DNA of 64,000 nucleotides from a virus: IMG/VR virus record IMGVR_UViG_3300039191_000223, positions 1-64,000 of that record; one strand, given 5' to 3'. The translations under genes were made by a program, and so were the position numbers. Under the pieces are notes generated by a model. That model did not search any database. It was not told the origin of the DNA and saw nothing but the letters and a program-made list of their open reading frames with translations. This document shows, piece by piece, positions 1-64,000 of the stretch (its first letter is position 1; the number at the start of each line of letters is the position of its first letter).

Positions 1-1
1 G

Positions 2-430
2 TTGCTACGTGGTGACTTCAACACGGTAGCGGGTTTGATGCAGGACCGTGAATACCTACAGTCTTTCCCTGAAGGCTCACTAGGCCATGCACTAGGACAG
101 TTGCAGCTACCCAACCTCTACGAGCTTCAGAAGAGCAGTACGCCGCTTCCTACAGCCTTTGTAACCATTCATGACCCGTTGCACGTCCTTACCGGCTACG
201 GGACTTCTGCGCACGATGAAGCCTGCTTGCAGGCGTTTAGCTTCCATCACCTGCCAGTACCGGCACCTCTGGTCATTGCGTTTGGCTACGCACTGTCTAA
301 TCCGCGTTCTATACCTGCCATCTACCGTGGTTACAAATGGGGAAAGCGCGTTAATTGGTTACTACTTGTAGATTGGACTAAATACCTTGGTAAGCAAGTA
401 GACCAAGTTAAGCGGGAGTTGGGTATATGA
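2..430 (+). CDS. Coq4-like protein, 5' end outside the window
   Basis: The ORF runs in from the window edge, so the N-terminus is probably missing. It carries HDPLHVLTGY followed by Glu eleven residues after the last His, which fits the HDxxH-x11-E metal-binding signature of the Coq4 family. Coq4 proteins are known for ubiquinone biosynthesis, where Coq4 acts on the quinone ring or as a scaffold. The rest (FGYALSNPRSIPAIYRGYKWG) also has the Coq4-like helical C-terminus. It overlaps the next gene by 4 bp (ATGA), so the two are probably cotranslated. A quinone-related gene in a T4-like phage is unusual. Function in infection is unknown. Confidence 0.6.
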   Translation: MLRGDFNTVAGLMQDREYLQSFPEGSLGHALGQLQLPNLYELQKSSTPLPTAFVTIHDPLHVLTGYGTSAHDEACLQAFSFHHLPVPAPLVIAFGYALSNPRSIPAIYRGYKWGKRVNWLLLVDWTKYLGKQVDQVKRELGI

Positions 431-1128
431 AGTTAGGTGAAGAAGGCTGGACAATTACTAAGACTGGTCTATTTCGATTGGCAGTTAGAAAAGGTATTCC
501 GGCAGATTCATACATGCAGTTTGCTGGTGCTAGTGGCTCAGGCTTCGTCAATGGGATATGGAAACCCGGAACCGTAAAAGCTTGGTTTGGTACTGAAGGC
601 ACATGGTCTAGAAAGTTCACTTACCCAGATTCCGACCAACCATTAATGGAAGAGTGCGAACAGGACTTATCGCAATTGTTCCCTGCCGAAGCTTTCTGCA
701 CACTAGACCACATATACAACGACCTAACGTCCGTGGAATTCGACTATGACGCCAATGAAGTCAAGTGGGATTGGAACCCTAATCAAGTTCTGTCGCCTGC
801 TGTAGATGGCGTATTGAACAACCACGTACTCAAGTACCCCTTTGTGCAGACAACCAAAAAGCCTGCCGATATCGCGTGCCTCATCGTCAATGCAGATCCA
901 CAGGAGTTGCATACCATCTGGTCTTCAGCTGCTGTTTCGACGGAAGTGGAGTCAGTGACAGTACAGGCAGCAGCACATGATGTTTGGTTTGTATCCCTGT
1001 TCACCGATATGCAGACCACAGAAGGTAAGGCTATAGAGCGTGGCAAGTTCTACCGTATCACCAAGACCATTGAACTACAGCCGACAACAGAGCGGAACCT
1101 TTTAGTTGTTCTTAGTAAGGCAAACTGA
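427..1128 (+). CDS. Hypothetical protein (233 aa)
   Basis: Start ATG overlaps the stop of the Coq4-like gene (ATGA). The protein is acidic and rich in aromatic residues, with no signal peptide or membrane segment. I recognise no family. Its place between a Coq4-like gene and a tail-fibre-like gene would allow a virion or adhesion role, but nothing in the sequence proves it. Confidence 0.6.
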   Translation: MKLGEEGWTITKTGLFRLAVRKGIPADSYMQFAGASGSGFVNGIWKPGTVKAWFGTEGTWSRKFTYPDSDQPLMEECEQDLSQLFPAEAFCTLDHIYNDLTSVEFDYDANEVKWDWNPNQVLSPAVDGVLNNHVLKYPFVQTTKKPADIACLIVNADPQELHTIWSSAAVSTEVESVTVQAAAHDVWFVSLFTDMQTTEGKAIERGKFYRITKTIELQPTTERNLLVVLSKAN

Positions 1129-1198
1129 TTAACCGAAGTTTGTTTTGTTCGTTTAGTTGCGTCCTTCGATAAATACAAGAAAGAGGACGTAATAACCG

Positions 1199-1387
1199 AT
1201 GGCGCTAACCACAAGAACACTCACAGTAAACGCACAGTCTCCTGATGCTGCAAAGCTAAACCGGCTGTTAGTTGAAGCAGAACTAACCAATGCGGAATTT
1301 ACAACAGAAGGCTTGGTTGTTCCCAGCATCGTTAAGGCGTGGACTGACAGTGAAGGTGTAGCAACCCTTGAGCTATTTCCCCAATGA
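1199..1387 (+). CDS. Tail-fibre-like N-terminal fragment, frame-broken
   Basis: A 62-aa ORF starting MALTTRTLTVNAQSPD and ending LELFPQ. The next ORF, in another frame, continues the protein (FPNELGTQSSKYTFRAVRF). The typical fibre N-terminus would read LFPNELG across the join. The junction is TTTCCCC near 1380: removing one C restores a single frame. A GATAAATAC box near 1167 resembles the T4 late promoter. Either the indel is real (pseudogene), a sequencing error, or +1 slippage on CCC-C. Confidence 0.55.
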   Translation: MALTTRTLTVNAQSPDAAKLNRLLVEAELTNAEFTTEGLVVPSIVKAWTDSEGVATLELFPQ

Positions 1388-1946
1388 ACTAGGCACACAA
1401 AGCAGCAAGTACACATTTCGTGCTGTTCGCTTTGTTGACAGTCAACGTGAAGTGCTTTGGACAGATACAGCAGAAATGCCTGATGGGGATACAAACCTAG
1501 ATCAGATCATCGGCACAAGTCCAAATGACCAGACCTTTGCAAGTGGTGCGGCCATATCTGCCGCATTGGCAACCACTAAAGCCGATGAAGCCGCAGACTC
1601 TGCAAGTTCCGCATCTGACAGTGCCGATACAGCAAGTACAGCCGCAGAAAGTATTGGCACATCAGTAGCTGATGCAGTAGCAGCCGCTTTAGCAGCTTCC
1701 GACAGTGCAGACGCAGCCGCTGAATCGGCAACCGCAGCTTCTGATAGTGCCGACGCCGCAAGTGCATCAGCCGTGGGCTTGAGTGATGCCGTAGACGCAG
1801 CGGCGGCATCCGCTTTAGCAGCTTCCGACAGTGAAGATGTAGCTAGTACAGGTGCTAGATCTGCATCGACGTACAAGATGCGGTGGAATGAATTGGACGC
1901 CGCCAACCTTGCATGGAATATCCCGGATGAACAGATGAACAGATGA
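1368..1946 (+). CDS. Tail-fibre-like Ala/Ser/Asp repeat segment fused to integrase sequence
   Basis: This continues the fibre-like ORF above. Residues about 70-155 are a low-complexity run of Ala-Ser-Asp repeats (AASDSAD), as in fibre shaft or linker regions. The last 24 residues change character: RWNELDAANLAWNIPDEQM matches the WxEIDLDxxxWxIPxERMK stretch before the catalytic domain of P4-type tyrosine integrases. The ORF then stops at an 8-bp tandem duplication (ATGAACAG) near 1928-1943, and the integrase carries on in the next frame. It is therefore a recombinant of a fibre gene and an integrase gene. Confidence 0.55.
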   Translation: MSYFPNELGTQSSKYTFRAVRFVDSQREVLWTDTAEMPDGDTNLDQIIGTSPNDQTFASGAAISAALATTKADEAADSASSASDSADTASTAAESIGTSVADAVAAALAASDSADAAAESATAASDSADAASASAVGLSDAVDAAAASALAASDSEDVASTGARSASTYKMRWNELDAANLAWNIPDEQMNR

Positions 1947-2335
1947 AGGGGGGCAAGCCATTCCGTGTACCTCTTTCACAGACCCTGATTGACTTTCTAT
2001 CACCGATAAAGCGCAACCATGAGCCAGTATTTAAGAACCCAAAGGGACTGATGCTTAGTGATGCAGCGTTCCTCACAGCCCTAAAGCGTATGGACTGGCA
2101 TTCAAGGACTGTCGTGCATGGCCTACGTTCCACTATGCGCACATACCTTGGTGAAAACACCAACTACCCGGTAGACATACTAGAGGCGACGCTATCTCAT
2201 TCTGTGGGTATGAGACAGTCCGAAATACAACGGGCCTACAACCATGGTCCAATGTTCGAACGCAGACGAGAAGTGATGCAGGTATGGTGGGACTACCTAG
2301 AGGCAGATAAGGTGTTGCCATTGATGCAACGGTAA
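1943..2335 (+). pseudogene. C-terminal remnant of P4-type tyrosine integrase
   Basis: MKGGKPFRVPLSQ, HGLRSTMRTYLGE, TLSHSVG and AYNHGPMFERRREVMQVW match the C-terminal catalytic part of P4-family phage and island integrases. The Arg of HGLR, the His of LSH and the Tyr of AYN are visible; the N-terminal arm-binding and core domains are missing. The frame joins the preceding ORF if one copy of an 8-bp tandem duplication is removed. Lytic T4-like phages do not normally carry such an integrase, so this is probably captured from a prophage or island. A terminator follows directly. Confidence 0.75.
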
Positions 2336-2352
2336 CACCTACACCCCCAGAG

Positions 2353-2390
2353 CCCCGGACGGCATCAGCTTTCCGGGGTTTGTTTTCTTT
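2353..2390 (+). terminator. Rho-independent terminator after the integrase remnant
   Basis: Inverted repeat CCCCGGA / TCCGGGG (2353-2359 and 2372-2378) is followed by a T-rich run on the + strand. It ends the + strand block and overlaps the stop of the converging small gene. Confidence 0.75.
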
Positions 2391-2547
2391 GGTTCATCAA
2401 TACCTGCACAGCCTCTGCTGCTAACAGAGATGCACGCGCCAGTGCGTCCGGGTCTACCTCTACACCCTGTACGGTTGCGCCGCACTGTAGCTCTACAGCG
2501 CCTCTGACAATCATTGCGATTGTCTCGCGTTCTTCGTCTTTGGTCAT
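2365..2547 (-). CDS. Small hypothetical protein (60 aa)
   Basis: MTKDEERETIAMIVRGAVE opens a helical, Ala- and Val-rich acidic protein with no membrane segment. The ATG at 2547 is preferred over an upstream TTG. It converges on the integrase remnant and its stop lies in the terminator stem. Family unknown; I call it from residue composition and start context. Confidence 0.5.
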   Translation of the reverse strand: MTKDEERETIAMIVRGAVELQCGATVQGVEVDPDALARASLLAAEAVQVLMNQRKQTPES

Positions 2548-2564
2548 CAAGGCTAAATATTATC

Positions 2565-2936
2565 ATGGCTGAAAAACTATCCAATTTATCCAGAGTTCTA
2601 TTCGACAAGAAAACCGGTGAGTTTCTTGTAGGGAACGATATTGCATATGATGGTCAGACTGTCATATTTCAATATGTGCAGTCAACACCGTCTGGGACTT
2701 GGCTTATCAGCCTACCATTTGAATCCAGAACAGCACTTACATTTGTTTTTGAAGATAATCTGGATGGTACATATACAGAGGTCAAGCCCGAAATAACATT
2801 TATCGCACAAACACAGGTAGAGATTAAATTCAATACACCAGTACAGGGTGTGGCTAACATACTACTGGCGACAGAGGTTATCACCACAGTTCCTGCAACG
2901 CCATCGATAACTCCATCCACAACACCGGTTATCTAA
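2565..2936 (+). CDS. Probable virion-associated beta-rich protein
   Basis: The start is taken as the ATG of MAEKLSNLSRVLFDKK, preceded by a CTAAATATT box resembling a late promoter; the longer ORF start overlaps a gene on the other strand. The 123-aa product is Thr/Val rich with alternating beta-like segments and a Pro/Thr tail (TPSITPSTTPVI), as in small phage adhesin or decoration proteins. No family is recognised. It stands alone between converging blocks. Confidence 0.55.
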   Translation: MAEKLSNLSRVLFDKKTGEFLVGNDIAYDGQTVIFQYVQSTPSGTWLISLPFESRTALTFVFEDNLDGTYTEVKPEITFIAQTQVEIKFNTPVQGVANILLATEVITTVPATPSITPSTTPVI

Positions 2937-2997
2937 TAAGCTAAAAATTATAACGCTGTTTCACCACCATAAATAACCATGTTATAGGAGCAATGGT

Positions 2998-3432
2998 ATG
3001 AGCAAGAAGTTTCCATTAGTTGTTGAACCACACCCAGCAGATTATCATGGGTATGAATTTCTTACACTTATTCGGTTTAATGATGAGAGTTCGTTGAATA
3101 TCGTAGATAATGTGTCAAAGAAATACATTCATACATATGTAATTGATCTATGCGGCCCGGAAGGATTTGATGAAGAAACCCTTATCGACGTTGCAAATGA
3201 ATGGTATCACAGTAATGGTGATCAATACCCAATCTCCGTAGAATTTTCACGAAGAAATATGATTGAACAGGCATCAAGTATCTTACGTGCATACCCACTA
3301 GATTATGTAACACGAGTTATTGGTCCCCTACCATATTTTGATATGAGTGGTCCCATCAAAGTTAGAAAGAGAAAGAGAAAGGAAATTTCGCCGGGAGTCG
3401 AGATAGTACGAAAGCGTCTTAAACAGAGTTGA
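2998..3432 (+). CDS. Hypothetical protein with basic tail
   Basis: The 144-aa soluble protein ends in a strongly basic segment (KVRKRKRKE ... RKRLKQ) that could bind nucleic acid. CATAAATA near 2968 resembles a late promoter and AGGAG precedes the start at good spacing. It overlaps the tail end of the converging gene by 14 bp. Family not recognised. Confidence 0.6.
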   Translation: MSKKFPLVVEPHPADYHGYEFLTLIRFNDESSLNIVDNVSKKYIHTYVIDLCGPEGFDEETLIDVANEWYHSNGDQYPISVEFSRRNMIEQASSILRAYPLDYVTRVIGPLPYFDMSGPIKVRKRKRKEISPGVEIVRKRLKQS

Positions 3433-3775
3433 CATATTTAAAGGATTCGAACTTTTTCCATTCATTTCGGTCTCTAATATAACGATCAGTTAGCTCTTCG
3501 CCACGATCAGTAAGACGACCATCCTGTATGAGGTTATCTGAGGTTAATACCTCTTTACCCAACGGTGTCAATTCAGCTTGCTTCAAAGTATTGTTTACGC
3601 GAATATACCCGGCACGTATTAGTTCTTTAGAAGCAGCGGTTGCATTACGCGAACCACTTGTAAGATCATACGCCATTTCAGGTGTGGCTGCAATTTCGAT
3701 TGAAGCAATAATAGCCTTCTGGGTATTATCCAGATTCAATCGTTTTTCATGTAAAATAGCGCTTAATGGTCTCAT
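3419..3775 (-). CDS. Small winged-helix-like protein
   Basis: The central part, AYDLTSGSRNATAASKELIRA followed by GYIRVNNT and LTPLGKEVL, has the pattern of a winged helix (recognition helix then beta wing), as in MarR-like or phage transcription factors. The assignment is inferred from residue pattern only. Its start overlaps the stop of the polymerase-like gene upstream (ATGA-type overlap), so they are cotranscribed. Confidence 0.6.
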   Translation of the reverse strand: MRPLSAILHEKRLNLDNTQKAIIASIEIAATPEMAYDLTSGSRNATAASKELIRAGYIRVNNTLKQAELTPLGKEVLTSDNLIQDGRLTDRGEELTDRYIRDRNEWKKFESFKYVNSV

Positions 3776-4341
3776 AGTCTACCTTGTTTAACTAAGTGTA
3801 GTTGCAGTACAATTATAAGAGCATATGGAATGGCGTGTGCTTTACGGATATCCACATGGGTTCTTTTTGTAAACAACTCTGTCCTGAACTTATCAGGGTC
3901 TTGTAAGTATTTATTCAAAAGTGGACGTTTGTGGGGACGAATTAGTGCAAGCACATCTGCCAGAACTTGAACGGAGCGAGGTTTAACTTGTTTTACAACG
4001 TCGAAGTGCTTACCAAGATGAAAAAGCTTCTTGACAACTTTTTCGTCTTCCAGAAGGGACCAATCCGGTTCTTGCTCCTGAAGTTGTAACATTTCATCCT
4101 TAGAATCGAATTGTTTTAATACGTTTACAGTAAGCATATCTATTTTATAGTAACCGAAATCTTCTGCATGGTTATATGGAATAGCAGCGTATCCTGTAAC
4201 AGAATCTACTGGAATATCCTGAAAGTATATACCCACAGGATGCTCTTGTATTACATTTTCTTCCACTCTCGATGCTCTAACAGCCCTACGAAATAAAGAC
4301 TCAACGTCCACACCGGGGGCAAGGTCAATATCAATATCCAT
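3772..4341 (-). CDS. Family C DNA polymerase (DnaE-like) C-terminal fragment
   Basis: The protein starts with MDIDIDLAP, matching the catalytic PDIDIDF motif of bacterial DNA polymerase III alpha, whose two Asp bind metal. It continues with EHPVGIYFQDIP, GYYKIDMLTVNVL and a helical stretch ending RPHKRPLLNKY, which look like the later palm/fingers region. It has only 189 aa, against more than 1000 in DnaE. The preceding part of the same family lies 7 kb away at 11655-12215, ending just before this motif. T4-like phages normally use a family B polymerase, so this split relative may not be a replicase. Confidence 0.6.
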   Translation of the reverse strand: MDIDIDLAPGVDVESLFRRAVRASRVEENVIQEHPVGIYFQDIPVDSVTGYAAIPYNHAEDFGYYKIDMLTVNVLKQFDSKDEMLQLQEQEPDWSLLEDEKVVKKLFHLGKHFDVVKQVKPRSVQVLADVLALIRPHKRPLLNKYLQDPDKFRTELFTKRTHVDIRKAHAIPYALIIVLQLHLVKQGRL

Positions 4342-5062
4342 CTAGTTCTTCTTGTAGTTTACGTGGCAGTGCCTCTCTGGACGCTATTGTACCACTCTCA
4401 GCAAGTCTTTGATAGCTCTCATACGCCTTAGTAACTTTTGCATAGCAACGAATCAACTCTCCATGGTTTTGTACAATTTTGCTGGCTTCCTGCTGCGTAT
4501 CAATACCATCTTCTTCGATAAGCGGAAAAATCGTGCCTTGTCCAGATAGATAATCGATAGCCTGATTCAGGCGCTCCATATATGCCACACTAAGTGATGG
4601 ATGGGGTGATATTTCTTCAATCTTTGCTATATAAACACCATACAACGCATCCCGCACGGCTTGAATCCGGTCGTCTTCAGATAATGTCACAGAGTTCTCC
4701 TGCTCAACAACTCCATCCTCCTTCTCCATAATCTCATATCCGTGTTCATTCAAAACATCTTCAACGAGAGCCTTGACTAATTCGCGATCCACTGAATACT
4801 CATCGTACTTGATCCCAATAAAATCGTGGTCCGTTCTAACTTCCCGTGGCTTTTCGTCATTCAATTTCCGTAGAATCTCCTTGGCTTCGACTTCAGTATG
4901 ATTGGTTTTTGTTACATCACGTACCTGCTTACGCCATTCCTTCCACGCCTCAACGCATTCGGACGAAAGGCCGGAATCACGCAACTGCGTCCAGTTCGAC
5001 CGAGAGAGAAACATATTTCTAGCTTTTGTAATGCTATCCCAAGTAAGTTTCGTATCTTTCAT
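4331..5062 (-). CDS. Tail fibre assembly chaperone-like protein
   Basis: Residues 6-50 (WDSITKARNMFLSRSNWTQ, then WKEWRKQVRDV) match the small phage tail-assembly chaperone domain (R..RN.LL..sDWTQ...W..YR..LRD). The remaining 190 residues are helical and acidic and match nothing I know. I chose the ATG at 5062; the longer ORF runs into the divergent tail-fibre gene. It is back-to-back with that fibre gene across a 47-bp promoter region, which supports a fibre-folding job. Confidence 0.6.
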   Translation of the reverse strand: MKDTKLTWDSITKARNMFLSRSNWTQLRDSGLSSECVEAWKEWRKQVRDVTKTNHTEVEAKEILRKLNDEKPREVRTDHDFIGIKYDEYSVDRELVKALVEDVLNEHGYEIMEKEDGVVEQENSVTLSEDDRIQAVRDALYGVYIAKIEEISPHPSLSVAYMERLNQAIDYLSGQGTIFPLIEEDGIDTQQEASKIVQNHGELIRCYAKVTKAYESYQRLAESGTIASREALPRKLQEELDGY

Positions 5063-5109
5063 GTTTATTATGCCTCTATGATAAATATTGAAAAGCGGAG
5101 AGTAAAACT

Positions 5110-6390
5110 GTGGCAACACCTACCAAAACAGTTCCCTATACACTATATTTACCAGAAAATATAGCTTCTGAAACTTCTGGCATACCGATTGCCAATAAAG
5201 CTGAAGTTCAAATCGGTGGCCTTGTTTTCACGGGGAAGAACCGTATTGAGTATGGTCAATACCGAAACCAAAATTTCCTAAGTCTTCTAGCTAACTTTTC
5301 TAGCCCAGAAGGCACTACACCGGGTGAGCCCGATTCTGATGTTATTTCTAGTCCACTTGTTGGACAAACATGGTACAATCAAACCGATGGTGCATTGTAT
5401 ATTTACACGGGCTCGTGGGTAACACTTGCCAGTACTATTGCATTGAATGCTGATGCTATAACCGTTTCCCCAACAGTCAATGGTCAATCAAATGTGCAAG
5501 CATCACTGACTGACCTAAACACTCGAACCAATACAAATGCCACCAATCTGTCTGACCACATCAATGCAAACCCTGCGCACGCGGCTGCAAATATTAATGT
5601 GTCCCCAGTAGTAAGCGGCGGAAGTAACGTGCAAACCGCACTACAAGGGTTAGAGACAGCCATTGGTGCAATTACTGCAAGTGATGTTGATTTTGCACCA
5701 TATATTAGCATCGGTTCAACAAATGTGCAAGCTGCAATTCAAGAACTTAAGGATGAACTAGACGCTGTATCGGGAGCGGGAGTTACAGCTTCGGCAGTTT
5801 CGGTATCGCCAACAGTCAATGGTCAATCAAATGTGCAAGCATCACTGACTGACCTAAACACTCGAACCAATACAAATGCCACCAATCTTTCTAATCACAT
5901 CAGTGCTAGCCCTGCGCACGCGGCTGCAAATATTAATGTGTCGCCAGTAGTAAGCGGCGGAAACAACGTGCAAACCGCACTACAGGGGTTAGAGGCAGCT
6001 ATTGGCGCAGGTAGTGGTGTTAGCGAAACTGGAACCTCTTCGGGGTTCACACCAAACGCAGGTACAACTATAACTCGTTCGAACCCATTGGCAAGCGCAC
6101 CCGATATAATGCAAGTGGTGCTTGTATGTCAGGTTCCAGAACTCGGCTTTCTTGCCGGAGATATTGTCGTCCTAAACCCACAGGGCGTTGACCGTGACGA
6201 ATCTAGTGGGCCGGGAAAGACAGGCAACTTGCTAGCATACCGTTTAAGCACAAACCAAATTCGTGTATCGCTACAGCATCACAAAAACTCGCAAATTGCA
6301 ATTGCGCCATATAGTGGCGTTGGCTATAACAACCTTCAACAAATCACTCCTGCAAATTGGCAGGGTTTTGTAAAAGCAATCAGATTCTAA
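5110..6390 (+). CDS. Tail fibre / adhesin with duplicated segment
   Basis: Start is GTG (GTG GCA ACA) after GGAGAG, with a GATAAATATT late-promoter-like box at 5080-5087. Residues 40-105 carry YGQYRNQNFLSLLANF and the module GQTWYNQTDGALYIYTGSWV, seen in other virion proteins here. Residues about 120-187 and 233-300 are almost identical copies rich in NVQASL and NTRTNTN, a trimeric shaft-like repeat. The C-terminal 110 residues are likely the receptor-binding head. The next gene looks like its chaperone. Confidence 0.75.
   Translation: MATPTKTVPYTLYLPENIASETSGIPIANKAEVQIGGLVFTGKNRIEYGQYRNQNFLSLLANFSSPEGTTPGEPDSDVISSPLVGQTWYNQTDGALYIYTGSWVTLASTIALNADAITVSPTVNGQSNVQASLTDLNTRTNTNATNLSDHINANPAHAAANINVSPVVSGGSNVQTALQGLETAIGAITASDVDFAPYISIGSTNVQAAIQELKDELDAVSGAGVTASAVSVSPTVNGQSNVQASLTDLNTRTNTNATNLSNHISASPAHAAANINVSPVVSGGNNVQTALQGLEAAIGAGSGVSETGTSSGFTPNAGTTITRSNPLASAPDIMQVVLVCQVPELGFLAGDIVVLNPQGVDRDESSGPGKTGNLLAYRLSTNQIRVSLQHHKNSQIAIAPYSGVGYNNLQQITPANWQGFVKAIRF
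5469..6008 (+). repeat. Two ~200-bp direct repeats inside the tail fibre gene
   Basis: Segments 5469-5669 and 5808-6008 are nearly identical, offset by 339 bp (113 codons). They encode the two shaft repeats. The low divergence points to a recent duplication or gene conversion, and offers a site for length variation by homologous recombination. Confidence 0.85.
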
Positions 6391-6399
6391 GAGGATAAG

Positions 6400-6936
6400 A
6401 TGAATAAACTTTTTGCACTAGAGCTTCTAGGCTTTGAAAATACAGTTGATTTTGAAGTGTTTATCGATGGCTCATTTGAGTGGCTATCCAGCGATGTGAT
6501 GCCAACTGAAAGTGAAATGCAGCAGGCGTGGGATAATCACGCAACTGCACAAGTACCTATCGAACTTGGAAGAAAAAGAATCCAGTCCCTAGATATAGCG
6601 GATGATATGGCTGAACGCAAACGCGCAGAGTATGTTACTATGGGCTCCGGGCAAGCTATGGCATATGAGCAGAAATTTACAGAAGCTCAAACGTTTTTAA
6701 GTGTCGGTGGTGATGTGAACAATTATCCATTTATTAGCATGGAGTCCACAGCGCGTGGTATTGATCCGACAGACTTCGCCAACATTGTTATTCAAAAGCG
6801 AAATGGGTGGGCTCAAATTGGAGCCCAGATCGAAGCACTCCGCTACACAGTTAAGGAAAATATCAAAGTAGCTGCTAATGCTTCCACAATAGCTAGTATA
6901 CTAGAAAGTTATCAAGATAATCTGGATGCACTTTAA
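6400..6936 (+). CDS. Putative tail fibre assembly protein
   Basis: It begins 9 bp after the fibre stop with AGAGGAT as ribosome site. The segment RKRAEYVTMGSGQAMAYEQ followed by KFTEAQ resembles the C-terminal helical region of phage fibre-assembly proteins (DUF4376-like), which act as chaperones for the neighbouring fibre. The N-terminal 60 residues match a fibre-tip cap pattern weakly. Function is inferred mainly from position and this motif. Confidence 0.55.
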   Translation: MNKLFALELLGFENTVDFEVFIDGSFEWLSSDVMPTESEMQQAWDNHATAQVPIELGRKRIQSLDIADDMAERKRAEYVTMGSGQAMAYEQKFTEAQTFLSVGGDVNNYPFISMESTARGIDPTDFANIVIQKRNGWAQIGAQIEALRYTVKENIKVAANASTIASILESYQDNLDAL

Positions 6937-7610
6937 AGCCCTAGTGCTCGCACATTCTTCTTGATTCGGATTACACGCTCGGGTTCTTGCTCGAACTTTA
7001 CACGCCACTTATCAGGGTTGACATATTTTTTCAAAAGTATCTGCTGTTCGCGTGTCATTTCATTTTGCATGAACCACATGAATTTGCTCGAAAACAACAA
7101 GAACCATGGAGACAGTTTCTTAGCCTGAACTACGCGAATCAATGCAGAAGGTTCGATATGAAGAAATACTTCTGCCGGTTCACAATCAAAGATTCTGGAT
7201 AGTTCAGTTATAGTTTCTACACTAATCTGCGTTTGCGCTTCAGGGTCGTGTAGCTCATCAAAGTGATCCATATAATGGTCGTACACAATACGCTGACACC
7301 AATCCTTCGGATGAATATCCAGACTAACCATGTGCTCAATAAATTTGTCTATACCCGGTATTGCCATCTTCCTTGAAAACTTGACGAAGTTAAAGAATGA
7401 AGTGAAAAACTTCGAGTCGATAAATTGTTCCTTGGAGTAAACCCGATGCTTTTTTTGCTTCTGCCAACGACAATAATAGTCGTATGCAGTCATACCATTT
7501 GGTGAGCGTAATAACCTCGTCCGCAACATCTGGCGGCATTCATGTTTCTTGAAGCTTGCCTCTCTGACAAACTTCTTTAAACAGTATTCACATTCAAGGT
7601 ATCCATTCAT
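6933..7610 (-). CDS. Zinc-finger hypothetical protein of the replication block
   Basis: The N-terminus has CEYCLKKFVREASFKKHEC (Cys-x2-Cys ... His-x-x-Cys), a C2H2-like zinc finger. The remaining 200 residues are helical and aromatic, with MTAYDYYCRWQKQKK and a C-terminus NPDKWRVKFEQEPERVIR. It overlaps the gp62 stop by 4 bp and so belongs to the clamp-loader operon. I do not recognise the family beyond a possible DNA- or protein-binding role in replication. Confidence 0.6.
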   Translation of the reverse strand: MNGYLECEYCLKKFVREASFKKHECRQMLRTRLLRSPNGMTAYDYYCRWQKQKKHRVYSKEQFIDSKFFTSFFNFVKFSRKMAIPGIDKFIEHMVSLDIHPKDWCQRIVYDHYMDHFDELHDPEAQTQISVETITELSRIFDCEPAEVFLHIEPSALIRVVQAKKLSPWFLLFSSKFMWFMQNEMTREQQILLKKYVNPDKWRVKFEQEPERVIRIKKNVRALGL

Positions 7611-8071
7611 TTAAATTCTTTCTTGATTTTTTTGAGAGTGTCATCTTGCTCTCCAAGTTCAAAAGCAATCTCTTCAATGTCCTCGTATTCTAACAGAGGA
7701 ACATAGCTCAATGCAATCTCTTTGCTGCACTGGTAGTATCGTACAAGTAGATCAACGGTTGTTGAATACACTTTTCCTTTGCCGTTCTTCTTAATCCAGT
7801 TATACCGTTTCTTCTTACCATCACTGGATATACATGCCAAGTAAAAGAACAGTTCCCTATGATCAGTCATCGATATGTCGAAAAGATAGCGATTCATGAA
7901 CATATTAACTTTTTGAAGTTGAAGCTTAGACTTACAGCCACTCATCCAGAGCATCAACGTATATGGTGCGAGTGATTTTTTCTGCGCATCATTGAGTTCA
8001 CGAAAGTAGGCCAGATCAAACTGATCTACTTTTGTCAACACCTCAAAAATGTCAACTTTGTTTTCACTCAT
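7607..8071 (-). CDS. 62: Sliding-clamp loader small subunit (gp62-like)
   Basis: The 154-aa helical protein lies two genes after gp44. LMLWMSGCKSKLQLQKVNMF, KKKRYNWIKKNGKG and VDLLVRYYQCSKEIALSYV fit the divergent gp62 family, where a basic KYxKWxK-like stretch is followed by a helix of the type LLxxRYQVxxxxAxxY. In T4, one gp62 joins four gp44 to load the gp45 clamp. It overlaps both neighbours by a few bases, as in a tightly coupled operon. T4 gp62 is somewhat longer (187 aa). Confidence 0.75.
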   Translation of the reverse strand: MSENKVDIFEVLTKVDQFDLAYFRELNDAQKKSLAPYTLMLWMSGCKSKLQLQKVNMFMNRYLFDISMTDHRELFFYLACISSDGKKKRYNWIKKNGKGKVYSTTVDLLVRYYQCSKEIALSYVPLLEYEDIEEIAFELGEQDDTLKKIKKEFK

Positions 8072-8372
8072 TAATCTTGAGTTTCTTGTTGCAGAACTTG
8101 CACTGAATATGGTCGCCCTTATGAACCAGAGTTCTGGCAGGATGGACGCATTCGTGAACCATTTTGGATCGAAGATCGGTAATCTCGTCTAGAATAGGTT
8201 GCTTTTTCAAGACGGTATCAAGAGCTTCTTGGTTCAGAGGCTCAAGCTCTCCCAGAAGGTCTTCCATCTTTTTTTCTTTACGACGCCATGCTAACCGCAT
8301 ATTCTTGTCTGCTTCTTTTGAGGCAGCTTCAATCTGATGTTGTACAGTTTCATCATCTATTACTTTAGTCAT
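8064..8372 (-). CDS. Zinc-ribbon hypothetical protein between gp44 and gp62
   Basis: The first 65 residues are helical and charged (coiled-coil-like). The C-terminus HECVHPARTLVHKGDHIQC, then KFCNKKL, contains a His/Cys pair plus Cys-x2-Cys, consistent with a zinc ribbon. It overlaps gp44 and gp62 by 4 and 8 bp. Such placement suggests a replication accessory protein, but I know no assigned function. Confidence 0.6.
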   Translation of the reverse strand: MTKVIDDETVQHQIEAASKEADKNMRLAWRRKEKKMEDLLGELEPLNQEALDTVLKKQPILDEITDLRSKMVHECVHPARTLVHKGDHIQCKFCNKKLKINE

Positions 8373-9310
8373 TCTACTACTCCTGATAATTTAATCATAA
8401 ACGCACTGAAATTTATTTCTGGATCGGCTACCTGACCATGGAAGCGAAGATGCTCCGCAATCAAAATAATACCCTTCATCCAATTCTTAGTGTTCCCATC
8501 AAATCCTTCGACCTGATCTAGGTTGTCATAGAAGAACCGATAGATATCTTCCCATTCATCATTCTCGACACTCTGGACAATACCTTCACGAACATCCAAC
8601 CACTTACCTTTGTTGAGTTGTTCGATCATTCCTACTAGAGCCTTGTCCTTATCGGTTGATTCGAATGCTTCGTAGAGTACACCATCACGAACGTTTCCTT
8701 CCATATTCATGAGTAGCTTACGCATATCAGGATATGCATCCTCAACATAATCTTTTAAAATCTGAACATCTTTTTCATGAAGCTTCACACCTTCCTTTTT
8801 CAGGATGCTATATGCATGGACTGCCATACCTTCCTTATCGAATTCATTGAAGGTGAATTCTTTGCAGCGAGACTTCAACTCAGGTATGATCTTGTGTGGC
8901 TTATTACATGTCAGAATGAAACGCACTGAATCAGAAAACTCTTCCATCATTCTGCGAAGTGCAGCTTGTGCATTCTGTGTTAGATAATCTGCTTCATCCA
9001 GAAAGACAATCTTGAAGTCTCCCATAGGCATTGTCTGGGCAAACCCCTTGACACTATTGCGCACCGTATCTACACTATTATCATCAGACGCATTGATGAC
9101 TTTAAAGTCTGCATCTGGAATATCTAGTTCTGTCTTCAAGATAAAGGCTAAGGTAGTTTTACCTGTTCCACGATGACCTTTCAGCAATAGATGAGGAATA
9201 GATTTATCCTCAATGTATTGTTCAAATGCTTTCTGGTGAGCTTCGCTCTGGAACAAGAATCCGTCGAGAGTACTTGGGCGATATTTTTCAACCCAAAGCT
9301 TCTTTGGCAT
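8369..9310 (-). CDS. 44: Sliding-clamp loader large subunit (AAA+ ATPase)
   Basis: Clear gp44: LWVEKYRPSTLDGF at the start, Walker A GHRGTGKTTLA (about residues 44-54), Walker B IVFLDEADYL, the arginine-finger motif LKSRCKEF and sensor ALRRMMEEFSD. Length 313 aa agrees with T4 gp44 (319 aa). It hydrolyses ATP to open the gp45 clamp onto primer ends. It heads the operon gp44, zinc-ribbon gene, gp62, zinc-finger gene, all overlapping. Confidence 0.97.
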   Translation of the reverse strand: MPKKLWVEKYRPSTLDGFLFQSEAHQKAFEQYIEDKSIPHLLLKGHRGTGKTTLAFILKTELDIPDADFKVINASDDNSVDTVRNSVKGFAQTMPMGDFKIVFLDEADYLTQNAQAALRRMMEEFSDSVRFILTCNKPHKIIPELKSRCKEFTFNEFDKEGMAVHAYSILKKEGVKLHEKDVQILKDYVEDAYPDMRKLLMNMEGNVRDGVLYEAFESTDKDKALVGMIEQLNKGKWLDVREGIVQSVENDEWEDIYRFFYDNLDQVEGFDGNTKNWMKGIILIAEHLRFHGQVADPEINFSAFMIKLSGVVE

Positions 9311-9364
9311 ATTTGTTATCCTTGTTGTTTAGGCGAAGGATTATACGTTATTGTAAGGAAGAAA

Positions 9365-9982
9365 TCAAGAGTATTCTTCTAGTCTACATAGCATTTGATC
9401 GACTTCGGCTCTAAGACCAGTTGAAATAATTCTATCCTCGATTTCTGTGTAAGAATAGTTGTGCTTCTTTGCATTGCTTTTCGTATTAACGACTTCTGAG
9501 AAAGGTTTCATTTCCCTGCCTAGAAACGTGGATATCCTGTCTATATTAATGTCGTGAAGTGGAACTACCAATTTATTAATGGTTGATTCTATGATCATAT
9601 TATGCCATGTGATCCAATAGCGAGTAAAAAAATCTACATAGTTTTGGCCGGGTTGATGCTGCAAATATTTTGCTATGTACTGCAAACTTTTACATTCTTC
9701 AATTACTTGACCAAGGTCAAGAAAGGATTTCACTACAAGAACCGGATCGCGCCAAACATGGAGAGCTATCAAGTTTGGATTGCACTCTTCGATTCGTGCA
9801 AGTTGTGGGGCAACGAACCATGAGCTTTCAGCTTGCCATGTAGTATCTCTAATCACCAAACCATAGTCATCGTTTCTCCAGTTACATACCTGCTCATGAC
9901 CACACGCGATTCCGTTATGTCGGAGCAAATGAGACATGTAACCCGTGCCACCTCGGCCCGTACCAACCACCACATAGTCCAT
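9365..9982 (-). CDS. Sulfotransferase-like protein
   Basis: The N-terminus VVVGTGRGGTGYMSHLLR is the 5'-phosphosulfate-binding P-loop of PAPS sulfotransferases, followed by GHE; HVWRDPVLVVKSFLDLG resembles the 3'-phosphate-binding Arg-Asp-Pro...Ser motif. It would transfer sulfate to a glycan or other acceptor. ATG at 9982 sits 8 nt after GGAGA; a GTG at 9988 is the alternative. It is one of three sulfotransferase-like genes in the window (see 40314 and 51106). Acceptor unknown. Confidence 0.75.
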   Translation of the reverse strand: MDYVVVGTGRGGTGYMSHLLRHNGIACGHEQVCNWRNDDYGLVIRDTTWQAESSWFVAPQLARIEECNPNLIALHVWRDPVLVVKSFLDLGQVIEECKSLQYIAKYLQHQPGQNYVDFFTRYWITWHNMIIESTINKLVVPLHDINIDRISTFLGREMKPFSEVVNTKSNAKKHNYSYTEIEDRIISTGLRAEVDQMLCRLEEYS

Positions 9983-10002
9983 CAACACGTCTCCATTAGG
10001 TA

Positions 10003-10872
10003 TTAATCTTCTTGTTTTCTCATAGAATCAATAATCCCTGAACGGGAATTGGGTGAGGGTGATTGAATACTATCAACCTTTTCAAGTGCTTTAGTTAGTG
10101 CATCCGTAATGTCAACTTGATCACTCTTTATCTGACTCATGACTGAATTGATAGTATCAATATCCATTTCCTGTTGCTTTTTATTAGAGATATTGGCAAA
10201 GCCCACATTCGCCACATAGGTTAATACAACAGCCATGGGGTCAAATATGAATATAACTGCAAGTATGAAATACAGCATCGCATTAGTTGGGTCAAGCCAG
10301 TCTACCGACTCTGCCAATAAAAGGATAGCACCAAACTCAGTTTGTTGCTCAATGCGTTCAAGCTTTATTTCGGATTCTTCTCGTGCTAATTGATCGAGTT
10401 CCTGTACAACGGACTCTTTCTCGGGTGCAAACGTGGCTATAAGCTCCATACGCTTCGATACGTAAGTTTCTGGTACTTCGGCAATCTGTGCATCAATATT
10501 CTCTAAACGTTGCTCTAATCGCTCTCTACGGCTGTCCATTAGCTCTATACGAGCATCGTTCTGGGTAATTGCTAGAGTATCTTTTTGATACGAGCTTGCC
10601 AGATAGCCATACACACCCATTGAAGTTACAGCCATAGCGATAATGATAAGTATGAATAGTACGCTTTTCCACACCCATCCTATGATATCACGAAATTGAT
10701 ATAATGCCGATACTGCCATAACTTTTCCAACCTCAATAACCGCAGCCATGTACATAATCTTGAGGCTAGGTTCAAACAGTTCCCGAAATCCAAGAACTGT
10801 AAACAGCGCAGCGCCAGCAGCAATTGCCAGCGCCACGAGCATAGCTAGTGATGGAAAAATATACGGCTTCAT
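10003..10872 (-). CDS. Membrane protein with cytoplasmic coiled coil
   Basis: Four hydrophobic segments are seen (about residues 5-27, 36-57, 66-90 and 198-222). Residues 95-190 between the third and fourth form a charged coiled coil (ERLEQRLENIDAQIAEV). The C-terminal 55 residues are hydrophilic. Such a protein would sit in the host inner membrane and could hold a replication or anti-exclusion complex there. The family is not recognised with certainty; it resembles large coiled-coil membrane proteins common in marine T4-like phages. Confidence 0.65.
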   Translation of the reverse strand: MKPYIFPSLAMLVALAIAAGAALFTVLGFRELFEPSLKIMYMAAVIEVGKVMAVSALYQFRDIIGWVWKSVLFILIIIAMAVTSMGVYGYLASSYQKDTLAITQNDARIELMDSRRERLEQRLENIDAQIAEVPETYVSKRMELIATFAPEKESVVQELDQLAREESEIKLERIEQQTEFGAILLLAESVDWLDPTNAMLYFILAVIFIFDPMAVVLTYVANVGFANISNKKQQEMDIDTINSVMSQIKSDQVDITDALTKALEKVDSIQSPSPNSRSGIIDSMRKQED

Positions 10873-10889
10873 AACTTCATAACGGTATG

Positions 10890-11225
10890 TTACGCAACTT
10901 CACCCGGAAGATTAACCATATCATCCCATGTTGCGAGAATTGACTCTTCGTTTGTAACCCAATAATCTTTATCAGTGAGTCTAAACTTACTAGTCCATTT
11001 CAAATTCTGAATCAAAACAATATTACCGGGAGCGATTCCTTCTGATACATTGGGGCCTTTGGCAAGTACTCGCACCCAACGGCTGCCTTGAACTTGTTTA
11101 TCTGCCTGTTCTACAATCAAAACACCACCACTAGTTTTTTCGTTGAACTTACCCTGCGTGGTGTCTTCTAAAAATTCAAATACAATCTGATCATTGATCG
11201 GATCAACTTCTGAACGCTGCTTCAT
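10890..11225 (-). CDS. GroES-like co-chaperonin (gp31-type)
   Basis: The beta pattern DQIVFEFLEDTT, then GGVLIVEQA, VRVLAKGPNVSEGI and PGNIVLIQNLKW, follows the GroES fold: first strand, mobile loop (here GKFNEKTSGG), then AVGPG-like and GDxVLF-like segments. T4 gp31 replaces GroES to fold gp23 in GroEL, and this may do the same. It is divergent; a second, much more typical GroES lies at 57413-57706. Confidence 0.75.
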   Translation of the reverse strand: MKQRSEVDPINDQIVFEFLEDTTQGKFNEKTSGGVLIVEQADKQVQGSRWVRVLAKGPNVSEGIAPGNIVLIQNLKWTSKFRLTDKDYWVTNEESILATWDDMVNLPGEVA

Positions 11226-11234
11226 AAAATCTCC

Positions 11235-11609
11235 TTAGTCTTCTGTTTTGCTGCGTCGTACAATTTTCTTACGGCTAGTTCGTTTTGGTTCGGAAGAAGC
11301 TTCCTGAATTGGAGTTGGAGACGAATCTCCCAGAATATCATCGACTGTCGTTTCCTCTGCTTCACGCTGCAACCGTGCTTCGCGGCTTTTCTGTATCTTT
11401 TCACGGGCATCAGATTCGTTACCGCGCTGTTCGTTTTCTAAATCAGAAACATTGCGGCGAGGATTACGACGGCGACGAATATCAATATACTTCTCACGCA
11501 TTTCTACGCTGTCCGGCTTATCGTTGGTTTCAATAGCAGCTTTGACTCGTAGAAGGTCAAAGTCTACAGATTGTCCACGAATGCTTTGAGATTTACGGTT
11601 ATTCGACAT
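11235..11609 (-). CDS. Highly charged hypothetical protein
   Basis: The 124-aa protein is basic at both ends (IRRRRNPRRN, KRTSRKKIVRR) and rich in Ser/Glu between, so probably largely disordered. It lies 9 bp upstream of the GroES-like gene and 30 bp downstream of a perfect TATAAATA late-promoter box, so it is expressed late. No family recognised; nucleic acid or capsid-interior binding is possible. Confidence 0.55.
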   Translation of the reverse strand: MSNNRKSQSIRGQSVDFDLLRVKAAIETNDKPDSVEMREKYIDIRRRRNPRRNVSDLENEQRGNESDAREKIQKSREARLQREAEETTVDDILGDSSPTPIQEASSEPKRTSRKKIVRRSKTED

Positions 11610-11638
11610 TATAATACCTCTTGTTGTTGTTGTGCTTA

Positions 11639-11646
11639 TATTTATA
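11639..11646 (-). promoter_or_regulatory. T4-type late promoter (TATAAATA)
   Basis: On the minus strand this reads exactly TATAAATA, the -10 box used by the phage late sigma gp55 with gp33/gp45 in T4. It lies 30 bp upstream of the gene at 11609, and ahead of the GroES-like gene. Confidence 0.75.
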
Positions 11647-11654
11647 CTAGACCT

Positions 11655-12215
11655 TTAACGGAAAAATTCACCAAGGTCTAAATCATATTTTACACTGTCT
11701 ACTTGATGAATGCCAATTAAGTATAGTATATATGATGCACAAGAACTACCTCTCCCGGTACCCCACACAACCTTATTTTCCTCAAATATATTCACAACGT
11801 AGATCAGTGTACGCAACAACCCAAGTAAGTCTCGTTTCTTCCAAATGCGAAGCTCCATTTTAGTGCGGGATAGACGTTCTTGATATTCGTCTGGAGAAAG
11901 CTTCGCGCGCTTAGCTTCTTTCTGTAACCTTTTCCAGATGTAGTCTGCTACATCTAAGTCTTTGTATCGTTTAGGAATATTCCATTCGGTTGATATGGAA
12001 TTGAATGATGTTTTATATTTAACAACATCATTCTTGAATTTTTTGTTATACGTCTGTATTTCATCAGATTCGTAATCTTCTTTGGAAACGAATAAATCCG
12101 ACGCATCACCACCATCGAGCAGATGTTGATACAGAAACGGCAACTCAGCAATAGAGTCACCGTCCCCGCAAAGGATTCTACCATCCAATATTGTATGAAA
12201 GTTATCGAGTGCCAT
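11655..12215 (-). CDS. Family C DNA polymerase (DnaE-like) N-terminal palm fragment
   Basis: The C-terminus VVWGTGRGSSCASYILYLIG, then IHQVDSVKYDLDLGEFFR, matches DnaE GPGRGSxxGSLVAYxLGITxxDPLxYxLLFERF. The protein stops there, just before the catalytic PDIDIDF motif, which begins the separate gene at 4341. The upstream part (ERLSRTKMELRIWKK and the following helix) fits the DnaE segment before the palm; no PHP domain is visible. Start chosen at 12215 (2 bp after the upstream stop) rather than the longer ORF. Confidence 0.6.
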   Translation of the reverse strand: MALDNFHTILDGRILCGDGDSIAELPFLYQHLLDGGDASDLFVSKEDYESDEIQTYNKKFKNDVVKYKTSFNSISTEWNIPKRYKDLDVADYIWKRLQKEAKRAKLSPDEYQERLSRTKMELRIWKKRDLLGLLRTLIYVVNIFEENKVVWGTGRGSSCASYILYLIGIHQVDSVKYDLDLGEFFR

Positions 12216-12216
12216 A

Positions 12217-12648
12217 TTACCCAAATGGTGAATCGTAGTCATCAACCGACGTATCAATTGTTGGTGTCTTAACCTTAATACCCGATTTTAACACATCCCC
12301 TTGCTTTTCGAAAGTGCCATCATGTTTAATTTCATAACCTTTACCTTCACGTAAATCAAGCTGCCGAGGACGCTTAGTATTACCATCTAACGATTCTCCA
12401 GTCAATGCACTATCCGCATTTGCATTTGGCCCCTGCTGCGCATAATAGGGTTGTTGTACTGGAGTCTGCTCAACAATCCGCTCAACTTTTGGGGGATCAA
12501 CCTTTACATTCATCAACATGTCAACTATCTTTTCCCATTGAGTTTTATCGGGATGCCAGTCTTCATCGTTCAGGTCAATTGCACCTTGGACATACGACTG
12601 AAGTTCTGCGATAGTTACTTTCTTTACTCTTTTTTTTCTACTAGCCAT
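12217..12648 (-). CDS. Hypothetical protein with basic N-terminus
   Basis: MASRKKRVKKVTIAELQSYV opens with a basic stretch, then a helical region (WHPDKTQWEKIVDMLMNV) and a polar, Gln/Pro-rich and probably disordered C-terminal half. It lies 2 bp ahead of the DnaE-like fragment, so the two are cotranslated. No family recognised. Confidence 0.6.
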   Translation of the reverse strand: MASRKKRVKKVTIAELQSYVQGAIDLNDEDWHPDKTQWEKIVDMLMNVKVDPPKVERIVEQTPVQQPYYAQQGPNANADSALTGESLDGNTKRPRQLDLREGKGYEIKHDGTFEKQGDVLKSGIKVKTPTIDTSVDDYDSPFG

Positions 12649-12658
12649 AATTCCCTCA

Positions 12659-13156
12659 CTATACCATTAAATCACCAACAAGTGCGCCTTTCAGGTACTT
12701 GTTATAGTTGTCTGTTGGTGCCAAACACACCCAAGCATCAGGACCCACATGGTGACACAACATGGTATGTTTATTTAGCGTCGGATTTCTAATGTGAGCT
12801 TCTGCATGATAATCTACCACAGTAATAGGACCCGCAGTTATTTTACCAGTCTTGTGGTGATAAACGACACCCGTAAACTTTGCCCGTGTCAAATCAGAAA
12901 TTTCAGCAACGTCAAGCTGTGCAGTCTCTTCTGAGAAGACCAGAATATTCCAGTTTGTTGGGGCTTCGATCAAATAACCATCGATCAAAAACTCAAGAGT
13001 GCGAGTGGTCTGTTCTTCAAACATATTCAGTGGCTGTAGAGTAAAATCCATCATGCCATCCATGGATAGTTGCAGTACCCAAAAATAATCTGTTAGAGTA
13101 GGTGTGTCAATACTCTCAATCAATATTGGATACGAGTTTTCATCTGAAATTACCAT
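12659..13156 (-). CDS. Hypothetical protein downstream of UvsW
   Basis: The 165-aa acidic protein is a mixed alpha/beta protein with no membrane segment. It shares a base with the UvsW stop (TAATG), so it is translated with UvsW. The segment HHKTGKITAGPITVVDYHAE has a beta-hairpin look but I cannot name the fold. A role in recombination or replication is inferred from position alone. Confidence 0.6.
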   Translation of the reverse strand: MVISDENSYPILIESIDTPTLTDYFWVLQLSMDGMMDFTLQPLNMFEEQTTRTLEFLIDGYLIEAPTNWNILVFSEETAQLDVAEISDLTRAKFTGVVYHHKTGKITAGPITVVDYHAEAHIRNPTLNKHTMLCHHVGPDAWVCLAPTDNYNKYLKGALVGDLMV

Positions 13157-14649
13157 TAATCATTTTCTCCTTGGAACCATCCCAGATAGTCGATCTTGTC
13201 TGTCTTAAATGGGTAGTTCTTATTTTTATAATGTTTTTTTCTGTTAGCACCGTGTCTCTTAGAGAATTTTAAATCACTGTAAACGTCATAGACCCTTACT
13301 GTATACTTGTCGTGAGCACGGCGTAACCCTCGACCAATACTTTGAATAACCTGAACATAGCTTTTACCCGCATCAATCAAGAATAGATTAAACACTCTCT
13401 TGATATTCAATCCAGTTGATGCTAACGAAAAAGTTGTAATGGCAACGATATCATCGTTGTCTTTATACGAATCATATATCTGTGCTCTTACTGCTTTTGA
13501 ATCTTGTCCGTAGAAGAAAATCGCACCGGGTATCCTCTTTGTAATCTTCTTACCAAATTCTACATTGGGGACAAGAACTAATGTATTCTTCGTTGGCTTA
13601 CTTATTAACTTAGCCAAAAAGTCTAGACGCTCTTCGCGCTTTTGAATGAACTTCTTTTCAGACTGGTAATCAGGAAGATACTTTTCTCGAAACTTGTTGT
13701 ATGTTAGGTCTGCCGCCTGCTCTGGGTTGTCATTACAAAATTCATGATACTCTGCCCGTAAGTCTTCGACCAATTCATACGAGTATAATTTCAGCCGTGC
13801 AAGCCAACCACTGGCAATCAATTCGGATGCTTCTACCTTTTCAACAACGTCACCCAAAGTGACTCGTACATGCATCTGGTCAATTTCATCTTCAGGTATA
13901 GTACCTGTCAATCCCATACGAACAACAGCTTTCTTTGCGTGGTCATTCATGAGTTCTTGTAGAATTTGCCCACGCACTCCGTGGCACTCATCCACAATGA
14001 CAACTTCGAATTGACCAATGATACCTTTGTTGTTATTCAAGGACTGCCATGTACTAACTAGGTGATGGTGCTCTATATCTTTTGTGTTACCACCATAGCG
14101 CCCTACATCAACTCCGTATTCTACCATTTCATTGTACGTTTGGTCAATAAGATCAGACGTTGGAACAATAGTTATTGTTCTAAACCCGTGCTCCTGTTCG
14201 TATGTATGAGCCAGAGCCGCAGTCATTATCGTTTTTCCTGCACCAGTGCCTCCTTCAAAGATGCCTCCCGCTTCACCTATAAGAGCATTTATGCCTCGAA
14301 CTTGATGCTCACCAAGTTCAATATCATACCCCATATCCTTTAAATAATCTTTAGTGACGGGCTTACATACAAGGTCTACGCTCTTGCGATTATCCGTAAG
14401 AGTGATATCATAATCACGCATCCTAAGATAGTCAATGATTTCAGGAAGCAGCTTTACATAAGTCTTACCTAAAGGCTTCTTGAAAAACGCAATGCGACCG
14501 TCCCATATCCCGAGCTTGAATTTGGGGTTGTGCCGATATCCCTTTGCATGGATAGCATGACGGTTATAAAGTTCATCCATATCACCCACAGATAGGCCCT
14601 GAACGGTTGCATATACTTCATCGACAATGTATACAGATGCTTGCTTCAT
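13156..14649 (-). CDS. uvsW: UvsW RNA-DNA/recombination helicase
   Basis: SF2 helicase with Walker A GGTGAGKTIMTAA (about residue 133), DECHG (motif II), LTGTIPED (III), and motif VI QSIGRGLRRAHDKY near the C-terminus. The N-terminal 115 residues form the UvsW substrate-recognition domain, with HAKGYRHNPKFKLGIWDGRI matching T4. It unwinds R-loops and branched DNA, switching replication from origin- to recombination-dependent mode. Length (497 aa) agrees with T4 UvsW (503 aa). Start overlaps the next upstream stop (ATGA). Confidence 0.96.
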   Translation of the reverse strand: MKQASVYIVDEVYATVQGLSVGDMDELYNRHAIHAKGYRHNPKFKLGIWDGRIAFFKKPLGKTYVKLLPEIIDYLRMRDYDITLTDNRKSVDLVCKPVTKDYLKDMGYDIELGEHQVRGINALIGEAGGIFEGGTGAGKTIMTAALAHTYEQEHGFRTITIVPTSDLIDQTYNEMVEYGVDVGRYGGNTKDIEHHHLVSTWQSLNNNKGIIGQFEVVIVDECHGVRGQILQELMNDHAKKAVVRMGLTGTIPEDEIDQMHVRVTLGDVVEKVEASELIASGWLARLKLYSYELVEDLRAEYHEFCNDNPEQAADLTYNKFREKYLPDYQSEKKFIQKREERLDFLAKLISKPTKNTLVLVPNVEFGKKITKRIPGAIFFYGQDSKAVRAQIYDSYKDNDDIVAITTFSLASTGLNIKRVFNLFLIDAGKSYVQVIQSIGRGLRRAHDKYTVRVYDVYSDLKFSKRHGANRKKHYKNKNYPFKTDKIDYLGWFQGEND

Positions 14650-15152
14650 TGTATTAGGTAATCTATTGCTGATATTTCTAATGACTTCGTGATGTTATTC
14701 AACGCATATCCACGCTGCTGATATGATTCAACAATAGCATGAAAGCGGTCGTACATATCTTTGACCAGCAGAGCATTAAATTGCGCTTGACGAATATCCG
14801 CATCACCATCAATAATTGAGTTAATTGCCCTATCGTTCAACTCGCGAGATTCACCTCTGCGAATACTCTCATATTTCACACCCCGCATGTACCTTACGTT
14901 TGCCTCAAGCGCATCTAATATTCCCTTCAAGTTTACGCAACAGCGCTTAAAAAATAGGTATTCAGACGGCTGCGTTGCCAACGCCTCGGACAAATGCTTG
15001 TTGGGGAGTGCAACCAAGTCCTTAGAAACGGACGAGATTTTGTCATACTCATCCAAAATTTCTGTCAAATTGGATAAGTCATTCTCAAGATCATTCAACG
15101 CACTCGGCTTGAGCAAATGTATGGTTTTACGAATTTTTGCAATATCTTTCAT
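14646..15152 (-). CDS. Possible UvsY-like recombination mediator
   Basis: The protein is almost wholly helical (168 aa) with a C-terminal DRFHAIVESYQQRGYALNNI, which resembles the end of T4 UvsY (a helix, then Arg, aromatic, Ile, Asn). UvsY loads UvsX on gp32-coated DNA. The place between UvsW and UvsX supports this. The match is to architecture and one short segment only, so treat the name as tentative. It overlaps UvsW and the next gene by 4 bp. Confidence 0.4.
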   Translation of the reverse strand: MKDIAKIRKTIHLLKPSALNDLENDLSNLTEILDEYDKISSVSKDLVALPNKHLSEALATQPSEYLFFKRCCVNLKGILDALEANVRYMRGVKYESIRRGESRELNDRAINSIIDGDADIRQAQFNALLVKDMYDRFHAIVESYQQRGYALNNITKSLEISAIDYLIQ

Positions 15153-15709
15153 TTACGGGTTACTTCACTAAGCATTAGGCTTTGTTTTTGTTCTTCTGTG
15201 AGACCACTTAAATCAAATCCGTCTAAGTGTGGTGGGAGCTTTATTGTAGTAATATCTGGTTCCTCCTGTGCTTGCTTCGCTAACTTTTCAATATCGGGAA
15301 GCAGTTCTTGCAACGTGGCCATTGTAAAGTTCACATCGCGTAGATTATTGTGGAATTCTTTTGGTGTAGAAACACTACGGGCGACGCCAATGGACTTAGC
15401 GGCATCTGCTATTTGATAAGCACTAGAACCGTCATCCAACATTTCCCATGGAACCGTGAAGCTAACCTCAAGTACTAAATCATTGTCAATGTTTGTACCA
15501 GATGGTAGTTTCTGACCTTCTGCCACAAGAGCGGTTCCAGATACCATTATAAAGTTACTGGTGGGAGAGAACCGAAAGATTCTCTCCCACTCAATAAATG
15601 CATCCACTTCATAAATGACCTGAAATGTTTTATAGAGAAGGTCTTCATACTTATTAAGTGTTCTCTTTTCAAACTTCTCTTTTATTTTTAGATCATTCAG
15701 AATCGTCAT
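15149..15709 (-). CDS. Hypothetical protein downstream of UvsX
   Basis: The chosen start MTILNDLKIKEKFEKR overlaps the UvsX end by 17 bp; the longer ORF would overlap it by over 100 bp. It has a basic N-terminal helix, a beta-rich middle (WERIFRFSPTSNFIMVSGTAL) and an acidic C-terminus (PPHLDGFDLSGLTEEQKQSL). It ends by overlapping the UvsY-like gene. No family recognised; cotranscription with uvsX suggests a DNA-repair accessory role. Confidence 0.6.
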   Translation of the reverse strand: MTILNDLKIKEKFEKRTLNKYEDLLYKTFQVIYEVDAFIEWERIFRFSPTSNFIMVSGTALVAEGQKLPSGTNIDNDLVLEVSFTVPWEMLDDGSSAYQIADAAKSIGVARSVSTPKEFHNNLRDVNFTMATLQELLPDIEKLAKQAQEEPDITTIKLPPHLDGFDLSGLTEEQKQSLMLSEVTRK

Positions 15710-16847
15710 CAGAATCCTCAAGCGCTTCATTAGCTTTACGTTGACGCCGTGCCTTACCAGACTCCTGTGTTTCTTCGCTTGGTTTATCAAGTTCAGACAA
15801 ATATTCATCTAGAATTGGCTCTAGAACCAATTCTTCATCATTAGCCTTACAGCACAATGTGAGAATAGCTTCCATCGTATCTGGATCATTCTCTGCTGTT
15901 TTACGCTGGAACTTAGGCATATCAGCATTATCATTTGCGAATGAGTACCATGCGTTATTTTTTATAACTACGCCAAGCTGCTCAGCAATTTCAAGAAGAC
16001 CCGCATACGGATCAAGTCCATCTTTAAACGGTACTTCAATTTTTGCAACTTGCTTTTCTTTAGTATGGCGATTCTTGTAACTCTTAGCTTTCAGTGTGAA
16101 GCCCTTGTGCTCTTTAGTCGCCTTGTCCTTGAACTGAAGCTTTTCGACAACTATAATTTGTGAGCACGGATACTTCAGCGATTCCGTAAACACCCAAGGT
16201 TCTTCATAGGCTTTGAATTTATCCTGCTCAACATATACCTGCTTAGAACAAATGATTGTAATGTTCAGTGTACTTATAGAATGAGTCCAAGACAGTAGCA
16301 TGCGCTTAAGCTGCTTTGCTCGCTGACCCTGATCACCACCAAGATCACCTACAGTATTGATATCTTTCGTCTCACTGTCTGTGAACAAGTTATCCAACGA
16401 ATCAACGAAAATAACTACTCGCGTGTCATCACCCGATTCCGCATAGTCACGGATAAAGTTATTAACGATCCTACTACAATGGGTAATTTCTGACGTGCCT
16501 TCACGCAAAAAACGGCTCATCGTATCTTCATCAGTAACATCAATACCAACACCCGCCAAGAAACGATTATCAATAGCGCCTTCACTATCTATTACAATAC
16601 CGATACCACCGTTTTTTAGGTTATGTGCCAAAATAGATGCTCCTACCAAACTCTTACCAGAGCTTGAGTGTCCACCAAATGATACAATCCTTCCCTGTGG
16701 AGCACCACCCTCGAATTTACCAGACATTAGTCTGTTGAGAGAATAGCTTCCAGTATGTAGGTAATAGGTTGGGTCGGGTAGTAATTTTGCATTGCGGGCC
16801 TTATCTTTTTCAACTGCTTTCTTATACTTCTTCATAAAATCTGACAT
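15693..16847 (-). CDS. uvsX: UvsX RecA-like recombinase
   Basis: RecA fold with Walker A GGHSSSGKSLVGAS, Walker B VVIFVDSLDNLF, and the typical T4-like segments TGSYSLNRLMSGKFEGG and DSEGAIDNRFLAGVGID. The ATG at 16847 has a GGAGAT ribosome site; the longer ORF runs into the terminator. The product (384 aa) is close to T4 UvsX (391 aa). It catalyses strand exchange for recombination-dependent replication with gp32. It ends in TGA, which is relevant to the in-frame TGA codons discussed elsewhere. Confidence 0.96.
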   Translation of the reverse strand: MSDFMKKYKKAVEKDKARNAKLLPDPTYYLHTGSYSLNRLMSGKFEGGAPQGRIVSFGGHSSSGKSLVGASILAHNLKNGGIGIVIDSEGAIDNRFLAGVGIDVTDEDTMSRFLREGTSEITHCSRIVNNFIRDYAESGDDTRVVIFVDSLDNLFTDSETKDINTVGDLGGDQGQRAKQLKRMLLSWTHSISTLNITIICSKQVYVEQDKFKAYEEPWVFTESLKYPCSQIIVVEKLQFKDKATKEHKGFTLKAKSYKNRHTKEKQVAKIEVPFKDGLDPYAGLLEIAEQLGVVIKNNAWYSFANDNADMPKFQRKTAENDPDTMEAILTLCCKANDEELVLEPILDEYLSELDKPSEETQESGKARRQRKANEALEDSDDDSE

Positions 16848-16878
16848 ATTATCTCCAATGAATGATTGTTGTAGAACA

Positions 16879-16902
16879 GAAGGGGGCGTTTCCGCCCCCT
16901 TC
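16879..16902 (-). terminator. Strong hairpin after gp32
   Basis: A perfect 10-bp inverted repeat (GAAGGGGGCG / CGCCCCCTTC, loop 4 nt) lies 20 bp beyond the gp32 stop and ahead of uvsX. The run after the stem on the minus strand is TGTTCT, only moderately U-rich, so it may attenuate rather than fully stop transcription, or protect the gp32 mRNA end. Confidence 0.65.
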
Positions 16903-16921
16903 ATGTAGTTACTACTAACGA

Positions 16922-17917
16922 TTAACTACGAAGCTGAGACAAAATATCATCATCATCATCATCATCATCGTCATCACCATCCACCAAACCAGCAAGAGGG
17001 TTATCAGAATCATCATCGGGCGTATCTTTAGACACAGGTTCGTCCTTTTCCTTTTCCTTTTCCTTTTCCTTTTCCTTTTCCTCTTCTGCCACAGGCTCTT
17101 CAGCCTTTTTATTCTTGCTCTGTTGACGCTTGAGTTTTTCCATCAAATCGTCTTCAGAGGTCGTTTTATCATCACCATCACCATCGTCAGATTCACCCAT
17201 CAACGACTTCAGATGCTTCTGAAGTGTTGCGTCGGCCTCATCGTAAGACGGGATTTCAGATAGAAGTGCAGAGAGAGGCTCTTCGGGAATTTCACTGCGC
17301 CAATCATCAGGCACAGCAGAAGGCTTACGGACAAATCCACTGGACAAGTCATACTTGCCGTATTCTTGACCACCCTTGCCCATTTGCTTATCTTTAACGA
17401 TAGCAAAGTCAAGACCTTCTTCCAAGTCCCAGAACAGATCATCATCCTCAAGCTTAGCAATCTCTGCCTTGAGCTTGTTGAAAATCTGATAGCTGAACTT
17501 GAATACCTTTACCTTACCCTTGGCAGTCTCTTCACCATCACTATATTCAAGACCGTCCTTGGTTACAACAGCACGCAGCACTGCGTACATATCGCGATAG
17601 TAGTACTTGCCCTTATCTTCGTTACCGGCGTCATAGAACTTCTTTGCCAAATCACAGATCGGGCAGTTATGATCTTTACCTTTGTTTCGAAGACACGGGA
17701 CACGGACGACATCATCACCAATGTGAAGACGGTGCTCCATGAATGTCACATATACTGCAAGGGGGTTATCTTCATTCGGGTCTTCGAGAATTCGAACTTT
17801 CGTAGTACCGTCGAAGGGGAGTTTCCAGTGCGGGTAGAAAAGGCTTCCTGAGTTGTTGCTGTCCTTTCCCTCGTTGTTAATCTTATCCTGCAATGCTTTC
17901 AATGAACGTCTAGCCAT
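16922..17917 (-). CDS. 32: Single-stranded DNA-binding protein gp32
   Basis: The N-terminus MARRSLKALQDKINN matches the gp32 B domain (LAST-like). The core has the zinc site: His in HIGDDVVRVPCLRNKG, then DHNCPICDL, equivalent to T4 His64-Cys77-Cys87-Cys90. KYYYRDMYAVLRAVV and VFKFSYQIFNKL are the OB-fold strands. The C-terminal acidic tail is exaggerated, with Lys-Glu repeats (17043-17085, an exact 6-bp tandem repeat) and an Asp run. It coats ssDNA and recruits UvsX, UvsY and the helicase loader. Confidence 0.95.
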   Translation of the reverse strand: MARRSLKALQDKINNEGKDSNNSGSLFYPHWKLPFDGTTKVRILEDPNEDNPLAVYVTFMEHRLHIGDDVVRVPCLRNKGKDHNCPICDLAKKFYDAGNEDKGKYYYRDMYAVLRAVVTKDGLEYSDGEETAKGKVKVFKFSYQIFNKLKAEIAKLEDDDLFWDLEEGLDFAIVKDKQMGKGGQEYGKYDLSSGFVRKPSAVPDDWRSEIPEEPLSALLSEIPSYDEADATLQKHLKSLMGESDDGDGDDKTTSEDDLMEKLKRQQSKNKKAEEPVAEEEKEKEKEKEKEKDEPVSKDTPDDDSDNPLAGLVDGDDDDDDDDDDILSQLRS

Positions 17918-18082
17918 AAATATATTCTCCTTTTCTTATTGTTATATTCTTGTATTACGTTCTTATTATAATCTGCGTAAGAGACAAACAAATTGTACAC
18001 TATTTGCCCTTACAATACAACACTTACTTATACTCTTAATACATTCTTACTATATTCTTACTACGCTCTTACTACGATCTTA
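17918..18082 (-). promoter_or_regulatory. Repeat-rich gp32 leader, candidate autogenous operator
   Basis: The 163-nt leader between the upstream gene and the gp32 AUG is A/U-rich and carries at least four 11-12-nt repeats on the mRNA strand (GUAGUAAGAGC, GUAGUAAGAAU, AUAGUAAGAAU, GUAUUAAGAGU), plus later UAAUAAGAA and ACAAGAAUA copies, up to an AAGGAG ribosome site. T4 gp32 represses its own translation by filling an unstructured repeat-containing leader. These repeats could serve the same purpose; no pseudoknot was worked out. Confidence 0.5.
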
Positions 18083-18616
18083 TCTGATAATTCTTTCTCG
18101 TTTAAGTTCGTTCGTTAGAGCCATCAAATGCTTGCAAAGCCCCGGTACTTCATTCGGATTAACCGGCTCACTATCCGTCTTCTTTACATAAGGCGGCGGC
18201 GGGTCTCCAAGCAAACTACCATCGCCATGATTCCATGCGGAAAAGCGATAGTAAAAGTCAAGACAATTACAACTTACCTGTACATCCGTACCACGGTATT
18301 GCACAGGCTCAATCGTATATGCCTGACCATCTTGAGAATCAAAAGTTACTGCCTGATTACTCAGACGAGCATCTTCTTCATCTAGATACACGACCTCAAA
18401 GGCCATACGTGTCTCATAATTCTTAGCACTGGATCGAGTCTTAGCATTAACTGTCACCAAACCATTTCTAGGAGCCGGAAGAAAAATCTTACTTACGACT
18501 TGAACCCTTCCCTGATTCTGCTGACGGTTGGTCGAAAAGCTACTAACCGTATTACTATATAGCTGATCGAGACTAGTCTCTTCCAATATTTGCGCTGGGA
18601 TAATAATTGTTCTCAT
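18080..18616 (-). CDS. SWIM-like zinc-finger protein
   Basis: VSCNCLDFYYRFSAWNHGDG then VPGLCKHLMALTNEL gives Cys-x-Cys ... Cys-x-His, the spacing order of a SWIM zinc finger, used for DNA or protein binding. The N-terminal half is beta-rich (RVQVVSKIFLPAPRNGLV). It sits between gp17 and the gp32 leader. A TATAAATA box lies only 6 bp ahead of the ATG, inside the gp17 stop. I infer a structural or DNA-binding role; no exact function is known to me. Confidence 0.65.
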   Translation of the reverse strand: MRTIIIPAQILEETSLDQLYSNTVSSFSTNRQQNQGRVQVVSKIFLPAPRNGLVTVNAKTRSSAKNYETRMAFEVVYLDEEDARLSNQAVTFDSQDGQAYTIEPVQYRGTDVQVSCNCLDFYYRFSAWNHGDGSLLGDPPPPYVKKTDSEPVNPNEVPGLCKHLMALTNELKRERIIR

Positions 18617-18624
18617 AATACTAT

Positions 18625-20187
18625 TTATAGCAAACCACCCGGAATAGGCATACTATCGTAATCTGATGGTTTAGGACTTCCCTCCGTATACCACTCGTCT
18701 CCACGAGCTTGATCGTCAAAGCGATATAGCTTCTGATATGCCCGTGGATCATACATTGCGATTTCATCTAGCATACGCATGACCATAAAGGTAGCAGAGA
18801 TACAGTCATCTGTTGCACCGGTCTGTGCCTCAAAGCCATCACCCTTACGTATATAGCTTTTCATTTCGTTGTACAACTGCGTCGAATAAATAACCATTTC
18901 ACGACGCTCAAACATATTCTTGAATCTAAGGGCACAATCTCTCTTTGTTGTACTTGTAGTAGTGTACCCCATCTTATTCTTTCCCTGCTCACTCATAAAG
19001 TGGGCATACATCAGTGGGTTTTCGTCCTGCATATACAATGCTATCAACGCTCGACCTACACCATTTGATTCAACACTGAAATAAACATCGTCTGAATACT
19101 TTTCCAAAAATCCAATCACTTTCTTGAGGTGAGAGTATAACACAACTTCACTTACAGTGTTGTCCCTAAATTCCATTACTTGTTGCATTGTAGGAAATTC
19201 AAATACCTCAATAACTGAAGAATCATTTCCGTTACCAGTAGATGGATCAACCCCCACAATGTATGTCATATCCTGTGATATAGGTTTAAAAAATCCTTGC
19301 TCGTTATTTATCAAGTATGCAGGCTCATCCATAGCAAACTTCTTCTGTGCAATCTGAATCAACCTTGTATCAAATAGCGAGTTGTCGGACGAAATGAACT
19401 CACACTCATATTCCTGAAGCCACTGTCTTTCACCAATAACACCAATCTGTTTATTTTTGAATTCTTCACCTCGACCCGGAGGTTGATCCCAATATATCCG
19501 GTTGGACTTGAATGAATTCGTCTCAGCTTCGGAACCTCTCCACAGTGTAGAGAACAGATCATTGTCACCATTTGGAGTAGAAGTGATAATACACTTACCA
19601 CCAGTGGACAATGTGGGGAATACCGAAGTCCAGAACTCTTCTTGAATGCTTGGCTTTACGAACGCAAGCTCATCACAATATAGTAGTGAAATGGAAAGAC
19701 CACGACCAGAGCCCGCTGTAGTTGTACGTGCTACGATACGTGAACGGTTGTCAAAAGCTGCGGTGTGCTTGTTCCAATCGTCGTCCTGAATACCCGGCTT
19801 TAACCAGTTGGGAAGTTCTTCGTAAATCTGTTGGACGCGCTTGATAATTTCTTTTGCAGCGTCAGAGTCCTTCGATACAACGAGAACTGTTTTCTCTTCC
19901 TGAAAAATTGCCCACCACACCATGAATGCACACGAAGTTTCAGTCTTCCCAGTCTGTCTAGCTGACAATACAATGTTGTATATCTCATCATGGTAATTTT
20001 GTACAAGCTCTTCCTGATAATCGTATAAGTCAAACTTGATACGACCCTTTTTAGGGTGCACAATATGTACATAATTCTTGATGAAGTAAAGCGGATCGCG
20101 CATGCATCGCTGCATTTCTATGATCTGCTCATAAGTGATTTCCATCGTCTCATGAGCAGCTTTTAGATTTGGATTACCCCGACGCAT
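18625..20187 (-). CDS. 17: Terminase large subunit gp17
   Basis: ATPase domain: Walker A VLSARQTGKTETS (about residue 76), Walker B SLLYCDELAF, coupling motif ITSTPNGDND. Nuclease domain: VGVDPSTGNGNDSSV with catalytic Asp, VESNGVGRALI, and GATDDCISATFM with the later acidic residues. Length 520 aa is shorter than T4 gp17 (610 aa), as common in marine relatives. It cuts and pumps concatemeric DNA into the prohead. GATAAATAC upstream resembles a late promoter. Confidence 0.97.
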   Translation of the reverse strand: MRRGNPNLKAAHETMEITYEQIIEMQRCMRDPLYFIKNYVHIVHPKKGRIKFDLYDYQEELVQNYHDEIYNIVLSARQTGKTETSCAFMVWWAIFQEEKTVLVVSKDSDAAKEIIKRVQQIYEELPNWLKPGIQDDDWNKHTAAFDNRSRIVARTTTAGSGRGLSISLLYCDELAFVKPSIQEEFWTSVFPTLSTGGKCIITSTPNGDNDLFSTLWRGSEAETNSFKSNRIYWDQPPGRGEEFKNKQIGVIGERQWLQEYECEFISSDNSLFDTRLIQIAQKKFAMDEPAYLINNEQGFFKPISQDMTYIVGVDPSTGNGNDSSVIEVFEFPTMQQVMEFRDNTVSEVVLYSHLKKVIGFLEKYSDDVYFSVESNGVGRALIALYMQDENPLMYAHFMSEQGKNKMGYTTTSTTKRDCALRFKNMFERREMVIYSTQLYNEMKSYIRKGDGFEAQTGATDDCISATFMVMRMLDEIAMYDPRAYQKLYRFDDQARGDEWYTEGSPKPSDYDSMPIPGGLL

Positions 20188-20229
20188 ACTATTTCCCCTA
20201 ACTGGTTTAATAGTATTTATCAGTGTAAA

Positions 20230-20862
20230 TTATGGTGATTCGTTTACAATCATCTTAGCACCGGGATAATTCAAATTGCTCCTAAGATGTATTAGATATT
20301 CATCTCTGGATTGTGTGTTACGAAAGCTTGAATCAACCAGAATTATATCGTATGATGGCCCACCACGCATCTTAACAATAGCATTTTCGATGCCACCAAA
20401 TGTGTGAATTGATCTCGTAATCCACGCTGCCGAAGTTGTTGGATGAATATCTATTCCGATTTTGCCTTTGTTGAAACCGCTAAGTTTATATTTAAAAAGA
20501 CCGATAGTATATAATGCTTGATCTATTGCATGTTGTATCATTCTGTTGTTTTCAGATACATAAACGCATGTCTTATCGTACTTGATTGTATAGTACACTG
20601 CGATCAAAAACATAAGAGTCGTACCTCCCGTCTGCCTTGCGGCGCGACGGACGTTTATGGGCTGCCCATGATGAACTTTGTTTAAAAATTCTTGCTCTTG
20701 GGCCGGGATCAAGAATTCAAGATCAGCAGGCTTTAGATAGCACTCATCCCTAATGAATTTCAGTATTTCGTTAGGAATATATTCGTATTCAAAGTTAGGA
20801 TCAGCTTTATCAAGCTGCTGCTTCAAACTCTCGATTATAGTAGCTTGCACGCCATTCTCCAT
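20230..20862 (-). CDS. Terminase ATPase-domain paralog lacking catalytic residues
   Basis: Aligned by eye with gp17 next door: INVRRAARQTGGTTLMFLIA corresponds to the gp17 Walker A region, but GKT has become GGT, losing the catalytic Lys. YDIILVDSSFRN corresponds to Walker B, with the catalytic Glu (DE) replaced by Ser (DS). MIVNESP matches the gp17 motif ITSTPNG. The nuclease domain is absent (210 aa). It begins inside the end of the A1-like gene and ends 42 bp before gp17. It could regulate gp17 as a dead partner. Confidence 0.7.
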   Translation of the reverse strand: MENGVQATIIESLKQQLDKADPNFEYEYIPNEILKFIRDECYLKPADLEFLIPAQEQEFLNKVHHGQPINVRRAARQTGGTTLMFLIAVYYTIKYDKTCVYVSENNRMIQHAIDQALYTIGLFKYKLSGFNKGKIGIDIHPTTSAAWITRSIHTFGGIENAIVKMRGGPSYDIILVDSSFRNTQSRDEYLIHLRSNLNYPGAKMIVNESP

Positions 20863-22510
20863 TGATTACATTTATAAGTGCTCGTGAGCCATTCGGATAG
20901 ATTACACAGTGCGTATGGAGCCAACTGGACGGTCCTGAAGCATATTCTAGGTCAAGGTAAGCACATAGTCCTACCTGATACGCTCCCTCAACGATACCCG
21001 GCGAGTGTGAATGACCAATAACTGTCTTCGGTCCAATTTTCGAGAAAGCCTGAATGCTGCCTCGCGAACCATTGATACCACTGTCACCATGGAATCCAAT
21101 TTCAATTCCTCCAACAACGAAGCTTTCATCACGTCCAAGAAACTTAGTATTGTCTACGGATGTAAGCCCTCTCTGTTCAAGCGGGTTCTCACACCAGAAC
21201 TTGAATGCATTGATTGTCTTATAGCCAGTCTTAGTACGCTTGACATTGGATAGCTGATTAAACTTCATGTAGTAGTAGAATCGTGCATTCTCAGGATCAT
21301 CTTTAGGATCAGATTCTTTCAACCATCGCTCGAAGGCTTCATCGTGGTTTGATCTGACGATGAGGTTCAACATTTCAGCACGAGTATGCCGGTCAATGAA
21401 ATCAGCAGACAGTTGCAAACCTTCCTCAACGTTATCCTGCTTGTAATGGTGCTTGCCATATGCGACGATATCATTGCCACGGTGATGGTGGTTGCGGCGG
21501 TAGAAGTCTTCTAGGTCATGATATACCATAACTTCAGGATTCAATACCTCCACAATAGAATTTGGACCGTCGAACATAGCCGACTCAACATTTGGATCAA
21601 TGAACTCAGCATGAATATCACCCGGCACAAAACCTGCGACGCGACCATAAGTCTCGCGACCATGTGGAGTGTAGTAATACTCTAAGTCATAAAAGGACCC
21701 ATCGTCCTCACCATGCACATGGCGCATATGGAACTTGTCACCATCAACTTCGACGATCAGTGCGCTGATATTGTGGTGGAATCGGCCTTTGTGTCCGGCC
21801 TTAGAATCAGTATAGTTCTCAATTGTGCATGCGCCGGTTGTGGTAAGAATCTTTGGCATGTTCTTACTTGGCGTGGCAACAGTCTTGAGTTGGATTTTAG
21901 GATGACCAAGGATAGCAGAATCGCTACCCGTAAAAGCATCAAATCCTGAAAGAGGAGTTACTCCAGTAGGCTGACTCTTAATCTGAGCTAGAAGCTGTAG
22001 CCCCTTGCACATGCGAGTCTTGGAGTCAACAATATAGGGCTTGATGGATTCCCACCAATAATCCGCGTCTTCATTATGCTCGTTCCAAATAGATGTTGGA
22101 TTCTTGTACCGATACGGAATCACCATAAGTTGCGCGTTTCTAAGAGAACAGTATTGGAGAAGTGTAGCAAGGAATCCATCATGAACAGGAGTTGCATTTT
22201 GCGCTGATGTGATTACATATACTTGCTGCGTATTGGGGGCGTTAATCGTCTTGGGAGCATCCTTACTCATTAATTCACTAAAGAAATCTTCAAACTTTTC
22301 AACTTTGGCAACCTCTAATTGACCGTTGAAGGTAGGATCACTTTTTAAGTAGGGTAAGTCTAGACCAGTGGAAGTTTTGATTTCAAGTCGTCTGCGAATT
22401 GCGCTATCCGGCTTGACCCCCAAGTAGGCTGCGAATTCTTCGCGGGTGAACTTGGCTTTTAGCGCAGCGCGATATCGCGCTACGAATTCTTTTTTAGCAA
22501 TACTACTCAT
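20810..22510 (-). CDS. T5 A1-like metallophosphoesterase
   Basis: The 566-aa protein has an N-terminal helix-turn-helix-like segment (FTREEFAAYLGVKPDSAIRR). The rest follows the phage A1 family: RYKNPTS, GHPKIQLKTVATPS, TTGACTIENYTDSKAG, FHHNISALIVE. Calcineurin-like metal motifs are visible: GDIHAEF, NHHHRGND, RSNHDEAFERW, FHGDSGINGSRGS and GHSHSPGI. In T5, A1 (about the same length) is needed for host DNA breakdown and second-step DNA transfer. Here it sits inside the packaging block, so a role at DNA ends is also possible. Confidence 0.75.
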   Translation of the reverse strand: MSSIAKKEFVARYRAALKAKFTREEFAAYLGVKPDSAIRRRLEIKTSTGLDLPYLKSDPTFNGQLEVAKVEKFEDFFSELMSKDAPKTINAPNTQQVYVITSAQNATPVHDGFLATLLQYCSLRNAQLMVIPYRYKNPTSIWNEHNEDADYWWESIKPYIVDSKTRMCKGLQLLAQIKSQPTGVTPLSGFDAFTGSDSAILGHPKIQLKTVATPSKNMPKILTTTGACTIENYTDSKAGHKGRFHHNISALIVEVDGDKFHMRHVHGEDDGSFYDLEYYYTPHGRETYGRVAGFVPGDIHAEFIDPNVESAMFDGPNSIVEVLNPEVMVYHDLEDFYRRNHHHRGNDIVAYGKHHYKQDNVEEGLQLSADFIDRHTRAEMLNLIVRSNHDEAFERWLKESDPKDDPENARFYYYMKFNQLSNVKRTKTGYKTINAFKFWCENPLEQRGLTSVDNTKFLGRDESFVVGGIEIGFHGDSGINGSRGSIQAFSKIGPKTVIGHSHSPGIVEGAYQVGLCAYLDLEYASGPSSWLHTHCVIYPNGSRALINVINGEWRASYYNREFEAAA

Positions 22511-22537
22511 TGAATCCCCTTTTATTATTTGTTTTTA

Positions 22538-23641
22538 TTAGAAGTATTCTTCCAAGCGGCTGGGTTTGAAATACATCTTGTAGCGATGATCCGTCAAATT
22601 TCCACTATACCGCTCTTTCTTAAACCTGACCTGAAACAGTTCTGTCTTTCCATCCATGATTCTAATTGATGGATTAACATTTTCTGGGCATGTAGCCAAA
22701 AGATCACAATTATATAGTTTATCCACAAGTGGGTTGACAGCAAAGCTTTTATGTTTTATCTTGTTGCTTGGAATAACCAAGCATGTGCAATCGCTAACGT
22801 CGTGCAGGTCTAGACCTGTTTTGGGAGTAACGCCATAGCAGCAACCAAGCATCTTGGCTATTAACTGCATTCTAAAGTCATATAGTGCGGTGTCGTTTGC
22901 GCCCGCCAATCCATCATTTATTTTCCGACACACATTATTGTAGAGACCTCGCGTCGCAAGTTCAACGGACGCTACACTCGGTGAACCATCATTATGTGCA
23001 GTTTGGTAGTATACCGCAGAATCAGGACCAACGTCAACTCCTAAGTTACTCAAAACAAATTGGCGTTGCGTTTCGAATCCATAATCTTTTTCTAATTCTT
23101 TCTGACCTACACCACCAATACCAGTTCGATGATCATATATTGGCATCACAGTGTTGAACAATTTAACATGCTCATTGTCAATCATTATTGAAGTGGCCTT
23201 CGGCTCACCCACTGACATATTATCTACATCAATTATAATACGATTCATAACGCCATTATTTGTTACAGTTTCAACCATGGCACCGAAATCAGAATCATTA
23301 TTCAAATAATCAAGTATGCTCCGAACCATGCAAAAGTCGGGTGACATACGATCTGAGAGTTTGGTTAGAATGTAGTTTCTAGTAGCTTCGGAGGCTGGGG
23401 CACGAAGTGTAATTTGGTCGTAAGTGTTATGTGCGCTTTCCATGTTTGTAAAATTAATGGTGCTCCTTCCTTCACGCAAATAACTCAGCATCCGTATAAA
23501 GTGAGACGGCATAACTGGCACACCTTGGTTCTTCGTCAAGAATGCACTAGCCACACAGTATGCCAAAACAACACATGCTGCGTCATCTAGGGTTTCCTGT
23601 GGCACAACTGGCCTGTGTATTTCGGTTAAGAAACTTGTCAT
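22538..23641 (-). CDS. Hypothetical protein of the packaging block
   Basis: This 367-aa soluble protein has no motif I can name. It is Asp/Asn-rich with a Cys pair (MLGCCYGVTPKTGLDLHD) and a basic C-terminus (RFKKERYSGNLTDHRYKMYF). Its start overlaps the gp16 stop (ATGA), so it is translated with the small terminase and then followed by the A1-like gene. A DNA-related role is inferred from context only. Confidence 0.65.
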   Translation of the reverse strand: MTSFLTEIHRPVVPQETLDDAACVVLAYCVASAFLTKNQGVPVMPSHFIRMLSYLREGRSTINFTNMESAHNTYDQITLRAPASEATRNYILTKLSDRMSPDFCMVRSILDYLNNDSDFGAMVETVTNNGVMNRIIIDVDNMSVGEPKATSIMIDNEHVKLFNTVMPIYDHRTGIGGVGQKELEKDYGFETQRQFVLSNLGVDVGPDSAVYYQTAHNDGSPSVASVELATRGLYNNVCRKINDGLAGANDTALYDFRMQLIAKMLGCCYGVTPKTGLDLHDVSDCTCLVIPSNKIKHKSFAVNPLVDKLYNCDLLATCPENVNPSIRIMDGKTELFQVRFKKERYSGNLTDHRYKMYFKPSRLEEYF

Positions 23642-24090
23642 TCTGTCTTATCACCTTCCATATTCCTACGCAACTGGGTTAACAATGCCGTTCGATCATC
23701 TACGATCAAAGTATTGTTATTTGTCACATGGGATGGTCCACTTGTTTTCTTTGCTTCAAGCTTATCCTTGTGCTCTTTAAGCCTCGCTTTATGCGAGGCG
23801 GCGTTTAGAGCAGCATTTAAGTGCTGAACCGATACTTCACCAACTCTCGCCTTAAACTTACCTTCAACTGTATGAAGTTCGTCGGATAGCAGATCAAAGC
23901 CGTCCATGGCGCTGTCGTAAATTTCCTGATACTGTGAATCAATCTCTTTGTCTTTATCGTCATACTCACGGGCGTTAACAAGTTCACCTTCCCGCTCGTA
24001 AACTTCTACTTCCGTAGTACCTGTTTCGATATCAAAGACTTCTTCGAGTGGATGCTCAATTGTTTTTACTACTTTATTTTCGTCTGACAT
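23638..24090 (-). CDS. 16: Terminase small subunit (gp16-like)
   Basis: The 150-aa acidic helical protein has a core DKEIDSQYQEIYDSAMDGFD, then VEGKFKARVGEVSVQHLNAA and a charged helix ARLKEHKDKLEAK, as in gp16 of marine T4-like phages. gp16 forms a ring that recognises DNA and stimulates gp17. GCATAAATACC upstream resembles a late promoter. It ends in TGA overlapping the next ATG. Separation from gp17 by three genes differs from T4, where 16 and 17 are adjacent. Confidence 0.7.
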   Translation of the reverse strand: MSDENKVVKTIEHPLEEVFDIETGTTEVEVYEREGELVNAREYDDKDKEIDSQYQEIYDSAMDGFDLLSDELHTVEGKFKARVGEVSVQHLNAALNAASHKARLKEHKDKLEAKKTSGPSHVTNNNTLIVDDRTALLTQLRRNMEGDKTE

Positions 24091-24127
24091 AATTCCCGCA
24101 CCTACATTCTGTATGGGTATTTATGCC

Positions 24128-24385
24128 TTACTGACCGTTTAGCTCCATAAGGTGCTCTTCAATCAATTCTAAAACATCATCCCTGACACCTTCAATCGAT
24201 GAGTCAATAGCCTCCTGCGGAAGTGATTCACCATATGTCTGCTGATACCATTCTTTAAAACTGTATACTGTATTAAACTTTTCAGCAACATAATTGGAAT
24301 ATTCGGTTTGTCGCGTTAGAAATTGATCAAATTCGGCTTCTGCCTGCTCCACTACATCATCAATATCTTCGTATAAATCACTCAT
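24128..24385 (-). CDS. Small acidic hypothetical protein
   Basis: The start at MSDLYEDIDDVVEQAE overlaps the upstream stop by 8 bp; the longer ORF would run deep into that gene. The 85-aa product is acidic and helical with a conserved-looking FNTVYSFKEWYQQTYGE. No family recognised. It lies between gp41 and gp16. Confidence 0.55.
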   Translation of the reverse strand: MSDLYEDIDDVVEQAEAEFDQFLTRQTEYSNYVAEKFNTVYSFKEWYQQTYGESLPQEAIDSSIEGVRDDVLELIEEHLMELNGQ

Positions 24386-24671
24386 CATCAGAGTCCTTTT
24401 CGGTTTTAGTTTCCGTGTTGCCCATAAGATCACCATACTTCTGTTCCGCATACTTCAGTCCAAGCCTGTTCAATTGGGCCTGCATTGACATACTTGCGTG
24501 CGTCAACTTTTGACGTTCATATTCTTCATCTACAATCTCTTGTCGTAAACGATCAAATTGCTCAAGGCACTGTTTCAGTGCCGGGTCTTGATCCAGTTCA
24601 GATCGTGGTAGAGTGATAGTTCTATCACCCATATTCACCGCAACTGACTGGACAGGTTCAACTTTAATCAT
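24378..24671 (-). CDS. Small coiled-coil hypothetical protein
   Basis: It starts with a short beta hairpin (VQSVAVNMGDRTITLPRSEL) followed by a long helix (LKQCLEQFDRLRQEIVDEEY) and an acidic tail. It lies 1 bp after gp41, so it is translated with the helicase. No family recognised; it could be a replisome or packaging accessory protein. Confidence 0.6.
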   Translation of the reverse strand: MIKVEPVQSVAVNMGDRTITLPRSELDQDPALKQCLEQFDRLRQEIVDEEYERQKLTHASMSMQAQLNRLGLKYAEQKYGDLMGNTETKTEKDSDDE

Positions 24672-24672
24672 A

Positions 24673-26151
24673 TTAATCTTCTCCTGCGAAGTCTTTTATT
24701 AGATTTTGAAGTTCATCAAAATCTTCGTGTGTTGCCTTTATTTTAGGCATGATTGGGGGCTGGTCCGCATCATCAAACATCGGCCTAACCTCCGGCTCAT
24801 CATCTTCCGGCATACCCGGAAGTCCGTTAACCAAAATTTCTTCCGGTACTTTGGGTTCGTTTATCTTGGCCAAAGCATCTTCCATGTCAGCCTTAGCTTT
24901 TCTTTTACGTGGCATGACGCCTGAACCACCCCCGTCCAAATTACTAATTCTCAGATTAGTTGAGTTGAAATTCAGGATTGAACAATGACCAACACCACGA
25001 CTTGAACGAGTCTTTAGGAAGTAAGCATTCATTTCACCTTCAAGACGCATGGTGTCATCCATGAACAGTGAAATATAATTGTCCACGGTGTTGACCTTTG
25101 AGATACCACCAGCAATAACAGACTGATTAGGTGAAGTCATGCTAATCGCATCACGGTTTTGCTGTGATGCCGATATACCTATCATATCATATTCTTGTAA
25201 TATATCAACTACTTCCTCGGACTTTCTCTTATCTTGTTCGAAGATTCCAAGATTACCCGCACCAGAGTTTGGGTCCATAAGATCAAGATAGTCAACCAGA
25301 AATACATCTGGCAGTTTACCATATTCCATTTCATAAAACGATAAGTATGAACGAAAATCTGCGGCAGTAGAATGTTGTGACATTTTCTTGATAATGTATG
25401 ATCCACCCCCAGCACTATTCTTTGCGTGTATAATTCCAGAACTTATTTCCGGTATGTGCCCCTTCCAGTTAGAAGTATCATAGCCGGAAATGATAGACGC
25501 TAATCGCAAGAACACCATTTCAGCAGGAAGCTCCAATGAAATATACAGTACGTCGTAACCACGTAACGCATAATTAGCTCCGATGTTGGCCAGCATTACA
25601 GACTTACCACCACCCGAATTAGCCGAGAATAGTGTAAATTGCTGCCGAATAAGGCCACCATCAAGTGGTCCATCAATGCCGTCAATACCCGTGGGTATGG
25701 GTGTGAAATCGTCAATAAGACTTCGTAAAAGCTCTTCGGGGTTATTGAATAAATCAACACCCATATCACGCTGAAGGCTTATATTTACAGCCTCCGTAAC
25801 GCGGGCCAGAACCCGACTCATTTCTTGGTTCTCGATATCTTCTAAAGAATTATAAATGGCCTCTTTAACTGCCGTCTCTTTACAGAACTTTTCGATATCA
25901 TCACAAGTTGATTCTACGCGATCACGTGACACTTTAACAGTTGCTTCTATTTCTAGATCAAACTCGGCGGCTATTTGGTCAACCGCTGGAGTTGCACTAT
26001 ATTTACCATAGTACTCGTGAATAAATGCTACAATGGGTTCGTATTCCTGATCAAAATAAGAAGGTTTTAAAATTCCAGACGTTTGCGTGTATATTTCAGG
26101 GGATGAAAGTAAATCTTGTATAATTAGTTTTTGTTTTTTGTTATTTGCCAT
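24673..26151 (-). CDS. 41: Replicative DNA helicase gp41 (DnaB-type)
   Basis: DnaB-family helicase: Walker A FSANSGGGKSVMLANIGANY, Walker B VFLVDYLDLMDPN, and GISASQQNRDA (sensor Gln). The N-terminal 150 residues are the helical collar. The C-terminal 90 residues are acidic and Pro-rich (PEDDEPEVRPMFDDADQPP), probably for partner binding. It forms a hexamer on the lagging strand, loaded by gp59 and working with primase gp61, neither of which is in this window. Confidence 0.95.
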   Translation of the reverse strand: MANNKKQKLIIQDLLSSPEIYTQTSGILKPSYFDQEYEPIVAFIHEYYGKYSATPAVDQIAAEFDLEIEATVKVSRDRVESTCDDIEKFCKETAVKEAIYNSLEDIENQEMSRVLARVTEAVNISLQRDMGVDLFNNPEELLRSLIDDFTPIPTGIDGIDGPLDGGLIRQQFTLFSANSGGGKSVMLANIGANYALRGYDVLYISLELPAEMVFLRLASIISGYDTSNWKGHIPEISSGIIHAKNSAGGGSYIIKKMSQHSTAADFRSYLSFYEMEYGKLPDVFLVDYLDLMDPNSGAGNLGIFEQDKRKSEEVVDILQEYDMIGISASQQNRDAISMTSPNQSVIAGGISKVNTVDNYISLFMDDTMRLEGEMNAYFLKTRSSRGVGHCSILNFNSTNLRISNLDGGGSGVMPRKRKAKADMEDALAKINEPKVPEEILVNGLPGMPEDDEPEVRPMFDDADQPPIMPKIKATHEDFDELQNLIKDFAGED

Positions 26152-26265
26152 ACTTACTCCTGTGAGCAGAATTATATCAAACTCCCATCAAACATTCAAT
26201 CCATTCGATCCATTCGATAGTAAGGGGTATGTATGGCGGTTCAATAGCGGATGTTATTTCTACGA

Positions 26266-27957
26266 TTACGTTTCATCATCTAGAAAAGCATCCTTATCAT
26301 CTGGGTTGGTTACTGTGGATTCGTTTGGATTCAATTTATTCTGAAGCTTCGGTTCAGTGTTCTTGAATTCGGCGCGACGATCCTTCTCCAAGAATATCCA
26401 ACGGCTTTTCGCAGAAGACCAACGATGTAGGCGTGCAGGGATACCTGAACGAATAGAAGTATACGTTAGTCGGTGGTAGTCCCCATCTTTTGGCTTAGCA
26501 GGGAAGTCGTCACCCTGAGTATAATCCTCACCATTAGGAGGCATAGCATCCACACCAAACTGTGCCCGAACACGATCAATGCGCTTCGCAACATCACGAC
26601 TGCCCTGATCTTCTGCCCAATCGTAAAATTCATCTGAAATCTTGGCAATATCGGCATAGTCTACGCCTCGTACTGGAGTCTGAGTGTTCGCATCAGCGTC
26701 AATCGTTTGGGATATATTCGATAAATCTTGATACTTTTTATCACTTGAACCATCGTCAATATCGACCGTTCCAAGATTATCAGTATCCTGAGTGAGCTTA
26801 CCCATGATATCTTGCGTTTCTTGTGACGCCATCACCGGACGTGCGATCAAACGCTGCATGGTTGGAATCCAGTTTGGAGTGTAACCATTCGTGCTCCATG
26901 CAACATCACTGACTTCCAAATAACGAAGCACTGGCTTCAAGCTCGGAGTATACTGCGTTTCTGACGGGAGTTGGAGAATGTCACCAATAACAAAAGGACG
27001 CCCAAGTAACGATATCGCAGATGAAAAGCTTACTTCAATAATCCACTCGTCTCCAGAGAATTGAGTACCGAAGCCCCACTTGGATTGATTGGACTGAATG
27101 TCAATTGGCTGATAAGAACCTTTCATTCGAATGGGGTTCTCATCATAATCTCGATCCCTATTCTCTAGAAAGATACGGTCCTGTATGTTGTCTACACGAG
27201 TTGCTTCATAGTCAAGAAGTTGCAATGCTTGAATTTCCCAAGCATCAGTCTCAGTACCGTTGAACGCGATAGGTCTTAGACGCCAGAAGCGTGAAGGCAC
27301 GCTACGCTTGAAATTCACACGAGCCGCACCCTCACAATCTGGAAGATCGACAACCTGTACACCAAACCACTTCTCACCATCACTAGAACGCTCTACACGA
27401 GCCTTAGTGACACGATTCTCTGAGCGGCATCCCTGTCTAATCTTAATCGCCGCTACATCATGCTTGACAAACGTTTCTAGACCGTAACGTTTCCTTCCAT
27501 TGTCGAGTAGTAATTCACCGAAATCATATCCAATATAAGCAGACGACGTAACTTCAGCCCCAAGCTGAATAGAACGCCATTGCGTTGGGAATAAAGTGAA
27601 TGCATTCGTAGCTGGGAAATTGGGGTGCGAGCCATTTGAAACCGCAACACCACTTCTCCCAGTCAAGTCCTGTAGATAGCCTTGTTCATGCACACCAAGC
27701 ATGCGATATACGTTGACTACAGCACCACCGATAGTGATAGACTCACTAATATAAGCATCAATGACACAAGAGTCTGCGCCTTCGGTAAGCTCCCATGCTG
27801 GGGTCGGATCATCACTCGCACAGTTTAACGCCGGATTCAAGGACTTACATATCTTAGAGAGTGCATCATTCTGTGGCGGGGCAATAAAATTACCATCCCC
27901 ATCTACAGGACAATTACCACTGTTTAGTAATGCATCTAATTGACTTGTTATACTCAT
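26266..27957 (-). CDS. Virion structural protein with discoidin-like domain
   Basis: The region QLGAEVTSSAYIGYDFGELL, then AAIKIRQGCRSENRVTKARVE, RSSDGEKWFGVQVVDLPD and RFWRLRPIAFNG has the order of an F5/8 type C (discoidin) carbohydrate-binding fold. Residues 370-563 are polar and include DGDYHRLTYTSIRSGIPARL near the end. It lies 3 bp downstream of the 1010-aa structural gene. I infer a virion, probably adhesin or neck, protein; the exact T4 counterpart is unclear. Confidence 0.65.
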   Translation of the reverse strand: MSITSQLDALLNSGNCPVDGDGNFIAPPQNDALSKICKSLNPALNCASDDPTPAWELTEGADSCVIDAYISESITIGGAVVNVYRMLGVHEQGYLQDLTGRSGVAVSNGSHPNFPATNAFTLFPTQWRSIQLGAEVTSSAYIGYDFGELLLDNGRKRYGLETFVKHDVAAIKIRQGCRSENRVTKARVERSSDGEKWFGVQVVDLPDCEGAARVNFKRSVPSRFWRLRPIAFNGTETDAWEIQALQLLDYEATRVDNIQDRIFLENRDRDYDENPIRMKGSYQPIDIQSNQSKWGFGTQFSGDEWIIEVSFSSAISLLGRPFVIGDILQLPSETQYTPSLKPVLRYLEVSDVAWSTNGYTPNWIPTMQRLIARPVMASQETQDIMGKLTQDTDNLGTVDIDDGSSDKKYQDLSNISQTIDADANTQTPVRGVDYADIAKISDEFYDWAEDQGSRDVAKRIDRVRAQFGVDAMPPNGEDYTQGDDFPAKPKDGDYHRLTYTSIRSGIPARLHRWSSAKSRWIFLEKDRRAEFKNTEPKLQNKLNPNESTVTNPDDKDAFLDDET

Positions 27958-27960
27958 CTG

Positions 27961-30900
27961 TTATCCAATAAAGAACTGTGATTGTACATCGGCATTGTGA
28001 TCCTGCATTGAACGGTCGAATAGCTCTTCTCTCAACTCGACCTTCTCGTTCTCGGCCTGTGTGATCAATTCCTGTGAGTTCAATGTTGTTGATCCATTTG
28101 GACCCGGTAGCGACTGGTATTTACCACGAACCTGAGATAGCATCATCTTAGCCTCAGCAATAGCCCACTTCTTAATCCAAAGTGACAAGTAACGGTTTGT
28201 AATAAGCTTTTGTTCCGATACCTCAATAAACGCATCAAGCATGACGCGCTCATTGCTATAAAATATTTGATGGAAGCTAAGTGTTCTATTATCCTCGTAG
28301 AAAGTGTACACCAACTGGTCTGCAAACAAGTACTGCAAATCTTCGATATAGCTAGACACCATATGGTAAGACAACATATCAAACGTACCCAGTGAATACA
28401 ATTGCTGCAACGCGGCGTATCCATAAATATCGTTTCCACCAAATCCACCAGTACCCGTGCCCAAGAATCCACCTCGCATACGATGGACCGCATTGATGTT
28501 TACAATTTTATTGAACCCAACACACGCGTTCGTCAATGAATATTTTTGTTGATTAGGAAGCACGTCTAAGAAGAACAACACATGCTCGTAAGAGTAGCTT
28601 GAATACTTCCGCACCATCAATAATGAGTTGTCAATACACTCATCCAGCTGCTGCTTAGTAAGCTCAACAGTTGTGCTTACAGTACCAAGAGCTACACGAA
28701 TCTGCTCTTGTAATTTACGTCGCTCATCAGGTGATCCATCTGTACCTACACCAAGCTCACGATACATCGGACCATTGTTGTTAGTGCTACGCCCAGTAGC
28801 TGGCGCATAGCGAATAACTGGCTTGTTTATTTTTACAAATATAGCATCGGATTGGGTTGAATCAACTTCAATTCGCTGATCGCAACCGGTGGCGCACGTC
28901 TTAAATCTAACAATATCACGACCAAATTTATCGAAATCATTGAATTGTCCAAATTGATCAATGTTTATGTTGGGGACATTATCAAAGCACACTGCACGGT
29001 CGAATAACAACTCTACTGATGCCAACCCGCACGATACTAACCACATCGTACCGTTCCATTGATACAACTCATCCTCAACCGTGTTGAAGAAGTAGGTATC
29101 TACCTCGGAGGCCAGTGAATCCCGGCTGTATACCTGTTCAACCCACGCTCCCACTTCTCGCAAGAAAAGCTGGTCATCGTCGCCATCAAACCATAGAATG
29201 CCGTCAGACACACCGTATGGGTCATCTTCGTCACGTATAGCTTCAATTGAAACAAACTCCACACCATCCCAAATAAAGAAGGTGCCGTCTGCCGTATTGA
29301 GCCATACGACACCTATAGGAAGGTTGGAGGGGTCATACATTGAACAAATGAACGAAACATTTGAACAGTTCAGACCAGTGATCTGCTGCATAACTTCAGT
29401 TTCAGGGTTATACCATATCGTACCACCCGGCAGCGCTGAAGGACTAGCAGGATCATCAACGCTCTGGAAAAATGCGTCCACTTCATCCCACTCATTGTTA
29501 ACGTCGTCCCACTTAAATAGCGTATCTATACCAACATCAACATTCCACCATAGATCACAGCTTTCACGAGTAGCAGGATCAGTTGCAGCAATAACAACAT
29601 TAATTTCTACCCACGCATCATTCGCACCATTGCGCTGATACAGGCGCTGTTCTGTTGTATCGAACCAGTAATGATTGGCAACCGGATTAGTCGGCTCTGT
29701 AGCCTCGTATCGGATGTTGGTCACATCGGACCACTCACCAGCAATACGAACAAATGCTAATTCGGTTGCACCACTGTACCAAAAATCTCCATCGGAAATT
29801 GTGTTGGGGTCAGTGTCCCAAACAATTGGATCGACTTCATCCCACTTACGACCATCAACATTGCGGCCACTTACGGTGCCGTCAGTTTCGTTGTACCAAT
29901 ACGTTCCAGATGATAGAATAGGCGGAAGTAGCGGATTACGGACTTGGATAATAGTATTACGCTTGCACCATGTACCAGCTTCCCATACCCATGCAGTAGT
30001 GTTTGTTGCGTCCAAGCCCCCATTACTTTCGAGAACTTTATCTAACCACACGGTACCGTCAGATGGATTTGATGGATCAGTTGCAAATTCAATAATTGCA
30101 CTTACAAGTGCCCACCCGGCGGTTTCTCGTATACGAAGTTCTTTGGTGGAAGGCTTATACCAATATGTACCAATTACAGGTAGTGCAGGGTCTTCATCTA
30201 AAAAGATAGCATCCTGTTCAATGTTCTGCGAACCATCCCACTGATATACTTTCTTATTCGACTCGTCTACTTGAAACTTTCCCGTATTGGGGAAATTGGG
30301 ACCTAAAATGGGCTTGACAAGCAACTTGAGACGCTTGTTTAAAACTGATGCAATATCCTCGTAGGTCTGCATATCGCTTCCCCGAAGGTCATCGAAACTG
30401 TAGCAGTCACCATTTATTTCTACGCGAAAGGTATACGTTGCTCCCTTGGCAAGTCCTGTTCTAGTCTTTACTGTAATACCTTCCGGGGTGTCGATCTGAA
30501 GATCATGAAATGCTGGCTGCTCTGGGCCAGACTTATCCGTTTCAGATTCACCGGTAGGTAAGCTATATGCGTGGACCCCTTGACGATAATAGTTACCAAC
30601 CTGATCTACCGCGTAAGCTGACACATAGTATGGTGTCTTGTTGGCAACATCAGTTACAGTAATCTCAGTTGTCGTGCGATCATGGTAAAATGCTCCCACC
30701 ACAGATGCTACATTTATCTTGTCACCTGTATGTAGGTCAGAATCAAATGTTGTATCAGCATCATAGTACTCACCGTTCTGGGGGGATGAACTGATATAAT
30801 TTGCTGGGCGACTGCTTACCGTGACTACGATACCATCGTAAATCAAATCTTCGACACTGCAACCAGAAATGCTCGGAATGTTCCACTTGATGGTTGCAGT

Positions 30901-30993
30901 TCCGTCGCCATTGCGAACAAGCTTGAGGGTAATATCCTCCGCTTCATTCTTGAGGCGCTCTGGAGAGTCTGCATGCTTATCGTAAATAGCCAT
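27961..30993 (-). CDS. Large virion protein with repeated GxxWYN modules
   Basis: The N-terminal 160 residues look like a fibronectin type III domain (LKLVRNGDGTATIKWNIP). Residues 200-670 are repeats of about 50 aa of the form DPxxPSDGTVWLD ... LxxxxGxW; at least nine copies can be counted. The last 250 residues are helical (LPNQQKYSLTNACVGFNKIV) and recall phage neck/baseplate proteins. A GATAAATAT box lies upstream (31017-31025). The same module is found in the tail fibre at 5110. Confidence 0.7.
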   Translation of the reverse strand: MAIYDKHADSPERLKNEAEDITLKLVRNGDGTATIKWNIPSISGCSVEDLIYDGIVVTVSSRPANYISSSPQNGEYYDADTTFDSDLHTGDKINVASVVGAFYHDRTTTEITVTDVANKTPYYVSAYAVDQVGNYYRQGVHAYSLPTGESETDKSGPEQPAFHDLQIDTPEGITVKTRTGLAKGATYTFRVEINGDCYSFDDLRGSDMQTYEDIASVLNKRLKLLVKPILGPNFPNTGKFQVDESNKKVYQWDGSQNIEQDAIFLDEDPALPVIGTYWYKPSTKELRIRETAGWALVSAIIEFATDPSNPSDGTVWLDKVLESNGGLDATNTTAWVWEAGTWCKRNTIIQVRNPLLPPILSSGTYWYNETDGTVSGRNVDGRKWDEVDPIVWDTDPNTISDGDFWYSGATELAFVRIAGEWSDVTNIRYEATEPTNPVANHYWFDTTEQRLYQRNGANDAWVEINVVIAATDPATRESCDLWWNVDVGIDTLFKWDDVNNEWDEVDAFFQSVDDPASPSALPGGTIWYNPETEVMQQITGLNCSNVSFICSMYDPSNLPIGVVWLNTADGTFFIWDGVEFVSIEAIRDEDDPYGVSDGILWFDGDDDQLFLREVGAWVEQVYSRDSLASEVDTYFFNTVEDELYQWNGTMWLVSCGLASVELLFDRAVCFDNVPNINIDQFGQFNDFDKFGRDIVRFKTCATGCDQRIEVDSTQSDAIFVKINKPVIRYAPATGRSTNNNGPMYRELGVGTDGSPDERRKLQEQIRVALGTVSTTVELTKQQLDECIDNSLLMVRKYSSYSYEHVLFFLDVLPNQQKYSLTNACVGFNKIVNINAVHRMRGGFLGTGTGGFGGNDIYGYAALQQLYSLGTFDMLSYHMVSSYIEDLQYLFADQLVYTFYEDNRTLSFHQIFYSNERVMLDAFIEVSEQKLITNRYLSLWIKKWAIAEAKMMLSQVRGKYQSLPGPNGSTTLNSQELITQAENEKVELREELFDRSMQDHNADVQSQFFIG

Positions 30994-31032
30994 TTGATAT
31001 CCTTTTGGGTCTATGGATATTTATCACTGCGC

Positions 31033-31072
31033 ATAAAAAAACTCCACATAGGCTTGCCCCCCGTGAAGTTTT
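31033..31072 (-). terminator. Rho-independent terminator
   Basis: On the minus strand AACTTCAC / GTGGAGTT (one G-U pair) form an 8-bp stem followed by seven T. It ends the gene at 31088-31750 ahead of the large structural gene. Confidence 0.7.
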
Positions 31073-31087
31073 CCCATTTAAGTTCAG

Positions 31088-31750
31088 TTATTCTAGTGGG
31101 TTACCCTCAAACATCAGGCCCGTAATCTCACCGTTGATGCGTATCAAATTCCGCTCAGAATCACCAATTACAGTTACCAGTTTTAGATTTAGCAAATACA
31201 ATAGAGTATTTGTTCGAACAACATTGCTTTCGTAAAATGTTGACACGGTAAGGTCTTTAACATAGTTATACAGTAATATTTGAGTTGGCTGCCGGAACAT
31301 CATAAATTTATTTATAACAAGTTCAGGAACGCCTGCTGATATTGCACGGTCATGTAAAGTCCTATCACCTGTAGACAGTTTTTCATGAACGAGTGCCATC
31401 CATTGGGCAGGTGTCATGTCTTCAATGTTTTCATTAATCAATGACAGTGCAATTTCTTTTAAGCATACAACTTTAATTTCCAAAAGTTTGCGAAACATTT
31501 TCTGTCTGATCGGTTTCAAATTCCCATTGAACGACATTGAGGGTATTTCGTTTGAAAGTTTAAACTCTATGTTAGCAAACAGCTGATTAGCTAAAAGCTC
31601 GTCCTTAGCAATTTGAATTCGCGCAATATCTCGATCACTCCATACCTTCATGCGGTTGCTAACGTAGCGCAACAACGCAATGCCACACACAAACAAAAAG
31701 AGTGCTGCCCACCCGTAATCATGTAGTACCCTCATGGCATCATTAAACAT
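31088..31750 (-). CDS. Membrane-anchored hypothetical protein
   Basis: One N-terminal membrane helix (GWAALFLFVCGIALLRYVSN) is followed by a 190-residue cytoplasmic helical domain. CATAAATAATT upstream resembles a late promoter and AAGGAG precedes the start. It precedes the lysis gene order (hypotheticals, then endolysin upstream), but nothing shows it is a holin. No family recognised. Confidence 0.6.
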   Translation of the reverse strand: MFNDAMRVLHDYGWAALFLFVCGIALLRYVSNRMKVWSDRDIARIQIAKDELLANQLFANIEFKLSNEIPSMSFNGNLKPIRQKMFRKLLEIKVVCLKEIALSLINENIEDMTPAQWMALVHEKLSTGDRTLHDRAISAGVPELVINKFMMFRQPTQILLYNYVKDLTVSTFYESNVVRTNTLLYLLNLKLVTVIGDSERNLIRINGEITGLMFEGNPLE

Positions 31751-31795
31751 TAAAGAAACTCCTTTTGCTTCCTTAATTATTTATGGATAGGGTAA

Positions 31796-32104
31796 CTAGA
31801 GTTTGAGATAAACGTGTTCCTCACACTCTTGAATGAATTCCAGCAATAAAGGCAAGCCATCCCTTTCAATTCCATGGAACTTACTAAGAATTGTATCACA
31901 AATTATATCCGTAAAATATGCTAAGTTTTTATTTTCATGAGGGTTGAGAAACGTGCGTAAATCTTGAACGATGTTGACTCTTGTCTTTGTAGTCAGAGGG
32001 TCAGTGGCAAGATAGGCTTCAACACAATGTTTAAAGCTAGCAAATAATTCGTCAACGTTGTCTTCATACGGACAGACATGCCACTCGTCAATGAGTTGGT
32101 TCAT
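31796..32104 (-). CDS. Hypothetical protein (102 aa)
   Basis: The ATG of MNQLIDEWHVCPYEDNVDEL overlaps the upstream stop region; the longer ORF runs through the preceding gene. The product is helical with two Cys (FKHCVEAYL, IICDTIL). No family recognised. It belongs to the short operon starting with the endolysin. Confidence 0.5.
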   Translation of the reverse strand: MNQLIDEWHVCPYEDNVDELFASFKHCVEAYLATDPLTTKTRVNIVQDLRTFLNPHENKNLAYFTDIICDTILSKFHGIERDGLPLLLEFIQECEEHVYLKL

Positions 32105-32105
32105 A

Positions 32106-32438
32106 TTAACTTTCAATGGTATTACTGTTGATCCACTTGTGGATTTTTTTGTTGTTCCAGCAGGGGTACACTTCTTTATCACCATCTTCGGATATAAGAA
32201 CAATACGTTTTGCAGTCGGGTAATCATCAAATTCATCTACCTTTTCCCAAAGGACTTCAATTCTGTCCTTTGGTCGGAAGGATACATAACTTCGATCATC
32301 GTTGTCCAGTGCTTCAAACACCGGGAACTTACAATACTTTTTCAACGTGTATTCATTCCGAATACGTGGTACACTATCACACGCTGATAAAAGCTTCTTC
32401 TTAGAAACATAGTACTCACTAAAGCTTAATCGTTTCAT
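32106..32438 (-). CDS. Hypothetical protein downstream of endolysin
   Basis: Start MKRLSFSEYYVSKKKLL is one base from the endolysin stop. The middle YVSFRPKDRIEVLWEKVDEF and acidic ISEDGDKEVYP suggest a small beta-rich, OB- or SH3-like fold, but the family is not recognised. Confidence 0.55.
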   Translation of the reverse strand: MKRLSFSEYYVSKKKLLSACDSVPRIRNEYTLKKYCKFPVFEALDNDDRSYVSFRPKDRIEVLWEKVDEFDDYPTAKRIVLISEDGDKEVYPCWNNKKIHKWINSNTIES

Positions 32439-32439
32439 A

Positions 32440-32841
32440 TTACTCTTCATCGTCTGCTAGTTCGATGTGCGGCCAGTCCATAAACTTATGGTCCGTAATA
32501 TCACCGTCTACGTCCCAATCAAAACCGAAACGTAATTTAATACCCTTAACAACCGCGATGCCTCTAATCAATCCACCAAGGTGTGCAAACCTTTTAAGGT
32601 CTTCCCAATCAATTGGATACGGTGCAATGTCTACTGCACGTGAAGGCATACTATTATGCTTGCTGTTTGGCCACTGTACCTTACTGTTTTCAGATTGAAA
32701 CGCAGTGGTCTGATCTGCTTCATTTCGGTGCCCACATAAAACACTGAAATCAACATGTTTAATAGCTTCGTTAAGGATTTCTTGTAGTTTTGGATGGCAT
32801 GTATCTAAACGTCGTTGGGATGTGGGTCCAAATTTGTACAT
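32440..32841 (-). CDS. Endolysin: M15 L-alanyl-D-glutamate-type peptidase
   Basis: It shows the peptidase M15 zinc motifs SKHNSMPSRAVDIAP (SxHxxxxAxD) and WPHIEL (catalytic His), with GHRNEADQ near the start. Phage T5 endolysin and similar enzymes cut the L-Ala-D-Glu or L-Ala-D-Ala peptide link in Gram-negative murein. At 133 aa with no signal peptide it is a globular endolysin that needs a holin to reach the wall. A perfect TATAAATA lies 21 bp upstream, fitting late expression. Confidence 0.9.
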   Translation of the reverse strand: MYKFGPTSQRRLDTCHPKLQEILNEAIKHVDFSVLCGHRNEADQTTAFQSENSKVQWPNSKHNSMPSRAVDIAPYPIDWEDLKRFAHLGGLIRGIAVVKGIKLRFGFDWDVDGDITDHKFMDWPHIELADDEE

Positions 32842-32857
32842 TACACAACTCCTGTTT

Positions 32858-33138
32858 TCAATATTTATATCCTATGAAAACATTAGTGGAATATATTGGA
32901 ACATATGGACAGTAAATAATGCCAATACTGAGCGCTTCATTATAGTTAGCGCTCGCTTGGCGCATATTACCATCGGCTTCCTCAAGAAATTTAGAAAAAT
33001 CTAATCGGTCAATGTGGTCTTCCACTCCACTCCACCTGAAGCTTCAAGAATATCTTTCATTATTTTTTCATCAATATCTTTAGCTATTTCAGCAGCCATT
33101 ATCTTTGTTAATTCATGTTCAATGTCAAAGTTATTCAT
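32858..33138 (-). pseudogene. Mini capsid-like gene, broken by a 5-bp duplication
   Basis: Reading from 33138 gives HELTKIMAAEIAKDIDEKIM then a stop at 33001. A tandem GGAGT GGAGT near 33022-33032 breaks the frame: removing one copy lets it run on to DFSKFLEEADGNMRQASANY and IGIIYCPYVPIYST, ending at 32858. The first segment resembles gp23 EITKALSAEIVQEIDAEIIN and the last resembles gp23 GYFYAPYVPLMSS. It therefore looks like a shortened gp23 relative (about 91 aa when repaired), directly downstream of the gp23 terminator. Confidence 0.5.
32862..32869 (-). promoter_or_regulatory. T4-type late promoter before endolysin
   Basis: TATAAATA on the minus strand, 21 bp upstream of the endolysin start. 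Confidence 0.75.
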
Positions 33139-33231
33139 ATACCAAACCATCTAGATCATTCATAATTGTTTATGACTTGTATTTAGTAGCATTTTCAAGC
33201 CATGCTATTGTTTGTAAGTTTCCTTAAGCAC

Positions 33232-33262
33232 AAAAAAAGCCCCGCACGGAGCGGGGCTTTTT
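33232..33262 (-). terminator. Rho-independent terminator after gp23
   Basis: AGCCCCGC / GCGGGGCT stem with a 5-nt loop, flanked by A7 and T-run, so it can act in both directions. It lies 47 bp beyond the gp23 stop. Confidence 0.92.
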
Positions 33263-33308
33263 CGGAGTTAGCAACTTTAGTTGCCGTGTTACTACTAGCT
33301 ACTAGACC

Positions 33309-34706
33309 TTATAGGAACTCAAGGTTAGTAACATTTATACGCCCATAATAGTCGGCGCTATTGCCGAGGGAGGTCGTTGGATCGGTTAGTGCAACCTTAC
33401 CGTAACGAGTCATTAGAGAAACAACTGGCTGGAAGGTAACTGGGTTAACAACTACACCGCTGCTCATTAGAGGAACGTATGGTGCGTAGAAGTAACCGGC
33501 ATCAACCTCACCGTTGCCACCTTTGTAACCGACAAGAATCTTGTCGTCGCCGTTTGGCGAAGATGAACCCGGTCCTGCTTGGTTCCACAGGTAGGAGTAA
33601 ACCTTGATACGTCCGTTAAGCGTACCGACTAGCTCGGTGTTGTTTGGACCCTTGAAGTCACCTTCAACTGCTGGGGCAAACACTGCCTTGGCTGCCGACT
33701 GTAGTACGGAAACGATCATTGGGGAAACCACAATGAAGTTACCCGAACCACGACGCGTCTTACGAGCGATGACGTTTGCTACTTCGTTGATGCGAACACC
33801 AAGGTTAGCGAAACGGTCACCAACGAACGCGGGAGCGTAAGTCGTACCACCGGTTGCGGAGAAGTCAAATGTACGAACCGTACCAGCAAGAGCTAGAAGG
33901 TCGTTGATGATTTCCGCGTCAATTTCCTGCACAATCTCTGCAGATAGTGCCTTCGTGATTTCGGACTCAAGGTCTAGACCATGCTGACTGTTTAGGTCCT
34001 GCATAGCTTCGATTGTCCAACCACTCTGTAGCTTACGGCTACCAGCTTCAACTGCCTGCGAGATAACTTCTAGGCTCATCTTACGACCACCAGAACCTTC
34101 GATGAAGGAACCCGAACCACCAAGCATAGAACCACCAACGTTTACGGAGTAACCCGAGAAGTCGGTCGTGCCTGTGTCGTAGGTTGTTACGTCCTGCGAG
34201 GACTCCCATGCGCCACCTTCAGCCGTTGCCGCAGCAATGTCTGTAGTTGCAGCAGCATCGTGTGCAATACCGGAAGCACCAGCTTCTTCAGCCGCGCCCG
34301 TGTTACCAGCGTAGAACTGGCGGATTGGCTTGTCGTTACCGAAAGCTTCTTCGCCTGCTGCGATGTCAAAGCCACCAAACTGCGAACTTGCCGTGTTTTG
34401 GGTCATATCTTCTTCGTACTTGTAACGAAGCGTGTAGATAAGACCAACTGGTCCGCTCATTGGCTGAACACCGACAAGCTCTGTTGCGATGGTGCCCGGA
34501 ATAATACGACGGATCATCGGTAGTAGAGTCTTACGGAAGTTTGCGATATCGTGCCCCTGTACGGAGCCAGCTGCCGCTGATTCACGTAGCATGTACTGCT
34601 TCTGGTTCTCTAGAAGAGGACCTACAACTTCTTTTTGGGACGGCTTAAGACCATCGAGAAGAGCCTCTTTAGTAACGTCCCAGTTTTCAAATAGTGAATT
34701 GTCCAT
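33309..34706 (-). CDS. 23: Major capsid protein gp23
   Basis: T4-type capsid: DIANFRKTLLPMIRRIIPGT, GVQPMSGPVGLIYTLRYKYE, SLEVISQAVEAGSRKLQSGW, and the C-terminal GYFYAPYVPLMSSG and TRYGKVA. Length 465 aa is near that of cyanophage gp23. In T4 the first 65 residues are cut by protease gp21; here an acidic N-terminus (LFENWDVTKEALLDGLKP) fits a similar leader. AGGAGAAAT precedes the start. It follows gp22 in the same operon. Confidence 0.97.
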   Translation of the reverse strand: MDNSLFENWDVTKEALLDGLKPSQKEVVGPLLENQKQYMLRESAAAGSVQGHDIANFRKTLLPMIRRIIPGTIATELVGVQPMSGPVGLIYTLRYKYEEDMTQNTASSQFGGFDIAAGEEAFGNDKPIRQFYAGNTGAAEEAGASGIAHDAAATTDIAAATAEGGAWESSQDVTTYDTGTTDFSGYSVNVGGSMLGGSGSFIEGSGGRKMSLEVISQAVEAGSRKLQSGWTIEAMQDLNSQHGLDLESEITKALSAEIVQEIDAEIINDLLALAGTVRTFDFSATGGTTYAPAFVGDRFANLGVRINEVANVIARKTRRGSGNFIVVSPMIVSVLQSAAKAVFAPAVEGDFKGPNNTELVGTLNGRIKVYSYLWNQAGPGSSSPNGDDKILVGYKGGNGEVDAGYFYAPYVPLMSSGVVVNPVTFQPVVSLMTRYGKVALTDPTTSLGNSADYYGRINVTNLEFL

Positions 34707-34745
34707 TGTTATATTTCTCCTAACCTATGGGGTAATAATTCTTTT

Positions 34746-35708
34746 TTAATGAATGCCGCTTAGATGACGTAGACGAGCAATCTCGGCACGTACACTTGCT
34801 GGCACTTCATCCTCAACTGCTTCTTCAAGCTGCTGAGATTCTGTGTCGCCTGTTGAGACGACCTCACCTTTTTTCAATTCATCTGCTTTCGCAGAATCAT
34901 CACCCTCGGCTAGTACTGACGACTTCTCGTTTTCCTTCTCCGACTCAACGACAGGCTCTTCAGCGCTCTCGTTCAGAACTTTTGGAATGTAGTGTTCGTA
35001 TGCTTCAACCAACTTATTGGTTGGAATGTTGCGAAGCACTGCTTCCATAACATCGCGGGAGCGTCCGTGTAGCGATGACAGAACTTCAGTCATCTTGTTC
35101 TCTCGGCACATCGTCTCAAGCTCTTTGGATGCTTCCTCAAGCTGATCGGATAGGTCAGTTAGACGCTCTTCCTTTTCTTTCAAATCGCTTTCTAGGCCAT
35201 TCTCATCAACAAATTTCTTGGAGAAAACACCCTCGAATGCTTCGTATACTTCTTTACCGAACTGTAGACGCTGGACGTTTTTTAGGTCCTCTTTTAGTTC
35301 AGACATTTCGTTTTCTAGTGCCATATCTAGGAACTGGTCGATTGTCTCGACTAGCTCTTCTAGGTCACCCTTAAGAACTTGTGCAAGTTCTTCTTTGGCT
35401 TCCTCTAGCTTGTCAGCATATTCAACTTCTAGATCACGGAAACGCTCAATGTCGTCACGCAGTTCTTCTAGTTCTTCTTTTAGGTACTCTTCGGTCTTAG
35501 TATCTAGAGCCTCGATTAGAGCCTCTCGGTCAGCCTGATACTGCTCTTGCAGATCAACGCGAACCTGAGCTTCTACTTCCGCCTTTGCTTCAACAATCGC
35601 AGCTTCTTTAGCTTCTTCGATTTGCTTGCTGATAGCTTCCGTAAGCTCTTTCTTTGTATCTTCCGTTAGTAGATCACTTTCTACCAACTGTTGAAGCAAC
35701 TCTTCCAT
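34746..35708 (-). CDS. 22: Prohead core scaffold gp22
   Basis: The 320-aa acidic coiled-coil protein (EELEELRDDIERFRDLEVEY and similar) lies just upstream of gp23. The segments LQFGKEVYEAFEGVFSKKFV and IPTNKLVEAYEHYIPKVLNE are typical of gp22 of T4-like phages. It forms the internal scaffold and is degraded by gp21 on maturation. The end ASVRAEIARLRHLSGI contains the conserved C-terminal helix. Confidence 0.9.
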   Translation of the reverse strand: MEELLQQLVESDLLTEDTKKELTEAISKQIEEAKEAAIVEAKAEVEAQVRVDLQEQYQADREALIEALDTKTEEYLKEELEELRDDIERFRDLEVEYADKLEEAKEELAQVLKGDLEELVETIDQFLDMALENEMSELKEDLKNVQRLQFGKEVYEAFEGVFSKKFVDENGLESDLKEKEERLTDLSDQLEEASKELETMCRENKMTEVLSSLHGRSRDVMEAVLRNIPTNKLVEAYEHYIPKVLNESAEEPVVESEKENEKSSVLAEGDDSAKADELKKGEVVSTGDTESQQLEEAVEDEVPASVRAEIARLRHLSGIH

Positions 35709-35845
35709 AGCTAACTCCTTAACATTATGGGATAATTACAATAATAGACTTATTAAATCTACATAATTATTTATGCAAGGTTGAATCATTTCCTAAAGTA
35801 TTAGGGGGTAAATTGATAAGTAATTGATTTTGTTAAGAAATTAAT

Positions 35846-35853
35846 TATAAATA
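35846..35853 (+). promoter_or_regulatory. TATAAATA late-promoter box on + strand
   Basis: A perfect late box about 98 bp upstream of the solitary + gene at 35951, in the 240-bp A/T-rich gap between gp22 and that gene. With the sigma70-type promoter downstream it may give both early and late expression. Confidence 0.5.
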
Positions 35854-35895
35854 AATTCTAAAAAATTCGAAAAAGCTTGTACACCCAATGGCGTA

Positions 35896-35924
35896 TTGAC
35901 AAAAATTGGGGGGTGTAGTAGAAT
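35896..35924 (+). promoter_or_regulatory. Sigma70-type promoter
   Basis: TTGACA (35896-35901), a 17-bp spacer and TAGAAT (35919-35924). This is near-consensus for host RNA polymerase, about 27 bp ahead of the start at 35951, so early expression is likely. Confidence 0.75.
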
Positions 35925-35950
35925 AAGTGATTGTTTAGATAGGAGTTTAT

Positions 35951-36178
35951 ATGTCGTATATTGGGGAAATTCAGTCGAAGTACTTCAAAGAGAAAGAGGT
36001 TCCCGACGATGATCGAAAACTTCTAAAGCAAAATCTTCAGGCTGAAGTTAATAAAGTCGAGGGGATGATTCGTAAGCTCTCTGAAAAGAAAGCTCACCCA
36101 TCAGAATTGGCGAGGTTACGTACTTCGGTGGTCAGACTACTGGGGATTATTGATCACAACGATCAAGTTCATCTTTAA
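35951..36178 (+). CDS. Small helical protein under an early promoter
   Basis: The 75-aa charged helical protein (KVEGMIRKLSEKKAHPSELA) starts after TAGGAG. It is alone on the + strand between gp22 and a minus-strand operon and has a near-consensus sigma70 promoter. Small early phage proteins of this type often bind and redirect host enzymes, but no target is visible. Its end overlaps the converging gene by 32 bp. Confidence 0.65.
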   Translation: MSYIGEIQSKYFKEKEVPDDDRKLLKQNLQAEVNKVEGMIRKLSEKKAHPSELARLRTSVVRLLGIIDHNDQVHL

Positions 36179-36674
36179 GGTATTTGGAAAGAGCTTCACA
36201 GCCTACAACGACCAACCAGAAATCATTAGCTGTGAAACCAAACTTATCACCAAATTCGTCTGCAATTTTTGTGCGAATAATTTTCACAATTTCATATTCA
36301 ATATCTAGACCATTCCACCCCTTTAAGTTTTCGATGGTAGGCTTGGCAATTGTGCCCAACACTTTGTCAAAACATGTAAGTTCAATTTCGTCATCAGCGT
36401 CTTTTAATGTAATTGCTCGTAAAGGCTCTTCATCTGGATGACCGTAATCTCCAAAGCTCTCAATTACGGCAACACCTAACCAGAAGTCGCTGAGGTCGAA
36501 TTCATACTCTGCACCTAATTTATCTACAATTTTTTTACGAACGATTGACCTGAAATCCATGGCGGACATAGATTTAAGCTCTTCCTTTACAATGTCATTG
36601 ACTAGACACACCACTTCACCGAAGCAAGTGACTTCTATTTGATCATCAACACCTTTAAATACAATTGTTGTCAT
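36147..36674 (-). CDS. Hypothetical protein of two tandem repeats
   Basis: Residues 4-76 and 86-163 are copies of one domain: FKGVDDQIEVTCFGEVV ... FDLSDFWLGVAVIES against LKDADDEIELTCFDKVL ... FTANDFWLVVVGCEA. The domain is about 75 aa, alpha/beta, with the conserved core DFWL. I do not know the family. It overlaps the RNA-ligase-like gene stop (ATGA) and is probably cotranslated. Confidence 0.65.
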   Translation of the reverse strand: MTTIVFKGVDDQIEVTCFGEVVCLVNDIVKEELKSMSAMDFRSIVRKKIVDKLGAEYEFDLSDFWLGVAVIESFGDYGHPDEEPLRAITLKDADDEIELTCFDKVLGTIAKPTIENLKGWNGLDIEYEIVKIIRTKIADEFGDKFGFTANDFWLVVVGCEALSKYLKDELDRCDQ

Positions 36675-37279
36675 GCTAGTTTCTCAAACATTTTATCATC
36701 ATCACCACATTTTGTTTTAAGGCTATCTAGCCAGTCTTGCGTTTTAATCTTGAACATACCTACCTGTTCTTTACGAACAACATACTTACAAACAACACCC
36801 TCATGAGTCACTTTGGGATGCTGACCACTGCGTACTTGCTGGATGAATGAATCATCAGCCTTCCCAACATGAACAAGATCGGGTACTTTCAATCCAGACA
36901 CCATGTTGAGAAAATCTTTAGGGGGCATGATACCCTTTCGATATACTGCAACATCAAATAAAACAACATCGAAAGTATCATCTTCTTCATGGAAGCCAGC
37001 AAAAGAATTGGGTCCAAAGAATTCAAAGAATGCAATTGCTCTTTCAAACTTACGGTCGGTAAATCTACGATTTAGTCGCTGGCCGTATACGTCGTTGATA
37101 AGCTCAACCGCTTGACCAAACGGTTGCTCGTTTGCATCAAGTAGTCTTTTACGAGTGCCATACTTATAAAAGCCCCGCTTCTTTGACCACTCGGCTCTGA
37201 TGTTAGAGCCATCGAGTTTATCAAAGGCGTAGACCTCTACGTCTTGAATTTTTTTCGGAATTGTAGGGTACGTTTTCAT
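36671..37279 (-). CDS. RNA ligase-family nucleotidyltransferase
   Basis: Covalent nucleotidyltransferase motifs: I, FDKLDGSNIRAEW (catalytic Lys in KLDG); III, AIAFFEFFGPNSF; IV, THEGVVCKY; V, GMFKIKTQDWL. At 202 aa it is the minimal catalytic domain. RNA ligases of phages repair tRNAs cut by host anticodon nucleases. It is one of three such enzymes in this window (see 45577 and 47478); the substrate of each cannot be told apart from sequence. Confidence 0.85.
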   Translation of the reverse strand: MKTYPTIPKKIQDVEVYAFDKLDGSNIRAEWSKKRGFYKYGTRKRLLDANEQPFGQAVELINDVYGQRLNRRFTDRKFERAIAFFEFFGPNSFAGFHEEDDTFDVVLFDVAVYRKGIMPPKDFLNMVSGLKVPDLVHVGKADDSFIQQVRSGQHPKVTHEGVVCKYVVRKEQVGMFKIKTQDWLDSLKTKCGDDDKMFEKLA

Positions 37280-37282
37280 TTT

Positions 37283-37510
37283 TTAACCGCCTAACCGTTT
37301 CATCTCCGTAATGGCAGATTCCATCCATTCAATTTTTTTCATTTTGCCAACGTCGTCCCACACATGCTGAACAGCATCAACAAATTCAGAAGTCAATTGA
37401 TTTGAGTCTACGGAAGTCAAGCCTGCATAGTATGGGTAATCAAAATATTCCCATGCTGGCCCATTTTCGTAAATTTCGCTCAATATTGTAATAATCGTCA
37501 TAGGCGTCAT
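37283..37510 (-). CDS. Small hypothetical protein (75 aa)
   Basis: GGAGGG lies 6 nt ahead of the ATG at 37510, which overlaps the glycosyltransferase stop. The protein is acidic and helical (WEYFDYPYYAGLTSVDSNQL). No family recognised. Confidence 0.55.
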   Translation of the reverse strand: MTPMTIITILSEIYENGPAWEYFDYPYYAGLTSVDSNQLTSEFVDAVQHVWDDVGKMKKIEWMESAITEMKRLGG

Positions 37511-38559
37511 GATGTGCCCTCCTTGTCAACGATTGCACCCAAATAGGGTAGCAATGCATTATCCCACGAGTGGTTATTGCGAGTTGCTAGCATACACTGG
37601 TTGCGATCAATTAGCAAAGCATTCTTGACAGCTACTGCCAAGTCATCGTTCATGGAACCGGTTACTCCCTCTTGAATGATATCCTTTGGTCCTGTAACCG
37701 GGAAGGCCGCAACAGGCGTCCCACACGCCATCGCCTCCAAATTTACAAGCCCAAAGGTATCGGTTTTTGACGGGAACACCATGATATCCATCTTGTTGTA
37801 TTCTGCCACAAGATTCTTGCCAAATTTATATCCAACAAACCGCACATTGGGATACTTTTTTTCCAAACGTTTACGGTCGGGGCCATCCCCCACAACAATT
37901 TTTTTACCAAGATAATCTGGAAGGTCCAAGAAGGCTTCCATGTTTTTCTCGACCGATACTCGACCAACATATCCTAGATTGGGTAGGTCAGGATAGTCCA
38001 AGCTTCTCGACCCGTTCTGTAAATGTTGAACCGGTCTAAATACGCCAGTATCAACCCCTCGGTTCCAAACCACGGTGTTATTAATACCCCATTCGGTTAA
38101 TTCTTCTTGCATAGATTTAGTAGTTACTAAAACAGATGATGCGCGGTTATGCATCCATCGCATTACAGCATATCCCCATGAGAGTTTTAGAAAACTCCAT
38201 CGGGCGTTAGCATATTCTGGAAAGCGAGTATGATATGACGTGATGTATGGGATGTTGTGGCGATGACAATATAGTCGTGCCATAAGACCAATAGGCCCTT
38301 CAGTGGCTATATGGACGTACTGGGCAAACTTAATCTGCGTAGCTACAGTTCTGTATACTTTAACCATATTCCATGGCATTAAAACTTCTTTATAGAGGGG
38401 GAACCTATAGCATTTAAACTGGGATGGCTCGACAATACCCACCATATAGTCCATGTCTAGAAGTTGTTTCGTAAGTTGGGTGAGCGTCGTGACAACACCA
38501 TTTACTTGAGGTGACCACGCATCAGTAACTAAAACAATACGCTTAGTTGGTGTACTCAT
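37507..38559 (-). CDS. GT4-family glycosyltransferase
   Basis: GT-B fold: IVLVTDAWSPQVNGVVTTL at the N-terminus, SYHTRFPEYANAR, GYVGRVSVEKNMEAFLDLP, GDGPDRKRLEKKYPNVRFVG, and the retaining-GT E-x7-E motif FPSKTDTFGLVNLEAMACG. The order resembles the SqdX/MgtA-type mannosyl- or sulfoquinovosyltransferases. It may glycosylate phage DNA, virion proteins or host lipids; the acceptor is unknown. It heads a small operon with the gene at 37283. Confidence 0.9.
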   Translation of the reverse strand: MSTPTKRIVLVTDAWSPQVNGVVTTLTQLTKQLLDMDYMVGIVEPSQFKCYRFPLYKEVLMPWNMVKVYRTVATQIKFAQYVHIATEGPIGLMARLYCHRHNIPYITSYHTRFPEYANARWSFLKLSWGYAVMRWMHNRASSVLVTTKSMQEELTEWGINNTVVWNRGVDTGVFRPVQHLQNGSRSLDYPDLPNLGYVGRVSVEKNMEAFLDLPDYLGKKIVVGDGPDRKRLEKKYPNVRFVGYKFGKNLVAEYNKMDIMVFPSKTDTFGLVNLEAMACGTPVAAFPVTGPKDIIQEGVTGSMNDDLAVAVKNALLIDRNQCMLATRNNHSWDNALLPYLGAIVDKEGTS

Positions 38560-38563
38560 GTAT

Positions 38564-38812
38564 TCAACTCTCAGTATATGATAGTAATGTTTCTCTTATG
38601 GATGCATGCGTGTTGCGAGTGATCTGAAATTGTGGCATCTCAGCTAAGGCCCCGCATAGTCCAGTCGCGCAGATATCGGCAATGTTAAATCCACCATCTT
38701 CTGCATTTTTAATAACACTAAACATGTCACGAGGTACTGATACAATTTCTTCATCATTCCAGTACAATGAAAGTTCACCTTTGAAATTTTCTGATTCGTT
38801 GATAGTGAACAT
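38564..38812 (-). CDS. Hypothetical protein (82 aa)
   Basis: Start MFTINESENFKGELSLYWND at 38812; the longer ORF is an artefact of the tRNA-Ser just upstream. It is a small acidic protein with GFNIADICATGLCGAL near the middle. No family recognised. Confidence 0.5.
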   Translation of the reverse strand: MFTINESENFKGELSLYWNDEEIVSVPRDMFSVIKNAEDGGFNIADICATGLCGALAEMPQFQITRNTHASIRETLLSYTES

Positions 38813-38829
38813 GCAAGCTTCCTTCAAAT

Positions 38830-38917
38830 TGGCAGTAGGGGAGGGATTCGAACCCTCGTGCCGTTTCCGACCATCACATTTCCAATGTGAGGCAATAGGC
38901 CGCTCTGCCACCCTACT
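38830..38917 (-). tRNA. tRNA-Ser (GGA)
   Basis: Class II tRNA with acceptor AGTAGGG/CCCTACT, anticodon loop TTGGAAA giving GGA (reads UCC/UCU), long variable arm, T-arm GAGGGTTCGAATCCCTC and genome-encoded G-CCA. Confidence 0.92.
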
Positions 38918-38922
38918 ATTGT

Positions 38923-39201
38923 TTACGTATTATATGCTTCCATGTAATCTTCAATTGCGCATTTTACATCTTCGGCTACAGCGTTAATGACTTCCGCTTC
39001 AGTGGAAATCATACGAAGACGTTCAAGCTCCACCGAACTCTCAAAACCAACTGCCTTAGATAGTTCTTGAGAAACGTCCGTACCATGAAGCATACTCATA
39101 TCATTATAATCTTTAGGACGAAATCCAACTGCTAATGGCGTGCCCTCATATACCACACATACAAATCCTTCGTGTTCAGAACTCTCAATTATCTCAATCA
39201 T
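38923..39201 (-). CDS. Hypothetical protein (92 aa)
   Basis: Start MIEIIESSEHEGFVCVVYEG follows the tRNA-Met region. The small acidic protein is alpha/beta. No family recognised. It lies between two tRNA genes and is probably expressed from a shared transcript. Confidence 0.5.
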   Translation of the reverse strand: MIEIIESSEHEGFVCVVYEGTPLAVGFRPKDYNDMSMLHGTDVSQELSKAVGFESSVELERLRMISTEAEVINAVAEDVKCAIEDYMEAYNT

Positions 39202-39222
39202 ATTTTTATGACATCCTATTGT

Positions 39223-39299
39223 TGGTAGTGAGGGAGGGACTTGAACCCACAATCATTCGCTTATGAGGCGAACTGCTCGGCCAGTTTGCATTCCTCACC
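39223..39299 (-). tRNA. tRNA with CAT anticodon (Met-type)
   Basis: Acceptor GGTGAGG/CCTCACT with a G-U first pair, anticodon stem TTCGC/GCGAA with loop CTCATAA (anticodon CAT), T-loop TTCAAGT and encoded A-CCA. One T-stem pair is mismatched. CAT could be elongator Met or, if the C is lysidine-modified, Ile (AUA). Confidence 0.8.
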
Positions 39300-39300
39300 A

Positions 39301-39594
39301 TTAAGGATTATAATTATATATGTTTGTTAGGTCAATGTCAACCATTTCATTCTCTTGAACAATCCAATTTTCATGAGAGGTATCAAGCGTTACTCGACCC
39401 AAACTAAAAACAAAATGATTAGACGACTTAAAGTCTATCGTAAATTTGTTTGCTCTCATGCCAATTTTCGGCTTTCCAAAAATTGGCCCAGATGCACTAT
39501 CTATGGGGATGGAGACCCTAAAATTCACATCATCATCAGGCATAGCTGCTGAGCTTAATACTAAAAATACAAAGGCAATGATTATCTTTATCAT
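39301..39594 (-). CDS. Small secreted protein
   Basis: The N-terminus MIKIIIAFVFLVLSSAAMPD is a typical signal peptide with cleavage after SAA or SAM, so the 80-aa remainder is periplasmic. The mature part is beta-like (FRVSIPIDSAS, RANKFTIDFKSS). A perfect TATAAATA lies 47 bp upstream (39641-39648) and a GGGAGGG ribosome site precedes the start. Phage periplasmic proteins of this size may serve in lysis or superinfection exclusion; this one is unknown. Confidence 0.65.
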   Translation of the reverse strand: MIKIIIAFVFLVLSSAAMPDDDVNFRVSIPIDSASGPIFGKPKIGMRANKFTIDFKSSNHFVFSLGRVTLDTSHENWIVQENEMVDIDLTNIYNYNP

Positions 39595-39640
39595 AAGCCC
39601 TCCCCCATTGTGGTAATAGGAAGTACTATTAACCTAAGTA

Positions 39641-39648
39641 TATTTATA
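39641..39648 (-). promoter_or_regulatory. T4-type late promoter
   Basis: TATAAATA on the minus strand, upstream of the secreted-protein gene; it overlaps the end of the preceding gene. Confidence 0.7.
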
Positions 39649-40255
39649 CTTTCCACTGCTTACGGCGCTTCGAATGAGTCTTCCAACTTTTAATGCTTCG
39701 CTGGGCACTGTTGGACTTATCATCCCACGACGAGGGCAAGCTTCTTGCTGAGCGACTGCGGCGCACATACTGTGGACCAATGTCATGTTCATGTGCAGCG
39801 TTCTGACGAATCTCGTTCGTCGTTCTCACTGCACGGTAAACCCCACTCACCTTATAAGGCACTTCATACCAATCGTAAGGCTGGTGCCACCCGCTAACTC
39901 CATACCAAAATCTAGCCCACTCATAGTAGCCCCGCTTAATCTTATTGGGATTACCCTTTTTGTAGCGAACGTCGGGTGCCCTATCTCTACCACGACGGTG
40001 AGGTGCATATGGTTCACGGAATTCTTTCAGGAACGCATTAAAGTCACACAATTCGCCATACTGATTATAGATGATGAATCGCGGTTGAGGCTCATCATAG
40101 ATGCTCTTTGCGTATGGGATATTCCAGTAGTCCTTACGATAGGTATCGTGAAGAACTTTACGGTCATCAGTTTCAAAGACAAAGGTCTTCTTCCAGTCAT
40201 CCCAAACGCGGTATACCACGCGATATGGCTTGATCTGATAGGTTTTCGGCTTCAT
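39644..40255 (-). CDS. Basic hypothetical protein
   Basis: The 203-aa protein is rich in Arg, Tyr and Trp with a C-terminus RSARSLPSSWDDKSNSAQRS followed by KSWKTHSKRRKQW, a pattern met in conserved phage proteins of unknown role. A CATAAATATAG late-promoter-like box precedes it. It may bind nucleic acid, but no fold is recognised. Confidence 0.6.
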   Translation of the reverse strand: MKPKTYQIKPYRVVYRVWDDWKKTFVFETDDRKVLHDTYRKDYWNIPYAKSIYDEPQPRFIIYNQYGELCDFNAFLKEFREPYAPHRRGRDRAPDVRYKKGNPNKIKRGYYEWARFWYGVSGWHQPYDWYEVPYKVSGVYRAVRTTNEIRQNAAHEHDIGPQYVRRSRSARSLPSSWDDKSNSAQRSIKSWKTHSKRRKQWKV

Positions 40256-40313
40256 GTTTAATCCTCATAGTTAAATTCGATTAAACATAGCTGCCCCCCT
40301 TTACATACTATAT

Positions 40314-40910
40314 TTATGTCTCTTTTGAATATCCAAACTTCTCGAAATCTTCCCCAGCCCAAATATTTGCATGGTGTATGATTTCGTCAGTTTTCAACTC
40401 GTCCCAATTGGCATGTGGGCGGTGGAGGACTCTTGGAATTTCAACTTCTCGATCTACGAACGAAAGCGCATTAAATTCTTCATTTATATTTTCAAGATGC
40501 AATGGTAGCACGTTTGGTGGAAGTCGTCTATACCATCTATACTGGGGCATCATAAGAATGGGAAGCCTTAATGCTGGTAGAGTTTCTATGTTGTGTGTAT
40601 TTTCTGCTGCGAATTTACAGAACGTACCAAAATCATCCTTCTTTATAACACGGAGCCAAGTATCGCGATATGCGTGCTTGTCGTTCTTAGAAAACAACAG
40701 AGAATTCCATAATGCCACAAGCCGCTCATAAGGATTCCTACAGGTAGAAAATACCGTGTAACCATCAACGGCTTTCGGAAGTTCAGTTCTATGAAATTGA
40801 GGCCCTAATCTCTCACCATCAAACTCTTCAGTTAGCAGCTTAAAAAAAGAATGCGATCCAGTCTTCGGGGTTGAAATAAAGACGTACTTATTTTTTCTAG
40901 ATAGTATCAC
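40314..40910 (-). CDS. Sulfotransferase (family 2-like)
   Basis: PAPS-binding loop YVFISTPKTGSHSFFKLL and the 3'-phosphate motif FSTCRNPYERLVALWNSL fit the Sulfotransfer_2 type, as in heparan/chondroitin sulfotransferases. 198 aa. GTG start overlapping the preceding stop (TAGTG), so it is coupled to the ART-like gene. It would sulfate a carbohydrate, of phage or host. Confidence 0.8.
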   Translation of the reverse strand: MILSRKNKYVFISTPKTGSHSFFKLLTEEFDGERLGPQFHRTELPKAVDGYTVFSTCRNPYERLVALWNSLLFSKNDKHAYRDTWLRVIKKDDFGTFCKFAAENTHNIETLPALRLPILMMPQYRWYRRLPPNVLPLHLENINEEFNALSFVDREVEIPRVLHRPHANWDELKTDEIIHHANIWAGEDFEKFGYSKET

Positions 40911-41557
40911 TACCCATAATCCCTGTATAAGTCATAAGCTGGTTCGTGGATAAGTAAAATAGAGTTAGCATGCACCATAACTTCGTGTTGAGAAGCATGG
41001 GCTTCTTTAATACCCTGATCGATGACTAGACCTTTACAAAATTCCTCTCGATCAAAATCGTTATCGGTTTCTTTTTCTACGGCAACCATATCGCGATATT
41101 TTTTATGCCACGTATAATGGTACTCTCCCATGGGTAGCGCCACATAAATGATACCATACCCACGAGCTTGAAGTCTATTTGAAGTAACAAATGCTGAATT
41201 GTGCCTATTCGCTACAGCCTTACCATTGGAGCAATCATTGATATTTTTGATTAGAAACTGATGTAGCCTTTCATCACTTGGTTCATTACGTGACATATTG
41301 ACACGTTGTGATACGACCGCATCTTTAGATGCCTGCTCCTTGGTCATACTGCCTATACCCCGATAGAACATTTCCTGCTTACCACCAATTTCATGTAGCC
41401 ACGAACCACTGTATTTTTCAACAAGTTGAGCAATTTTTTTAGGGTAAGAACCATCTACATTATGATTATCCATCAAATCAAATGAAGTTACGTGGGGGGT
41501 CTCAAGTGGTTTCAGATAACTAAGTAAGACATTGCCTTTAAAATCTTCTAATAGCAT
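40910..41557 (-). CDS. Possible ADP-ribosyltransferase-fold protein
   Basis: Three spaced motifs fit the R-S-E class of ADP-ribosyltransferases: MFYRGIGSM (Arg), NSAFVTSNRLQARGYG (Ser-Thr-Ser-like) and ASQHEVMVHANSIL (catalytic Glu region). 215 aa. T4 packages ARTs (Alt) in the head to modify host RNA polymerase. The next gene upstream carries a head-targeting-like leader. No Gln/Glu-x-Glu pair is perfect, so this is a fold-level guess. Confidence 0.45.
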   Translation of the reverse strand: MLLEDFKGNVLLSYLKPLETPHVTSFDLMDNHNVDGSYPKKIAQLVEKYSGSWLHEIGGKQEMFYRGIGSMTKEQASKDAVVSQRVNMSRNEPSDERLHQFLIKNINDCSNGKAVANRHNSAFVTSNRLQARGYGIIYVALPMGEYHYTWHKKYRDMVAVEKETDNDFDREEFCKGLVIDQGIKEAHASQHEVMVHANSILLIHEPAYDLYRDYG

Positions 41558-41558
41558 A

Positions 41559-42416
41559 TTACATCACCAATATATGTTGTTGGGCTTCAAAAAGCAGTTC
41601 TTGGAAATAATGATTCAAGGTATTTTCAAAACTACCCAAGTCTTTCAATTCTTCATACGCCTCTTTATCGCGGACGGATACATCTCCGAAATTGCCAGCT
41701 TTAAATCTCTCGGGAAGATCATTCATTGTAACCTTACCTGTTATCAAATACTGCGCAAACAACTCATTGTATAGTTCAAAGTATTCTCGCATGTTGTTAT
41801 CGCGAGCAGACTTGAACGTTCCAAGATTATGCGCCAAGTGCTTAAACAACAATTGGTCTCGACGGGCATATGGACCGAACTTACCCTTTGCATTAAAGCC
41901 CTTAATACCGTATACGTCTTGGAAGAATGTATTGAATTCATTGCCGATGTAATCGACAACTTCTTGATATGATCTGAATTGACGCCCACCACCATGCGTC
42001 ATGCTGAATCGAGAAAGGGCATGGCCTATTCGATGTGCCATGATCCATGGGGTCATATTGATTCGTTCTGCGCCACTATTATTAGTGAAGATGACATTTA
42101 TTTCATCTTCGTCGCCAAAGTTAGGTTCAACCTTGTCAGCTACTTCGTCTCCAAGATTTTCACGAACCCAATCTAAATCAACGGCACCTACCTCAGTATG
42201 ATTTCTACCTTTGGGGGTGTTTACAAAATACAGATTGATATCGAATTCGGTCTTACCGAATTTCTTGGCAACAATTTCTTTAAACTTAGGATTGGTGATC
42301 ATCTTCCGATCACGGGGGTCTCTGAAAGATGATCCTTTTGAGAAATCTCCAATAGGTTCGAAGTCCTTCAGAGGAACTTCTGATATCACACTTTCAAGAA
42401 TAGATGTTATTTTCAC
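41559..42416 (-). CDS. Zincin-like protein with HRIGH motif and possible capsid-targeting leader
   Basis: TPWIMAHRIGHALSRFSM is placed like the HExxH helix of zinc metallopeptidases, but the catalytic Glu is Arg; YNELFAQYLITGKV offers a third ligand. The start is GTG with a perfect TATAAATA upstream (42440-42447). The leader MKITSILESVISE ends in I-L-E, which matches the (L/I)-x-E cleavage rule of T4 protease gp21 for head-packaged proteins. It may be an inactive or altered protease injected with the DNA. Confidence 0.5.
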   Translation of the reverse strand: MKITSILESVISEVPLKDFEPIGDFSKGSSFRDPRDRKMITNPKFKEIVAKKFGKTEFDINLYFVNTPKGRNHTEVGAVDLDWVRENLGDEVADKVEPNFGDEDEINVIFTNNSGAERINMTPWIMAHRIGHALSRFSMTHGGGRQFRSYQEVVDYIGNEFNTFFQDVYGIKGFNAKGKFGPYARRDQLLFKHLAHNLGTFKSARDNNMREYFELYNELFAQYLITGKVTMNDLPERFKAGNFGDVSVRDKEAYEELKDLGSFENTLNHYFQELLFEAQQHILVM

Positions 42417-42439
42417 AATAATGTTCTCCAGTTTGAAAG

Positions 42440-42447
42440 TATTTATA
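42440..42447 (-). promoter_or_regulatory. T4-type late promoter
   Basis: TATAAATA on the minus strand, 23 bp upstream of the GTG start of the HRIGH protein. Confidence 0.75.
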
Positions 42448-42452
42448 AGAGT

Positions 42453-42529
42453 TGGTGGGTGTAGCAGGGTTTGAACCTGCGAACCTCCACGATGTCAACG
42501 TGGCGCTCTCCCAACTGAGCTATACACCC
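42453..42529 (-). tRNA. tRNA-Val (GAC)
   Basis: Acceptor GGGTGTA/TACACCC, D-arm AGCTCAGTTGGGAGAGC, anticodon loop TTGACAT (GAC, reads GUC/GUU), T-arm GCAGGTTCAAACCCTGC, encoded A-CCA. Confidence 0.95.
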
Positions 42530-42541
42530 ATGGAAAGCGGC

Positions 42542-43084
42542 TTACGCCGCTTCCTTGGTTACTTCTTCGTTCGTCAGCAATAACATACGCGATGCGTATA
42601 AATGGAGCGACGCTAGCGTTTCAATTGTAATACCAAAAGGTTCTATGAATTTTGATAACTTCATGCGATCCCTATTGATAAACCATAACTGGTGTTCATT
42701 GACTTGCTTATTGCTAGTATCATGATCTACCAAAAACTTGGCTTCATTAATTCTCAAATACAACTTTTCCTTCGCACTCGTAAAGCCGTCCTTACGATTA
42801 GTGGGTGACGGTTTAAATGTCACAGACAAATCTTTACCAGCCAAGAGACAGAAGAGCAACTGCTGACTTGCGTCTAAGTGGCAGGTCTTTGCGGTGTGCT
42901 TCTGGGGGCGCATAGCCTTGTCGATAGGACACCATGTTCTAATCTCAGTCTCTTCGTAAGTTGGCCTGTGCTTACCACTGTTGATGTAGTCTGCCCAAGC
43001 TTTGCGAAATGCCTCCACCAAAACCCAAAATAGCACCAAAAAACTCACCCATAGTAATTCTCCTTTGTCAGTTGCTAAGAGCAT
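42542..43084 (-). CDS. Membrane-anchored hypothetical protein
   Basis: A single N-terminal membrane helix (LLWVSFLVLFWVLVEAF) precedes 150 soluble residues with Cys/His (IRTWCPIDKAMRPQKHTAKT CH), possibly a metal site. Its start overlaps the end of a broken small gene (ATGCTCTTAG). No family recognised. Confidence 0.6.
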   Translation of the reverse strand: MLLATDKGELLWVSFLVLFWVLVEAFRKAWADYINSGKHRPTYEETEIRTWCPIDKAMRPQKHTAKTCHLDASQQLLFCLLAGKDLSVTFKPSPTNRKDGFTSAKEKLYLRINEAKFLVDHDTSNKQVNEHQLWFINRDRMKLSKFIEPFGITIETLASLHLYASRMLLLTNEEVTKEAA

Positions 43085-43226
43085 AGTAGCATACCATAAT
43101 GTATAAGTCTAGAGAGAATGAAAGATAAAATCATGAATATGGTCATAGAGCCAACTGCTAGTACGAAATGCCCCAGTTTAGTGGGAGTGTAATCGTCTTC
43201 ATTAAAAACAGCTTAGTTGTTTTCAT
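43075..43226 (-). pseudogene. Small membrane-protein gene with a one-base deletion
   Basis: From ATG at 43226 the frame reads MKTTK and then goes out of frame. Adding one A at ACTAAG lets it continue as AVFNEDDYTPTKLGHF then VLAVGSMTIFMILSFILSRL, a membrane helix, ending at a TAG (43075) overlapping the next start. The intact product would be about 50 aa. Homopolymer error or true decay cannot be told apart here. Confidence 0.45.
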
Positions 43227-43229
43227 TGT

Positions 43230-43304
43230 TGGTGCTCCTACACAGACTTGAACTGAGAATGTGACCTTACCAAGGTCGTGTTTTACCCGTTAAACTATAG
43301 GAGC
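43230..43304 (-). tRNA. tRNA-Thr (GGT)
   Basis: Acceptor GCTCCTA/TAGGAGC, anticodon loop TTGGTAA (GGT, reads ACC/ACU), T-loop TTCAAGT, encoded A-CCA. The outer anticodon-stem pair is C-A, as in the tRNA-Thr at 55685. Confidence 0.85.
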
Positions 43305-43317
43305 AGACTAATGGCAT

Positions 43318-43620
43318 TTAGCCGCCGTGACTAAACACATCATCTGGGTATGTTCGTCCATGGTAATAGTTGACCGGTATATCGAACTCTACCGTATTTT
43401 CACTACCATCTCTAGAGACTACTTCAAAAGAAAAGCGTTCATTGACGAAATCAATACCTGTAAAGGTATGACTGTCTAGTCTACCAACTGACACCATACT
43501 GTCAAGCTTAGATTTGACCTGTTTTACAAATTGTTTTTGCGTATCAGGATCATGGAGCGCTTCAGCATATGTACTCCGCAGATGCTTAATGTAACGTTGG
43601 TACTCTTCTTCTGGACTCAT
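43318..43620 (-). CDS. Hypothetical protein (100 aa)
   Basis: An N-terminal helical part (SPEEEYQRYIKHLRSTYAEA) is followed by a beta-rich part (FSFEVVSRDGSENTVEFDIP). No family recognised. It lies between tRNA-Thr and the broken gene at 43629. Confidence 0.55.
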   Translation of the reverse strand: MSPEEEYQRYIKHLRSTYAEALHDPDTQKQFVKQVKSKLDSMVSVGRLDSHTFTGIDFVNERFSFEVVSRDGSENTVEFDIPVNYYHGRTYPDDVFSHGG

Positions 43621-43628
43621 ATTAAACC

Positions 43629-43947
43629 TTACATTTTTATTTTTTTAGGCTTTGAGATTTGAAAAGTGCTAGGCCCTGAACAAGTTTCGTATTGTTCTTC
43701 TGTTCCACCAAACATATTTATTGCTTCCACAATAAAATAACCATCATCCGTTTTTGCCCATCATTAACCAAAAATCTTCGCCTTCTCTAAACTTAACAGC
43801 ATAATCAGTCTGGACTGATTCTGCCATTGCGTAATCGTAGATAGTACCATCATTCACAAGCCCTTGTAGGATCATGAGTCCTTTTTCTACTTCCTCAAAT
43901 ATAATTGCGTCTCTCACTGCGTCAAATTTTTCAGGTATTATTTTCAT
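43629..43947 (-). pseudogene. Hypothetical protein gene with one extra A
   Basis: The frame from 43947 (MKIIPEKFDAVRDAIIFEE) stops at 43744 after FWLMMGKNG. Dropping one A from GGCAAAAACGG lets it run on as TDDGYFIVEAINMFGGTEEQ, with a basic end (SKPKKIKM) at 43629. The repaired product is about 105 aa. Its start overlaps the release-factor stop (ATGA). Family unknown; whether the indel is real needs read data. Confidence 0.5.
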
Positions 43948-44621
43948 AATAGATTCATTCCACCTTTCATTATTTTTGTTGCTTTCGCAGTCTTACCTGT
44001 TTGATGGTCAATTACTTGATCATCCTGAAAGCGATATGTTCTTATTTTGTCACCACGCATACCAGAGCCCCGTTGTTCCCTAGTTATTTGTGATGTTTGT
44101 TTAGACTGGTCATTATATAACATTTCGCTAATCTGTGTCAATAGACTTTGCTTGGCCTCAGCATAATTGTTTTTACGGTTCCTACCTTGACGAGCTTCAC
44201 AAAGTCCAGTGGGCGTGTGGGTGAGGCGACAAGAGTTCTGCTTTTTATTTCTATGTTGCCCACCTTTACCGGTTCCTGAAAACCACTCAACGTGGAAGTC
44301 TTTATCATCGAGGGATAGATAAGCATCGTTTACTGATAACTGATTGGGGTCAACAACGGATACTGTAACCGTAGAAGTGTGGACTCTACCACGTTTCTCA
44401 GTTGGAGGGATTCGTTGTATTCTGTGCCCACCGGCTTCATTATCAAGGCCACGTAGGTCTTTACCAGTGATGTCGAGTTGTGTAAAGCTTGGATGAACTT
44501 TAACGTCACACTTTCAACCGTAGGTAGTTGATAGGCGGGAGTATGCTTCAGCTAGATCGTTGACAAATAGTTTGGAATCGTTACCACCCTCTGCCGGGTG
44601 AATTTCTAGAATGCGTTTCAT
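43944..44621 (-). CDS. RF1-type peptide release factor with in-frame TGA
   Basis: One continuous frame from ATG 44621 to TGA 43944, interrupted only by TGA at 44516-44514 (codon 36). Start EIHPAEGGNDSKLFVNDL is the RF domain-2 entry; HRIQRIPPTEKRGRVHTS is the decoding region with a PxT-type tripeptide (RF1-like, UAA/UAG); GTGKGGQHRNKKQNS holds the GGQ catalytic loop; QRGSGMRGDKIRTY is the C-terminal RF block. RF domain 1 is absent, so it is short (about 225 aa). The TGA follows Tyr-Gly and precedes Lys, where RFs often have Trp (GWK). RBS GAGGAAAG and GATAAATAAC late-like box upstream. Confidence 0.8.
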
Positions 44622-44644
44622 TTTACTTTCCTCTAGTATTAATG

Positions 44645-44892
44645 TTATTTATCCCATTGCCACGGTTTGCCGGGTTTACATAAAATAATATAATCACATA
44701 CCTTAGTTATTTCGTTGAAGTAATAGTATGCAGGGTCGTATACCCAGCCCCCACGACTTACTGTTATGTGTGGTACCTCTTTGCTACTCCATGTGCCGTG
44801 TTCATATTTCCCGAGCCACCATTTAAGACTGCTTCGAGGGCATTCCAACAATACCAAACTATAAAACACAATATAAAGATTAGAAAATCCAT
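44645..44892 (-). pseudogene. Small membrane-protein gene with a one-base deletion
   Basis: ATG at 44892 opens MDFLIFILCFIVWYCWNALE, a membrane helix, and then leaves frame near 44838; adding one A at TTAAATGG joins it to KWWLGKYEHGTWSSKEVPHI and VCDYIILCKPGKPWQWDK, ending at 44645. The 74-aa ORF from the GTG at 44869 in the second frame is the alternative start. The repaired product has about 83 aa, one membrane helix and a Trp-rich soluble part. Family unknown. Confidence 0.45.
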
Positions 44893-44945
44893 GGTGTTCT
44901 CCGATTAAAACGGATGCCTAGTCTACAAATTTGTATACATAGTGT

Positions 44946-45275
44946 ATGACATATCATATCACACAGAAAGAACTCAAGCAACTACTAAATCAGCTTAAAG
45001 AAAGTGCTAAAAAAAGAAATATAGAGTTCAATCTCACAACTGCGGATATAGACGAAATAGGAATCCCTATTACTTGTCCAGTGTTGGGGTTTCCTCTGAA
45101 GTTTCATCGAGGTCATCCACAGCACGATTCAATAAGCTTTGACAGACTGGATTCGTCACAAGGATATACGAAGGATAACCTTGTGATTGTATCGTTTCGT
45201 GCAAATCAGCTAAAATCAAATGCAACTCTAAGTGAAATGAAGTCATTGGTATCCTTTTACGAAAGTATATTATGA
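44946..45275 (+). CDS. HNH-type endonuclease-like protein
   Basis: The C-terminal half HPQHDSISFDRLDSSQGYTK then DNLVIVSFRANQLKSNAT is the pattern of phage HNH/endonuclease VII-like homing proteins (SxDRID...GYT..NV.V.S..AN). The first Cys-containing part is TCPVLGFPLKFHRG. Only one Cys-x2-like pair is seen. It is on the + strand inside a minus-strand operon, as expected of a mobile homing endonuclease gene. Confidence 0.7.
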   Translation: MTYHITQKELKQLLNQLKESAKKRNIEFNLTTADIDEIGIPITCPVLGFPLKFHRGHPQHDSISFDRLDSSQGYTKDNLVIVSFRANQLKSNATLSEMKSLVSFYESIL

Positions 45276-45276
45276 A

Positions 45277-45540
45277 TTACTGGCGTAGAACCGTAACTTT
45301 GCGCTTTGAATATACACAGGATTCAACAGGATACCGATACCTCATGTCAGCAGCATAATCAAATGCTCGCCATACATTTTGATGCTCCCGAACAAAATCA
45401 AAGTCTCGGTCAACAACCACCGTTGGTTCTGCCCCAAAATAGCAAGTCAAATGGTATACAGTAGAGATTTTGTTACCTTCAGAACATCCGTTTAGCAATA
45501 TACCAAACAGAATAATGATGATGGCTGTGATTGTTTTCAT
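45277..45540 (-). CDS. Small lipoprotein
   Basis: Signal peptide with lipobox: IIIILFGILLNGCSEG, so Cys is lipidated and the 68-aa mature part (FGAEPTVVVDRDFDFVREHQ) is anchored in the membrane. Phage lipoproteins of this size can block superinfection or serve as spanins, but no spanin partner is seen nearby. It converges on the HNH-like gene with a 1-bp gap. Confidence 0.7.
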   Translation of the reverse strand: MKTITAIIIILFGILLNGCSEGNKISTVYHLTCYFGAEPTVVVDRDFDFVREHQNVWRAFDYAADMRYRYPVESCVYSKRKVTVLRQ

Positions 45541-45576
45541 TTTTAAATTACCTAGTTAGTTTTTGTACAGCAAATG

Positions 45577-46764
45577 CTACTGGTACTCAGTAGCATCGCC
45601 CTTACGAGTCAAGTATGCAGCACTGACACTCTTGAGAATCACACGACCAATCTCATTGTCTCGACGCTCAATCGCGGTTCTGATCACAATACCCTCACGG
45701 ATATGCGCCTCTTTTCCTGACAGCGTTTCCTTACCATCGGTGTATTCCTGCATCACCTCTACCGAAAACGGACCACTGTAAAGAACAGGCATGTACTCAA
45801 CCGCATAGCCACCGTATTTAATCTCGTCACCAATGCCATCGTCCGATTCATGGAGTCTATTCTCAAACCATTCTAGGGCATCAAGTACTTCATCGGAGTT
45901 AAGGTAACGGCCCGTCTCACCATTGCCATTAGGATTGCCCACGTAAATGTCAAACACCCTAAACACCGGTTCCGTAGAGCCATAGTGCAAATCCTGCACA
46001 CCTTTACCGAAAATCTCACCAAGAACAAAGATGCTATCGGTATCCAGTAGGTGAGTAAGCTCATCGACAAGAGCTTGACCAACGTCATTGAACATCTTCA
46101 CATACAGGTTGGAAGCATTCATCGGGTTAAGCTTAAATGCTAGACCCTGCTTGCCAAGACCTTTCGAGTTCACAATGTAAGTCTGGTCATAGATGCCCAT
46201 GGACACAAAGGTCCCGTGCGCCTTCTCCGTGAAGATAACTTCCTCCCCATCCTGAATCACATCCGGGTTGTTTTTCCAATTCTCAATATCGAATCGGAGA
46301 GTCTTGCCACTAGCATTCCAAACCTGCCCTGCCATATGCACCGGAATCGGCGGCTCGTACTTTACGATGCGAAGGTAGTGAGTTACAACAGCACCTTCAG
46401 GCACATAAAGATCAGTAGGACCCTCATCAGGATCGATGAAATGCATGTCATACCATTCGGAGCCATCAGTCGTCTCGCACTTCTTCAAGGGGTAAATCAG
46501 ACCTTGAGACAGCACACCGCGAAGCTTGATAGCCTTCACACGGTCACTGTTTTTACCAGCAAGCCTACCTTCCAGCCCAAGCTCTTTAACAAGCCACTGG
46601 GGCAACACAGCCTGTTCAGGAATATAAACGGCAAGGTCGCCCGTCTGGAACTGTCCCTTACGCACGATAGAACGATATCCACCAACGACAGCGAGTTCGA
46701 GAGCATCAGCATTCGGATGCTCTTCGATGGTTAGTCTAACTACTTTGACGTTAAATTCTGACAT
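45577..46764 (-). CDS. RNA ligase of the Deinococcus Rnl5 type
   Basis: The N-terminal OB-like domain (VRLTIEEHPNADALELAVVG, GDLAVYIPEQAVLPQWL) followed by a nucleotidyltransferase domain (FTEKAHGTFVSMGI, motif I with catalytic Lys; FVLGEIFGKGVQDL, motif III-like; REGIVIRT, motif IV; RVILKSVS, motif V) is the arrangement of DraRnl/Rnl5, which seals 3'-OH/5'-P RNA nicks. 395 aa. The operon continues with guanylate kinase and another ligase. Confidence 0.85.
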   Translation of the reverse strand: MSEFNVKVVRLTIEEHPNADALELAVVGGYRSIVRKGQFQTGDLAVYIPEQAVLPQWLVKELGLEGRLAGKNSDRVKAIKLRGVLSQGLIYPLKKCETTDGSEWYDMHFIDPDEGPTDLYVPEGAVVTHYLRIVKYEPPIPVHMAGQVWNASGKTLRFDIENWKNNPDVIQDGEEVIFTEKAHGTFVSMGIYDQTYIVNSKGLGKQGLAFKLNPMNASNLYVKMFNDVGQALVDELTHLLDTDSIFVLGEIFGKGVQDLHYGSTEPVFRVFDIYVGNPNGNGETGRYLNSDEVLDALEWFENRLHESDDGIGDEIKYGGYAVEYMPVLYSGPFSVEVMQEYTDGKETLSGKEAHIREGIVIRTAIERRDNEIGRVILKSVSAAYLTRKGDATEYQ

Positions 46765-46815
46765 TGGTTAATCTCCTTCAATTTCGAGTGAGCTTACCGT
46801 GGCAGAAGCAAGCTG

Positions 46816-47451
46816 TCAAGCATTAATGGTGTCAAGAACTTCCAATACATCACTAAGGGCTTCTGTCTCATCACCATGCATAAACCGATTAAAATAAAGA
46901 TTATCCTCTAGCGTTCGTCCTTGCAAATATTGGTCAACCCAGCCACTTTCAACTTCAATAATGGTAGTCATGCGGCCTGCGTATTCTGTCATAAGATCAC
47001 AGTAATCATCCATGTCACCGTTACCCAAGAGCCGACGATAGTCTTCAGTGAACCTTTCAAGGAAACGCTGAGCCTGCAATTCGGTAGGGCAATCGATGAA
47101 CATATTGACGACCGTCCACCCCTTTTCCGTGGCATTGCGATTTATTTGAAACATACCATTAGGATCAACTACAATCACTGGCACCAAACCACTATCAAAC
47201 TTATCTTCAAATTCAGCGACACTGCCACCATACGAGTTTCCATTGAATGTAACCGTCTCCAACATTTCAATTTCGTCAAACTCGTTGGGAGTCACAAAAT
47301 GGTAGTTCTCCCCGTCAACTTCCCCTACACGCTTTATTCGAGTTGTGGTCGAGACAATTTCAGTAAACTTACCAGTGTCTACCATCAATTTGGTTAAGGT
47401 AGATTTTCCTGAACACGTTGGGCCGGTAATCGTAAAAATTATCTTATTCAT
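46816..47451 (-). CDS. Guanylate kinase-like enzyme
   Basis: P-loop FTITGPTCSGKSTLTKLM, then VSTTTRIKRVGEVDGENYHF, the GMP-binding signature of guanylate kinases, and MFIDCPTELQAQRFLERF (lid region). 211 aa, normal size. It phosphorylates GMP/dGMP for nucleotide supply. It lies between two RNA-ligase genes. Confidence 0.85.
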   Translation of the reverse strand: MNKIIFTITGPTCSGKSTLTKLMVDTGKFTEIVSTTTRIKRVGEVDGENYHFVTPNEFDEIEMLETVTFNGNSYGGSVAEFEDKFDSGLVPVIVVDPNGMFQINRNATEKGWTVVNMFIDCPTELQAQRFLERFTEDYRRLLGNGDMDDYCDLMTEYAGRMTTIIEVESGWVDQYLQGRTLEDNLYFNRFMHGDETEALSDVLEVLDTINA

Positions 47452-47477
47452 ATTATCTCCTTCCGTTTTATATTAGC

Positions 47478-48143
47478 TCAATTTCGTTGAAGGCGCAACA
47501 TATTTCGCTCGCCCCCAGACCACATCCAATGCTGGTCAGTCTGTACATGGCCTTTACGCACAAACTTAGCTATACTTTGTTGGAAGTCCTTAAGTTGAAA
47601 GCTTCCAGCTGGACGAATAACGTAGCCCTCAACAGTCTTTTGCATATCATCAGTATACAAAGCCTTGATCGCTTCCTCATCATACACGCCACGATAAAGA
47701 ACCGGCACATGATCCATATGATACTGCTCACCTGTTTTGATATGCCACTGTGTATTATTGCAGCGCTCAACGGTATCATCCCACGACAATGCAGTGTCAC
47801 CTTCCCACCACGAAAAGGCAAGAAAATAAGATGGTAATTGCGTGTAGATAATAGAATGCACAGCGAACATATTTTCACCACAGATTCGTTCATCATCTTT
47901 CAGTTTGAAGGAGACAGAACCCCACAGGTTTTTGACCCATTCACGAGACCAGTGGTATCCACTATTGACAGATCGAGCATGGATATGATCCCGATACATG
48001 GTGGTGCACTCCCCATCCATTTTCTCGGTAACAACAACTTCCATGCCCGCAAAGGCTGTAGTCGTATCGAGAATGATATCGTCTTCATCTGCACCCGGAG
48101 ACCAAGGCAAATGTGGGGTGCGGGGATATTTAACATACGTCAT
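47478..48143 (-). CDS. RNA ligase-family nucleotidyltransferase
   Basis: Motif I EVVVTEKMDGECTTMYRD (catalytic Lys in KMDGE), motif Ia IHARSVNSG, motif III-like CGENMFAVHSIIY, motif IV EGYVIRPAG, motif V-like SIAKFVRKGHVQTDQHWM. 221 aa. The HLPWSPG opening is typical of a phage RNA ligase group seen beside tRNA genes. It overlaps the next gene upstream by 4 bp. Confidence 0.85.
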   Translation of the reverse strand: MTYVKYPRTPHLPWSPGADEDDIILDTTTAFAGMEVVVTEKMDGECTTMYRDHIHARSVNSGYHWSREWVKNLWGSVSFKLKDDERICGENMFAVHSIIYTQLPSYFLAFSWWEGDTALSWDDTVERCNNTQWHIKTGEQYHMDHVPVLYRGVYDEEAIKALYTDDMQKTVEGYVIRPAGSFQLKDFQQSIAKFVRKGHVQTDQHWMWSGGERNMLRLQRN

Positions 48144-48457
48144 AGCTTAGCTTGCTCCAAGCGAATGCCTTTCAATTTACCTTCCAAGAAAAGATTACGA
48201 ATGGCTTTACGGGTTTCAAGATTAACATCCACCCCATCAGCGGACAACCATTCGATTAGCTCATCCGGCGTTCTAGGGTATTTAACATCAGAAGTTTCAT
48301 CGTCATCAATGATGGTTGGTTTCGATGGTACAGCGTTTACAGTGACGATGCCACTGTCGCCCCTATTCTTGAAGTATCTATAGATTACCCAAATAGGTGC
48401 AATAACTACAGATGCTGCTCCAAGAAGCATTCCCAACACAAGAATAATTTCCAACAT
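48140..48457 (-). CDS. Membrane-anchored hypothetical protein
   Basis: One N-terminal membrane helix (ILVLGMLLGAASVVIAPIWV) followed by a soluble tail with PRTPDELIEWLSADGVDVNL. Its end overlaps the RNA ligase start. A strong hairpin lies 17 bp upstream of its start, ahead of the ribosome site (see 48474). No family recognised. Confidence 0.6.
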   Translation of the reverse strand: MLEIILVLGMLLGAASVVIAPIWVIYRYFKNRGDSGIVTVNAVPSKPTIIDDDETSDVKYPRTPDELIEWLSADGVDVNLETRKAIRNLFLEGKLKGIRLEQAKL

Positions 48458-48473
48458 TTTTTCTCCTAAATGA

Positions 48474-48512
48474 CCAAAGCCTTGAAGGATACTTTACCCT
48501 TCAAGGCTTTGG
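48474..48512 (-). promoter_or_regulatory. 15-bp perfect hairpin upstream of ribosome site
   Basis: CCAAAGCCTTGAAGG (48474-48488) and its complement (48498-48512), loop 9 nt. It is not followed by a U-run in either direction, so it is unlikely to be a terminator; RNA processing, mRNA stability or a translation switch for the gene at 48457 are possible. Confidence 0.6.
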
Positions 48513-48551
48513 ACATTCTACCAATTTTATAGAGTTTGTCAACCCCCTAAA

Positions 48552-48584
48552 AAGAAAAGCCCTCTTCGGAGGGCTTTTCTTTAT
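48552..48584 (-). terminator. Rho-independent terminator
   Basis: AAAAGCCCTC / GAGGGCTTTT stem, TTCG loop, flanked by A- and T-rich runs; works in both directions. It follows the stop of the 411-aa gene (48584). Confidence 0.92.
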
Positions 48585-49819
48585 TACGTACCAGACGTAT
48601 CGATGTCTCCCGGTGTTATCTGGAAACTGAAGCCGGGTATTTCGTCCCCCGTCTCCACTGTTGGCCCCGGTTCATGAGATTGTGTGTTATTTTCAATCTT
48701 GCCAATTTTATCAGTATACATGTAATCTGTACGCGGCTTAGATTTAAATCCAAAAGCCTCGGACTTGGCTTCAACAACACCCGCCTTCAGGTACATATCG
48801 GCTACACTCTCAATGAACTCTTTCGTCCGAAGAATAGATAGTTCGTCACCATTCTCACCAGTTTTAGCATCTGCAACAAATGCGCGAAGCTCTTTTTGTA
48901 GACGAGTAGGATTGACACCAATCTGTTCTAACAATCTTTGTTCACCTTTTGTGATAGTACCACCACCACGTACATCACGTAAAGACTGTGCAATAGCTTG
49001 ACGAAGGTGTGCACGCGCATTATGGTCCTCGTAGTCAGCTTCACTAAACGTATTGATCTGTAGTTTAAGTTGATCATACAAATCTTCTAGAATCAAGACT
49101 TCTTTCATAGCACCTTCAATGAATGACATACCATTAAGAATGCCTTCCTGCATTTCACTAATTTCAATCATCAGTTCGTGAAGATGAAGTTCATCAATTT
49201 TCGCGGGGCGGGCTTCACCAAGCTTCTCATCATAAACCATCATTTCAACACGGGTCTTATCGCCATCTGAAACCGAAACGTGGAACGGTACTGGCTTGTC
49301 CTTAATCTCTGCCGCCGAAATATATTCTTCGGTGACAGGTGCATTTTGCTCCTGCATGATTTCAAGATACCGATCTTTCTTTTTAAACAACCGACGAAGC
49401 TTAACTTCGTTTTTCATGTGTCGGTACTTGGACTCATTCAATGCAGACCGGCGGCTGGACATTTCGGCACTGATCTGTCGCATGTTGAACCAAGGATCAT
49501 AGTGATCTAGGTTGATCATGCGACGGGTCCACTCCGAGTGGTTACGGTTGTAAATATTAGACAATTCTTTGGTTTTGCTTATTGCAGAATCAACACGTTC
49601 CATGTTGTATGCAAGAGAATGGCCACCAAAACTCTTTAGCTCTGCTAGTTTGCCACGAGCAAAACTATCTTTCAGAGTCGGAAGGTGTTTAGGTGTAATC
49701 TCCGGCAATGTTGTCAAGCTCATTGTATCTTCGAGAGCTTCCAATGCGGTTGTCTGTGCGTTGTTAGCTTCTAGTTCAGATGACTGTAGTACATCAAATT
49801 CTTTGTTATCTTCGTCCAT
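48584..49819 (-). CDS. Hypothetical coiled-coil protein (411 aa)
   Basis: The protein is mostly helical with charged segments (LRRLFKKKDRYLEIMQEQNA, EGAMKEVLILEDLYDQLKLQ) and a polar, probably disordered C-terminal 70 residues. It ends at a strong terminator. No enzyme motif is seen; a structural or scaffold-like role is plausible. It lies downstream of the 2OG oxygenase gene. Confidence 0.6.
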   Translation of the reverse strand: MDEDNKEFDVLQSSELEANNAQTTALEALEDTMSLTTLPEITPKHLPTLKDSFARGKLAELKSFGGHSLAYNMERVDSAISKTKELSNIYNRNHSEWTRRMINLDHYDPWFNMRQISAEMSSRRSALNESKYRHMKNEVKLRRLFKKKDRYLEIMQEQNAPVTEEYISAAEIKDKPVPFHVSVSDGDKTRVEMMVYDEKLGEARPAKIDELHLHELMIEISEMQEGILNGMSFIEGAMKEVLILEDLYDQLKLQINTFSEADYEDHNARAHLRQAIAQSLRDVRGGGTITKGEQRLLEQIGVNPTRLQKELRAFVADAKTGENGDELSILRTKEFIESVADMYLKAGVVEAKSEAFGFKSKPRTDYMYTDKIGKIENNTQSHEPGPTVETGDEIPGFSFQITPGDIDTSGT

Positions 49820-49828
49820 TATAGCCTC

Positions 49829-51109
49829 TTATCTAAATCGTTTGGAACCATGGACCCAAATAACTAAGGCCCATCGTTCACCTTCTTGCATTGGTGTTAC
49901 TTTATGTAGACAATAACTTGGGAACAGTGCCAAAGCACCCCGATCCCGCGAAGCATTTAGCATTTCACCGTTGCTATTGACCATCAAATCACCACCAGTA
50001 TATTGATCAGGTGCGGTTAGTTGCACCGACACACTAATTTTCCGCGTAGAACTTGTCATGTTTCCCACGTCAACATGCCACTCATAGTGGCCGGGGTCTT
50101 CGCCAGAATCGTAATGTAGAAGCTGGAGTTCATGCGTAATCCCCATGATTTCATAATCAAAGTGTTCCGCGTTTACAATACTCACAATACGCGCTAGCTT
50201 ATCAAATGCCCAACGTGTATCATCGTTCATTGGAATTTGATATAAGTCTACATTGCGAATATCTTTCTTAATTAGACCATCAGCACCAGCACCTATACTG
50301 CCTTCTTCCGCGTACATGGATGATGCAAACCCAATGATCCGTTCACACTCTTCTGGGGTAAACGCAAGGTTTGGATGTGTTGTAGACGTAATACTAGCTA
50401 AACCGGGAATCTGTAGGTCCCAACTTGGAATCATTACACCGTTATAAATCGGGAATACTCCTTGTCGCGATTGTTTTACGTTACCAGTGTCAGGACTTTG
50501 CTGCCCTACAGTTTGGTTTTGATTTTCTGCCTTAGTGTCGGCACCCAGCCCAAGCTCAGGTCTGCCGTCAAATTTATTATCTTTGTGTGGTCCGTTGGCG
50601 TCTACGAAATGAAAAAATACTTGGCACTGCCATTCACCTTTAAATTCTGGACGCCAATGTACAAGGTCTTCTCCACGGTATAGCAAAAAGTCACCAATCT
50701 TAAGATCAACACGTTTCCCGCGTTCATCGTTAGGGTCAGCCGCTAGATAAATTGGCCAGACATTCATGCCATCAAATCCCAGCGTTAGTGTACCGCTAAT
50801 CTCACATGATGGGCGATCAGTATGTCGCGATAGCACTTCACCCGTTCGATAGATACGCGCATAGGTATATGTTGGGGTCAACTCTTTTCCAATGTGCTGT
50901 CCAATTGGCTCAGCAAGTTTTTCTAACAATCCATCAAACACTGGATCACCATAAATCGCTTCCGACTTAGGACACTGGTCATCCTTCACCATTTTACCAT
51001 CTTCACACAATTGGAACATACGCTTTGTTAGATTTTCACATAAATCTTTGGATAGCACATCATGCAACAGAACATATGAATTATTCTCAAAATATTCTCT
51101 GGGCGTCAT
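49829..51109 (-). CDS. Tandem 2-oxoglutarate/Fe(II) oxygenase
   Basis: Two domains of the 2OG-Fe family. First: YRTGEVLSRHTDRPSCEISG (His-x-Asp) and YRGEDLVHWRPEF (distal His). Second: HYEWHVDVGNMTSSTRKISV (His-x-Asp) and FPSYCLHKVTPMQEGERWAL (His and 2OG-binding Arg), of the prolyl-4-hydroxylase/PiuC type. A Gln/Asn-rich linker (about 190-215) joins them. 426 aa. Substrate could be protein or nucleic acid. It overlaps a sulfotransferase gene (ATGA). Confidence 0.85.
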   Translation of the reverse strand: MTPREYFENNSYVLLHDVLSKDLCENLTKRMFQLCEDGKMVKDDQCPKSEAIYGDPVFDGLLEKLAEPIGQHIGKELTPTYTYARIYRTGEVLSRHTDRPSCEISGTLTLGFDGMNVWPIYLAADPNDERGKRVDLKIGDFLLYRGEDLVHWRPEFKGEWQCQVFFHFVDANGPHKDNKFDGRPELGLGADTKAENQNQTVGQQSPDTGNVKQSRQGVFPIYNGVMIPSWDLQIPGLASITSTTHPNLAFTPEECERIIGFASSMYAEEGSIGAGADGLIKKDIRNVDLYQIPMNDDTRWAFDKLARIVSIVNAEHFDYEIMGITHELQLLHYDSGEDPGHYEWHVDVGNMTSSTRKISVSVQLTAPDQYTGGDLMVNSNGEMLNASRDRGALALFPSYCLHKVTPMQEGERWALVIWVHGSKRFR

Positions 51110-51936
51110 GTCAATACCTCTGGATAAAACATTTCATAATACGGTAGGTTGCGTTCTATAATTTGCTTGTGGAATGCAGGATCGCTTACGCGCTTTTCTT
51201 TCTTCTTTGTCAGCAGCGAGGGCGATACCTTATGGCTAGTCCGCTCTCGGAAATAGACGGCATCGTGTTCATAGATTTCAGATTGTTGAATATTGTCAAA
51301 ATCGTGTTCGAATTTTTCTTCACCTAAGAACGAGTATACCCTATTTAACTCTTTGAACGGATCGACAATAAGGTCTTCATATCGAATGAAAATAACGTCA
51401 CGGGTCTGCTTGCGTGCAGCCTCTAGTACACGAGGAAGCTCATAGGTGAACGCCCCCGACAAAGGGTTTCCCGTTTCGAAATAATAGCGATATCGTTCTT
51501 GATCTGTCATACCCGGAAGTAACCCATGAGTTTTATCAAAGGTATGCATGATTTTTGTTTTTGCATTTACACGATCAAAGGATTCGACAATATCTCGTAG
51601 ATCACGAATCATAGCAATGTATTTACCTTCGGGGAACAGGTGGTAATAGCCCGACCAATTTCTAGACTTAGAAATGACCACTGGCTTATCAGTAAGTGCA
51701 TCAAACCAACCATGGACCCCGGCAATCGCAAATCCGTGCAATGCTTCGTCAGCCCGCTCTATAGGCATAGCCATGAATTCTTCACGACCCCTAGTGTTAA
51801 TTGCGACTTGATTTAGGATGTTAGGAACAGGACACGTTCCGGTTGTAAAGATACGATGATTTTGCTGAAGGACGTTCATTAAAACTGTAGAGCCTGAACG
51901 AGGGAGTCCCCCACAGAAGTGCAATTGTTTTGGCAT
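51106..51936 (-). CDS. Sulfotransferase
   Basis: PAPS loop HFCGGLPRSGSTVLMNVLQQ and 3'-phosphate-binding YIAMIRDLRDIVESFDRV, with FIRYEDLIVDPFKELNRVYS, the typical sulfotransferase helix. 276 aa. It is coupled to the 2OG oxygenase gene (4-bp overlap), which suggests that both act on the same acceptor. The initiator-like tRNA gene lies just upstream. Confidence 0.9.
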   Translation of the reverse strand: MPKQLHFCGGLPRSGSTVLMNVLQQNHRIFTTGTCPVPNILNQVAINTRGREEFMAMPIERADEALHGFAIAGVHGWFDALTDKPVVISKSRNWSGYYHLFPEGKYIAMIRDLRDIVESFDRVNAKTKIMHTFDKTHGLLPGMTDQERYRYYFETGNPLSGAFTYELPRVLEAARKQTRDVIFIRYEDLIVDPFKELNRVYSFLGEEKFEHDFDNIQQSEIYEHDAVYFRERTSHKVSPSLLTKKKEKRVSDPAFHKQIIERNLPYYEMFYPEVLT

Positions 51937-51951
51937 ATAAAATCTTTATGT

Positions 51952-52029
51952 TGGTAGCGGGGGGAGGATTTGAACCTCCGACCTCCAGCGTATGAAACTG
52001 GCGAGCTAACCAAACTGCTCTACCCCGCA
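51952..52029 (-). tRNA. tRNA with CAT anticodon, initiator-like
   Basis: TGCGGGGTAGAGCAG opens much like bacterial tRNA-fMet (CGCGGGGTGGAGCAG). Bases 1 and 72 are T and T, unpaired as in initiators (C-A in E. coli). The anticodon stem CCAGT/GCTGG lacks the three G-C pairs of initiators. Loop TTCATAC gives CAT. T-arm GGAGGTTCAAATCCTCC, encoded A-CCA. Confidence 0.85.
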
Positions 52030-52042
52030 ATCGTTAATTATT

Positions 52043-52321
52043 TTATCCTACAGACTCTTTGAGTTCTTTTAGCTCACTAGTTAAGTCACTTATAGTCTTA
52101 TTGGTATCCTTAAGAGCGAGAGTATCTGTATGATAAAAACAATGAAATGGAATTTTGTTTGACTGCATTTCTATGTATAAATCAGAATTTTTAAATTTAT
52201 CAGCTACTTCCTCTATCTTTTCTTTAACAAGGTGGGATAGTATTGCACCAACATTAACCGTTATGTCGAATATATAACCTGTCTTATCGCCACCTAAATC
52301 AATTGGTATTACGTTTATCAT
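52043..52321 (-). CDS. Hypothetical protein (92 aa)
   Basis: MINVIPIDLGGDKTGYIFDI opens a small protein that ends in a helical coiled coil (TISDLTSELKELKESVG). A perfect TATAAATA lies 13 bp upstream of the start (52335-52342). No family recognised. Confidence 0.55.
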   Translation of the reverse strand: MINVIPIDLGGDKTGYIFDITVNVGAILSHLVKEKIEEVADKFKNSDLYIEMQSNKIPFHCFYHTDTLALKDTNKTISDLTSELKELKESVG

Positions 52322-52334
52322 TATTATTATCCTT

Positions 52335-52342
52335 TATTTATA
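52335..52342 (-). promoter_or_regulatory. T4-type late promoter
   Basis: TATAAATA on the minus strand, followed by AAAGGATAATAATAATG, which is the ribosome site and start of the 92-aa gene. Confidence 0.7.
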
Positions 52343-52355
52343 TACTGGAATTATA

Positions 52356-52562
52356 TCAGTGAGCATCAATGTTTATTTGACTTGCTAGTTTTGGAATGGA
52401 ATATCCTATACCTTCAACAATGGCAAGAAAGATATTCCCATCATAGACCAGATCAGCTGTTTTAAGTTTACGCTCAATATCACTACCCTCTTCACGGGCC
52501 AGCCTTTCAAGCTGTTCCATCGTGGCAATAGTGTAGTCCACATCTTTTGATTCTTTGATCAT
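52356..52562 (-). CDS. Hypothetical protein (68 aa)
   Basis: The small protein is helical at first (IATMEQLERLAREEGSDIER) and then beta-like (ADLVYDGNIFLAIVEGIGYS). No family recognised. It lies between the tRNA-Ile and the 92-aa gene. Confidence 0.5.
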   Translation of the reverse strand: MIKESKDVDYTIATMEQLERLAREEGSDIERKLKTADLVYDGNIFLAIVEGIGYSIPKLASQINIDAH

Positions 52563-52578
52563 TTTTTACTCGCTTTTT

Positions 52579-52655
52579 TGGTACGTCAGGTGGGACTTGC
52601 ACCCACTGCCTTCCGCTTATAAGACGGACGCTTTTACTACTTCAGCTTCTGACGC
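52579..52655 (-). tRNA. tRNA-Ile (TAT)
   Basis: Acceptor GCGTCAG/CTGACGT with a G-U end pair, anticodon loop CTTATAA (TAT, reads AUA), T-arm GTGGGTGCAAGTCCCAC, encoded A-CCA. A tRNA that reads AUA directly is common in phages whose codon use differs from the host. Confidence 0.85.
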
Positions 52656-52727
52656 ATTGGATTTTTTAAACGTGCTCAATTCCAATGCGTCGTATTCGTT
52701 GTGTCATTTTCTTCATTTACGTTTTCC

Positions 52728-53225
52728 TTAAAAATCAATATTAAATACTACTGGAAAGCTCTCATAAGAACCATCCTCCGCTATGTTCAAAACAATTGCC
52801 TGAATCTCTACTTCACCCAATTCAGGGTAGTTCAGTAGTGTGTAATACATATCGATATCGTTATTTAGTGTACCGGCAAGACCTGTATATCCAAATCCCG
52901 TATAGCTACCTTCAAGTGCTGGAGAGAAAACATAGTTACCAGTCATAGCAGACTGAAATACTGATACCAAAACGGGAGATGCAATAATCACTTTCTTATG
53001 TGCGTTAGTATCGACTAAAGCTAGTACTCCATCCGTTACCTGCTCCAACGCCTTAGCCAATGGAAAGTGACCTGATGGTGAGATATCACCCAAATCAACA
53101 ACGGGCGTATTCATGATTAGTTGCTTTTTAAATACCAAATCAATACAAAATACCACTTCGCTTTCGACTTCGACTTCGACTGTTTGCTCACGGATACTGT
53201 TATAATGTCCAGTAGCAATTACCAT
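52728..53225 (-). CDS. Capsid (gp23) fragment paralog
   Basis: Residues 77-130 follow gp23: KKVIIASPVLVSVFQSAMTG aligns with NFIVVSPMIVSVLQSAAKAV, FSPALEGSYTGF with FAPAVEGDFKGP, and GLAGTLNNDIDMYYTLLNY with LVGTLNGRIKVYSYLWNQ. The N-terminal part (REQTVEVEVESEVVFCIDLV) and the C-terminal part do not match gp23. At 165 aa it is only part of a capsid subunit. It may be a decoration, assembly-control or decoy protein, or a remnant. Confidence 0.7.
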   Translation of the reverse strand: MVIATGHYNSIREQTVEVEVESEVVFCIDLVFKKQLIMNTPVVDLGDISPSGHFPLAKALEQVTDGVLALVDTNAHKKVIIASPVLVSVFQSAMTGNYVFSPALEGSYTGFGYTGLAGTLNNDIDMYYTLLNYPELGEVEIQAIVLNIAEDGSYESFPVVFNIDF

Positions 53226-53249
53226 ATTCCCCGGCTTGATACTACCGAA

Positions 53250-53285
53250 TAGTTGATGTTCAAATGATGTTCAAATGATGTTGAT
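53250..53285 (-). repeat. Short tandem repeat GATGTTCAAAT
   Basis: Three tandem copies (last one partial) of an 11-bp unit in the 86-bp gap between two small genes, upstream of the capsid-like gene. No known signal recognised. Confidence 0.6.
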
Positions 53286-53311
53286 GTGATATCGATCATG
53301 TAAATTTTCCA

Positions 53312-53677
53312 TTAAGTTCCGAACTTCTGCTTAAGGCGTTCGAATTCTGCCTTGTCTTTCTTATCCCGTTGTTCTTTTAATCTCTTTTCTTTTGCGATTT
53401 TATTATTGCGACGCTTGCGAGTAGCCTCTACTCGCTTTGTCATTTCTTTATCGCTTTCCCAACGCATATACATAATGTGATGAATATTAGTTGCAAAATC
53501 CCAAGCTATTGCAATATTCTCTGAATCACATGCGCCTAGTTCATCAATCGCATATGATTCTATGTCTGCTAGACATTGACGCATTTCTGTAATACAACCG
53601 GTTGCCCTATATTCTGGCAGAGGATGGGATCGCCCAATCTTAATACGTGTGCTGTAATAGGGATCGTTGTCTCCCAT
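53312..53677 (-). CDS. Hypothetical protein with basic coiled-coil tail
   Basis: The N-terminal 75 residues (MGDNDPYYSTRIKIGRSHPL, TEMRQCLADIESYAIDELGA) are soluble. The C-terminal 45 residues are a highly charged helix rich in Lys/Arg/Glu (RNNKIAKEKRLKEQRDKKDK). It could bind RNA. Upstream by 4 bp is the NADAR gene. No family recognised. Confidence 0.55.
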   Translation of the reverse strand: MGDNDPYYSTRIKIGRSHPLPEYRATGCITEMRQCLADIESYAIDELGACDSENIAIAWDFATNIHHIMYMRWESDKEMTKRVEATRKRRNNKIAKEKRLKEQRDKKDKAEFERLKQKFGT

Positions 53678-53681
53678 TTTC

Positions 53682-54146
53682 TTAATCCTTTCTGATAGAA
53701 TCTCTAATCTTATGTAGTCTACTACAAAACTCCTGTCGAGTCAATACAGTTTCATTCTGTTTGGTTCGACCAATACTGTGCTTCAATACAGCATTACCGG
53801 TTGCCTTCAAAGCATTAAGAGCCTTCTCGTTTTGTGTGAACATTGTCGAGTACGCTTCATCGAGCAAGTCTTGATATTCTTGAGAATCACGTTCAAGCGG
53901 CTCACCATCCCACCACAAGATTTGCGTGCGCTGCCAGTTCTTCTTTGCCCCGGAACGCTTAGCTGCTAATCCAGTCAACGTGCAGATGTGTCGCTGCATA
54001 TCGGGCTCTTTAAATTTAAGTGATTGTAGGAACCCTTCCATAGAAGAAACTGCCACACCACGAAATACAAAGGGGTGTGGGGCGAAGTTACTTAGTGCTC
54101 CGGCGGGGTATCCGCTACCGGATTTAATGTCCATCGTAATATTCAC
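53682..54146 (-). CDS. NADAR (YbiA-like) protein
   Basis: GALSNFAPHPFVFRGVAVSS then MEGFLQSLKFKEPDMQRHIC, followed by KKNWQRTQILWWDG and TMFTQNEKALNALKATGNAV, are the successive blocks of the NADAR/YbiA family (LSNFxPxPF, E-x-F-x-Q-x-x-KF, W, KFxQNxxLxxxLxxTG). NADAR proteins hydrolyse N-glycosidic bonds and include enzymes that remove ADP-ribose from guanine on DNA, countering DarT1-type toxins. 154 aa is normal. It could protect phage DNA from host ADP-ribosylation. Confidence 0.75.
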   Translation of the reverse strand: MNITMDIKSGSGYPAGALSNFAPHPFVFRGVAVSSMEGFLQSLKFKEPDMQRHICTLTGLAAKRSGAKKNWQRTQILWWDGEPLERDSQEYQDLLDEAYSTMFTQNEKALNALKATGNAVLKHSIGRTKQNETVLTRQEFCSRLHKIRDSIRKD

Positions 54147-54387
54147 CGCGAGCCTTAAGATAAATTACATTCGCAACGTGTCTCGCCCTTGCACTCGGAA
54201 ACCAATCCAGTAGGTTCAGAGTGTCATAGTATAGTGCGAAGTTTTCAGTGAATTCCTCTTTCGTGAGCCCATACTCAACAACATAATCAGCAAGATGATT
54301 CACCATAAATTCAGCAGTACGAAGTCTAATATAAATTGTGGCAAACAAACACAATGTGGTTAGGAAAAAAGAAATCATATTCTGCAC
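54124..54387 (-). CDS. Small membrane protein
   Basis: One N-terminal membrane helix (MISFFLTTLCLFATIYIRL) precedes 60 soluble residues (VVEYGLTKEEFTENFALYYD). Its end overlaps the NADAR start by 23 bp. No family recognised. Confidence 0.5.
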   Translation of the reverse strand: MQNMISFFLTTLCLFATIYIRLRTAEFMVNHLADYVVEYGLTKEEFTENFALYYDTLNLLDWFPSARARHVANVIYLKARGEYYDGH

Positions 54388-54462
54388 CTTAAGCCATTTT
54401 AGATACGTTGTTTGTGTAAATGAAGGATTTTACTTTTAGGATACTGGTACTGATTCGAAAAC

Positions 54463-54538
54463 TGGTGCCGCCACGAGGATTTGAACCCCGGACATTCTGA
54501 TTACAAGTCAGACGCTCTACCAACTGAGCTATAGCGGC
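54463..54538 (-). tRNA. tRNA-Thr (TGT)
   Basis: Acceptor GCCGCTA/TGGCGGC, D-arm AGCTCAGTTGGTAGAGC, anticodon stem CTGAC loop TTGTAAT (TGT, reads ACA), encoded A-CCA. Confidence 0.93.
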
Positions 54539-54550
54539 ATATTCGTTTAT

Positions 54551-55255
54551 TTATGCTGGCATGAGAACAGTATTCTCATACAGTTTCTGTCCTTTAACGT
54601 AATTCAATTCACCAAAGATGAAGTCCTTGAAGAACGGAGTATCAAGATAACTATCTTGCCACATTTCTAGAATCAAAATGGGACGATCCCTCCTAAGCAA
54701 TTCTGTCGCACCTTTCAAAGCTTCTTCTTCATATCCCTCAATGTCCAAATGAATTATACTAACCCGATGTCTGGGATGTATAGCCCAATCAAGTATAAAG
54801 ATTAGAACCTCTTCTGAGTTATCTTCTGTAGCTACCCAGCGATCAGATTCTACCTTACTTGCGCATCCGATATCCTTGCCCTGTTCTTTAGTAATCATGC
54901 GAATGGTTTCACCATGGGTAGAGCCAAGGGCAGCATGAATAACTTTCGTTTGGTGCGTATGGTAGTTTAGATCAACGGTGATCTTTGCACAACGATAGTT
55001 TTCGAACACTGGTTCAAAAGCATACACTACTGCGTTATCAGATGCAAGTGCGGGGAGAAAATCACCAAAGTATGCACCTGCATGAACTACAGCACCATCG
55101 CCACGGTTTGCAAGAATGAAGTCAATTGTATCTTTTTCATACGTGTGCCCACCTAGTATCCTTCCAGCAACAGTTCGGTGACTCGAAGAGCGAGGGATAC
55201 AATAGTTCCCATATTTGTTTTTTGCAAAAATGCAATCAATCGCTTCTGACATCAA
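54551..55255 (-). CDS. FkbM-family methyltransferase
   Basis: SAM-binding loop AVVHAGAYFGDFLPALA, acidic post-I motif YAFEPVFENY, and SIIHLDIEGYEEEALKGATE, the typical FkbM segment (xDxEGxE), then PILILEMW. 234 aa. FkbM enzymes put methyl groups on glycan or secondary-metabolite oxygens. Two others lie at 62183 and 62897. Its start sits on the stop of the ORF upstream (TGATG). Confidence 0.9.
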   Translation of the reverse strand: MMSEAIDCIFAKNKYGNYCIPRSSSHRTVAGRILGGHTYEKDTIDFILANRGDGAVVHAGAYFGDFLPALASDNAVVYAFEPVFENYRCAKITVDLNYHTHQTKVIHAALGSTHGETIRMITKEQGKDIGCASKVESDRWVATEDNSEEVLIFILDWAIHPRHRVSIIHLDIEGYEEEALKGATELLRRDRPILILEMWQDSYLDTPFFKDFIFGELNYVKGQKLYENTVLMPA

Positions 55256-55539
55256 TTTCTCCCAACGATGTACAACCTAGCACAGACTTCGTGCTTATTT
55301 TCGAAATCAAAAATAACCTCAACACCATCTATTGACTGCTTGGTGCTTGGTGCTTGGTGCCGTGTATCGCCATTTATGCTTAGGGGGGCGGTGTTATAGT
55401 TATTTATGTATCCAGTACCATTTGCCGCCGCTCTCAATGACTGTAGGCAGTACGCCGTGAACCTTGTTAAATATCGCGCTCCACTGACCAATGTCAATAC
55501 TACCATCCTCATTAACATATCTTTTATACGTGAAGCCAC
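55252..55539 (-). CDS. Doubtful ORF ahead of the FkbM gene
   Basis: The frame ends SIDGVEVIFDFENKHEVCAR and its stop TGA overlaps the FkbM start, which favours translation of the end. The upstream half overlaps the Cys-rich gene at 55400 and looks less like a protein. A 7-bp repeat (CTTGGTG x3) lies at about 55343. Perhaps only the last 30-50 codons are real. Confidence 0.25.
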   Translation of the reverse strand: MASRIKDMLMRMVVLTLVSGARYLTRFTAYCLQSLRAAANGTGYINNYNTAPLSINGDTRHQAPSTKQSIDGVEVIFDFENKHEVCARLYIVGRN

Positions 55540-55558
55540 AACATGGCATACAGTGCAT
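55400..55558 (-). CDS. Cys-rich small protein (52 aa)
   Basis: Reading from ATG 55558: MHCMPCCGFTYKRYVNEDGS, then QWSAIFNKVHGVLPTVIES and GGKWYWIHK. The frame is open upstream of the ATG (CDCECHG) up to a TAA, so the gene may be longer or begin at a rare codon. Three Cys in CMPCC and the upstream CDC suggest metal binding. No family recognised. Confidence 0.45.
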   Translation of the reverse strand: MHCMPCCGFTYKRYVNEDGSIDIGQWSAIFNKVHGVLPTVIESGGKWYWIHK

Positions 55559-55684
55559 TATACTTTCACTACCATGACACTCACAGTCGCATATTTGACT
55601 TTTTTAAAATTATCTTCCACAATCAGTATCCTCAGACAGTTTTTGTAATACGCTCACCAGCATGCCTTAGCTATTGATTTCTGG
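55559..55684 (-). other. Intergenic stretch with broken coding remnants
   Basis: Between the Cys-rich gene and tRNA-Thr(CGT), a minus frame reads LRILIVEDNFKKVKYATV and then stops; it looks like the first strand of a response-regulator receiver, but is only about 25 codons long. Another frame gives MLVSVLQKLSEDTDCGR with two stops. I treat this as decayed sequence. Confidence 0.3.
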
Positions 55685-55757
55685 GTGCTTCCTGCCTGAT
55701 TCGAACAGGCGATTTGAACTTACGAGGTTCGCGTTTTTCCAGCTAAACTAAGGAAGC
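55685..55757 (-). tRNA. tRNA-Thr (CGT)
   Basis: Acceptor GCTTCCT/AGGAAGC, anticodon loop CTCGTAA (CGT, reads ACG), T-arm GCCTGTTCGAATCAGGC. The outer anticodon-stem pair is C-A, as in the other phage tRNA-Thr(GGT). The 3' end is encoded as A-CCCA rather than A-CCA. Confidence 0.85.
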
Positions 55758-55762
55758 AATTA

Positions 55763-55945
55763 CTACAACTGTTTAAATAATTCTATTCGCATATTTTCAC
55801 GTTTGAGCATTAGCTTGTCCATTTTGTCACGATCTTCGGGACTGGGTTGCTCTTTCGTGCTATACGCTTCACACCATAAGGATTGTATTTCATCCCAATT
55901 TTCTTTCATGTCATCAAAAATTTCTTTATTTTTAGGGGGGTTCAT
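55763..55945 (-). CDS. Small charged protein (60 aa)
   Basis: MNPPKNKEIFDDMKENWDEI then PSPEDRDKMDKLMLKRENM is a charged helical hairpin. No family recognised. It is separate from its neighbours and starts after a Pro-rich opening. Confidence 0.5.
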   Translation of the reverse strand: MNPPKNKEIFDDMKENWDEIQSLWCEAYSTKEQPSPEDRDKMDKLMLKRENMRIELFKQL

Positions 55946-55965
55946 TATTATATTTATTCTTTCAA

Positions 55966-56372
55966 CTATGCGCTTATCAACAAATTTTGGGGACGAAGGT
56001 TGATGTGCTGTACCTCACAGCTAGTAATCAACGTCTTGTCATCCCAATCGGGGGTAACAAAAAAGACTGGGGTGAGCAAAAGCTCATCTGCCATATTCTC
56101 GGCCATTTTACCTGCGGGGTATCAAGAAAACGAATCGATGCACAGAGATAACCTTCAGAATCAATGTAAAGATTATCAACCCAATGGCTGACCTTAGACG
56201 GATTAACATCGTATTTATCTACGTCAGATTCATCTTCAAGCATGCCAATGAAATTTTCACGAACCAGATATGTTTCGATAGCACCCTCCAACATGATCTT
56301 GGGAAAGATCAAACCCTTATTCGGAGTAGGCTCATCAACTTTCATGCGACTGCGGTAGATTCGATTAGTCAT
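55966..56372 (-). pseudogene. Prohead-protease-like paralog with one missing base
   Basis: From ATG 56372: LIFPKIMLEGAIETYLVREN, FIGMLEDESDVDKYDVNPSK, VSHWVDNLYIDSEGYLCASI and RFLDTPQ recall gp21-type head protease (YPxxVLxxAIxxY, GELDHP, xSHxIxxLxxDGxxVYGxxxxLxTPxGK). The frame then breaks near 56119: with one more C it reads TPAGKMAENMADELLLTPVF to 55966. The catalytic His (GELDHP) is replaced by EDE, and the Ser of GVSSRG is absent, so even the repaired protein (about 135 aa) would be inactive. Confidence 0.5.
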
Positions 56373-56421
56373 GGTATGTCTCCTGAATATGCACGCACTT
56401 TAGACTTTCTTGGAGTCTTTG

Positions 56422-57015
56422 TCAAGCATAATCTGCGCGAGATACATCCTTGTGTAGAAGACCAGTCATCCATCGCGTGAACATAACATAAAGGAGTGGG
56501 TCCTGCCCGTCCACAAGCCACGGACAATCTTCCGCGTTAGTATCACTCATTGGCGCAGGGACAGTTACCCATTCATTATGGGCTTTACCTTCAAGCACGG
56601 AGCCATCAGTTTCAATTTCAATCTGATCCCACATATCTTCTTCTGTAAGATCGACTACGAACAAGTGATATAGCGTGTCACTACTCTTCGTGCCACGACA
56701 CGTACCAAGACTCATAATACAACTTTCATCGTTTAGGACGATACCGGCTTCTTCGCGAAGCTCTTCAAGTACGGTATCAATTGGGGTGGGGTGTCTATCT
56801 TTCTCCCAACCACCAGTGATCGAACTGACGTTCAGCCCATCACCCCAACAGGGGGTGAATTCATGTCGCACTAGCATCCCACGGCTAAAACTTACAGGAA
56901 GGATAGCTACAATGTTGCCATCACACCGAGACTCGTGAACGAATTCATAACTGTACCCATCACCATCACGTTGCTTTAGTTGCACGAACTTTCCGGCATG
57001 TAGGGTTGTATCCAT
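56422..57015 (-). CDS. Nudix hydrolase
   Basis: Nudix box GGWEKDRHPTPIDTVLEEL then REEAGI (Gx5Ex7REUxEExGU) at about residue 68. 197 aa, with an N-terminal beta sheet (VAILPVSFSRGMLVRHEFTP). Nudix enzymes cleave nucleoside diphosphates linked to X (ADP-ribose, NADH, dNTPs, capped RNA). In a phage with ART-like and NADAR genes, ADP-ribose or NAD derivatives are candidate substrates. Ribosome site GGAGAT. Confidence 0.9.
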   Translation of the reverse strand: MDTTLHAGKFVQLKQRDGDGYSYEFVHESRCDGNIVAILPVSFSRGMLVRHEFTPCWGDGLNVSSITGGWEKDRHPTPIDTVLEELREEAGIVLNDESCIMSLGTCRGTKSSDTLYHLFVVDLTEEDMWDQIEIETDGSVLEGKAHNEWVTVPAPMSDTNAEDCPWLVDGQDPLLYVMFTRWMTGLLHKDVSRADYA

Positions 57016-57416
57016 TTAAAATCTCCAAATATTAAATTGTAGTCGAGTAAAGCTTCTTCATTCGTTGTAAACAAAAGACCAACATTGTAACCCAGTATAG
57101 CTTTTTCGAAATTAAGATAGCCTAAGTTCAAGGGGCGCATTGTATCATTACTGGATAATATAGTCAATCGTAGCGAGCAATCATATAAGTAATCTAATAG
57201 TACGCTATAATTTTTTACGCTTCGGAAAAAATCATCAGTTTTAAATTCAATGAGAATATTATACTTAAGGTCATAGTAATTGTGGCTTAATGTAATTTGA
57301 AAGTTAGATTCAATTAGCCAAGAGTGTTTCGTAGTAACAACATACATTTCATACCAGTGAGCATGCAATTGAATCAATTGCTCCAATTGATTCAATTGCG
57401 GTGTTATGATGCTCAT
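56976..57416 (-). CDS. Hypothetical protein (146 aa)
   Basis: The alpha/beta protein has SWLIESNFQITLSHNYYDLK and YNILIEFKTDDFFRSVKNY. Its end overlaps the Nudix start by 40 bp and its start overlaps the GroES stop by 4 bp (ATGA), so it sits in a GroES operon. No family recognised. Confidence 0.55.
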   Translation of the reverse strand: MSIITPQLNQLEQLIQLHAHWYEMYVVTTKHSWLIESNFQITLSHNYYDLKYNILIEFKTDDFFRSVKNYSVLLDYLYDCSLRLTILSSNDTMRPLNLGYLNFEKAILGYNVGLLFTTNEEALLDYNLIFGDFKWIQPYMPESSCN

Positions 57417-57706
57417 ACTGGAAGTTTACCGAGAACCCCACTCGACAATACGCACACAAATTCTTCATGGTCAATTTCAAAAGTTTTTTCATGTGCGAGA
57501 GTATACACGATACGGTCCCCAACCTCAATACCAGTCTCACGAAACTCACCGTCATCAGTATATGTGCCCGGTCCTACCGCTAACACCTTACCGATACGTG
57601 GCTTATCTTTGTCGATCTTCGCCAAATGAATACCACCGGGGGAAGTTTTTTCGTCTTCTTCTTTCTCAATTACGAGGATGTTACGCAGGGGTCTAATTGT
57701 TGGCAT
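57413..57706 (-). CDS. GroES co-chaperonin
   Basis: Typical GroES: IRPLRNILVIEKEEDEKTSPG then GIHLAKIDKDKPRIGKVLAV then GPGTYTDDGEFRETGIEVGD and RIVYTLAHEKTFEID. The mobile loop holds the expected SPGGIHL. 97 aa, standard length. It would cap host GroEL. The divergent gp31-like protein at 10890 is a second co-chaperonin, so the two may handle different clients or stages. Confidence 0.95.
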   Translation of the reverse strand: MPTIRPLRNILVIEKEEDEKTSPGGIHLAKIDKDKPRIGKVLAVGPGTYTDDGEFRETGIEVGDRIVYTLAHEKTFEIDHEEFVCVLSSGVLGKLPV

Positions 57707-57739
57707 ATCTGTCTCCTAATACCTAATTAAAAATAAAGT

Positions 57740-57832
57740 TGGCGGAAGGTGAGGGATTCGAACCCTCATACCACTTACGTAGCTTTCTGTTTAGCAAACA
57801 GCCCCGGACAGGCCAATCCCGGCACACCTTCC
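57740..57832 (-). tRNA. tRNA-Ser (GCT)
   Basis: Class II tRNA: acceptor GGAAGGT/ACCTTCC, anticodon stem CTGTT loop TGCTAAA region with GCT (reads AGC/AGU), long variable arm, T-arm GAGGGTTCGAATCCCTC, encoded G-CCA. Confidence 0.92.
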
Positions 57833-57930
57833 ATTTTTGTTCTATAAAGAGGGCATGAAACCCATGTATGATCTAATTATAGTACCACACGTGAACCATT
57901 CATGCAACTCATTTATACATCCTTGTTTGT

Positions 57931-58010
57931 TGGCACCCCCGACAGGAGTCGAACCTGCATGAATCCAGTTACTCTTTCTACGGCTTAGAAGGCCAAGGAG
58001 ATACGGGGGC
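57931..58010 (-). tRNA. tRNA-like gene, possible tRNA-Arg (TCT), aberrant D-arm
   Basis: Acceptor GCCCCCG/CGGGGGT, T-arm GCAGGTTCGACTCCTGT and G-CCA are clear. GGCCTTCTAAGCC fits an Arg anticodon arm with TCT (reads AGA). But only TATCTCC stands between acceptor and anticodon arm, so no normal D-arm, and 21 nt lie between anticodon arm and T-arm. It is a strange or decayed tRNA, or another folding that I did not find. Confidence 0.45.
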
Positions 58011-58011
58011 A

Positions 58012-58188
58012 TTAAATCCAGAAGTCAGGTGCCATACGTTCGGCGTAACCTTCCCACTGTTCAAGTCGGTAGGCTTCGGCCTCTTCTGGTGTGCTGAAGT
58101 ATGGGCCGATGATACCGGGAAACCCATCCGGCTCGTCTTCTATCAATTTAAGAAGATTGGCCCTAACAACTTTCGGATCATATACCAT
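58012..58188 (-). CDS. Small acidic protein (58 aa)
   Basis: ATG 58188: MVYDPKVVRANLLKLIED then PGIIGPYFSTPEEAEAYRLE and a C-terminal helix with AERMAPDFWI. The stop lies 2 bp from the tRNA-like gene. No family recognised, but composition is clearly protein-like. Confidence 0.6.
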   Translation of the reverse strand: MVYDPKVVRANLLKLIEDEPDGFPGIIGPYFSTPEEAEAYRLEQWEGYAERMAPDFWI

Positions 58189-58190
58189 AT

Positions 58191-58376
58191 TTAGCCCTTC
58201 TGCACAGTGGGGTTTTCCTGCGTAATATCGTTGTTTCCTCGAAGCTCTTCATCGCGAGCATCGACTTCATCGATATATGACCGGTCACCGTCACTTGCTA
58301 TTATTTGCATTTTAACAGCAATCATAGCGATCAGGACAACCAGTAAAATCCCTGTAATAATTTCAGTAATGTCCAT
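58191..58376 (-). CDS. Small membrane protein (61 aa)
   Basis: One membrane helix (ITGILLVVLIAMIAVKMQI) and an acidic cytoplasmic or periplasmic tail (SDGDRSYIDEVDARDEELRG). Spaced 2 bp from the 58-aa gene, so cotranslated. No family recognised; a holin is not excluded. Confidence 0.6.
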   Translation of the reverse strand: MDITEIITGILLVVLIAMIAVKMQIIASDGDRSYIDEVDARDEELRGNNDITQENPTVQKG

Positions 58377-58392
58377 GTCGATATTATCCTAT

Positions 58393-58469
58393 TGGTAGGG
58401 ATGGTGGGATTCGAACCCACGATTTTGACTTAGGAGGTCAACGTTTGTTCCTGACTAAACTACACCCCT
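58393..58469 (-). tRNA. tRNA-Arg (CCT)
   Basis: Acceptor AGGGGTG/CATCCCT (one G-U), anticodon stem TTGAC/GTCAA loop CTCCTAA (CCT, reads AGG), T-arm GTGGGTTCGAATCCCAC, encoded A-CCA. Confidence 0.92.
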
Positions 58470-58479
58470 GTTATTGTTA

Positions 58480-58821
58480 TTACTCTTCGTCATCTTTTAT
58501 ACCCGGTCCAGCTATACGAGTCACTCTACCTGTTGGGAACAGATGAATGTCATCTGAACGCCCATTCTGAACATCATCTAGTGTCAGAGTCCCATGTTTC
58601 CAAGGATTGGCAAGAGCCAAATACCAAGGGTGGCTGCAAATATTCTTGGTATCACTACCAGCAGTATAAATTCCGTCGAGTAATAGCTTACGCGCCCCGA
58701 ATCCGTTTTCAAGAAAAACAACAGTAGCCGTAACATTATCCCACGAACTGGTACTGCGCCCTATATGGGTCAGCACTGCACTGTAAACGGGTTTATATTT
58801 CCACCAGAATATCATCGGCAT
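58480..58821 (-). CDS. Hypothetical protein (113 aa)
   Basis: Beta-rich protein, Gly/Trp containing (KPVYSAVLTHIGRSTSSWDN, CSHPWYLALANPWKHGTLTL). No family recognised. It overlaps the end of the next gene by 29 bp. Confidence 0.5.
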   Translation of the reverse strand: MPMIFWWKYKPVYSAVLTHIGRSTSSWDNVTATVVFLENGFGARKLLLDGIYTAGSDTKNICSHPWYLALANPWKHGTLTLDDVQNGRSDDIHLFPTGRVTRIAGPGIKDDEE

Positions 58822-59101
58822 CTCCTATTTGTTCTTCGAACGATATCACGTTACGACGCTCTTGTAAAGTCAAAGATTCCTGACTCTTGAGTCTTCGAGG
58901 ATTGCCACAACATACCGGATTCGAACACAAACATGGTGTATGGAGCATGTGGTGTGCCGTCAAATAGCACCGACGTTCAAACGCATCCCATTCATCTTGG
59001 TGCGTAACTGTATACGGTCTATAGGATTTCGCTTGCAGATAACGCTTTGCAAGCATACGCTCACGGTGATGCCTACGAATGGCCCGCTTCTTGTTCTTCA
59101 T
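58793..59101 (-). CDS. Small basic zinc-binding phage protein
   Basis: Start MKNKKRAIRRHHRERMLAKR, a strongly basic helix, followed by HTPCLCSNPVCCGNPRRLKS, a Cys cluster, then LTLQERR. This order (RAIRRHHRxR ... CxCxxCxCGNPRR ... TxQE) is a frequent phage protein of unknown role. The ATG at 59101 is preferred over the longer ORF. It probably binds nucleic acid through the Cys site. Confidence 0.75.
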   Translation of the reverse strand: MKNKKRAIRRHHRERMLAKRYLQAKSYRPYTVTHQDEWDAFERRCYLTAHHMLHTPCLCSNPVCCGNPRRLKSQESLTLQERRNVISFEEQIGDADDILVEI

Positions 59102-59203
59102 TTTCACTCTCCCAGTCAACGACCCTAACGGTTGGGAAATCATACGCTAGAGTCATTTAAGGTGAAGAATGTCAAATGTGCGAACCATCTTTTGCTCCTA
59201 TGT

Positions 59204-59292
59204 TGGCAGAGAGTAGAAGAATCGAACTCCGACCGCGTTAAGCAGCCCGCCAGCTTTCGAAACTGGTTGTCCTCCAGTGGACCGTACTCTCT
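59204..59292 (-). tRNA. tRNA-Ser (CGA)
   Basis: Class II tRNA: acceptor AGAGAGT/ACTCTCT, anticodon stem CCAGT/GCTGG loop TTCGAAA (CGA, reads UCG), long variable arm, T-loop TTCGATT, encoded G-CCA. Confidence 0.9.
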
Positions 59293-59294
59293 AT

Positions 59295-59389
59295 TGGCGG
59301 AAGAGGTGGGATTCGAACCCACACGCCGGTTACGACAAACGCTTTTCAAGAGCGTCTCCGCTACCCTGAATCTTTCGGATAACTCTTCC
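59295..59389 (-). tRNA. tRNA-Ser (TGA)
   Basis: Class II tRNA: acceptor GGAAGAG/CTCTTCC, anticodon stem ACGCT/AGCGT loop CTTGAAA (TGA, reads UCA/UCN), long variable arm, T-arm GTGGGTTCGAATCCCAC, encoded G-CCA. It lies 3 bp from tRNA-Ser(CGA). Confidence 0.92.
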
Positions 59390-59465
59390 GTGCATTTTTA
59401 CTACAATATGTATCAGTCTGAGTATGACAATTAGGACACACTATCCTTAAGCCAGACTCTGCCAC
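59361..59465 (-). pseudogene. HNH endonuclease C-terminal fragment overlapping a tRNA
   Basis: In the minus frame after the stop at 59484: GLRIVCPNCHTQTDTYCSK, a familiar C-terminal piece of phage HNH/zinc proteins (LRIVCPNCHxQTDTY). It runs into tRNA-Ser(TGA) and has no proper start; perhaps a GTG. Best read as the remnant of a homing nuclease inserted next to the tRNA, or lost by recombination. Confidence 0.4.
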
Positions 59466-59483
59466 CCCACCATATACTATTAT

Positions 59484-60009
59484 TTATCCACGGTACAATG
59501 TTTTAAATCCATACTTCTCGGCGTAGTCCAAGACTTTATCTGGAATAGCCATATCGCTATAAAACATATTCATACAATTTTGCTTCACGACAAAACCGTT
59601 ACTACCATCCTTTTTGACCTTTGGTGAGCTTTCGAGCTTTCGTCAAAAAGTCATCGTTCTTAATCATACCGCATATCCAACATGTTTCCAAGTCTTTCAT
59701 GACTCTAGTGAAAACATAAATATCACAATCCTGTTTGAGGTTACAGGATGCCACGCTTCCCTCATAATCCAGAGAAGGCACAACGGTAGTTTCTTTGGTT
59801 TTTACTTCCATTCTACAATCGAATGCGAGAACATCGTAATCATATGTGTTATGTAGGTAGCCACTGAAAAGATAGGCAACCGCAATTTCACCCAAAAACC
59901 CTACCTTATTTCCTTTACCTTTTCTGATAGAATTGTTTAGCTTTCCAAGTTCTTTCGCCTTGATAGTGGCTAGTGCCCGCATGTCATCGTTGAGTGGTAT
60001 TTCAATCAT
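59484..60009 (-). pseudogene. PD-(D/E)xK nuclease-like gene with a frame break
   Basis: From ATG 60009: LATIKAKELGKLNNSIRKGK, GFLGEIAVAYLFSGYLHNT, YDYDVLAFDCRMEVKTKETT (Asp then Glu-x-Lys, as in PD-(D/E)xK nucleases) and SCNLKQDCDIYVFTRVMKDL. The first frame stops at 59602 after KGQKGW. One base less in CAAAAAGG lets it read DGSNGFVVKQNCMNMFYSDM and VLDYAEKYGFKTLYRG, ending at 59484, which fits the usual end of such proteins. Probable DNA nuclease, 170 aa if intact. Confidence 0.5.
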
Positions 60010-60127
60010 GCAATTTATTCTTTTTCAAAAGTGGTGCCACATTAAGATTCCACCACGCCATAGTATACGGGACTATTGTCTGGATTACAGATAGAACCGC
60101 GACAATTTCAAGTGGACAAATATGCAT
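60002..60127 (-). CDS. Very small membrane protein (41 aa)
   Basis: ATG 60127: MHICPLEIVAVLSVIQTIVP, a membrane helix, then TMAWWNLNVAPLLKKNKLHD. The stop overlaps the start of the nuclease gene (ATGATTGA). It resembles short phage membrane proteins beginning CPLE; no function known. Confidence 0.6.
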   Translation of the reverse strand: MHICPLEIVAVLSVIQTIVPYTMAWWNLNVAPLLKKNKLHD

Positions 60128-60130
60128 TTA

Positions 60131-60430
60131 TTATTCCTCAAATAATTCAGTAATACCTTCACGCCGTTTCTTCTCTCTAAGAAGATCAACTAGCACATCA
60201 CCATGGCATGCCTCCGGTTTACAGTGACATCCTAACACCTTTCCATCAAGCTCGTCAAGAGACTCTAGAAGTTTAGGCTGCTTTTTAATCCATGATCGAT
60301 ATTTATCGATAACTTGACTTCGCGTTCCGTGCATACTTATCATGAACGGATTACCCCATTTACTAGACCTACCAATATACACATCATATTCGGCTGTTTT
60401 GGAATTTACAACTTTTGTTTCTCTTACCAT
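60131..60430 (-). CDS. DUF4326-type protein
   Basis: Start MVRETKVVNSKTAEYDVYIG at 60430. The protein shows the DUF4326 pattern VYIGRSSKWGNPF, VIDKYRSWI and LGCHCKPEACHGDVLVDL, with a Cys-His-Cys-Cys-His set that may bind metal. The family is frequent in phages; function unknown. Only 10 bp separates it from the divergent + gene. Confidence 0.8.
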   Translation of the reverse strand: MVRETKVVNSKTAEYDVYIGRSSKWGNPFMISMHGTRSQVIDKYRSWIKKQPKLLESLDELDGKVLGCHCKPEACHGDVLVDLLREKKRREGITELFEE

Positions 60431-60440
60431 AAATATCCTT

Positions 60441-60914
60441 ATGAAAATCTCAACTATATTAGAACGTTCCAGAGTACAGAATGCCACCGAATCTGAGGAA
60501 TTGCAATACCTTCAGAAAGCGGCTGACCTGTTATCAAATGAACTAGACTTAAATGATCGAGAGGTTACTATTACGTTCGATCCACCATACGACCTAGACG
60601 CTTCTCAATATGGTGCCACAATAGGTCTAGGGCGCTCTCCTAAGAAGATATTCATCTTTGTTGATAAGGACATATCAACCGGAGAAAAACTCCGTGCGCT
60701 GGCGCATGAGATGGTTCACGCCCAACAACTTGCATCGGGCAAACTTGCCATTCTTAATTTTGAAAAAGGTCAGATATCTGGTGAATGGGATGGAGAGCCT
60801 TTCGAATTTCTGCGATACAGTAAATCTAATCCATGGGAAGTTGAAGCTTATACCAAGGAAAAAAGTTTACAAAAATTTGTAATCAATAAGCTTGGTAATT
60901 TTCACCAAAAATGA
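60441..60914 (+). CDS. HExxH metallopeptidase-like protein with I-L-E leader
   Basis: ALAHEMVHAQQLASGKLAI contains a complete zinc motif HEMVH, with WEVEAYTKEKSLQ as a possible third ligand (Glu). The N-terminus MKISTILERSRVQNATES is like that of the 41559 protein (MKITSILES), with I-L-E fitting gp21 cleavage after (L/I)-x-E. It may be packaged in the head and injected. ATG 60441 is used because the longer ORF overlaps the divergent gene. Confidence 0.7.
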   Translation: MKISTILERSRVQNATESEELQYLQKAADLLSNELDLNDREVTITFDPPYDLDASQYGATIGLGRSPKKIFIFVDKDISTGEKLRALAHEMVHAQQLASGKLAILNFEKGQISGEWDGEPFEFLRYSKSNPWEVEAYTKEKSLQKFVINKLGNFHQK

Positions 60915-60934
60915 TGTCGAATAATAATTGTGTT

Positions 60935-61010
60935 TGGTAGTCCGAGAGGGGTTCGAACCCCCGACCTAGTGCTTGTAAGGCACCCGCTCTCCCAACTGAG
61001 CTATCGGACT
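60935..61010 (-). tRNA. tRNA-Val (TAC)
   Basis: Acceptor AGTCCGA/TCGGACT, D-arm AGCTCAGTTGGGAGAGC, anticodon stem GTGCC loop CTTACAA (TAC, reads GUA/GUN), T-arm GGGGGTTCGAACCCCT, encoded A-CCA. Confidence 0.93.
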
Positions 61011-61045
61011 ATATTCTGGTGTCTCTTTGACGATAAAGTATGTCA

Positions 61046-61741
61046 TCAGCGACTGTTTGTCAACCCCTGATACCAAGAAGCAGATAGGGCCTCTGGAAAA
61101 TTAATAAGGTCTCGTTTAGCGCACCCCCTAATAGTAGATTCTCTAACCCAACACACTGCCTGTGGTGGTTCTGCCACGTATAGGGGGGGGAGTCCCGATT
61201 TGCAATCCATCATGAGATACCGATCTACTTCCATCTTAACCCCATCGTTTATGGCATCATCGACAAGCCATTTAGCGGTCACTGGGCTAAGACCATATGC
61301 GTGCGTGCCAATAGCTCTTGGAATTTCAATCAAGTGGTCTACTTTATTTACAATCGGAGTATACGAATCGCGGTCAGGCACGCGATGCCCGAATGTCACA
61401 ACAGCCATATCAGGAATGTTAACGGTGTTGAGTTTACCTACTATCAATGCATCATGCTCCAAAATAACTCATGGTGCATCCAGTTCAACAATTCGTTTCC
61501 AACATTTAATCGAAGAGGCGTGGCACCCCGCATAACCCACATTACTATAGCTTGGATTAATTTTTGTCACCCCAACGCTCGCGAATGTTTGTATGGGTGT
61601 TTCAAAATACTGCTTATCTACCGCATCGATATATTCATATGACAGGCCATGCTCTTCACATGAGCTAGCACACTGCGCAGCATAGTCAACTGACAGTTTA
61701 TTCTTTGTCATTCTTATGATTAATGCTTTCTGAATTCTCAC
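61046..61741 (-). pseudogene. GT25 glycosyltransferase gene with in-frame TGA
   Basis: One frame from GTG 61741 to 61046 broken by TGA at 61471-61469. KALIIRMTKNKLSVDYAAQC, VGYAGCHASSIKCWKRIVEL before the stop and VILEHDALIVGKLNTV, then PRAIGTHAYGLSPVTAKWLV after it, match LPS glycosyltransferase family 25 (GCxxSHxxxW ... ILEDDA ... GTxxYxISxxxA). The TGA lies after Ala-Pro just before VILEHDA, where Trp (TGG) is plausible. The protein would transfer a sugar to lipid or other acceptors if read through. Confidence 0.7.
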
Positions 61742-61748
61742 CGTATAA

Positions 61749-62135
61749 TTAAGCTCCTACGCTAGTAGTTTTTGCAATACGAGTGTCCTGAAGTCCAGTT
61801 TCTCGAATCCAATCAGCAAGTGAATTGATATCCAGATGTGGATCAAACACTCGTGCCCCTTTGAATCTAAAGCTTTCTTGAAGCTCGTGAATTACAGCAG
61901 CTTCGGCAGCCTTGTATGCAGTTCGAACAACCTCGGTATCGCACATGGTGTACTGGAGCGTCCACTTACGGCAAGCCTGAGTTTCCAGTTTACAGGTTAC
62001 GGCATCGAGTGCTTCGAAGAAAATTTGCAAATATGGAGCACCGTTGTACTCACCCACGACGAATTCGAAATCGCCACAAGATACTTCACCAACCAATTCT
62101 TCGATACTTCCAAGAGTTTGAAGCTGAACATCCAT
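61749..62135 (-). CDS. Conserved phage hypothetical protein
   Basis: Start MDVQLQTLGSIEELVGEVS at 62135 after GGAGGAT. The run GAPYLQIFFEALDAVTCKLE, ACRKWTLQYTMCDTEVVRTA and SFRFKGARVFDPHLDI is a pattern shared by many tailed-phage hypothetical proteins (YLQIxFxAxDxxT, RKWxLSxxMxxSEVVRTAF, FxYKGxxIFxPHxD). 128 aa, no known function. No membrane segment. Confidence 0.75.
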   Translation of the reverse strand: MDVQLQTLGSIEELVGEVSCGDFEFVVGEYNGAPYLQIFFEALDAVTCKLETQACRKWTLQYTMCDTEVVRTAYKAAEAAVIHELQESFRFKGARVFDPHLDINSLADWIRETGLQDTRIAKTTSVGA

Positions 62136-62182
62136 AACATATCCTCCATTTGAGGCCATACTATAACAAAAAAATAGAACCG

Positions 62183-62824
62183 TCAAGCCTGTTTTGGAAG
62201 AAATACGGTATCGTTCTTTAACTCGATGACCGGATCATAACCTAGAGTTGCCATGTGTGCAACAGCGGCATCCTTATCAAAGCATGTTTCTAGTATGATT
62301 AGGGGGTTAAACTTGTTAATAGTATTCTCAGCACCTTGTAACGCGGGTACCTCATACCCTTCAACGTCTAAATGTATCACATCACACGACGGTAAATCCA
62401 GACTGTCGAGAGTTATGATTTTATGCTTACCAACCTTCCCATCAACTATGTTATGCTTGCCAGTGTTGTCCCTACACGTATCATCTAAGAAGGCAGTAGT
62501 ACTTTCTTCAGCACCAAGTCCGGTGTTAAATTTATGGTAAGCTGTCGCGTCATTATCGACACAGTTCTTATCAAGTAAATTAAAGCTACGCTTATTTGGC
62601 TCAAACGTATAGACGTTGGAAAAGTAATTGCCGTAGAATCTTGGATACATTCCACAATGCCCACCAGCCTGAACAATGGTATCAAACTTGGTCATATGCT
62701 CAAAGAAATATTCTTTGTGGTTTTTCCAGTCCTTTAGAACGTAATAAAACGACCAGTCATCACCAGTATACCACGCAAGCTTATCTACCCCTTCGATACC
62801 GACTTCCCTATAACAAAATGCCAT
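62183..62824 (-). CDS. FkbM-family methyltransferase
   Basis: DTIVQAGGHCGMYPRFYGNY (SAM loop), VYTFEPNKRSFNLL, and VIHLDVEGYEVPALQGAENT followed by PLIILET are the FkbM blocks. Start MAFCYREVGIEGVDKLAWYT at 62824 is preferred to the longer ORF. It diverges from the third FkbM gene at 62897, 72 bp away. Confidence 0.9.
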   Translation of the reverse strand: MAFCYREVGIEGVDKLAWYTGDDWSFYYVLKDWKNHKEYFFEHMTKFDTIVQAGGHCGMYPRFYGNYFSNVYTFEPNKRSFNLLDKNCVDNDATAYHKFNTGLGAEESTTAFLDDTCRDNTGKHNIVDGKVGKHKIITLDSLDLPSCDVIHLDVEGYEVPALQGAENTINKFNPLIILETCFDKDAAVAHMATLGYDPVIELKNDTVFLPKQA

Positions 62825-62869
62825 GATAATGTATCCTTTAAATATATTTAGTGTGTCGTTAGAGTGATG

Positions 62870-62877
62870 CATAAATA
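62870..62877 (+). promoter_or_regulatory. Late-promoter-like box (CATAAATA)
   Basis: One mismatch from TATAAATA, 20 bp upstream of the ATG at 62897 and before GGAGAAC. Confidence 0.55.
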
Positions 62878-62896
62878 GTTAATATCGGAGAACAAC

Positions 62897-63526
62897 ATGC
62901 GAATACATCATGTGGAATTAGTAATCACAAACGATAAAGTTATCAATAACTATCATAAGAACGGTGCATTTGAACCCGAAAGTATGAAAGCATGGGAAGC
63001 CGCAGTGAGTAACGGTGGATGTGCCATTGATGTCGGGTCATATAACGGGTTATATTCTATTCGGGCAGCCCAGTTGGGTGCCGCCGCAGTAGCATTCGAA
63101 CCTCTACCCGATAACTATAATCGCATTCAAGAGAACGTTGGTATGAATAATATAGAAATTGAGACGCATGCGTGTGCAGTGGGAGATAAAGCTGCTAGGG
63201 CCTTTTTGTATTTTAGCAACGCTAGGAATACCAGCGGTGGTAGTCTTACAGGAAGTGGTGCCAATAATCGAAGAACCAACAAAGTAATGGTAGAAGTCAT
63301 CACATTGGACCAATTAAATCTAGAAAATGTTGTTGCCATTAAGGCCGACGTGGAAGGCTTCGAACCTAAAGTAATTCAAGGGGCCATCAACTTAATTAAC
63401 ACTTACAAACCACTACTCATACTAGAAGCACTAACAGACGAAATGGAATACAGAATCAAAGCTGAACTTCCAGACTTTTATAAAATACGTCGGGCTGACA
63501 AACGAAACCTGATCTGTGAAGCATAG
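62897..63526 (+). CDS. FkbM-family methyltransferase
   Basis: CAIDVGSYNGLYSIRAAQLG (SAM loop), AVAFEPLPDNYNRIQENVG, VVAIKADVEGFEPKVIQGAI and PLLILEAL are FkbM blocks. 209 aa. It is one of the few + strand genes here, with its own late-like promoter. Confidence 0.92.
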   Translation: MRIHHVELVITNDKVINNYHKNGAFEPESMKAWEAAVSNGGCAIDVGSYNGLYSIRAAQLGAAAVAFEPLPDNYNRIQENVGMNNIEIETHACAVGDKAARAFLYFSNARNTSGGSLTGSGANNRRTNKVMVEVITLDQLNLENVVAIKADVEGFEPKVIQGAINLINTYKPLLILEALTDEMEYRIKAELPDFYKIRRADKRNLICEA

Positions 63527-63535
63527 CAGCACAGA

Positions 63536-63952
63536 TCAGGCGTACTGGTCCTTACCAACAGTCAAGTGAAGCCTCCAATTGCTCGGCTTATCCATTTCCG
63601 CACGAATGGCAAGTAGCTCAGGGGCATCAACCATAACCATCCAGAAACCGGGATCACGAGAAGAGCGTCCAATGTGGGGACGATGCTCATACATAATCTC
63701 AACCTTGTGACCATGGTACTTCTTCCACAAGCTCATGTACTCGGGAGCAGGCTTCTCACCACGAATGATGGAAACGTGAGCGTCCCAAGAAGGCTGGATC
63801 AATCCCTTTACGTGATACTCTTGCATAATCCACCAGCGATAGTACCGGGTAATCTCACGATCAACCTCAAGCACACACCACCACTGAGTCTTACGCTTCA
63901 TTCCACCACGGAACGGATCGTAAACAATTTTACCTACTGTCTTGTGCCACAT
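63536..63952 (-). CDS. 2H phosphoesterase (2'-5' RNA ligase-like)
   Basis: Two His-x-Ser/Thr motifs, IQPSWDAHVSIIRGEKPA (HVS) and NWRLHLTVGKDQY (HLT), with the spacing of the 2H superfamily. 138 aa with an aromatic N-terminus (KTQWWCVLEVDREITRYYRW). 2H enzymes cleave 2',3'-cyclic or 2'-5' phosphodiesters. T4-type anti-CBASS Acb1 is also of this family, so it may degrade host cyclic-nucleotide signals, or act on tRNA ends. Converges on the FkbM gene with a 9-bp gap. Confidence 0.8.
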   Translation of the reverse strand: MWHKTVGKIVYDPFRGGMKRKTQWWCVLEVDREITRYYRWWIMQEYHVKGLIQPSWDAHVSIIRGEKPAPEYMSLWKKYHGHKVEIMYEHRPHIGRSSRDPGFWMVMVDAPELLAIRAEMDKPSNWRLHLTVGKDQYA

Positions 63953-63969
63953 GACACGACTTCCTTGTT

Positions 63970-64000
63970 TGGAGATAGCGACGGGATTTGAACCCGCATA
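63970..64000 (-). tRNA. Partial tRNA at window end
   Basis: Only the 3' half is visible: GCGGGTTCAAATCCCGT (T-arm), CGCTATC, T-CCA. The anticodon is beyond the window. Confidence 0.7.

What the first reader, a model, noticed from the sequence alone, without database searches (positions are those of the whole stretch)
3772..12215. Family C polymerase split exactly before its catalytic motif into two distant genes
The gene at 11655-12215 ends with the GxGRGS ... YDLxxxEFF stretch of DnaE and stops there. The gene at 3772-4341 begins with the next DnaE motif, MDIDIDL with both metal-binding Asp. About 7 kb and nine genes separate them. This is not what gradual decay gives; it suggests fission by rearrangement or a two-chain protein. 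T4-like phages normally have a family B polymerase, so the purpose is unclear.
Basis: partly seen in the sequence, partly recalled or inferred. Interest (0 to 1): 0.75.

Follow-up and report, generated by a model that had tools for sequence, protein, structure and literature searches.

The report
Two-gene minimal phage DNA polymerase
This T4-like phage encodes a stripped-down relative of the bacterial replicative DNA polymerase as two separate proteins whose catalytic centre would have to be rebuilt from both; the arrangement is real and conserved in hundreds of large phages, but it was already described by computation in 2021 and has, as far as I found, never been tested at the bench.

Summary
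Confirmed. The gene at 11655-12215 (-) is the first part of a family C (DnaE / Pol III alpha) palm. The gene at 3772-4341 (-) starts exactly at the catalytic DxDxD motif and carries the rest. All catalytic positions are present, and invariant in 57-58 environmental homologues. AlphaFold models of each half (pLDDT 92) find Pol III alpha as the best PDB match. The split is not local rearrangement or decay: 12 of 12 phages examined, including this contig, carry one copy of each half, the break is in the same place in every homologue, and the two trees agree. All 11 other phages also have a family B polymerase. No intein is present.
This was published: Iyer et al. 2021 (PMC7824862) describe the split minimal Pol III alpha of group 2.2 jumbo phages. 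My additions: the pair lacks PHP, thumb and most of the fingers, and no third gene with the missing parts was found; the N-half travels with the clamp loader and the C-half with UvsW and primase-helicase; a DnaQ-like exonuclease often sits near the C-half; and a marine clade has the C-half beside an intact PHP-less mini-DnaE. Polymerase activity is inferred, not shown.

The parts
11655..12215 (-). N-half of the split family C polymerase core (186 aa): helical palm part and GxGRGSS motif; ends right after YDLDLGEFFR
   Evidence: PF07733 E=1.2e-9; PHROG_11127 E=5.6e-44; hhalign vs bacterial DnaE E=1.4e-9; AlphaFold pLDDT 92.1 and Foldseek top 10 all Pol III alpha
3772..4341 (-). C-half (189 aa): catalytic DxDxD at residues 2-6, HxxG, KxD (D68), LAxxLAxIRPxK and KxHAxxYA motifs
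   Evidence: PHROG_11778 E=4.4e-61; hhalign vs DnaE E=1e-9; AlphaFold pLDDT 92.1, Foldseek top 15 all family C polymerases; catalytic residues invariant in 57-58 sequences
11235..11609 (-). hypothetical gene directly downstream of the N-half, at the place of GAP32_324
   Evidence: position only for this window; homologues of GAP32_324 adjoin the N-half in 53 of 80 IMG/VR loci
10890..11225 (-). GroES / gp31-like co-chaperonin, conserved neighbour of the N-half
   Evidence: PHROG_3188 E=9e-6; gp31-like neighbour in 59 of 80 N-half loci
8369..9310 (-). gp44-type clamp loader ATPase, conserved neighbour of the N-half
   Evidence: PHROG_168 E=4.1e-75; neighbour in 63 of 80 N-half loci
7607..8071 (-). 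gp62-like clamp loader small subunit
   Evidence: PHROG_225 E=1.1e-7
6933..7610 (-). conserved protein of unknown function (PHROG_11058) in the same block
   Evidence: PHROG_11058 E=1.7e-48
13156..14649 (-). UvsW-type helicase upstream of the N-half
   Evidence: PHROG_16 E=9.3e-68
15693..16904 (-). UvsX recombinase
   Evidence: PHROG_97 E=2.1e-47
16922..17917 (-). gp32-type single-strand DNA binding protein
   Evidence: PHROG_1192 E=1.2e-28

Best explanation
The two genes encode the two chains of a minimal family C DNA polymerase core. Chain 1 gives the helical palm part and the GxGRGSS loop that in Pol III alpha holds the nucleotide triphosphate. Chain 2 gives the strand with the metal-binding Asp pair (D2 and D4, equal to E. 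coli D401 and D403), the third Asp (D68, equal to D555) and a reduced fingers module. Neither chain alone has a complete active site, so they most likely associate into a heterodimer that rebuilds the palm. The PHP domain, the thumb, most of the fingers and all C-terminal domains are missing. The dimer probably acts with the phage's T4-type clamp, clamp loader and helicase-primase, next to the family B replicase, as a second polymerase (gap filling, lagging-strand or repair synthesis). Shown: sequence homology, invariant catalytic residues, conserved break point, co-occurrence, vertical inheritance, replication-gene context. Inferred: physical association, nucleotidyl transfer, division of labour with the family B enzyme. 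My confidence is about 0.9 that the pair is this conserved split family C module, and about 0.55 that it is an active polymerase.
For: Homology of both halves to DnaE by HMM, profile-profile and fold. Catalytic D2, D4, D6 in 57 of 57 covered rows, and H34, K66, D68 and H169 in 58 of 58; N-half R155, G156 and S157 in 43 of 43. These map on residues invariant in bacterial DnaE: E. coli R362, G363, S364, D401, D403, D405, H511, K553, D555, R639, P640, H760. Both halves occur once each in 12 of 12 phage records. The split N-half ORFs end 0-8 residues after the EF[FL] motif, and C-halves start 1-20 residues before DxDxD, so nothing of note is lost at the break. Mirror correlation r=0.73 over 22 genomes, 0 of 2000 permutations as high, with matching clades. 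The N-half sits with the gp44 clamp loader in 63 of 80 loci; the C-half sits with UvsW, primase and gp41 helicase in 45-56 of 79. A DnaQ-family exonuclease lies 2.3-4.7 kb from the C-half in 6 of the 8 genomes that have one. The same inference was published in PMC7824862.
Against: No complex could be modelled here. The thumb (in the 106-residue E. coli stretch that is about 27 residues here) and most of the fingers are missing, so DNA binding is hard to picture. A family B replicase is present in all complete relatives, so a second polymerase is not obviously needed. Pfam's finger model does not reach its cut-off in the C-half. One 148 kb contig (G002) has gp32, UvsX, UvsW, primase, helicase, a family B polymerase and the N-half but no detectable C-half; it is not closed, so this is open.
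Confidence: 0.7

Rival explanations
1. The pair forms a complex with nucleotidyl transfer activity, but not a genuine DNA polymerase: for example a short-patch or untemplated nucleotidyltransferase, or a primer-extending factor handing over to the family B enzyme.
For: Catalytic residues are strictly kept, while the thumb and most of the fingers are gone and no third gene supplying them was found.
Against: The finger motifs RPxK and KxHAxxYA are kept; genes of the clamp loader, primase-helicase and a DnaQ-type exonuclease are the standing neighbours.
Confidence: 0.25
2. The pair is a non-catalytic replisome scaffold or regulator that kept the fold of the Pol III palm.
For: A family B replicase is present anyway; the minimal size argues against a processive enzyme; each half sits in a different part of the replisome gene set.
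Against: All three catalytic Asp are invariant in 57-58 divergent sequences, which is not expected of a scaffold.
Confidence: 0.13
3. Fission or decay in this phage: the halves are relics of a host-type DnaE broken by rearrangement.
For: Two + strand ORFs (5110-6936, at least one virion-like) lie between the halves in this window.
Against: Same break and both halves in 11 other phages and several hundred IMG/VR stretches; invariant catalytic residues; concordant trees.
Confidence: 0.01
4. Trans-splicing by a split intein rejoins the two halves into one chain, as in cyanobacterial DnaE.
For: Split inteins are known in cyanobacterial DnaE, and a split PolB with an intein is reported for phage MIJ3.
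Against: The N-halves end 0-8 residues after the conserved motif and the C-halves start 1-20 residues before theirs: no room for intein halves.
Confidence: 0.01

Closest known systems
Split minimal DNA polymerase III alpha of group 2.2 jumbo phages (Iyer et al. 2021, PMC7824862, sections 3.4.1 and 3.5, Fig. 3b)
   Same: [quoted passage not shown] The present pair belongs here; XacN1 (57% and 45% identity) and Atu_ph07 are relatives.
   Different: The own contig is a 102.7 kb fragment, so its genome size and its family B polymerase could not be checked. Also, a 141 kb complete phage (Slicko01) carries the pair, so it is not limited to jumbo genomes.
Bacterial DnaE / Pol III alpha (E. coli, Thermus)
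   Same: Palm motifs GxGRGS, DxDxD, HxxG, KxD, RP, SH (E. coli R362-S364, D401-D405, H511, K553-D555, R639-P640, H760).
   Different: One chain of about 1160 aa with PHP, thumb, full fingers and C-terminal domains; here 375 aa in two chains without them.
PHP-less compact DnaE of phages (for example the 565 aa protein of L165, the 575 aa frame of LR756508, DnaE-like proteins of Streptomyces phages)
   Same: Reduced family C polymerase of phages.
   Different: Single chain and larger; scores on PF07733 and PF17657. It co-exists with the C-half in a marine clade.
Cyanobacterial split-intein DnaE and 'fractured genes' with split inteins (Dassa et al. 2009, cited in PMC6892783)
   Same: A polymerase gene in two distant pieces.
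   Different: Those are rejoined by intein trans-splicing; there is no intein here.
T4-like phages with gene 43 (family B) in two ORFs, e.g. Aeromonas phages (own knowledge, a lead only)
   Same: A replicative polymerase made as two chains.
   Different: Different polymerase family and fold.

Membership tests
Split minimal Pol III alpha of group 2.2 jumbo phages | N-terminal palm piece as a separate gene | tested here: met
   PHROG_11127 E=5.6e-44, PF07733 E=1.2e-9
Split minimal Pol III alpha of group 2.2 jumbo phages | C-terminal piece with catalytic Asp as a separate distant gene | tested here: met
   PHROG_11778 E=4.4e-61; 7.3 kb away with 11 ORFs between
Split minimal Pol III alpha of group 2.2 jumbo phages | Companion family B polymerase | tested here: inconclusive
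   Present in 11 of 11 relatives; not found in the own 102.7 kb fragment
Split minimal Pol III alpha of group 2.2 jumbo phages | T4-type replication genes (gp44, UvsX, UvsW, gp32) | tested here: met
Split minimal Pol III alpha of group 2.2 jumbo phages | Genome over 200 kb | not testable with these tools
   Own record is a 102,699-base virus fragment; Slicko01 with 141 kb shows the feature is not required
Family C DNA polymerase (DnaE) | Catalytic Asp triad | tested here: met
   D2, D4, D68 invariant, matching E. coli D401, D403, D555
Family C DNA polymerase (DnaE) | Palm fold | tested here: met
   Foldseek best matches are Pol III alpha for each half; TM-scores on the query are modest, 0.33-0.44
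Family C DNA polymerase (DnaE) | PHP domain | tested here: not met
   Absent from both chains; no PHP match in the own contig, whole Slicko01 genome or neighbourhoods
Family C DNA polymerase (DnaE) | Thumb domain and full fingers | tested here: not met
   Spacings 27 vs 106 and 32 vs 120 residues; no third gene
Family C DNA polymerase (DnaE) | DNA polymerase activity | not testable with these tools
   needs biochemistry
Split-intein DnaE | Intein halves at the break | tested here: not met
   ORF ends

The most novel reading that the evidence does not exclude
An obligate two-chain, thumb-less family C DNA polymerase whose catalytic centre is completed only when both chains meet. It would serve as a second replicase beside a family B enzyme in one phage replisome, with a separate DnaQ-type proofreader, one chain encoded with the clamp loader and the other with the helicase-primase.
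Probability: 0.4. Interest if true: 0.7.

Novelty: new member of a known kind. Interest (0 to 1): 0.42.

Why it matters
If active, this would be about the smallest family C polymerase known, with its active site shared between two gene products, and a case of two unrelated replicative polymerase families in one phage replisome. The published description is computational, and I found no experimental follow-up in the papers searched. Both genes together are only about 1.1 kb and are present in phages that grow on laboratory E. coli (Escherichia phages Sharanji on K12 MG1655 and EC22.5-2 on ATCC 25922), so the question is directly testable.

Tried and rejected
Third gene carrying the missing thumb, PHP or finger pieces: none in the whole Slicko01 genome, the whole own contig or about 190 neighbourhoods, at HMM sensitivity only. 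Split intein: rejected by ORF ends. Fused or unsplit N+C gene: no ORF matches both halves; the long ORFs hit by the N profile are a different, intact mini-DnaE. 'N-half-only' phages: 9 of 23 large contigs lacked the C-half, but 8 of these 9 also lack the gp41 helicase that normally accompanies it, so they are probably fragments; only G002 stays open. The C-half profile against PDB sequences gave nothing at E<=1, so fold and profile-profile comparison had to carry that link. Complex prediction was not possible with the tools.
Full report
1. Observation. The upstream one (ATG at 12215, stop at 11655) matches PF07733 (E=1.2e-9) and PHROG_11127 'DNA polymerase' (E=5.6e-44) and stops after GTGRGSSCASYILYLIGIHQVDSVKYDLDLGEFFR. 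The downstream one (3772-4341) begins MDIDIDL; its ATG overlaps the end of the preceding ORF. It matches PHROG_11778 'DNA polymerase' (E=4.4e-61) but no Pfam family. Eleven ORFs lie between the two, including two + strand ORFs (5110-6390, 6400-6936).

2. Is the C-half really DnaE? Sequence search of the PDB with its profile gave nothing, so three other tests were made. Profile-profile alignment of 58 C-halves with 8 bacterial DnaE sequences gave 96.5% probability, E=1e-9, from the HxxG motif to RPxK. AlphaFold2 with an alignment of window and IMG/VR sequences gave mean pLDDT 92.1, and the first 15 Foldseek PDB matches were all family C polymerases, the best at E=1.8e-4. The residues invariant in the C-halves (D2, D4, D6, H34, K66, D68, R135, P136, H169) line up in order and kind with residues invariant in the DnaE set (E. 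coli D401, D403, D405, H511, K553, D555, R639, P640, H760). The N-half is easier: hmmsearch of the PDB finds E. coli Pol III alpha 214-392 at E=7e-8, hhalign E=1.4e-9, and the Foldseek top 10 are all Pol III alpha, although the best E is only 7.8e-3.

3. What is missing. E. coli alpha has 106 residues between D405 and H511, where the thumb and part of the palm lie (domain limits from own knowledge of Lamers et al. 2006); the C-halves have 24-28. Between P640 and H760 E. coli has 120 residues; the C-halves have 32-38. The C-half ends just after the SH-motif helix. There is no PHP domain in front of the N-half. HMMs of the missing pieces found no third gene in the whole 141 kb Slicko01 genome, the whole own contig, or the other loci held. 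The pair is therefore a minimal palm plus reduced fingers, not a DnaE simply cut in two.

4. Conservation of the split. Eleven named phages and the own contig have exactly one N-half and one C-half each. No ORF in the loci examined joins the two. Apart from intact mini-DnaE proteins and E. coli DnaE, the N-halves stop 0-8 residues after EF[FL]; the C-halves start 1-20 residues before DxDxD. This leaves no room for an intein and places the break in the linker between the two motifs. Gene trees of both halves for 22 genomes agree on the main groups, and the distance matrices correlate (r=0.73, 0 of 2000 permutations as high). This fits one old split inherited together; correlation by itself is also expected from common phage descent. 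Where both halves lie on one fetched stretch, the N-half is 5-9 kb upstream on the same strand; in GAP32 and 121Q-type phages they are 31-34 kb apart.

5. Setting. With GAP32 proteins as probes, the N-half is followed by a small conserved gene (53 of 80 loci), a gp31/GroES-like gene (59) and the gp44 clamp loader (63). The C-half is preceded by conserved unknown genes (61-73 of 79) and UvsW (56) and followed by primase (51) and gp41 helicase (45). The window shows the N-half side of this set: UvsX, UvsW, gp32, GroES-like, gp44, gp62-like and PHROG_11058. A DnaQ-type exonuclease is found in 8 of 12 records and lies 2.3-4.7 kb from the C-half in six of them, in two different arrangements. GAP32's copy is annotated as a DNA polymerase exonuclease subunit. 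Every one of the 11 other records has a family B polymerase; the own contig shows none, but it is incomplete.

6. Mechanism. The most likely reading is a heterodimer that rebuilds the Pol III palm, since neither chain has a complete site. Strict conservation of all three Asp argues for chemistry. Lack of a thumb argues against a processive enzyme by itself; the clamp may compensate, or the role may be short synthesis. Association and activity are inferred.

7. Known or new. Iyer et al. [quoted passage not shown] The window is a new member. Apparent additions here: the explicit thumb loss and the search for a third gene, the fixed break point and concordant inheritance, the two-cluster synteny, the DnaQ neighbour, presence in a 141 kb phage, and a marine clade in which the C-half lies a few kb upstream of an intact PHP-less mini-DnaE with no N-half in the fragments held (38 loci). 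The literature search covered open-licence papers only.

Noticed in passing
L165:9971-10582 and 16079-17806 (also L146, L148, L156, L161, L187, L244-L322 in part): A marine phage clade carries the C-half a few kb upstream of an intact, single-chain, PHP-less mini-DnaE of about 565 aa with all catalytic residues; 38 loci from the mini-DnaE search show both, and no N-half was found on the fragments.
   Followed up: partly
G002 (L049, L236-L243), 147.6 kb contig: Has N-half, gp32, UvsX, UvsW, primase, gp41 helicase and family B polymerase, but no detectable C-half or gp44; either lost, relocated beyond the contig or very divergent.
   Followed up: partly
W06 (Slicko01) 3529-5033; W04 (Atu_ph07) 212336-213688; G013 101670-104245: The family B polymerase match is spread over two or three separate open frames in these records, so PolB may itself be split there.
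   Followed up: no
W01, W02, W07-W10: A DnaQ-family exonuclease gene lies within 5 kb of the C-half in two different arrangements, a candidate proofreading partner.
   Followed up: partly
window 5110-6936: Two + strand ORFs, the first with a weak virion-structural match, sit inside the - strand replication block between clamp loader genes and C-half; the neighbouring - strand ORF 4331-5119 has a tail-assembly chaperone match. They look like inserted structural genes.
   Followed up: no
L276:1953-3632: One mini-DnaE gene has a single in-frame stop in the middle; probably a sequencing or assembly error, or a broken gene.
   Followed up: no

What the first reader, a model, noticed from the sequence alone, without database searches (positions are those of the whole stretch)
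43944..44621. Phage RF1-type release factor interrupted by one in-frame TGA at a likely Trp codon
The frame 44621-43944 is open except for TGA at 44516-44514. Both sides match class-I release factors: the LFVNDL segment before it, and PxT-type decoding motif, HTS, GGQ and the C-terminal block after it. The TGA falls between Gly and Lys where RFs commonly have Gly-Trp-Lys. E. coli RF2 is controlled by a frameshift at an in-frame UGA. Here, low host RF2 activity could raise readthrough and make the phage RF; since its motif is RF1-like (UAA/UAG), it would then favour those stops. It could equally be a nonsense mutation. The N-terminal domain 1 of RFs is also missing.
Basis: partly seen in the sequence, partly recalled or inferred. 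Interest (0 to 1): 0.85.

Follow-up and report, generated by a model that had tools for sequence, protein, structure and literature searches.

The report
Stop-codon-locked phage release factor
Huge phages carry a gene for a protein that ends translation, and nearly all of them have kept a stop signal inside that gene, so the protein can only be made when stop signals are being missed; this looks like a self-regulating switch rather than a broken gene.

Summary
The frame 44621-43944 encodes a 225-residue RF1-like class-I release factor without domain 1; a single in-frame TGA at 44516-44514 splits domain 2. It is not a random nonsense mutation. Searches built on the part after the TGA gave 163 distinct relatives, mostly from jumbo phages; 157 carry an obligatory recoding site. 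In the window's own clade (52 genes after 85% clustering) 51 have TGA at this exact codon and none has TGG. In 73 ordinary cellular RF1 genes the same codon is TGG in 64, and TGA only in two mycoplasmas. Another large branch instead has a +1 frameshift site like that of prfB, always CTT before the stop (TGA 55, TAG 17, TAA 1). Some genes carry two locks, as in Mimivirus eRF1. In the window's clade, synonymous sites just 3' of the TGA are constrained and RNA folding is unusually strong there; the window's own copy lacks a clear hairpin. TGA is an ordinary stop elsewhere in these phages. Best reading: UGA readthrough, probably as Trp, couples synthesis of the factor to weak termination. The conserved lock is well supported; sensing and codon specificity are inferred.

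The parts
43944..44621 (-). Whole locked release-factor gene: ATG at 44621, UGA lock at codon 36, final TGA at 43946-43944; read-through product 225 aa, domains 2-4 of RF1, no domain 1
   Evidence: frame; Pfam PCRF and RF-1; best solved relatives are RF1; AlphaFold pLDDT 92.4; Foldseek matches ribosome-bound RF1
44626..44634 (-). Ribosome-binding-like sequence AGAGGAAAG before the ATG
   Evidence: sequence
44517..44621 (-). 35 codons before the lock (first strand and helix of domain 2); the only product if UGA terminates
44514..44516 (-). The lock: in-frame TGA, preceded by Gly codon GGT and followed by A; homologous to a conserved Trp codon
   Evidence: family conservation; cellular control
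43947..44513 (-). Part after the lock: rest of domain 2, decoding loop and GGQ domain
44400..44408 (-). PPT (PxT-type, RF1-like) decoding motif within QRIPPTEKRGRVHTS
44256..44264 (-). GGQ peptide-release motif

Best explanation
The gene is an intact, translationally locked phage release factor. Ribosomes start at the ATG and reach UGA at codon 36. If UGA is terminated efficiently, only a 35-residue peptide is made. If termination is slow or weak, a near-cognate tRNA, probably tRNA-Trp, reads the UGA and the full 225-residue domain-1-less RF1-like factor is made. The factor then raises termination capacity and the lock closes again. For UAG and UAA locks this feedback could be direct. For UGA it could be direct if the factor reads UGA, or indirect if it takes over UAA and so frees host RF2 for UGA. 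Shown here (comparatively): the lock, its conservation, its equivalence with prfB-type frameshift sites in relatives, standard use of TGA elsewhere in the phages, and a constrained RNA segment 3' of the lock in the clade. Inferred: Trp as the inserted residue, sensing of release-factor activity, and the feedback.
For: 157 of 163 distinct relatives need recoding, and 50 of 56 lineages at 60% identity. Lock codon TGA in 51 of 52 clade genes, TGG in none, while cellular RF1 has TGG in 64 of 73. Leaky context: Gly codon before, A/C/G but never T after (UGA-A and +4U effects in PMC5289835). Shift-type relatives have CTT before the stop in 73 of 73 and an SD-like run in 63 of 73, the parts of the prfB motif. 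Synonymous constraint and folding peak directly 3' of the TGA, with covariation. The product with Trp at codon 36 folds as RF1. TGA is a normal stop in these phages. A Mimivirus class-I release factor with a UGA readthrough and a shift was shown to be expressed that way (PMC3521657).
Against: No expression, readthrough or release data exist for any member. The window's own segment has no significant hairpin (z 0.49). RNAalifold gave no consensus structure. The decoding motif is RF1-like, so a UGA lock is not simple self-feedback unless specificity is broader than the motif suggests. Six members have no lock. A fixed dose limit or unlocking by a phage tRNA would leave the same sequence signature.
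Confidence: 0.72

Rival explanations
1. Fixed dose limiter: the lock is a leaky stop that lets through a constant small fraction of ribosomes, keeping the factor scarce because excess is harmful; it senses nothing.
For: Leaky UGA context and a 3' structured element in the clade would set a level without any signal. Unregulated release factor overproduction is toxic in B. subtilis (PMC12421855).
Against: In shift-type relatives the site is the prfB signal, whose rate is known to depend on release-factor supply. TAA, read by both host factors, is nearly absent (1 of 73), which fits a lock meant to depend on one factor. A weak ribosome-binding site would be a simpler dose limiter.
Confidence: 0.17
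2. Timed unlocking by phage tRNAs: a phage-encoded UGA-reading tRNA made during infection, not shortage of a release factor, opens the lock.
For: The window phage record carries two tRNA-Trp(CCA) genes, the second with a 4-bp anticodon stem, a type shown to read UGA in E. coli (PMC13092985). G014 carries two TCA tRNAs about 9 kb from its release-factor gene. Amber (CTA) tRNAs occur in several relatives.
Against: The 4-bp tRNA has a poor acceptor stem and may be inactive. TCA tRNAs are rare: one weak case in the flanks of 162 relatives. A suppressor tRNA would not drive a +1 shift, the lock of 73 relatives.
Confidence: 0.06
3. Nonsense mutation, pseudogene or sequencing error.
Against: Same TGA in three assemblies and in 51 of 52 clade genes; the frame after the stop is open and its protein conserved in all.
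Confidence: 0.01
4. UGA means an amino acid throughout these phages (code 4-like), or selenocysteine is inserted here.
For: A UGA followed by a hairpin resembles bacterial selenocysteine sites; some phages do reassign stops.
Against: TGA ends 33 of 92 ORFs in the window phage and 124 of 315 in G002, with no coding signal after it. Each of 20 phage records has a terminase hit with no in-frame stop. Cellular homologues have Trp, not Cys, at the site. No phage SelB hit reaches the cut-off, and there is no hit at all in the large-phage records of the window's clade that were searched.
Confidence: 0.03

Closest known systems
Autoregulatory +1 frameshift of bacterial prfB (RF2)
   Same: A release-factor gene interrupted by a stop that must be bypassed. 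Shift-type relatives have the same site: SD-like run, 3-nt spacer, CTT, stop, often C.
   Different: The window uses in-frame readthrough. The protein is RF1-like (PPT, not SPF) without domain 1. The lock lies inside domain 2, not before domain 1. TAG is used in 17 of 73 shift sites against none of 8,164 prfB.
Mimivirus R726 / Megavirus mg280 class-I release factor (PMC3521657)
   Same: Viral release factor with UGA readthrough and a CUU-stop-C +1 shift, in that order; L003 and L018 have an in-frame TGA followed by CTT TAG.
   Different: Theirs is an eRF1 of eukaryotic/archaeal type in amoebal viruses; ours is a bacterial RF1 relative in phages. The window has the readthrough lock only.
PrfH (RFH) of bacteria
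   Same: Class-I release factor without domain 1 (PMC1586002).
   Different: The window protein scores 36.7 bits against a PrfH cut-off of 166.65, has PPT, and no neighbour such as RtcB is shared across the family.
Ordinary bacterial RF1 (prfA)
   Same: Best family match; PxT motif; RF1 fold.
   Different: No domain 1; forms a clade apart from cellular RF1; locked. Programmed frameshifting is reported as absent from prfA (PMC12421855).
Stop-codon recoding in phages (suppressor tRNA plus matching release factor)
   Same: Stop codons read as sense in a phage; release factors and suppressor tRNAs carried by large phages (PMC7162821; PMC13037316).
   Different: Here recoding is confined to one gene; the phages otherwise use TGA as stop.

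Membership tests
RF1 (prfA) | PCRF and RF-1 domains, GGQ and PxT motifs | tested here: met
RF1 (prfA) | Curated prfA equivalog score and presence of domain 1 | tested here: not met
   140.3 of 400 and 134.7 of 423.25 bits for the part after the lock (the truncated query lowers this somewhat); all family members start at domain 2
RF1 (prfA) | Termination at UAA and UAG only | not testable with these tools
   needs a release assay
prfB autoregulatory frameshift | SD-like run, CTT slip codon and stop with a +1 shift, in the window gene | tested here: not met
   window lock is in frame, GGT TGA
prfB autoregulatory frameshift | Same site in relatives of the window gene | tested here: met
   73 of 163, CTT in all, SD-like run in 63
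prfB (RF2) | RF2 protein identity (SPF motif, prfB score) | tested here: not met
   PPT motif; 88.9 of 370 bits, below the RF1 score
PrfH | PrfH score and RtcB-type partner gene | tested here: not met
   36.7 of 166.65 bits; no shared partner gene
Mimivirus-type dual-lock release factor | eRF1 homology | tested here: not met
   matches are bacterial RF1
Mimivirus-type dual-lock release factor | Readthrough stop followed by CTT-stop shift | tested here: not met
   window has one lock; relatives L003 and L018 have both
TGA-recoded phage genome | TGA used as sense across genes and not as stop | tested here: not met
Selenoprotein gene | Cys in homologues at the site; Sec machinery | tested here: not met
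   Trp in homologues; no SelB over cut-off in the phages; host machinery not testable
Release-factor feedback control | Bypass depends on release-factor activity | not testable with these tools
   needs a reporter experiment

The most novel reading that the evidence does not exclude
Huge phages, and some myxobacterial chromosomes, share a dedicated termination-failure sensor: an accessory release factor made only when termination fails at its own internal stop, with the stop type (UGA, UAG, rarely UAA) and the bypass (readthrough, +1 shift, or both) exchanged repeatedly in evolution. The factor may read all three stops, or rescue ribosomes whose termination is blocked, for instance by host defence. 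It would be a bacterial-virus parallel to the double lock of Mimivirus eRF1.
Probability: 0.35. Interest if true: 0.93.

Novelty: new variant of a known kind. Interest (0 to 1): 0.86.

Why it matters
Recoding control of release factors is known for bacterial RF2 and for Mimivirus-type eRF1, and is reported absent from RF1 genes. This family adds an RF1-like, domain-1-less branch in jumbo phages with readthrough, frameshift and double locks. It makes testable why release factors are so often put under control of their own substrate, what huge phages gain from carrying one, and what the choice of stop says about codon specificity. It also means that standard ORF calling yields only fragments of these genes.

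Tried and rejected
Pseudogene or error: rejected by conservation and independent assemblies. Global TGA reassignment: rejected. Selenocysteine: not supported. Internal restart: no start codon before codon 161. Link to RtcB or another fixed partner gene: no neighbour shared across the family, the most frequent being in 24 of about 140 loci. Hirsh-type (G24A) tRNA-Trp: the window's canonical tRNA-Trp has the ordinary G at that place by my own reading. RNAalifold consensus on 39 sequences: none found, although a hairpin that I named from single-sequence folds covaries. Correlation of lock stop type with the recognition loop: the same motifs occur with TGA and TAG locks, so no specificity signal. 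The first AlphaFold alignment held a row from the phage collection, which the tool does not accept; I left that row out of a new alignment and ran it. Several regex-based classifications missed divergent members and were replaced by HMM anchors. Literature searches found no description of locked phage release factors in the held library; subscription papers and preprints are not covered, so prior description cannot be excluded.

Full report
Observation. The reverse frame 44621-43944 is open except for one TGA at codon 36 (44516-44514), in GGT TGA AAG. The 35 codons before it match the Pfam PCRF domain at profile positions 103-130. The part after it matches PCRF 165-194 and the RF-1 domain. The gene starts with ATG behind AGAGGAAAG, and no usable start lies between the TGA and codon 161. 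Without recoding, only a 35-residue fragment can be made.

The same codon in other phages. I searched IMG/VR with only the part after the TGA, so that the TGA could not bias the result. The relatives carry stops or frame changes at or near the same place. Two wider scans, published huge-phage genomes and bacterial genomes brought the set to 163 distinct proteins. Of these, 157 need recoding: 78 have one in-frame TGA, 55 a CTT TGA +1 shift, 15 a CTT TAG +1 shift, 1 a CTT TAA +1 shift, 3 two in-frame TGA, 2 TGA plus TAG in frame, 2 an in-frame TGA followed by a CTT TAG shift, and 1 an in-frame TAG. Six have none. After clustering at 60% identity, 50 of 56 lineages are locked. Two other assemblies of the window's phage have the same TGA.

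Control. In 73 cellular RF1 genes the homologous codon is TGG in 64, a Phe, Tyr or Leu codon in 7, and TGA in 2; those two records are labelled Mycoplasma testudinis and Mycoplasmataceae, where TGA encodes Trp by established knowledge. In the window's clade it is TGA in 51 of 52 genes and TGG in none. This points to Trp as the residue the protein wants and shows that the TGA is kept by selection. Genes of the in-frame type use TGG freely elsewhere (120 TGG codons against 58 TGA).

Lock anatomy. In readthrough genes with a single lock, a Gly codon precedes the stop in 73 of 79. The next base is A in 57, C in 14, G in 8 and never T. UGA followed by A is known to favour misreading by tRNA-Trp, and U after a stop lowers readthrough (PMC5289835). 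In all 73 shift genes the codon before the stop is CTT; 63 have an SD-like purine run just upstream, and C follows the stop in 50. These are the parts of the prfB motif (PMC12421855). In prfB the stop is TGA in 98.6% and TAA in 1.4% of 8,164 genomes, and never TAG; here TAG is used in 17 of 73. One caution: where several bypass sites were possible my script preferred CTT, so the 100% figure is partly by choice; but the aligned codon tables made without that preference show CTT at the first stop in all shift members except L003 and L018. On the tree the shift stop changes between TGA and TAG at least 12 times by parsimony, and lock type at least 5 times, although many branches are weakly supported.

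RNA element. Among 52 genes of the window's clade, same-codon use for the same amino acid is 2.2-2.7 times expectation in the five codons after the TGA and raised for about 17 codons, against about 1.0-1.2 over most of the gene, with further local rises near the start and at codons +26 to +33. Against shuffles that keep protein and codon usage, 78-nt windows fold best at +6 nt (mean z -2.4; background about -0.5). A hairpin starting 8 nt after the TGA covaries in 39 sequences (score 0.265; shuffled mean 0.174; best slid version 0.188). RNAalifold itself gave no consensus. The window's own segment has no significant structure, so this element is a property of the clade, not shown for the window.

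Protein and genome. AlphaFold of the read-through protein gives pLDDT 92.4; the lock lies between the helix and the next strand of domain 2, and the best PDB matches are ribosome-bound RF1. Domain 1 is missing throughout. Each of 29 large records, up to 735 kb, carries exactly one RF-1-domain gene, this one. TGA is an ordinary stop: ORFs ending in TGA show no coding signal after it in three phages, and each of 20 phage records has a terminase hit without an in-frame stop. In myxobacterial genomes, including the isolate Minicystis rosea, a locked gene exists beside other, full-length release-factor genes.

Mechanism. The most likely reading is that the lock couples synthesis of the phage factor to weak termination. 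For UAG and UAA locks this could be direct feedback by an RF1-like factor. For UGA locks it needs either that the factor reads UGA, or an indirect loop in which it takes over UAA and frees RF2. The near absence of TAA, the one stop both host factors read, fits a lock that should depend on one factor. None of this is shown by experiment. A fixed dose limiter, or unlocking by a phage tRNA, remains possible; the window phage carries a second, irregular CCA tRNA with a 4-bp anticodon stem, of a kind shown to read UGA in E. coli (PMC13092985).

Comparison. It works like prfB autoregulation and like the Mimivirus class-I release factor, which has a UGA readthrough followed by a CUU UAG C shift (PMC3521657); L003 and L018 have that same order. 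It is not a prfB, not a standard prfA and not a PrfH by the tests listed. I found no description of locked phage release factors in the held literature, which covers open-access papers only.

Verdict. The nonsense-mutation alternative is rejected by comparative evidence. The regulatory idea is well supported as to the lock, and inferred as to signal and specificity.

Noticed in passing
G000 65,356-65,427 (L042:1356-1427, -) and L042:1164-1238: Two neighbouring tRNA-Trp(CCA) genes in the window phage; the second has a 4-bp anticodon stem and a poor acceptor stem. L056 has a similar pair.
   Followed up: partly
G000 84,842-84,917 (L043:842-917, -); also L307:14867-14942, L055, L083: Amber-reading (CTA) tRNAs in several phages of the clade although they use TAG as an ordinary, rare stop.
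   Followed up: partly
L318:19122-19296 (G014): Two TCA (UGA-reading) tRNA genes side by side about 9 kb from a CTT-TGA-locked release-factor gene.
   Followed up: no
L215-L219, L222 (G023-G028): Locked domain-1-less release factors in myxobacterial and related genomes beside other release-factor genes; G026 has two copies about 3 kb apart. Whether these are prophage genes was not tested.
   Followed up: partly
window about 43,008-43,013: The near-identical contig L002 has about 710 extra bases here, downstream of the release-factor gene, perhaps a mobile insert.
   Followed up: no
window 44946-45275 (+): An HNH-endonuclease-like ORF (my reading of its sequence; not searched) on the opposite strand just upstream of the release-factor gene.
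   Followed up: no
window 45577-46764 and 47478-48143 (-): Two RNA ligase genes and a guanylate-kinase-like gene (46816-47451) lie upstream of the release-factor gene; the arrangement is not shared across the family.
   Followed up: partly
L038 (release-factor gene C-terminus): A member without the usual lock has an in-frame stop close to its C-terminus (VMKG*FDLIN); not explained.
   Followed up: no
L212 (CAKLQH020000004.1), also L207, L209, L211: Records filed as phages whose release factor is an ordinary cellular prfA (L212 beside hemK), so probably bacterial DNA.
   Followed up: no
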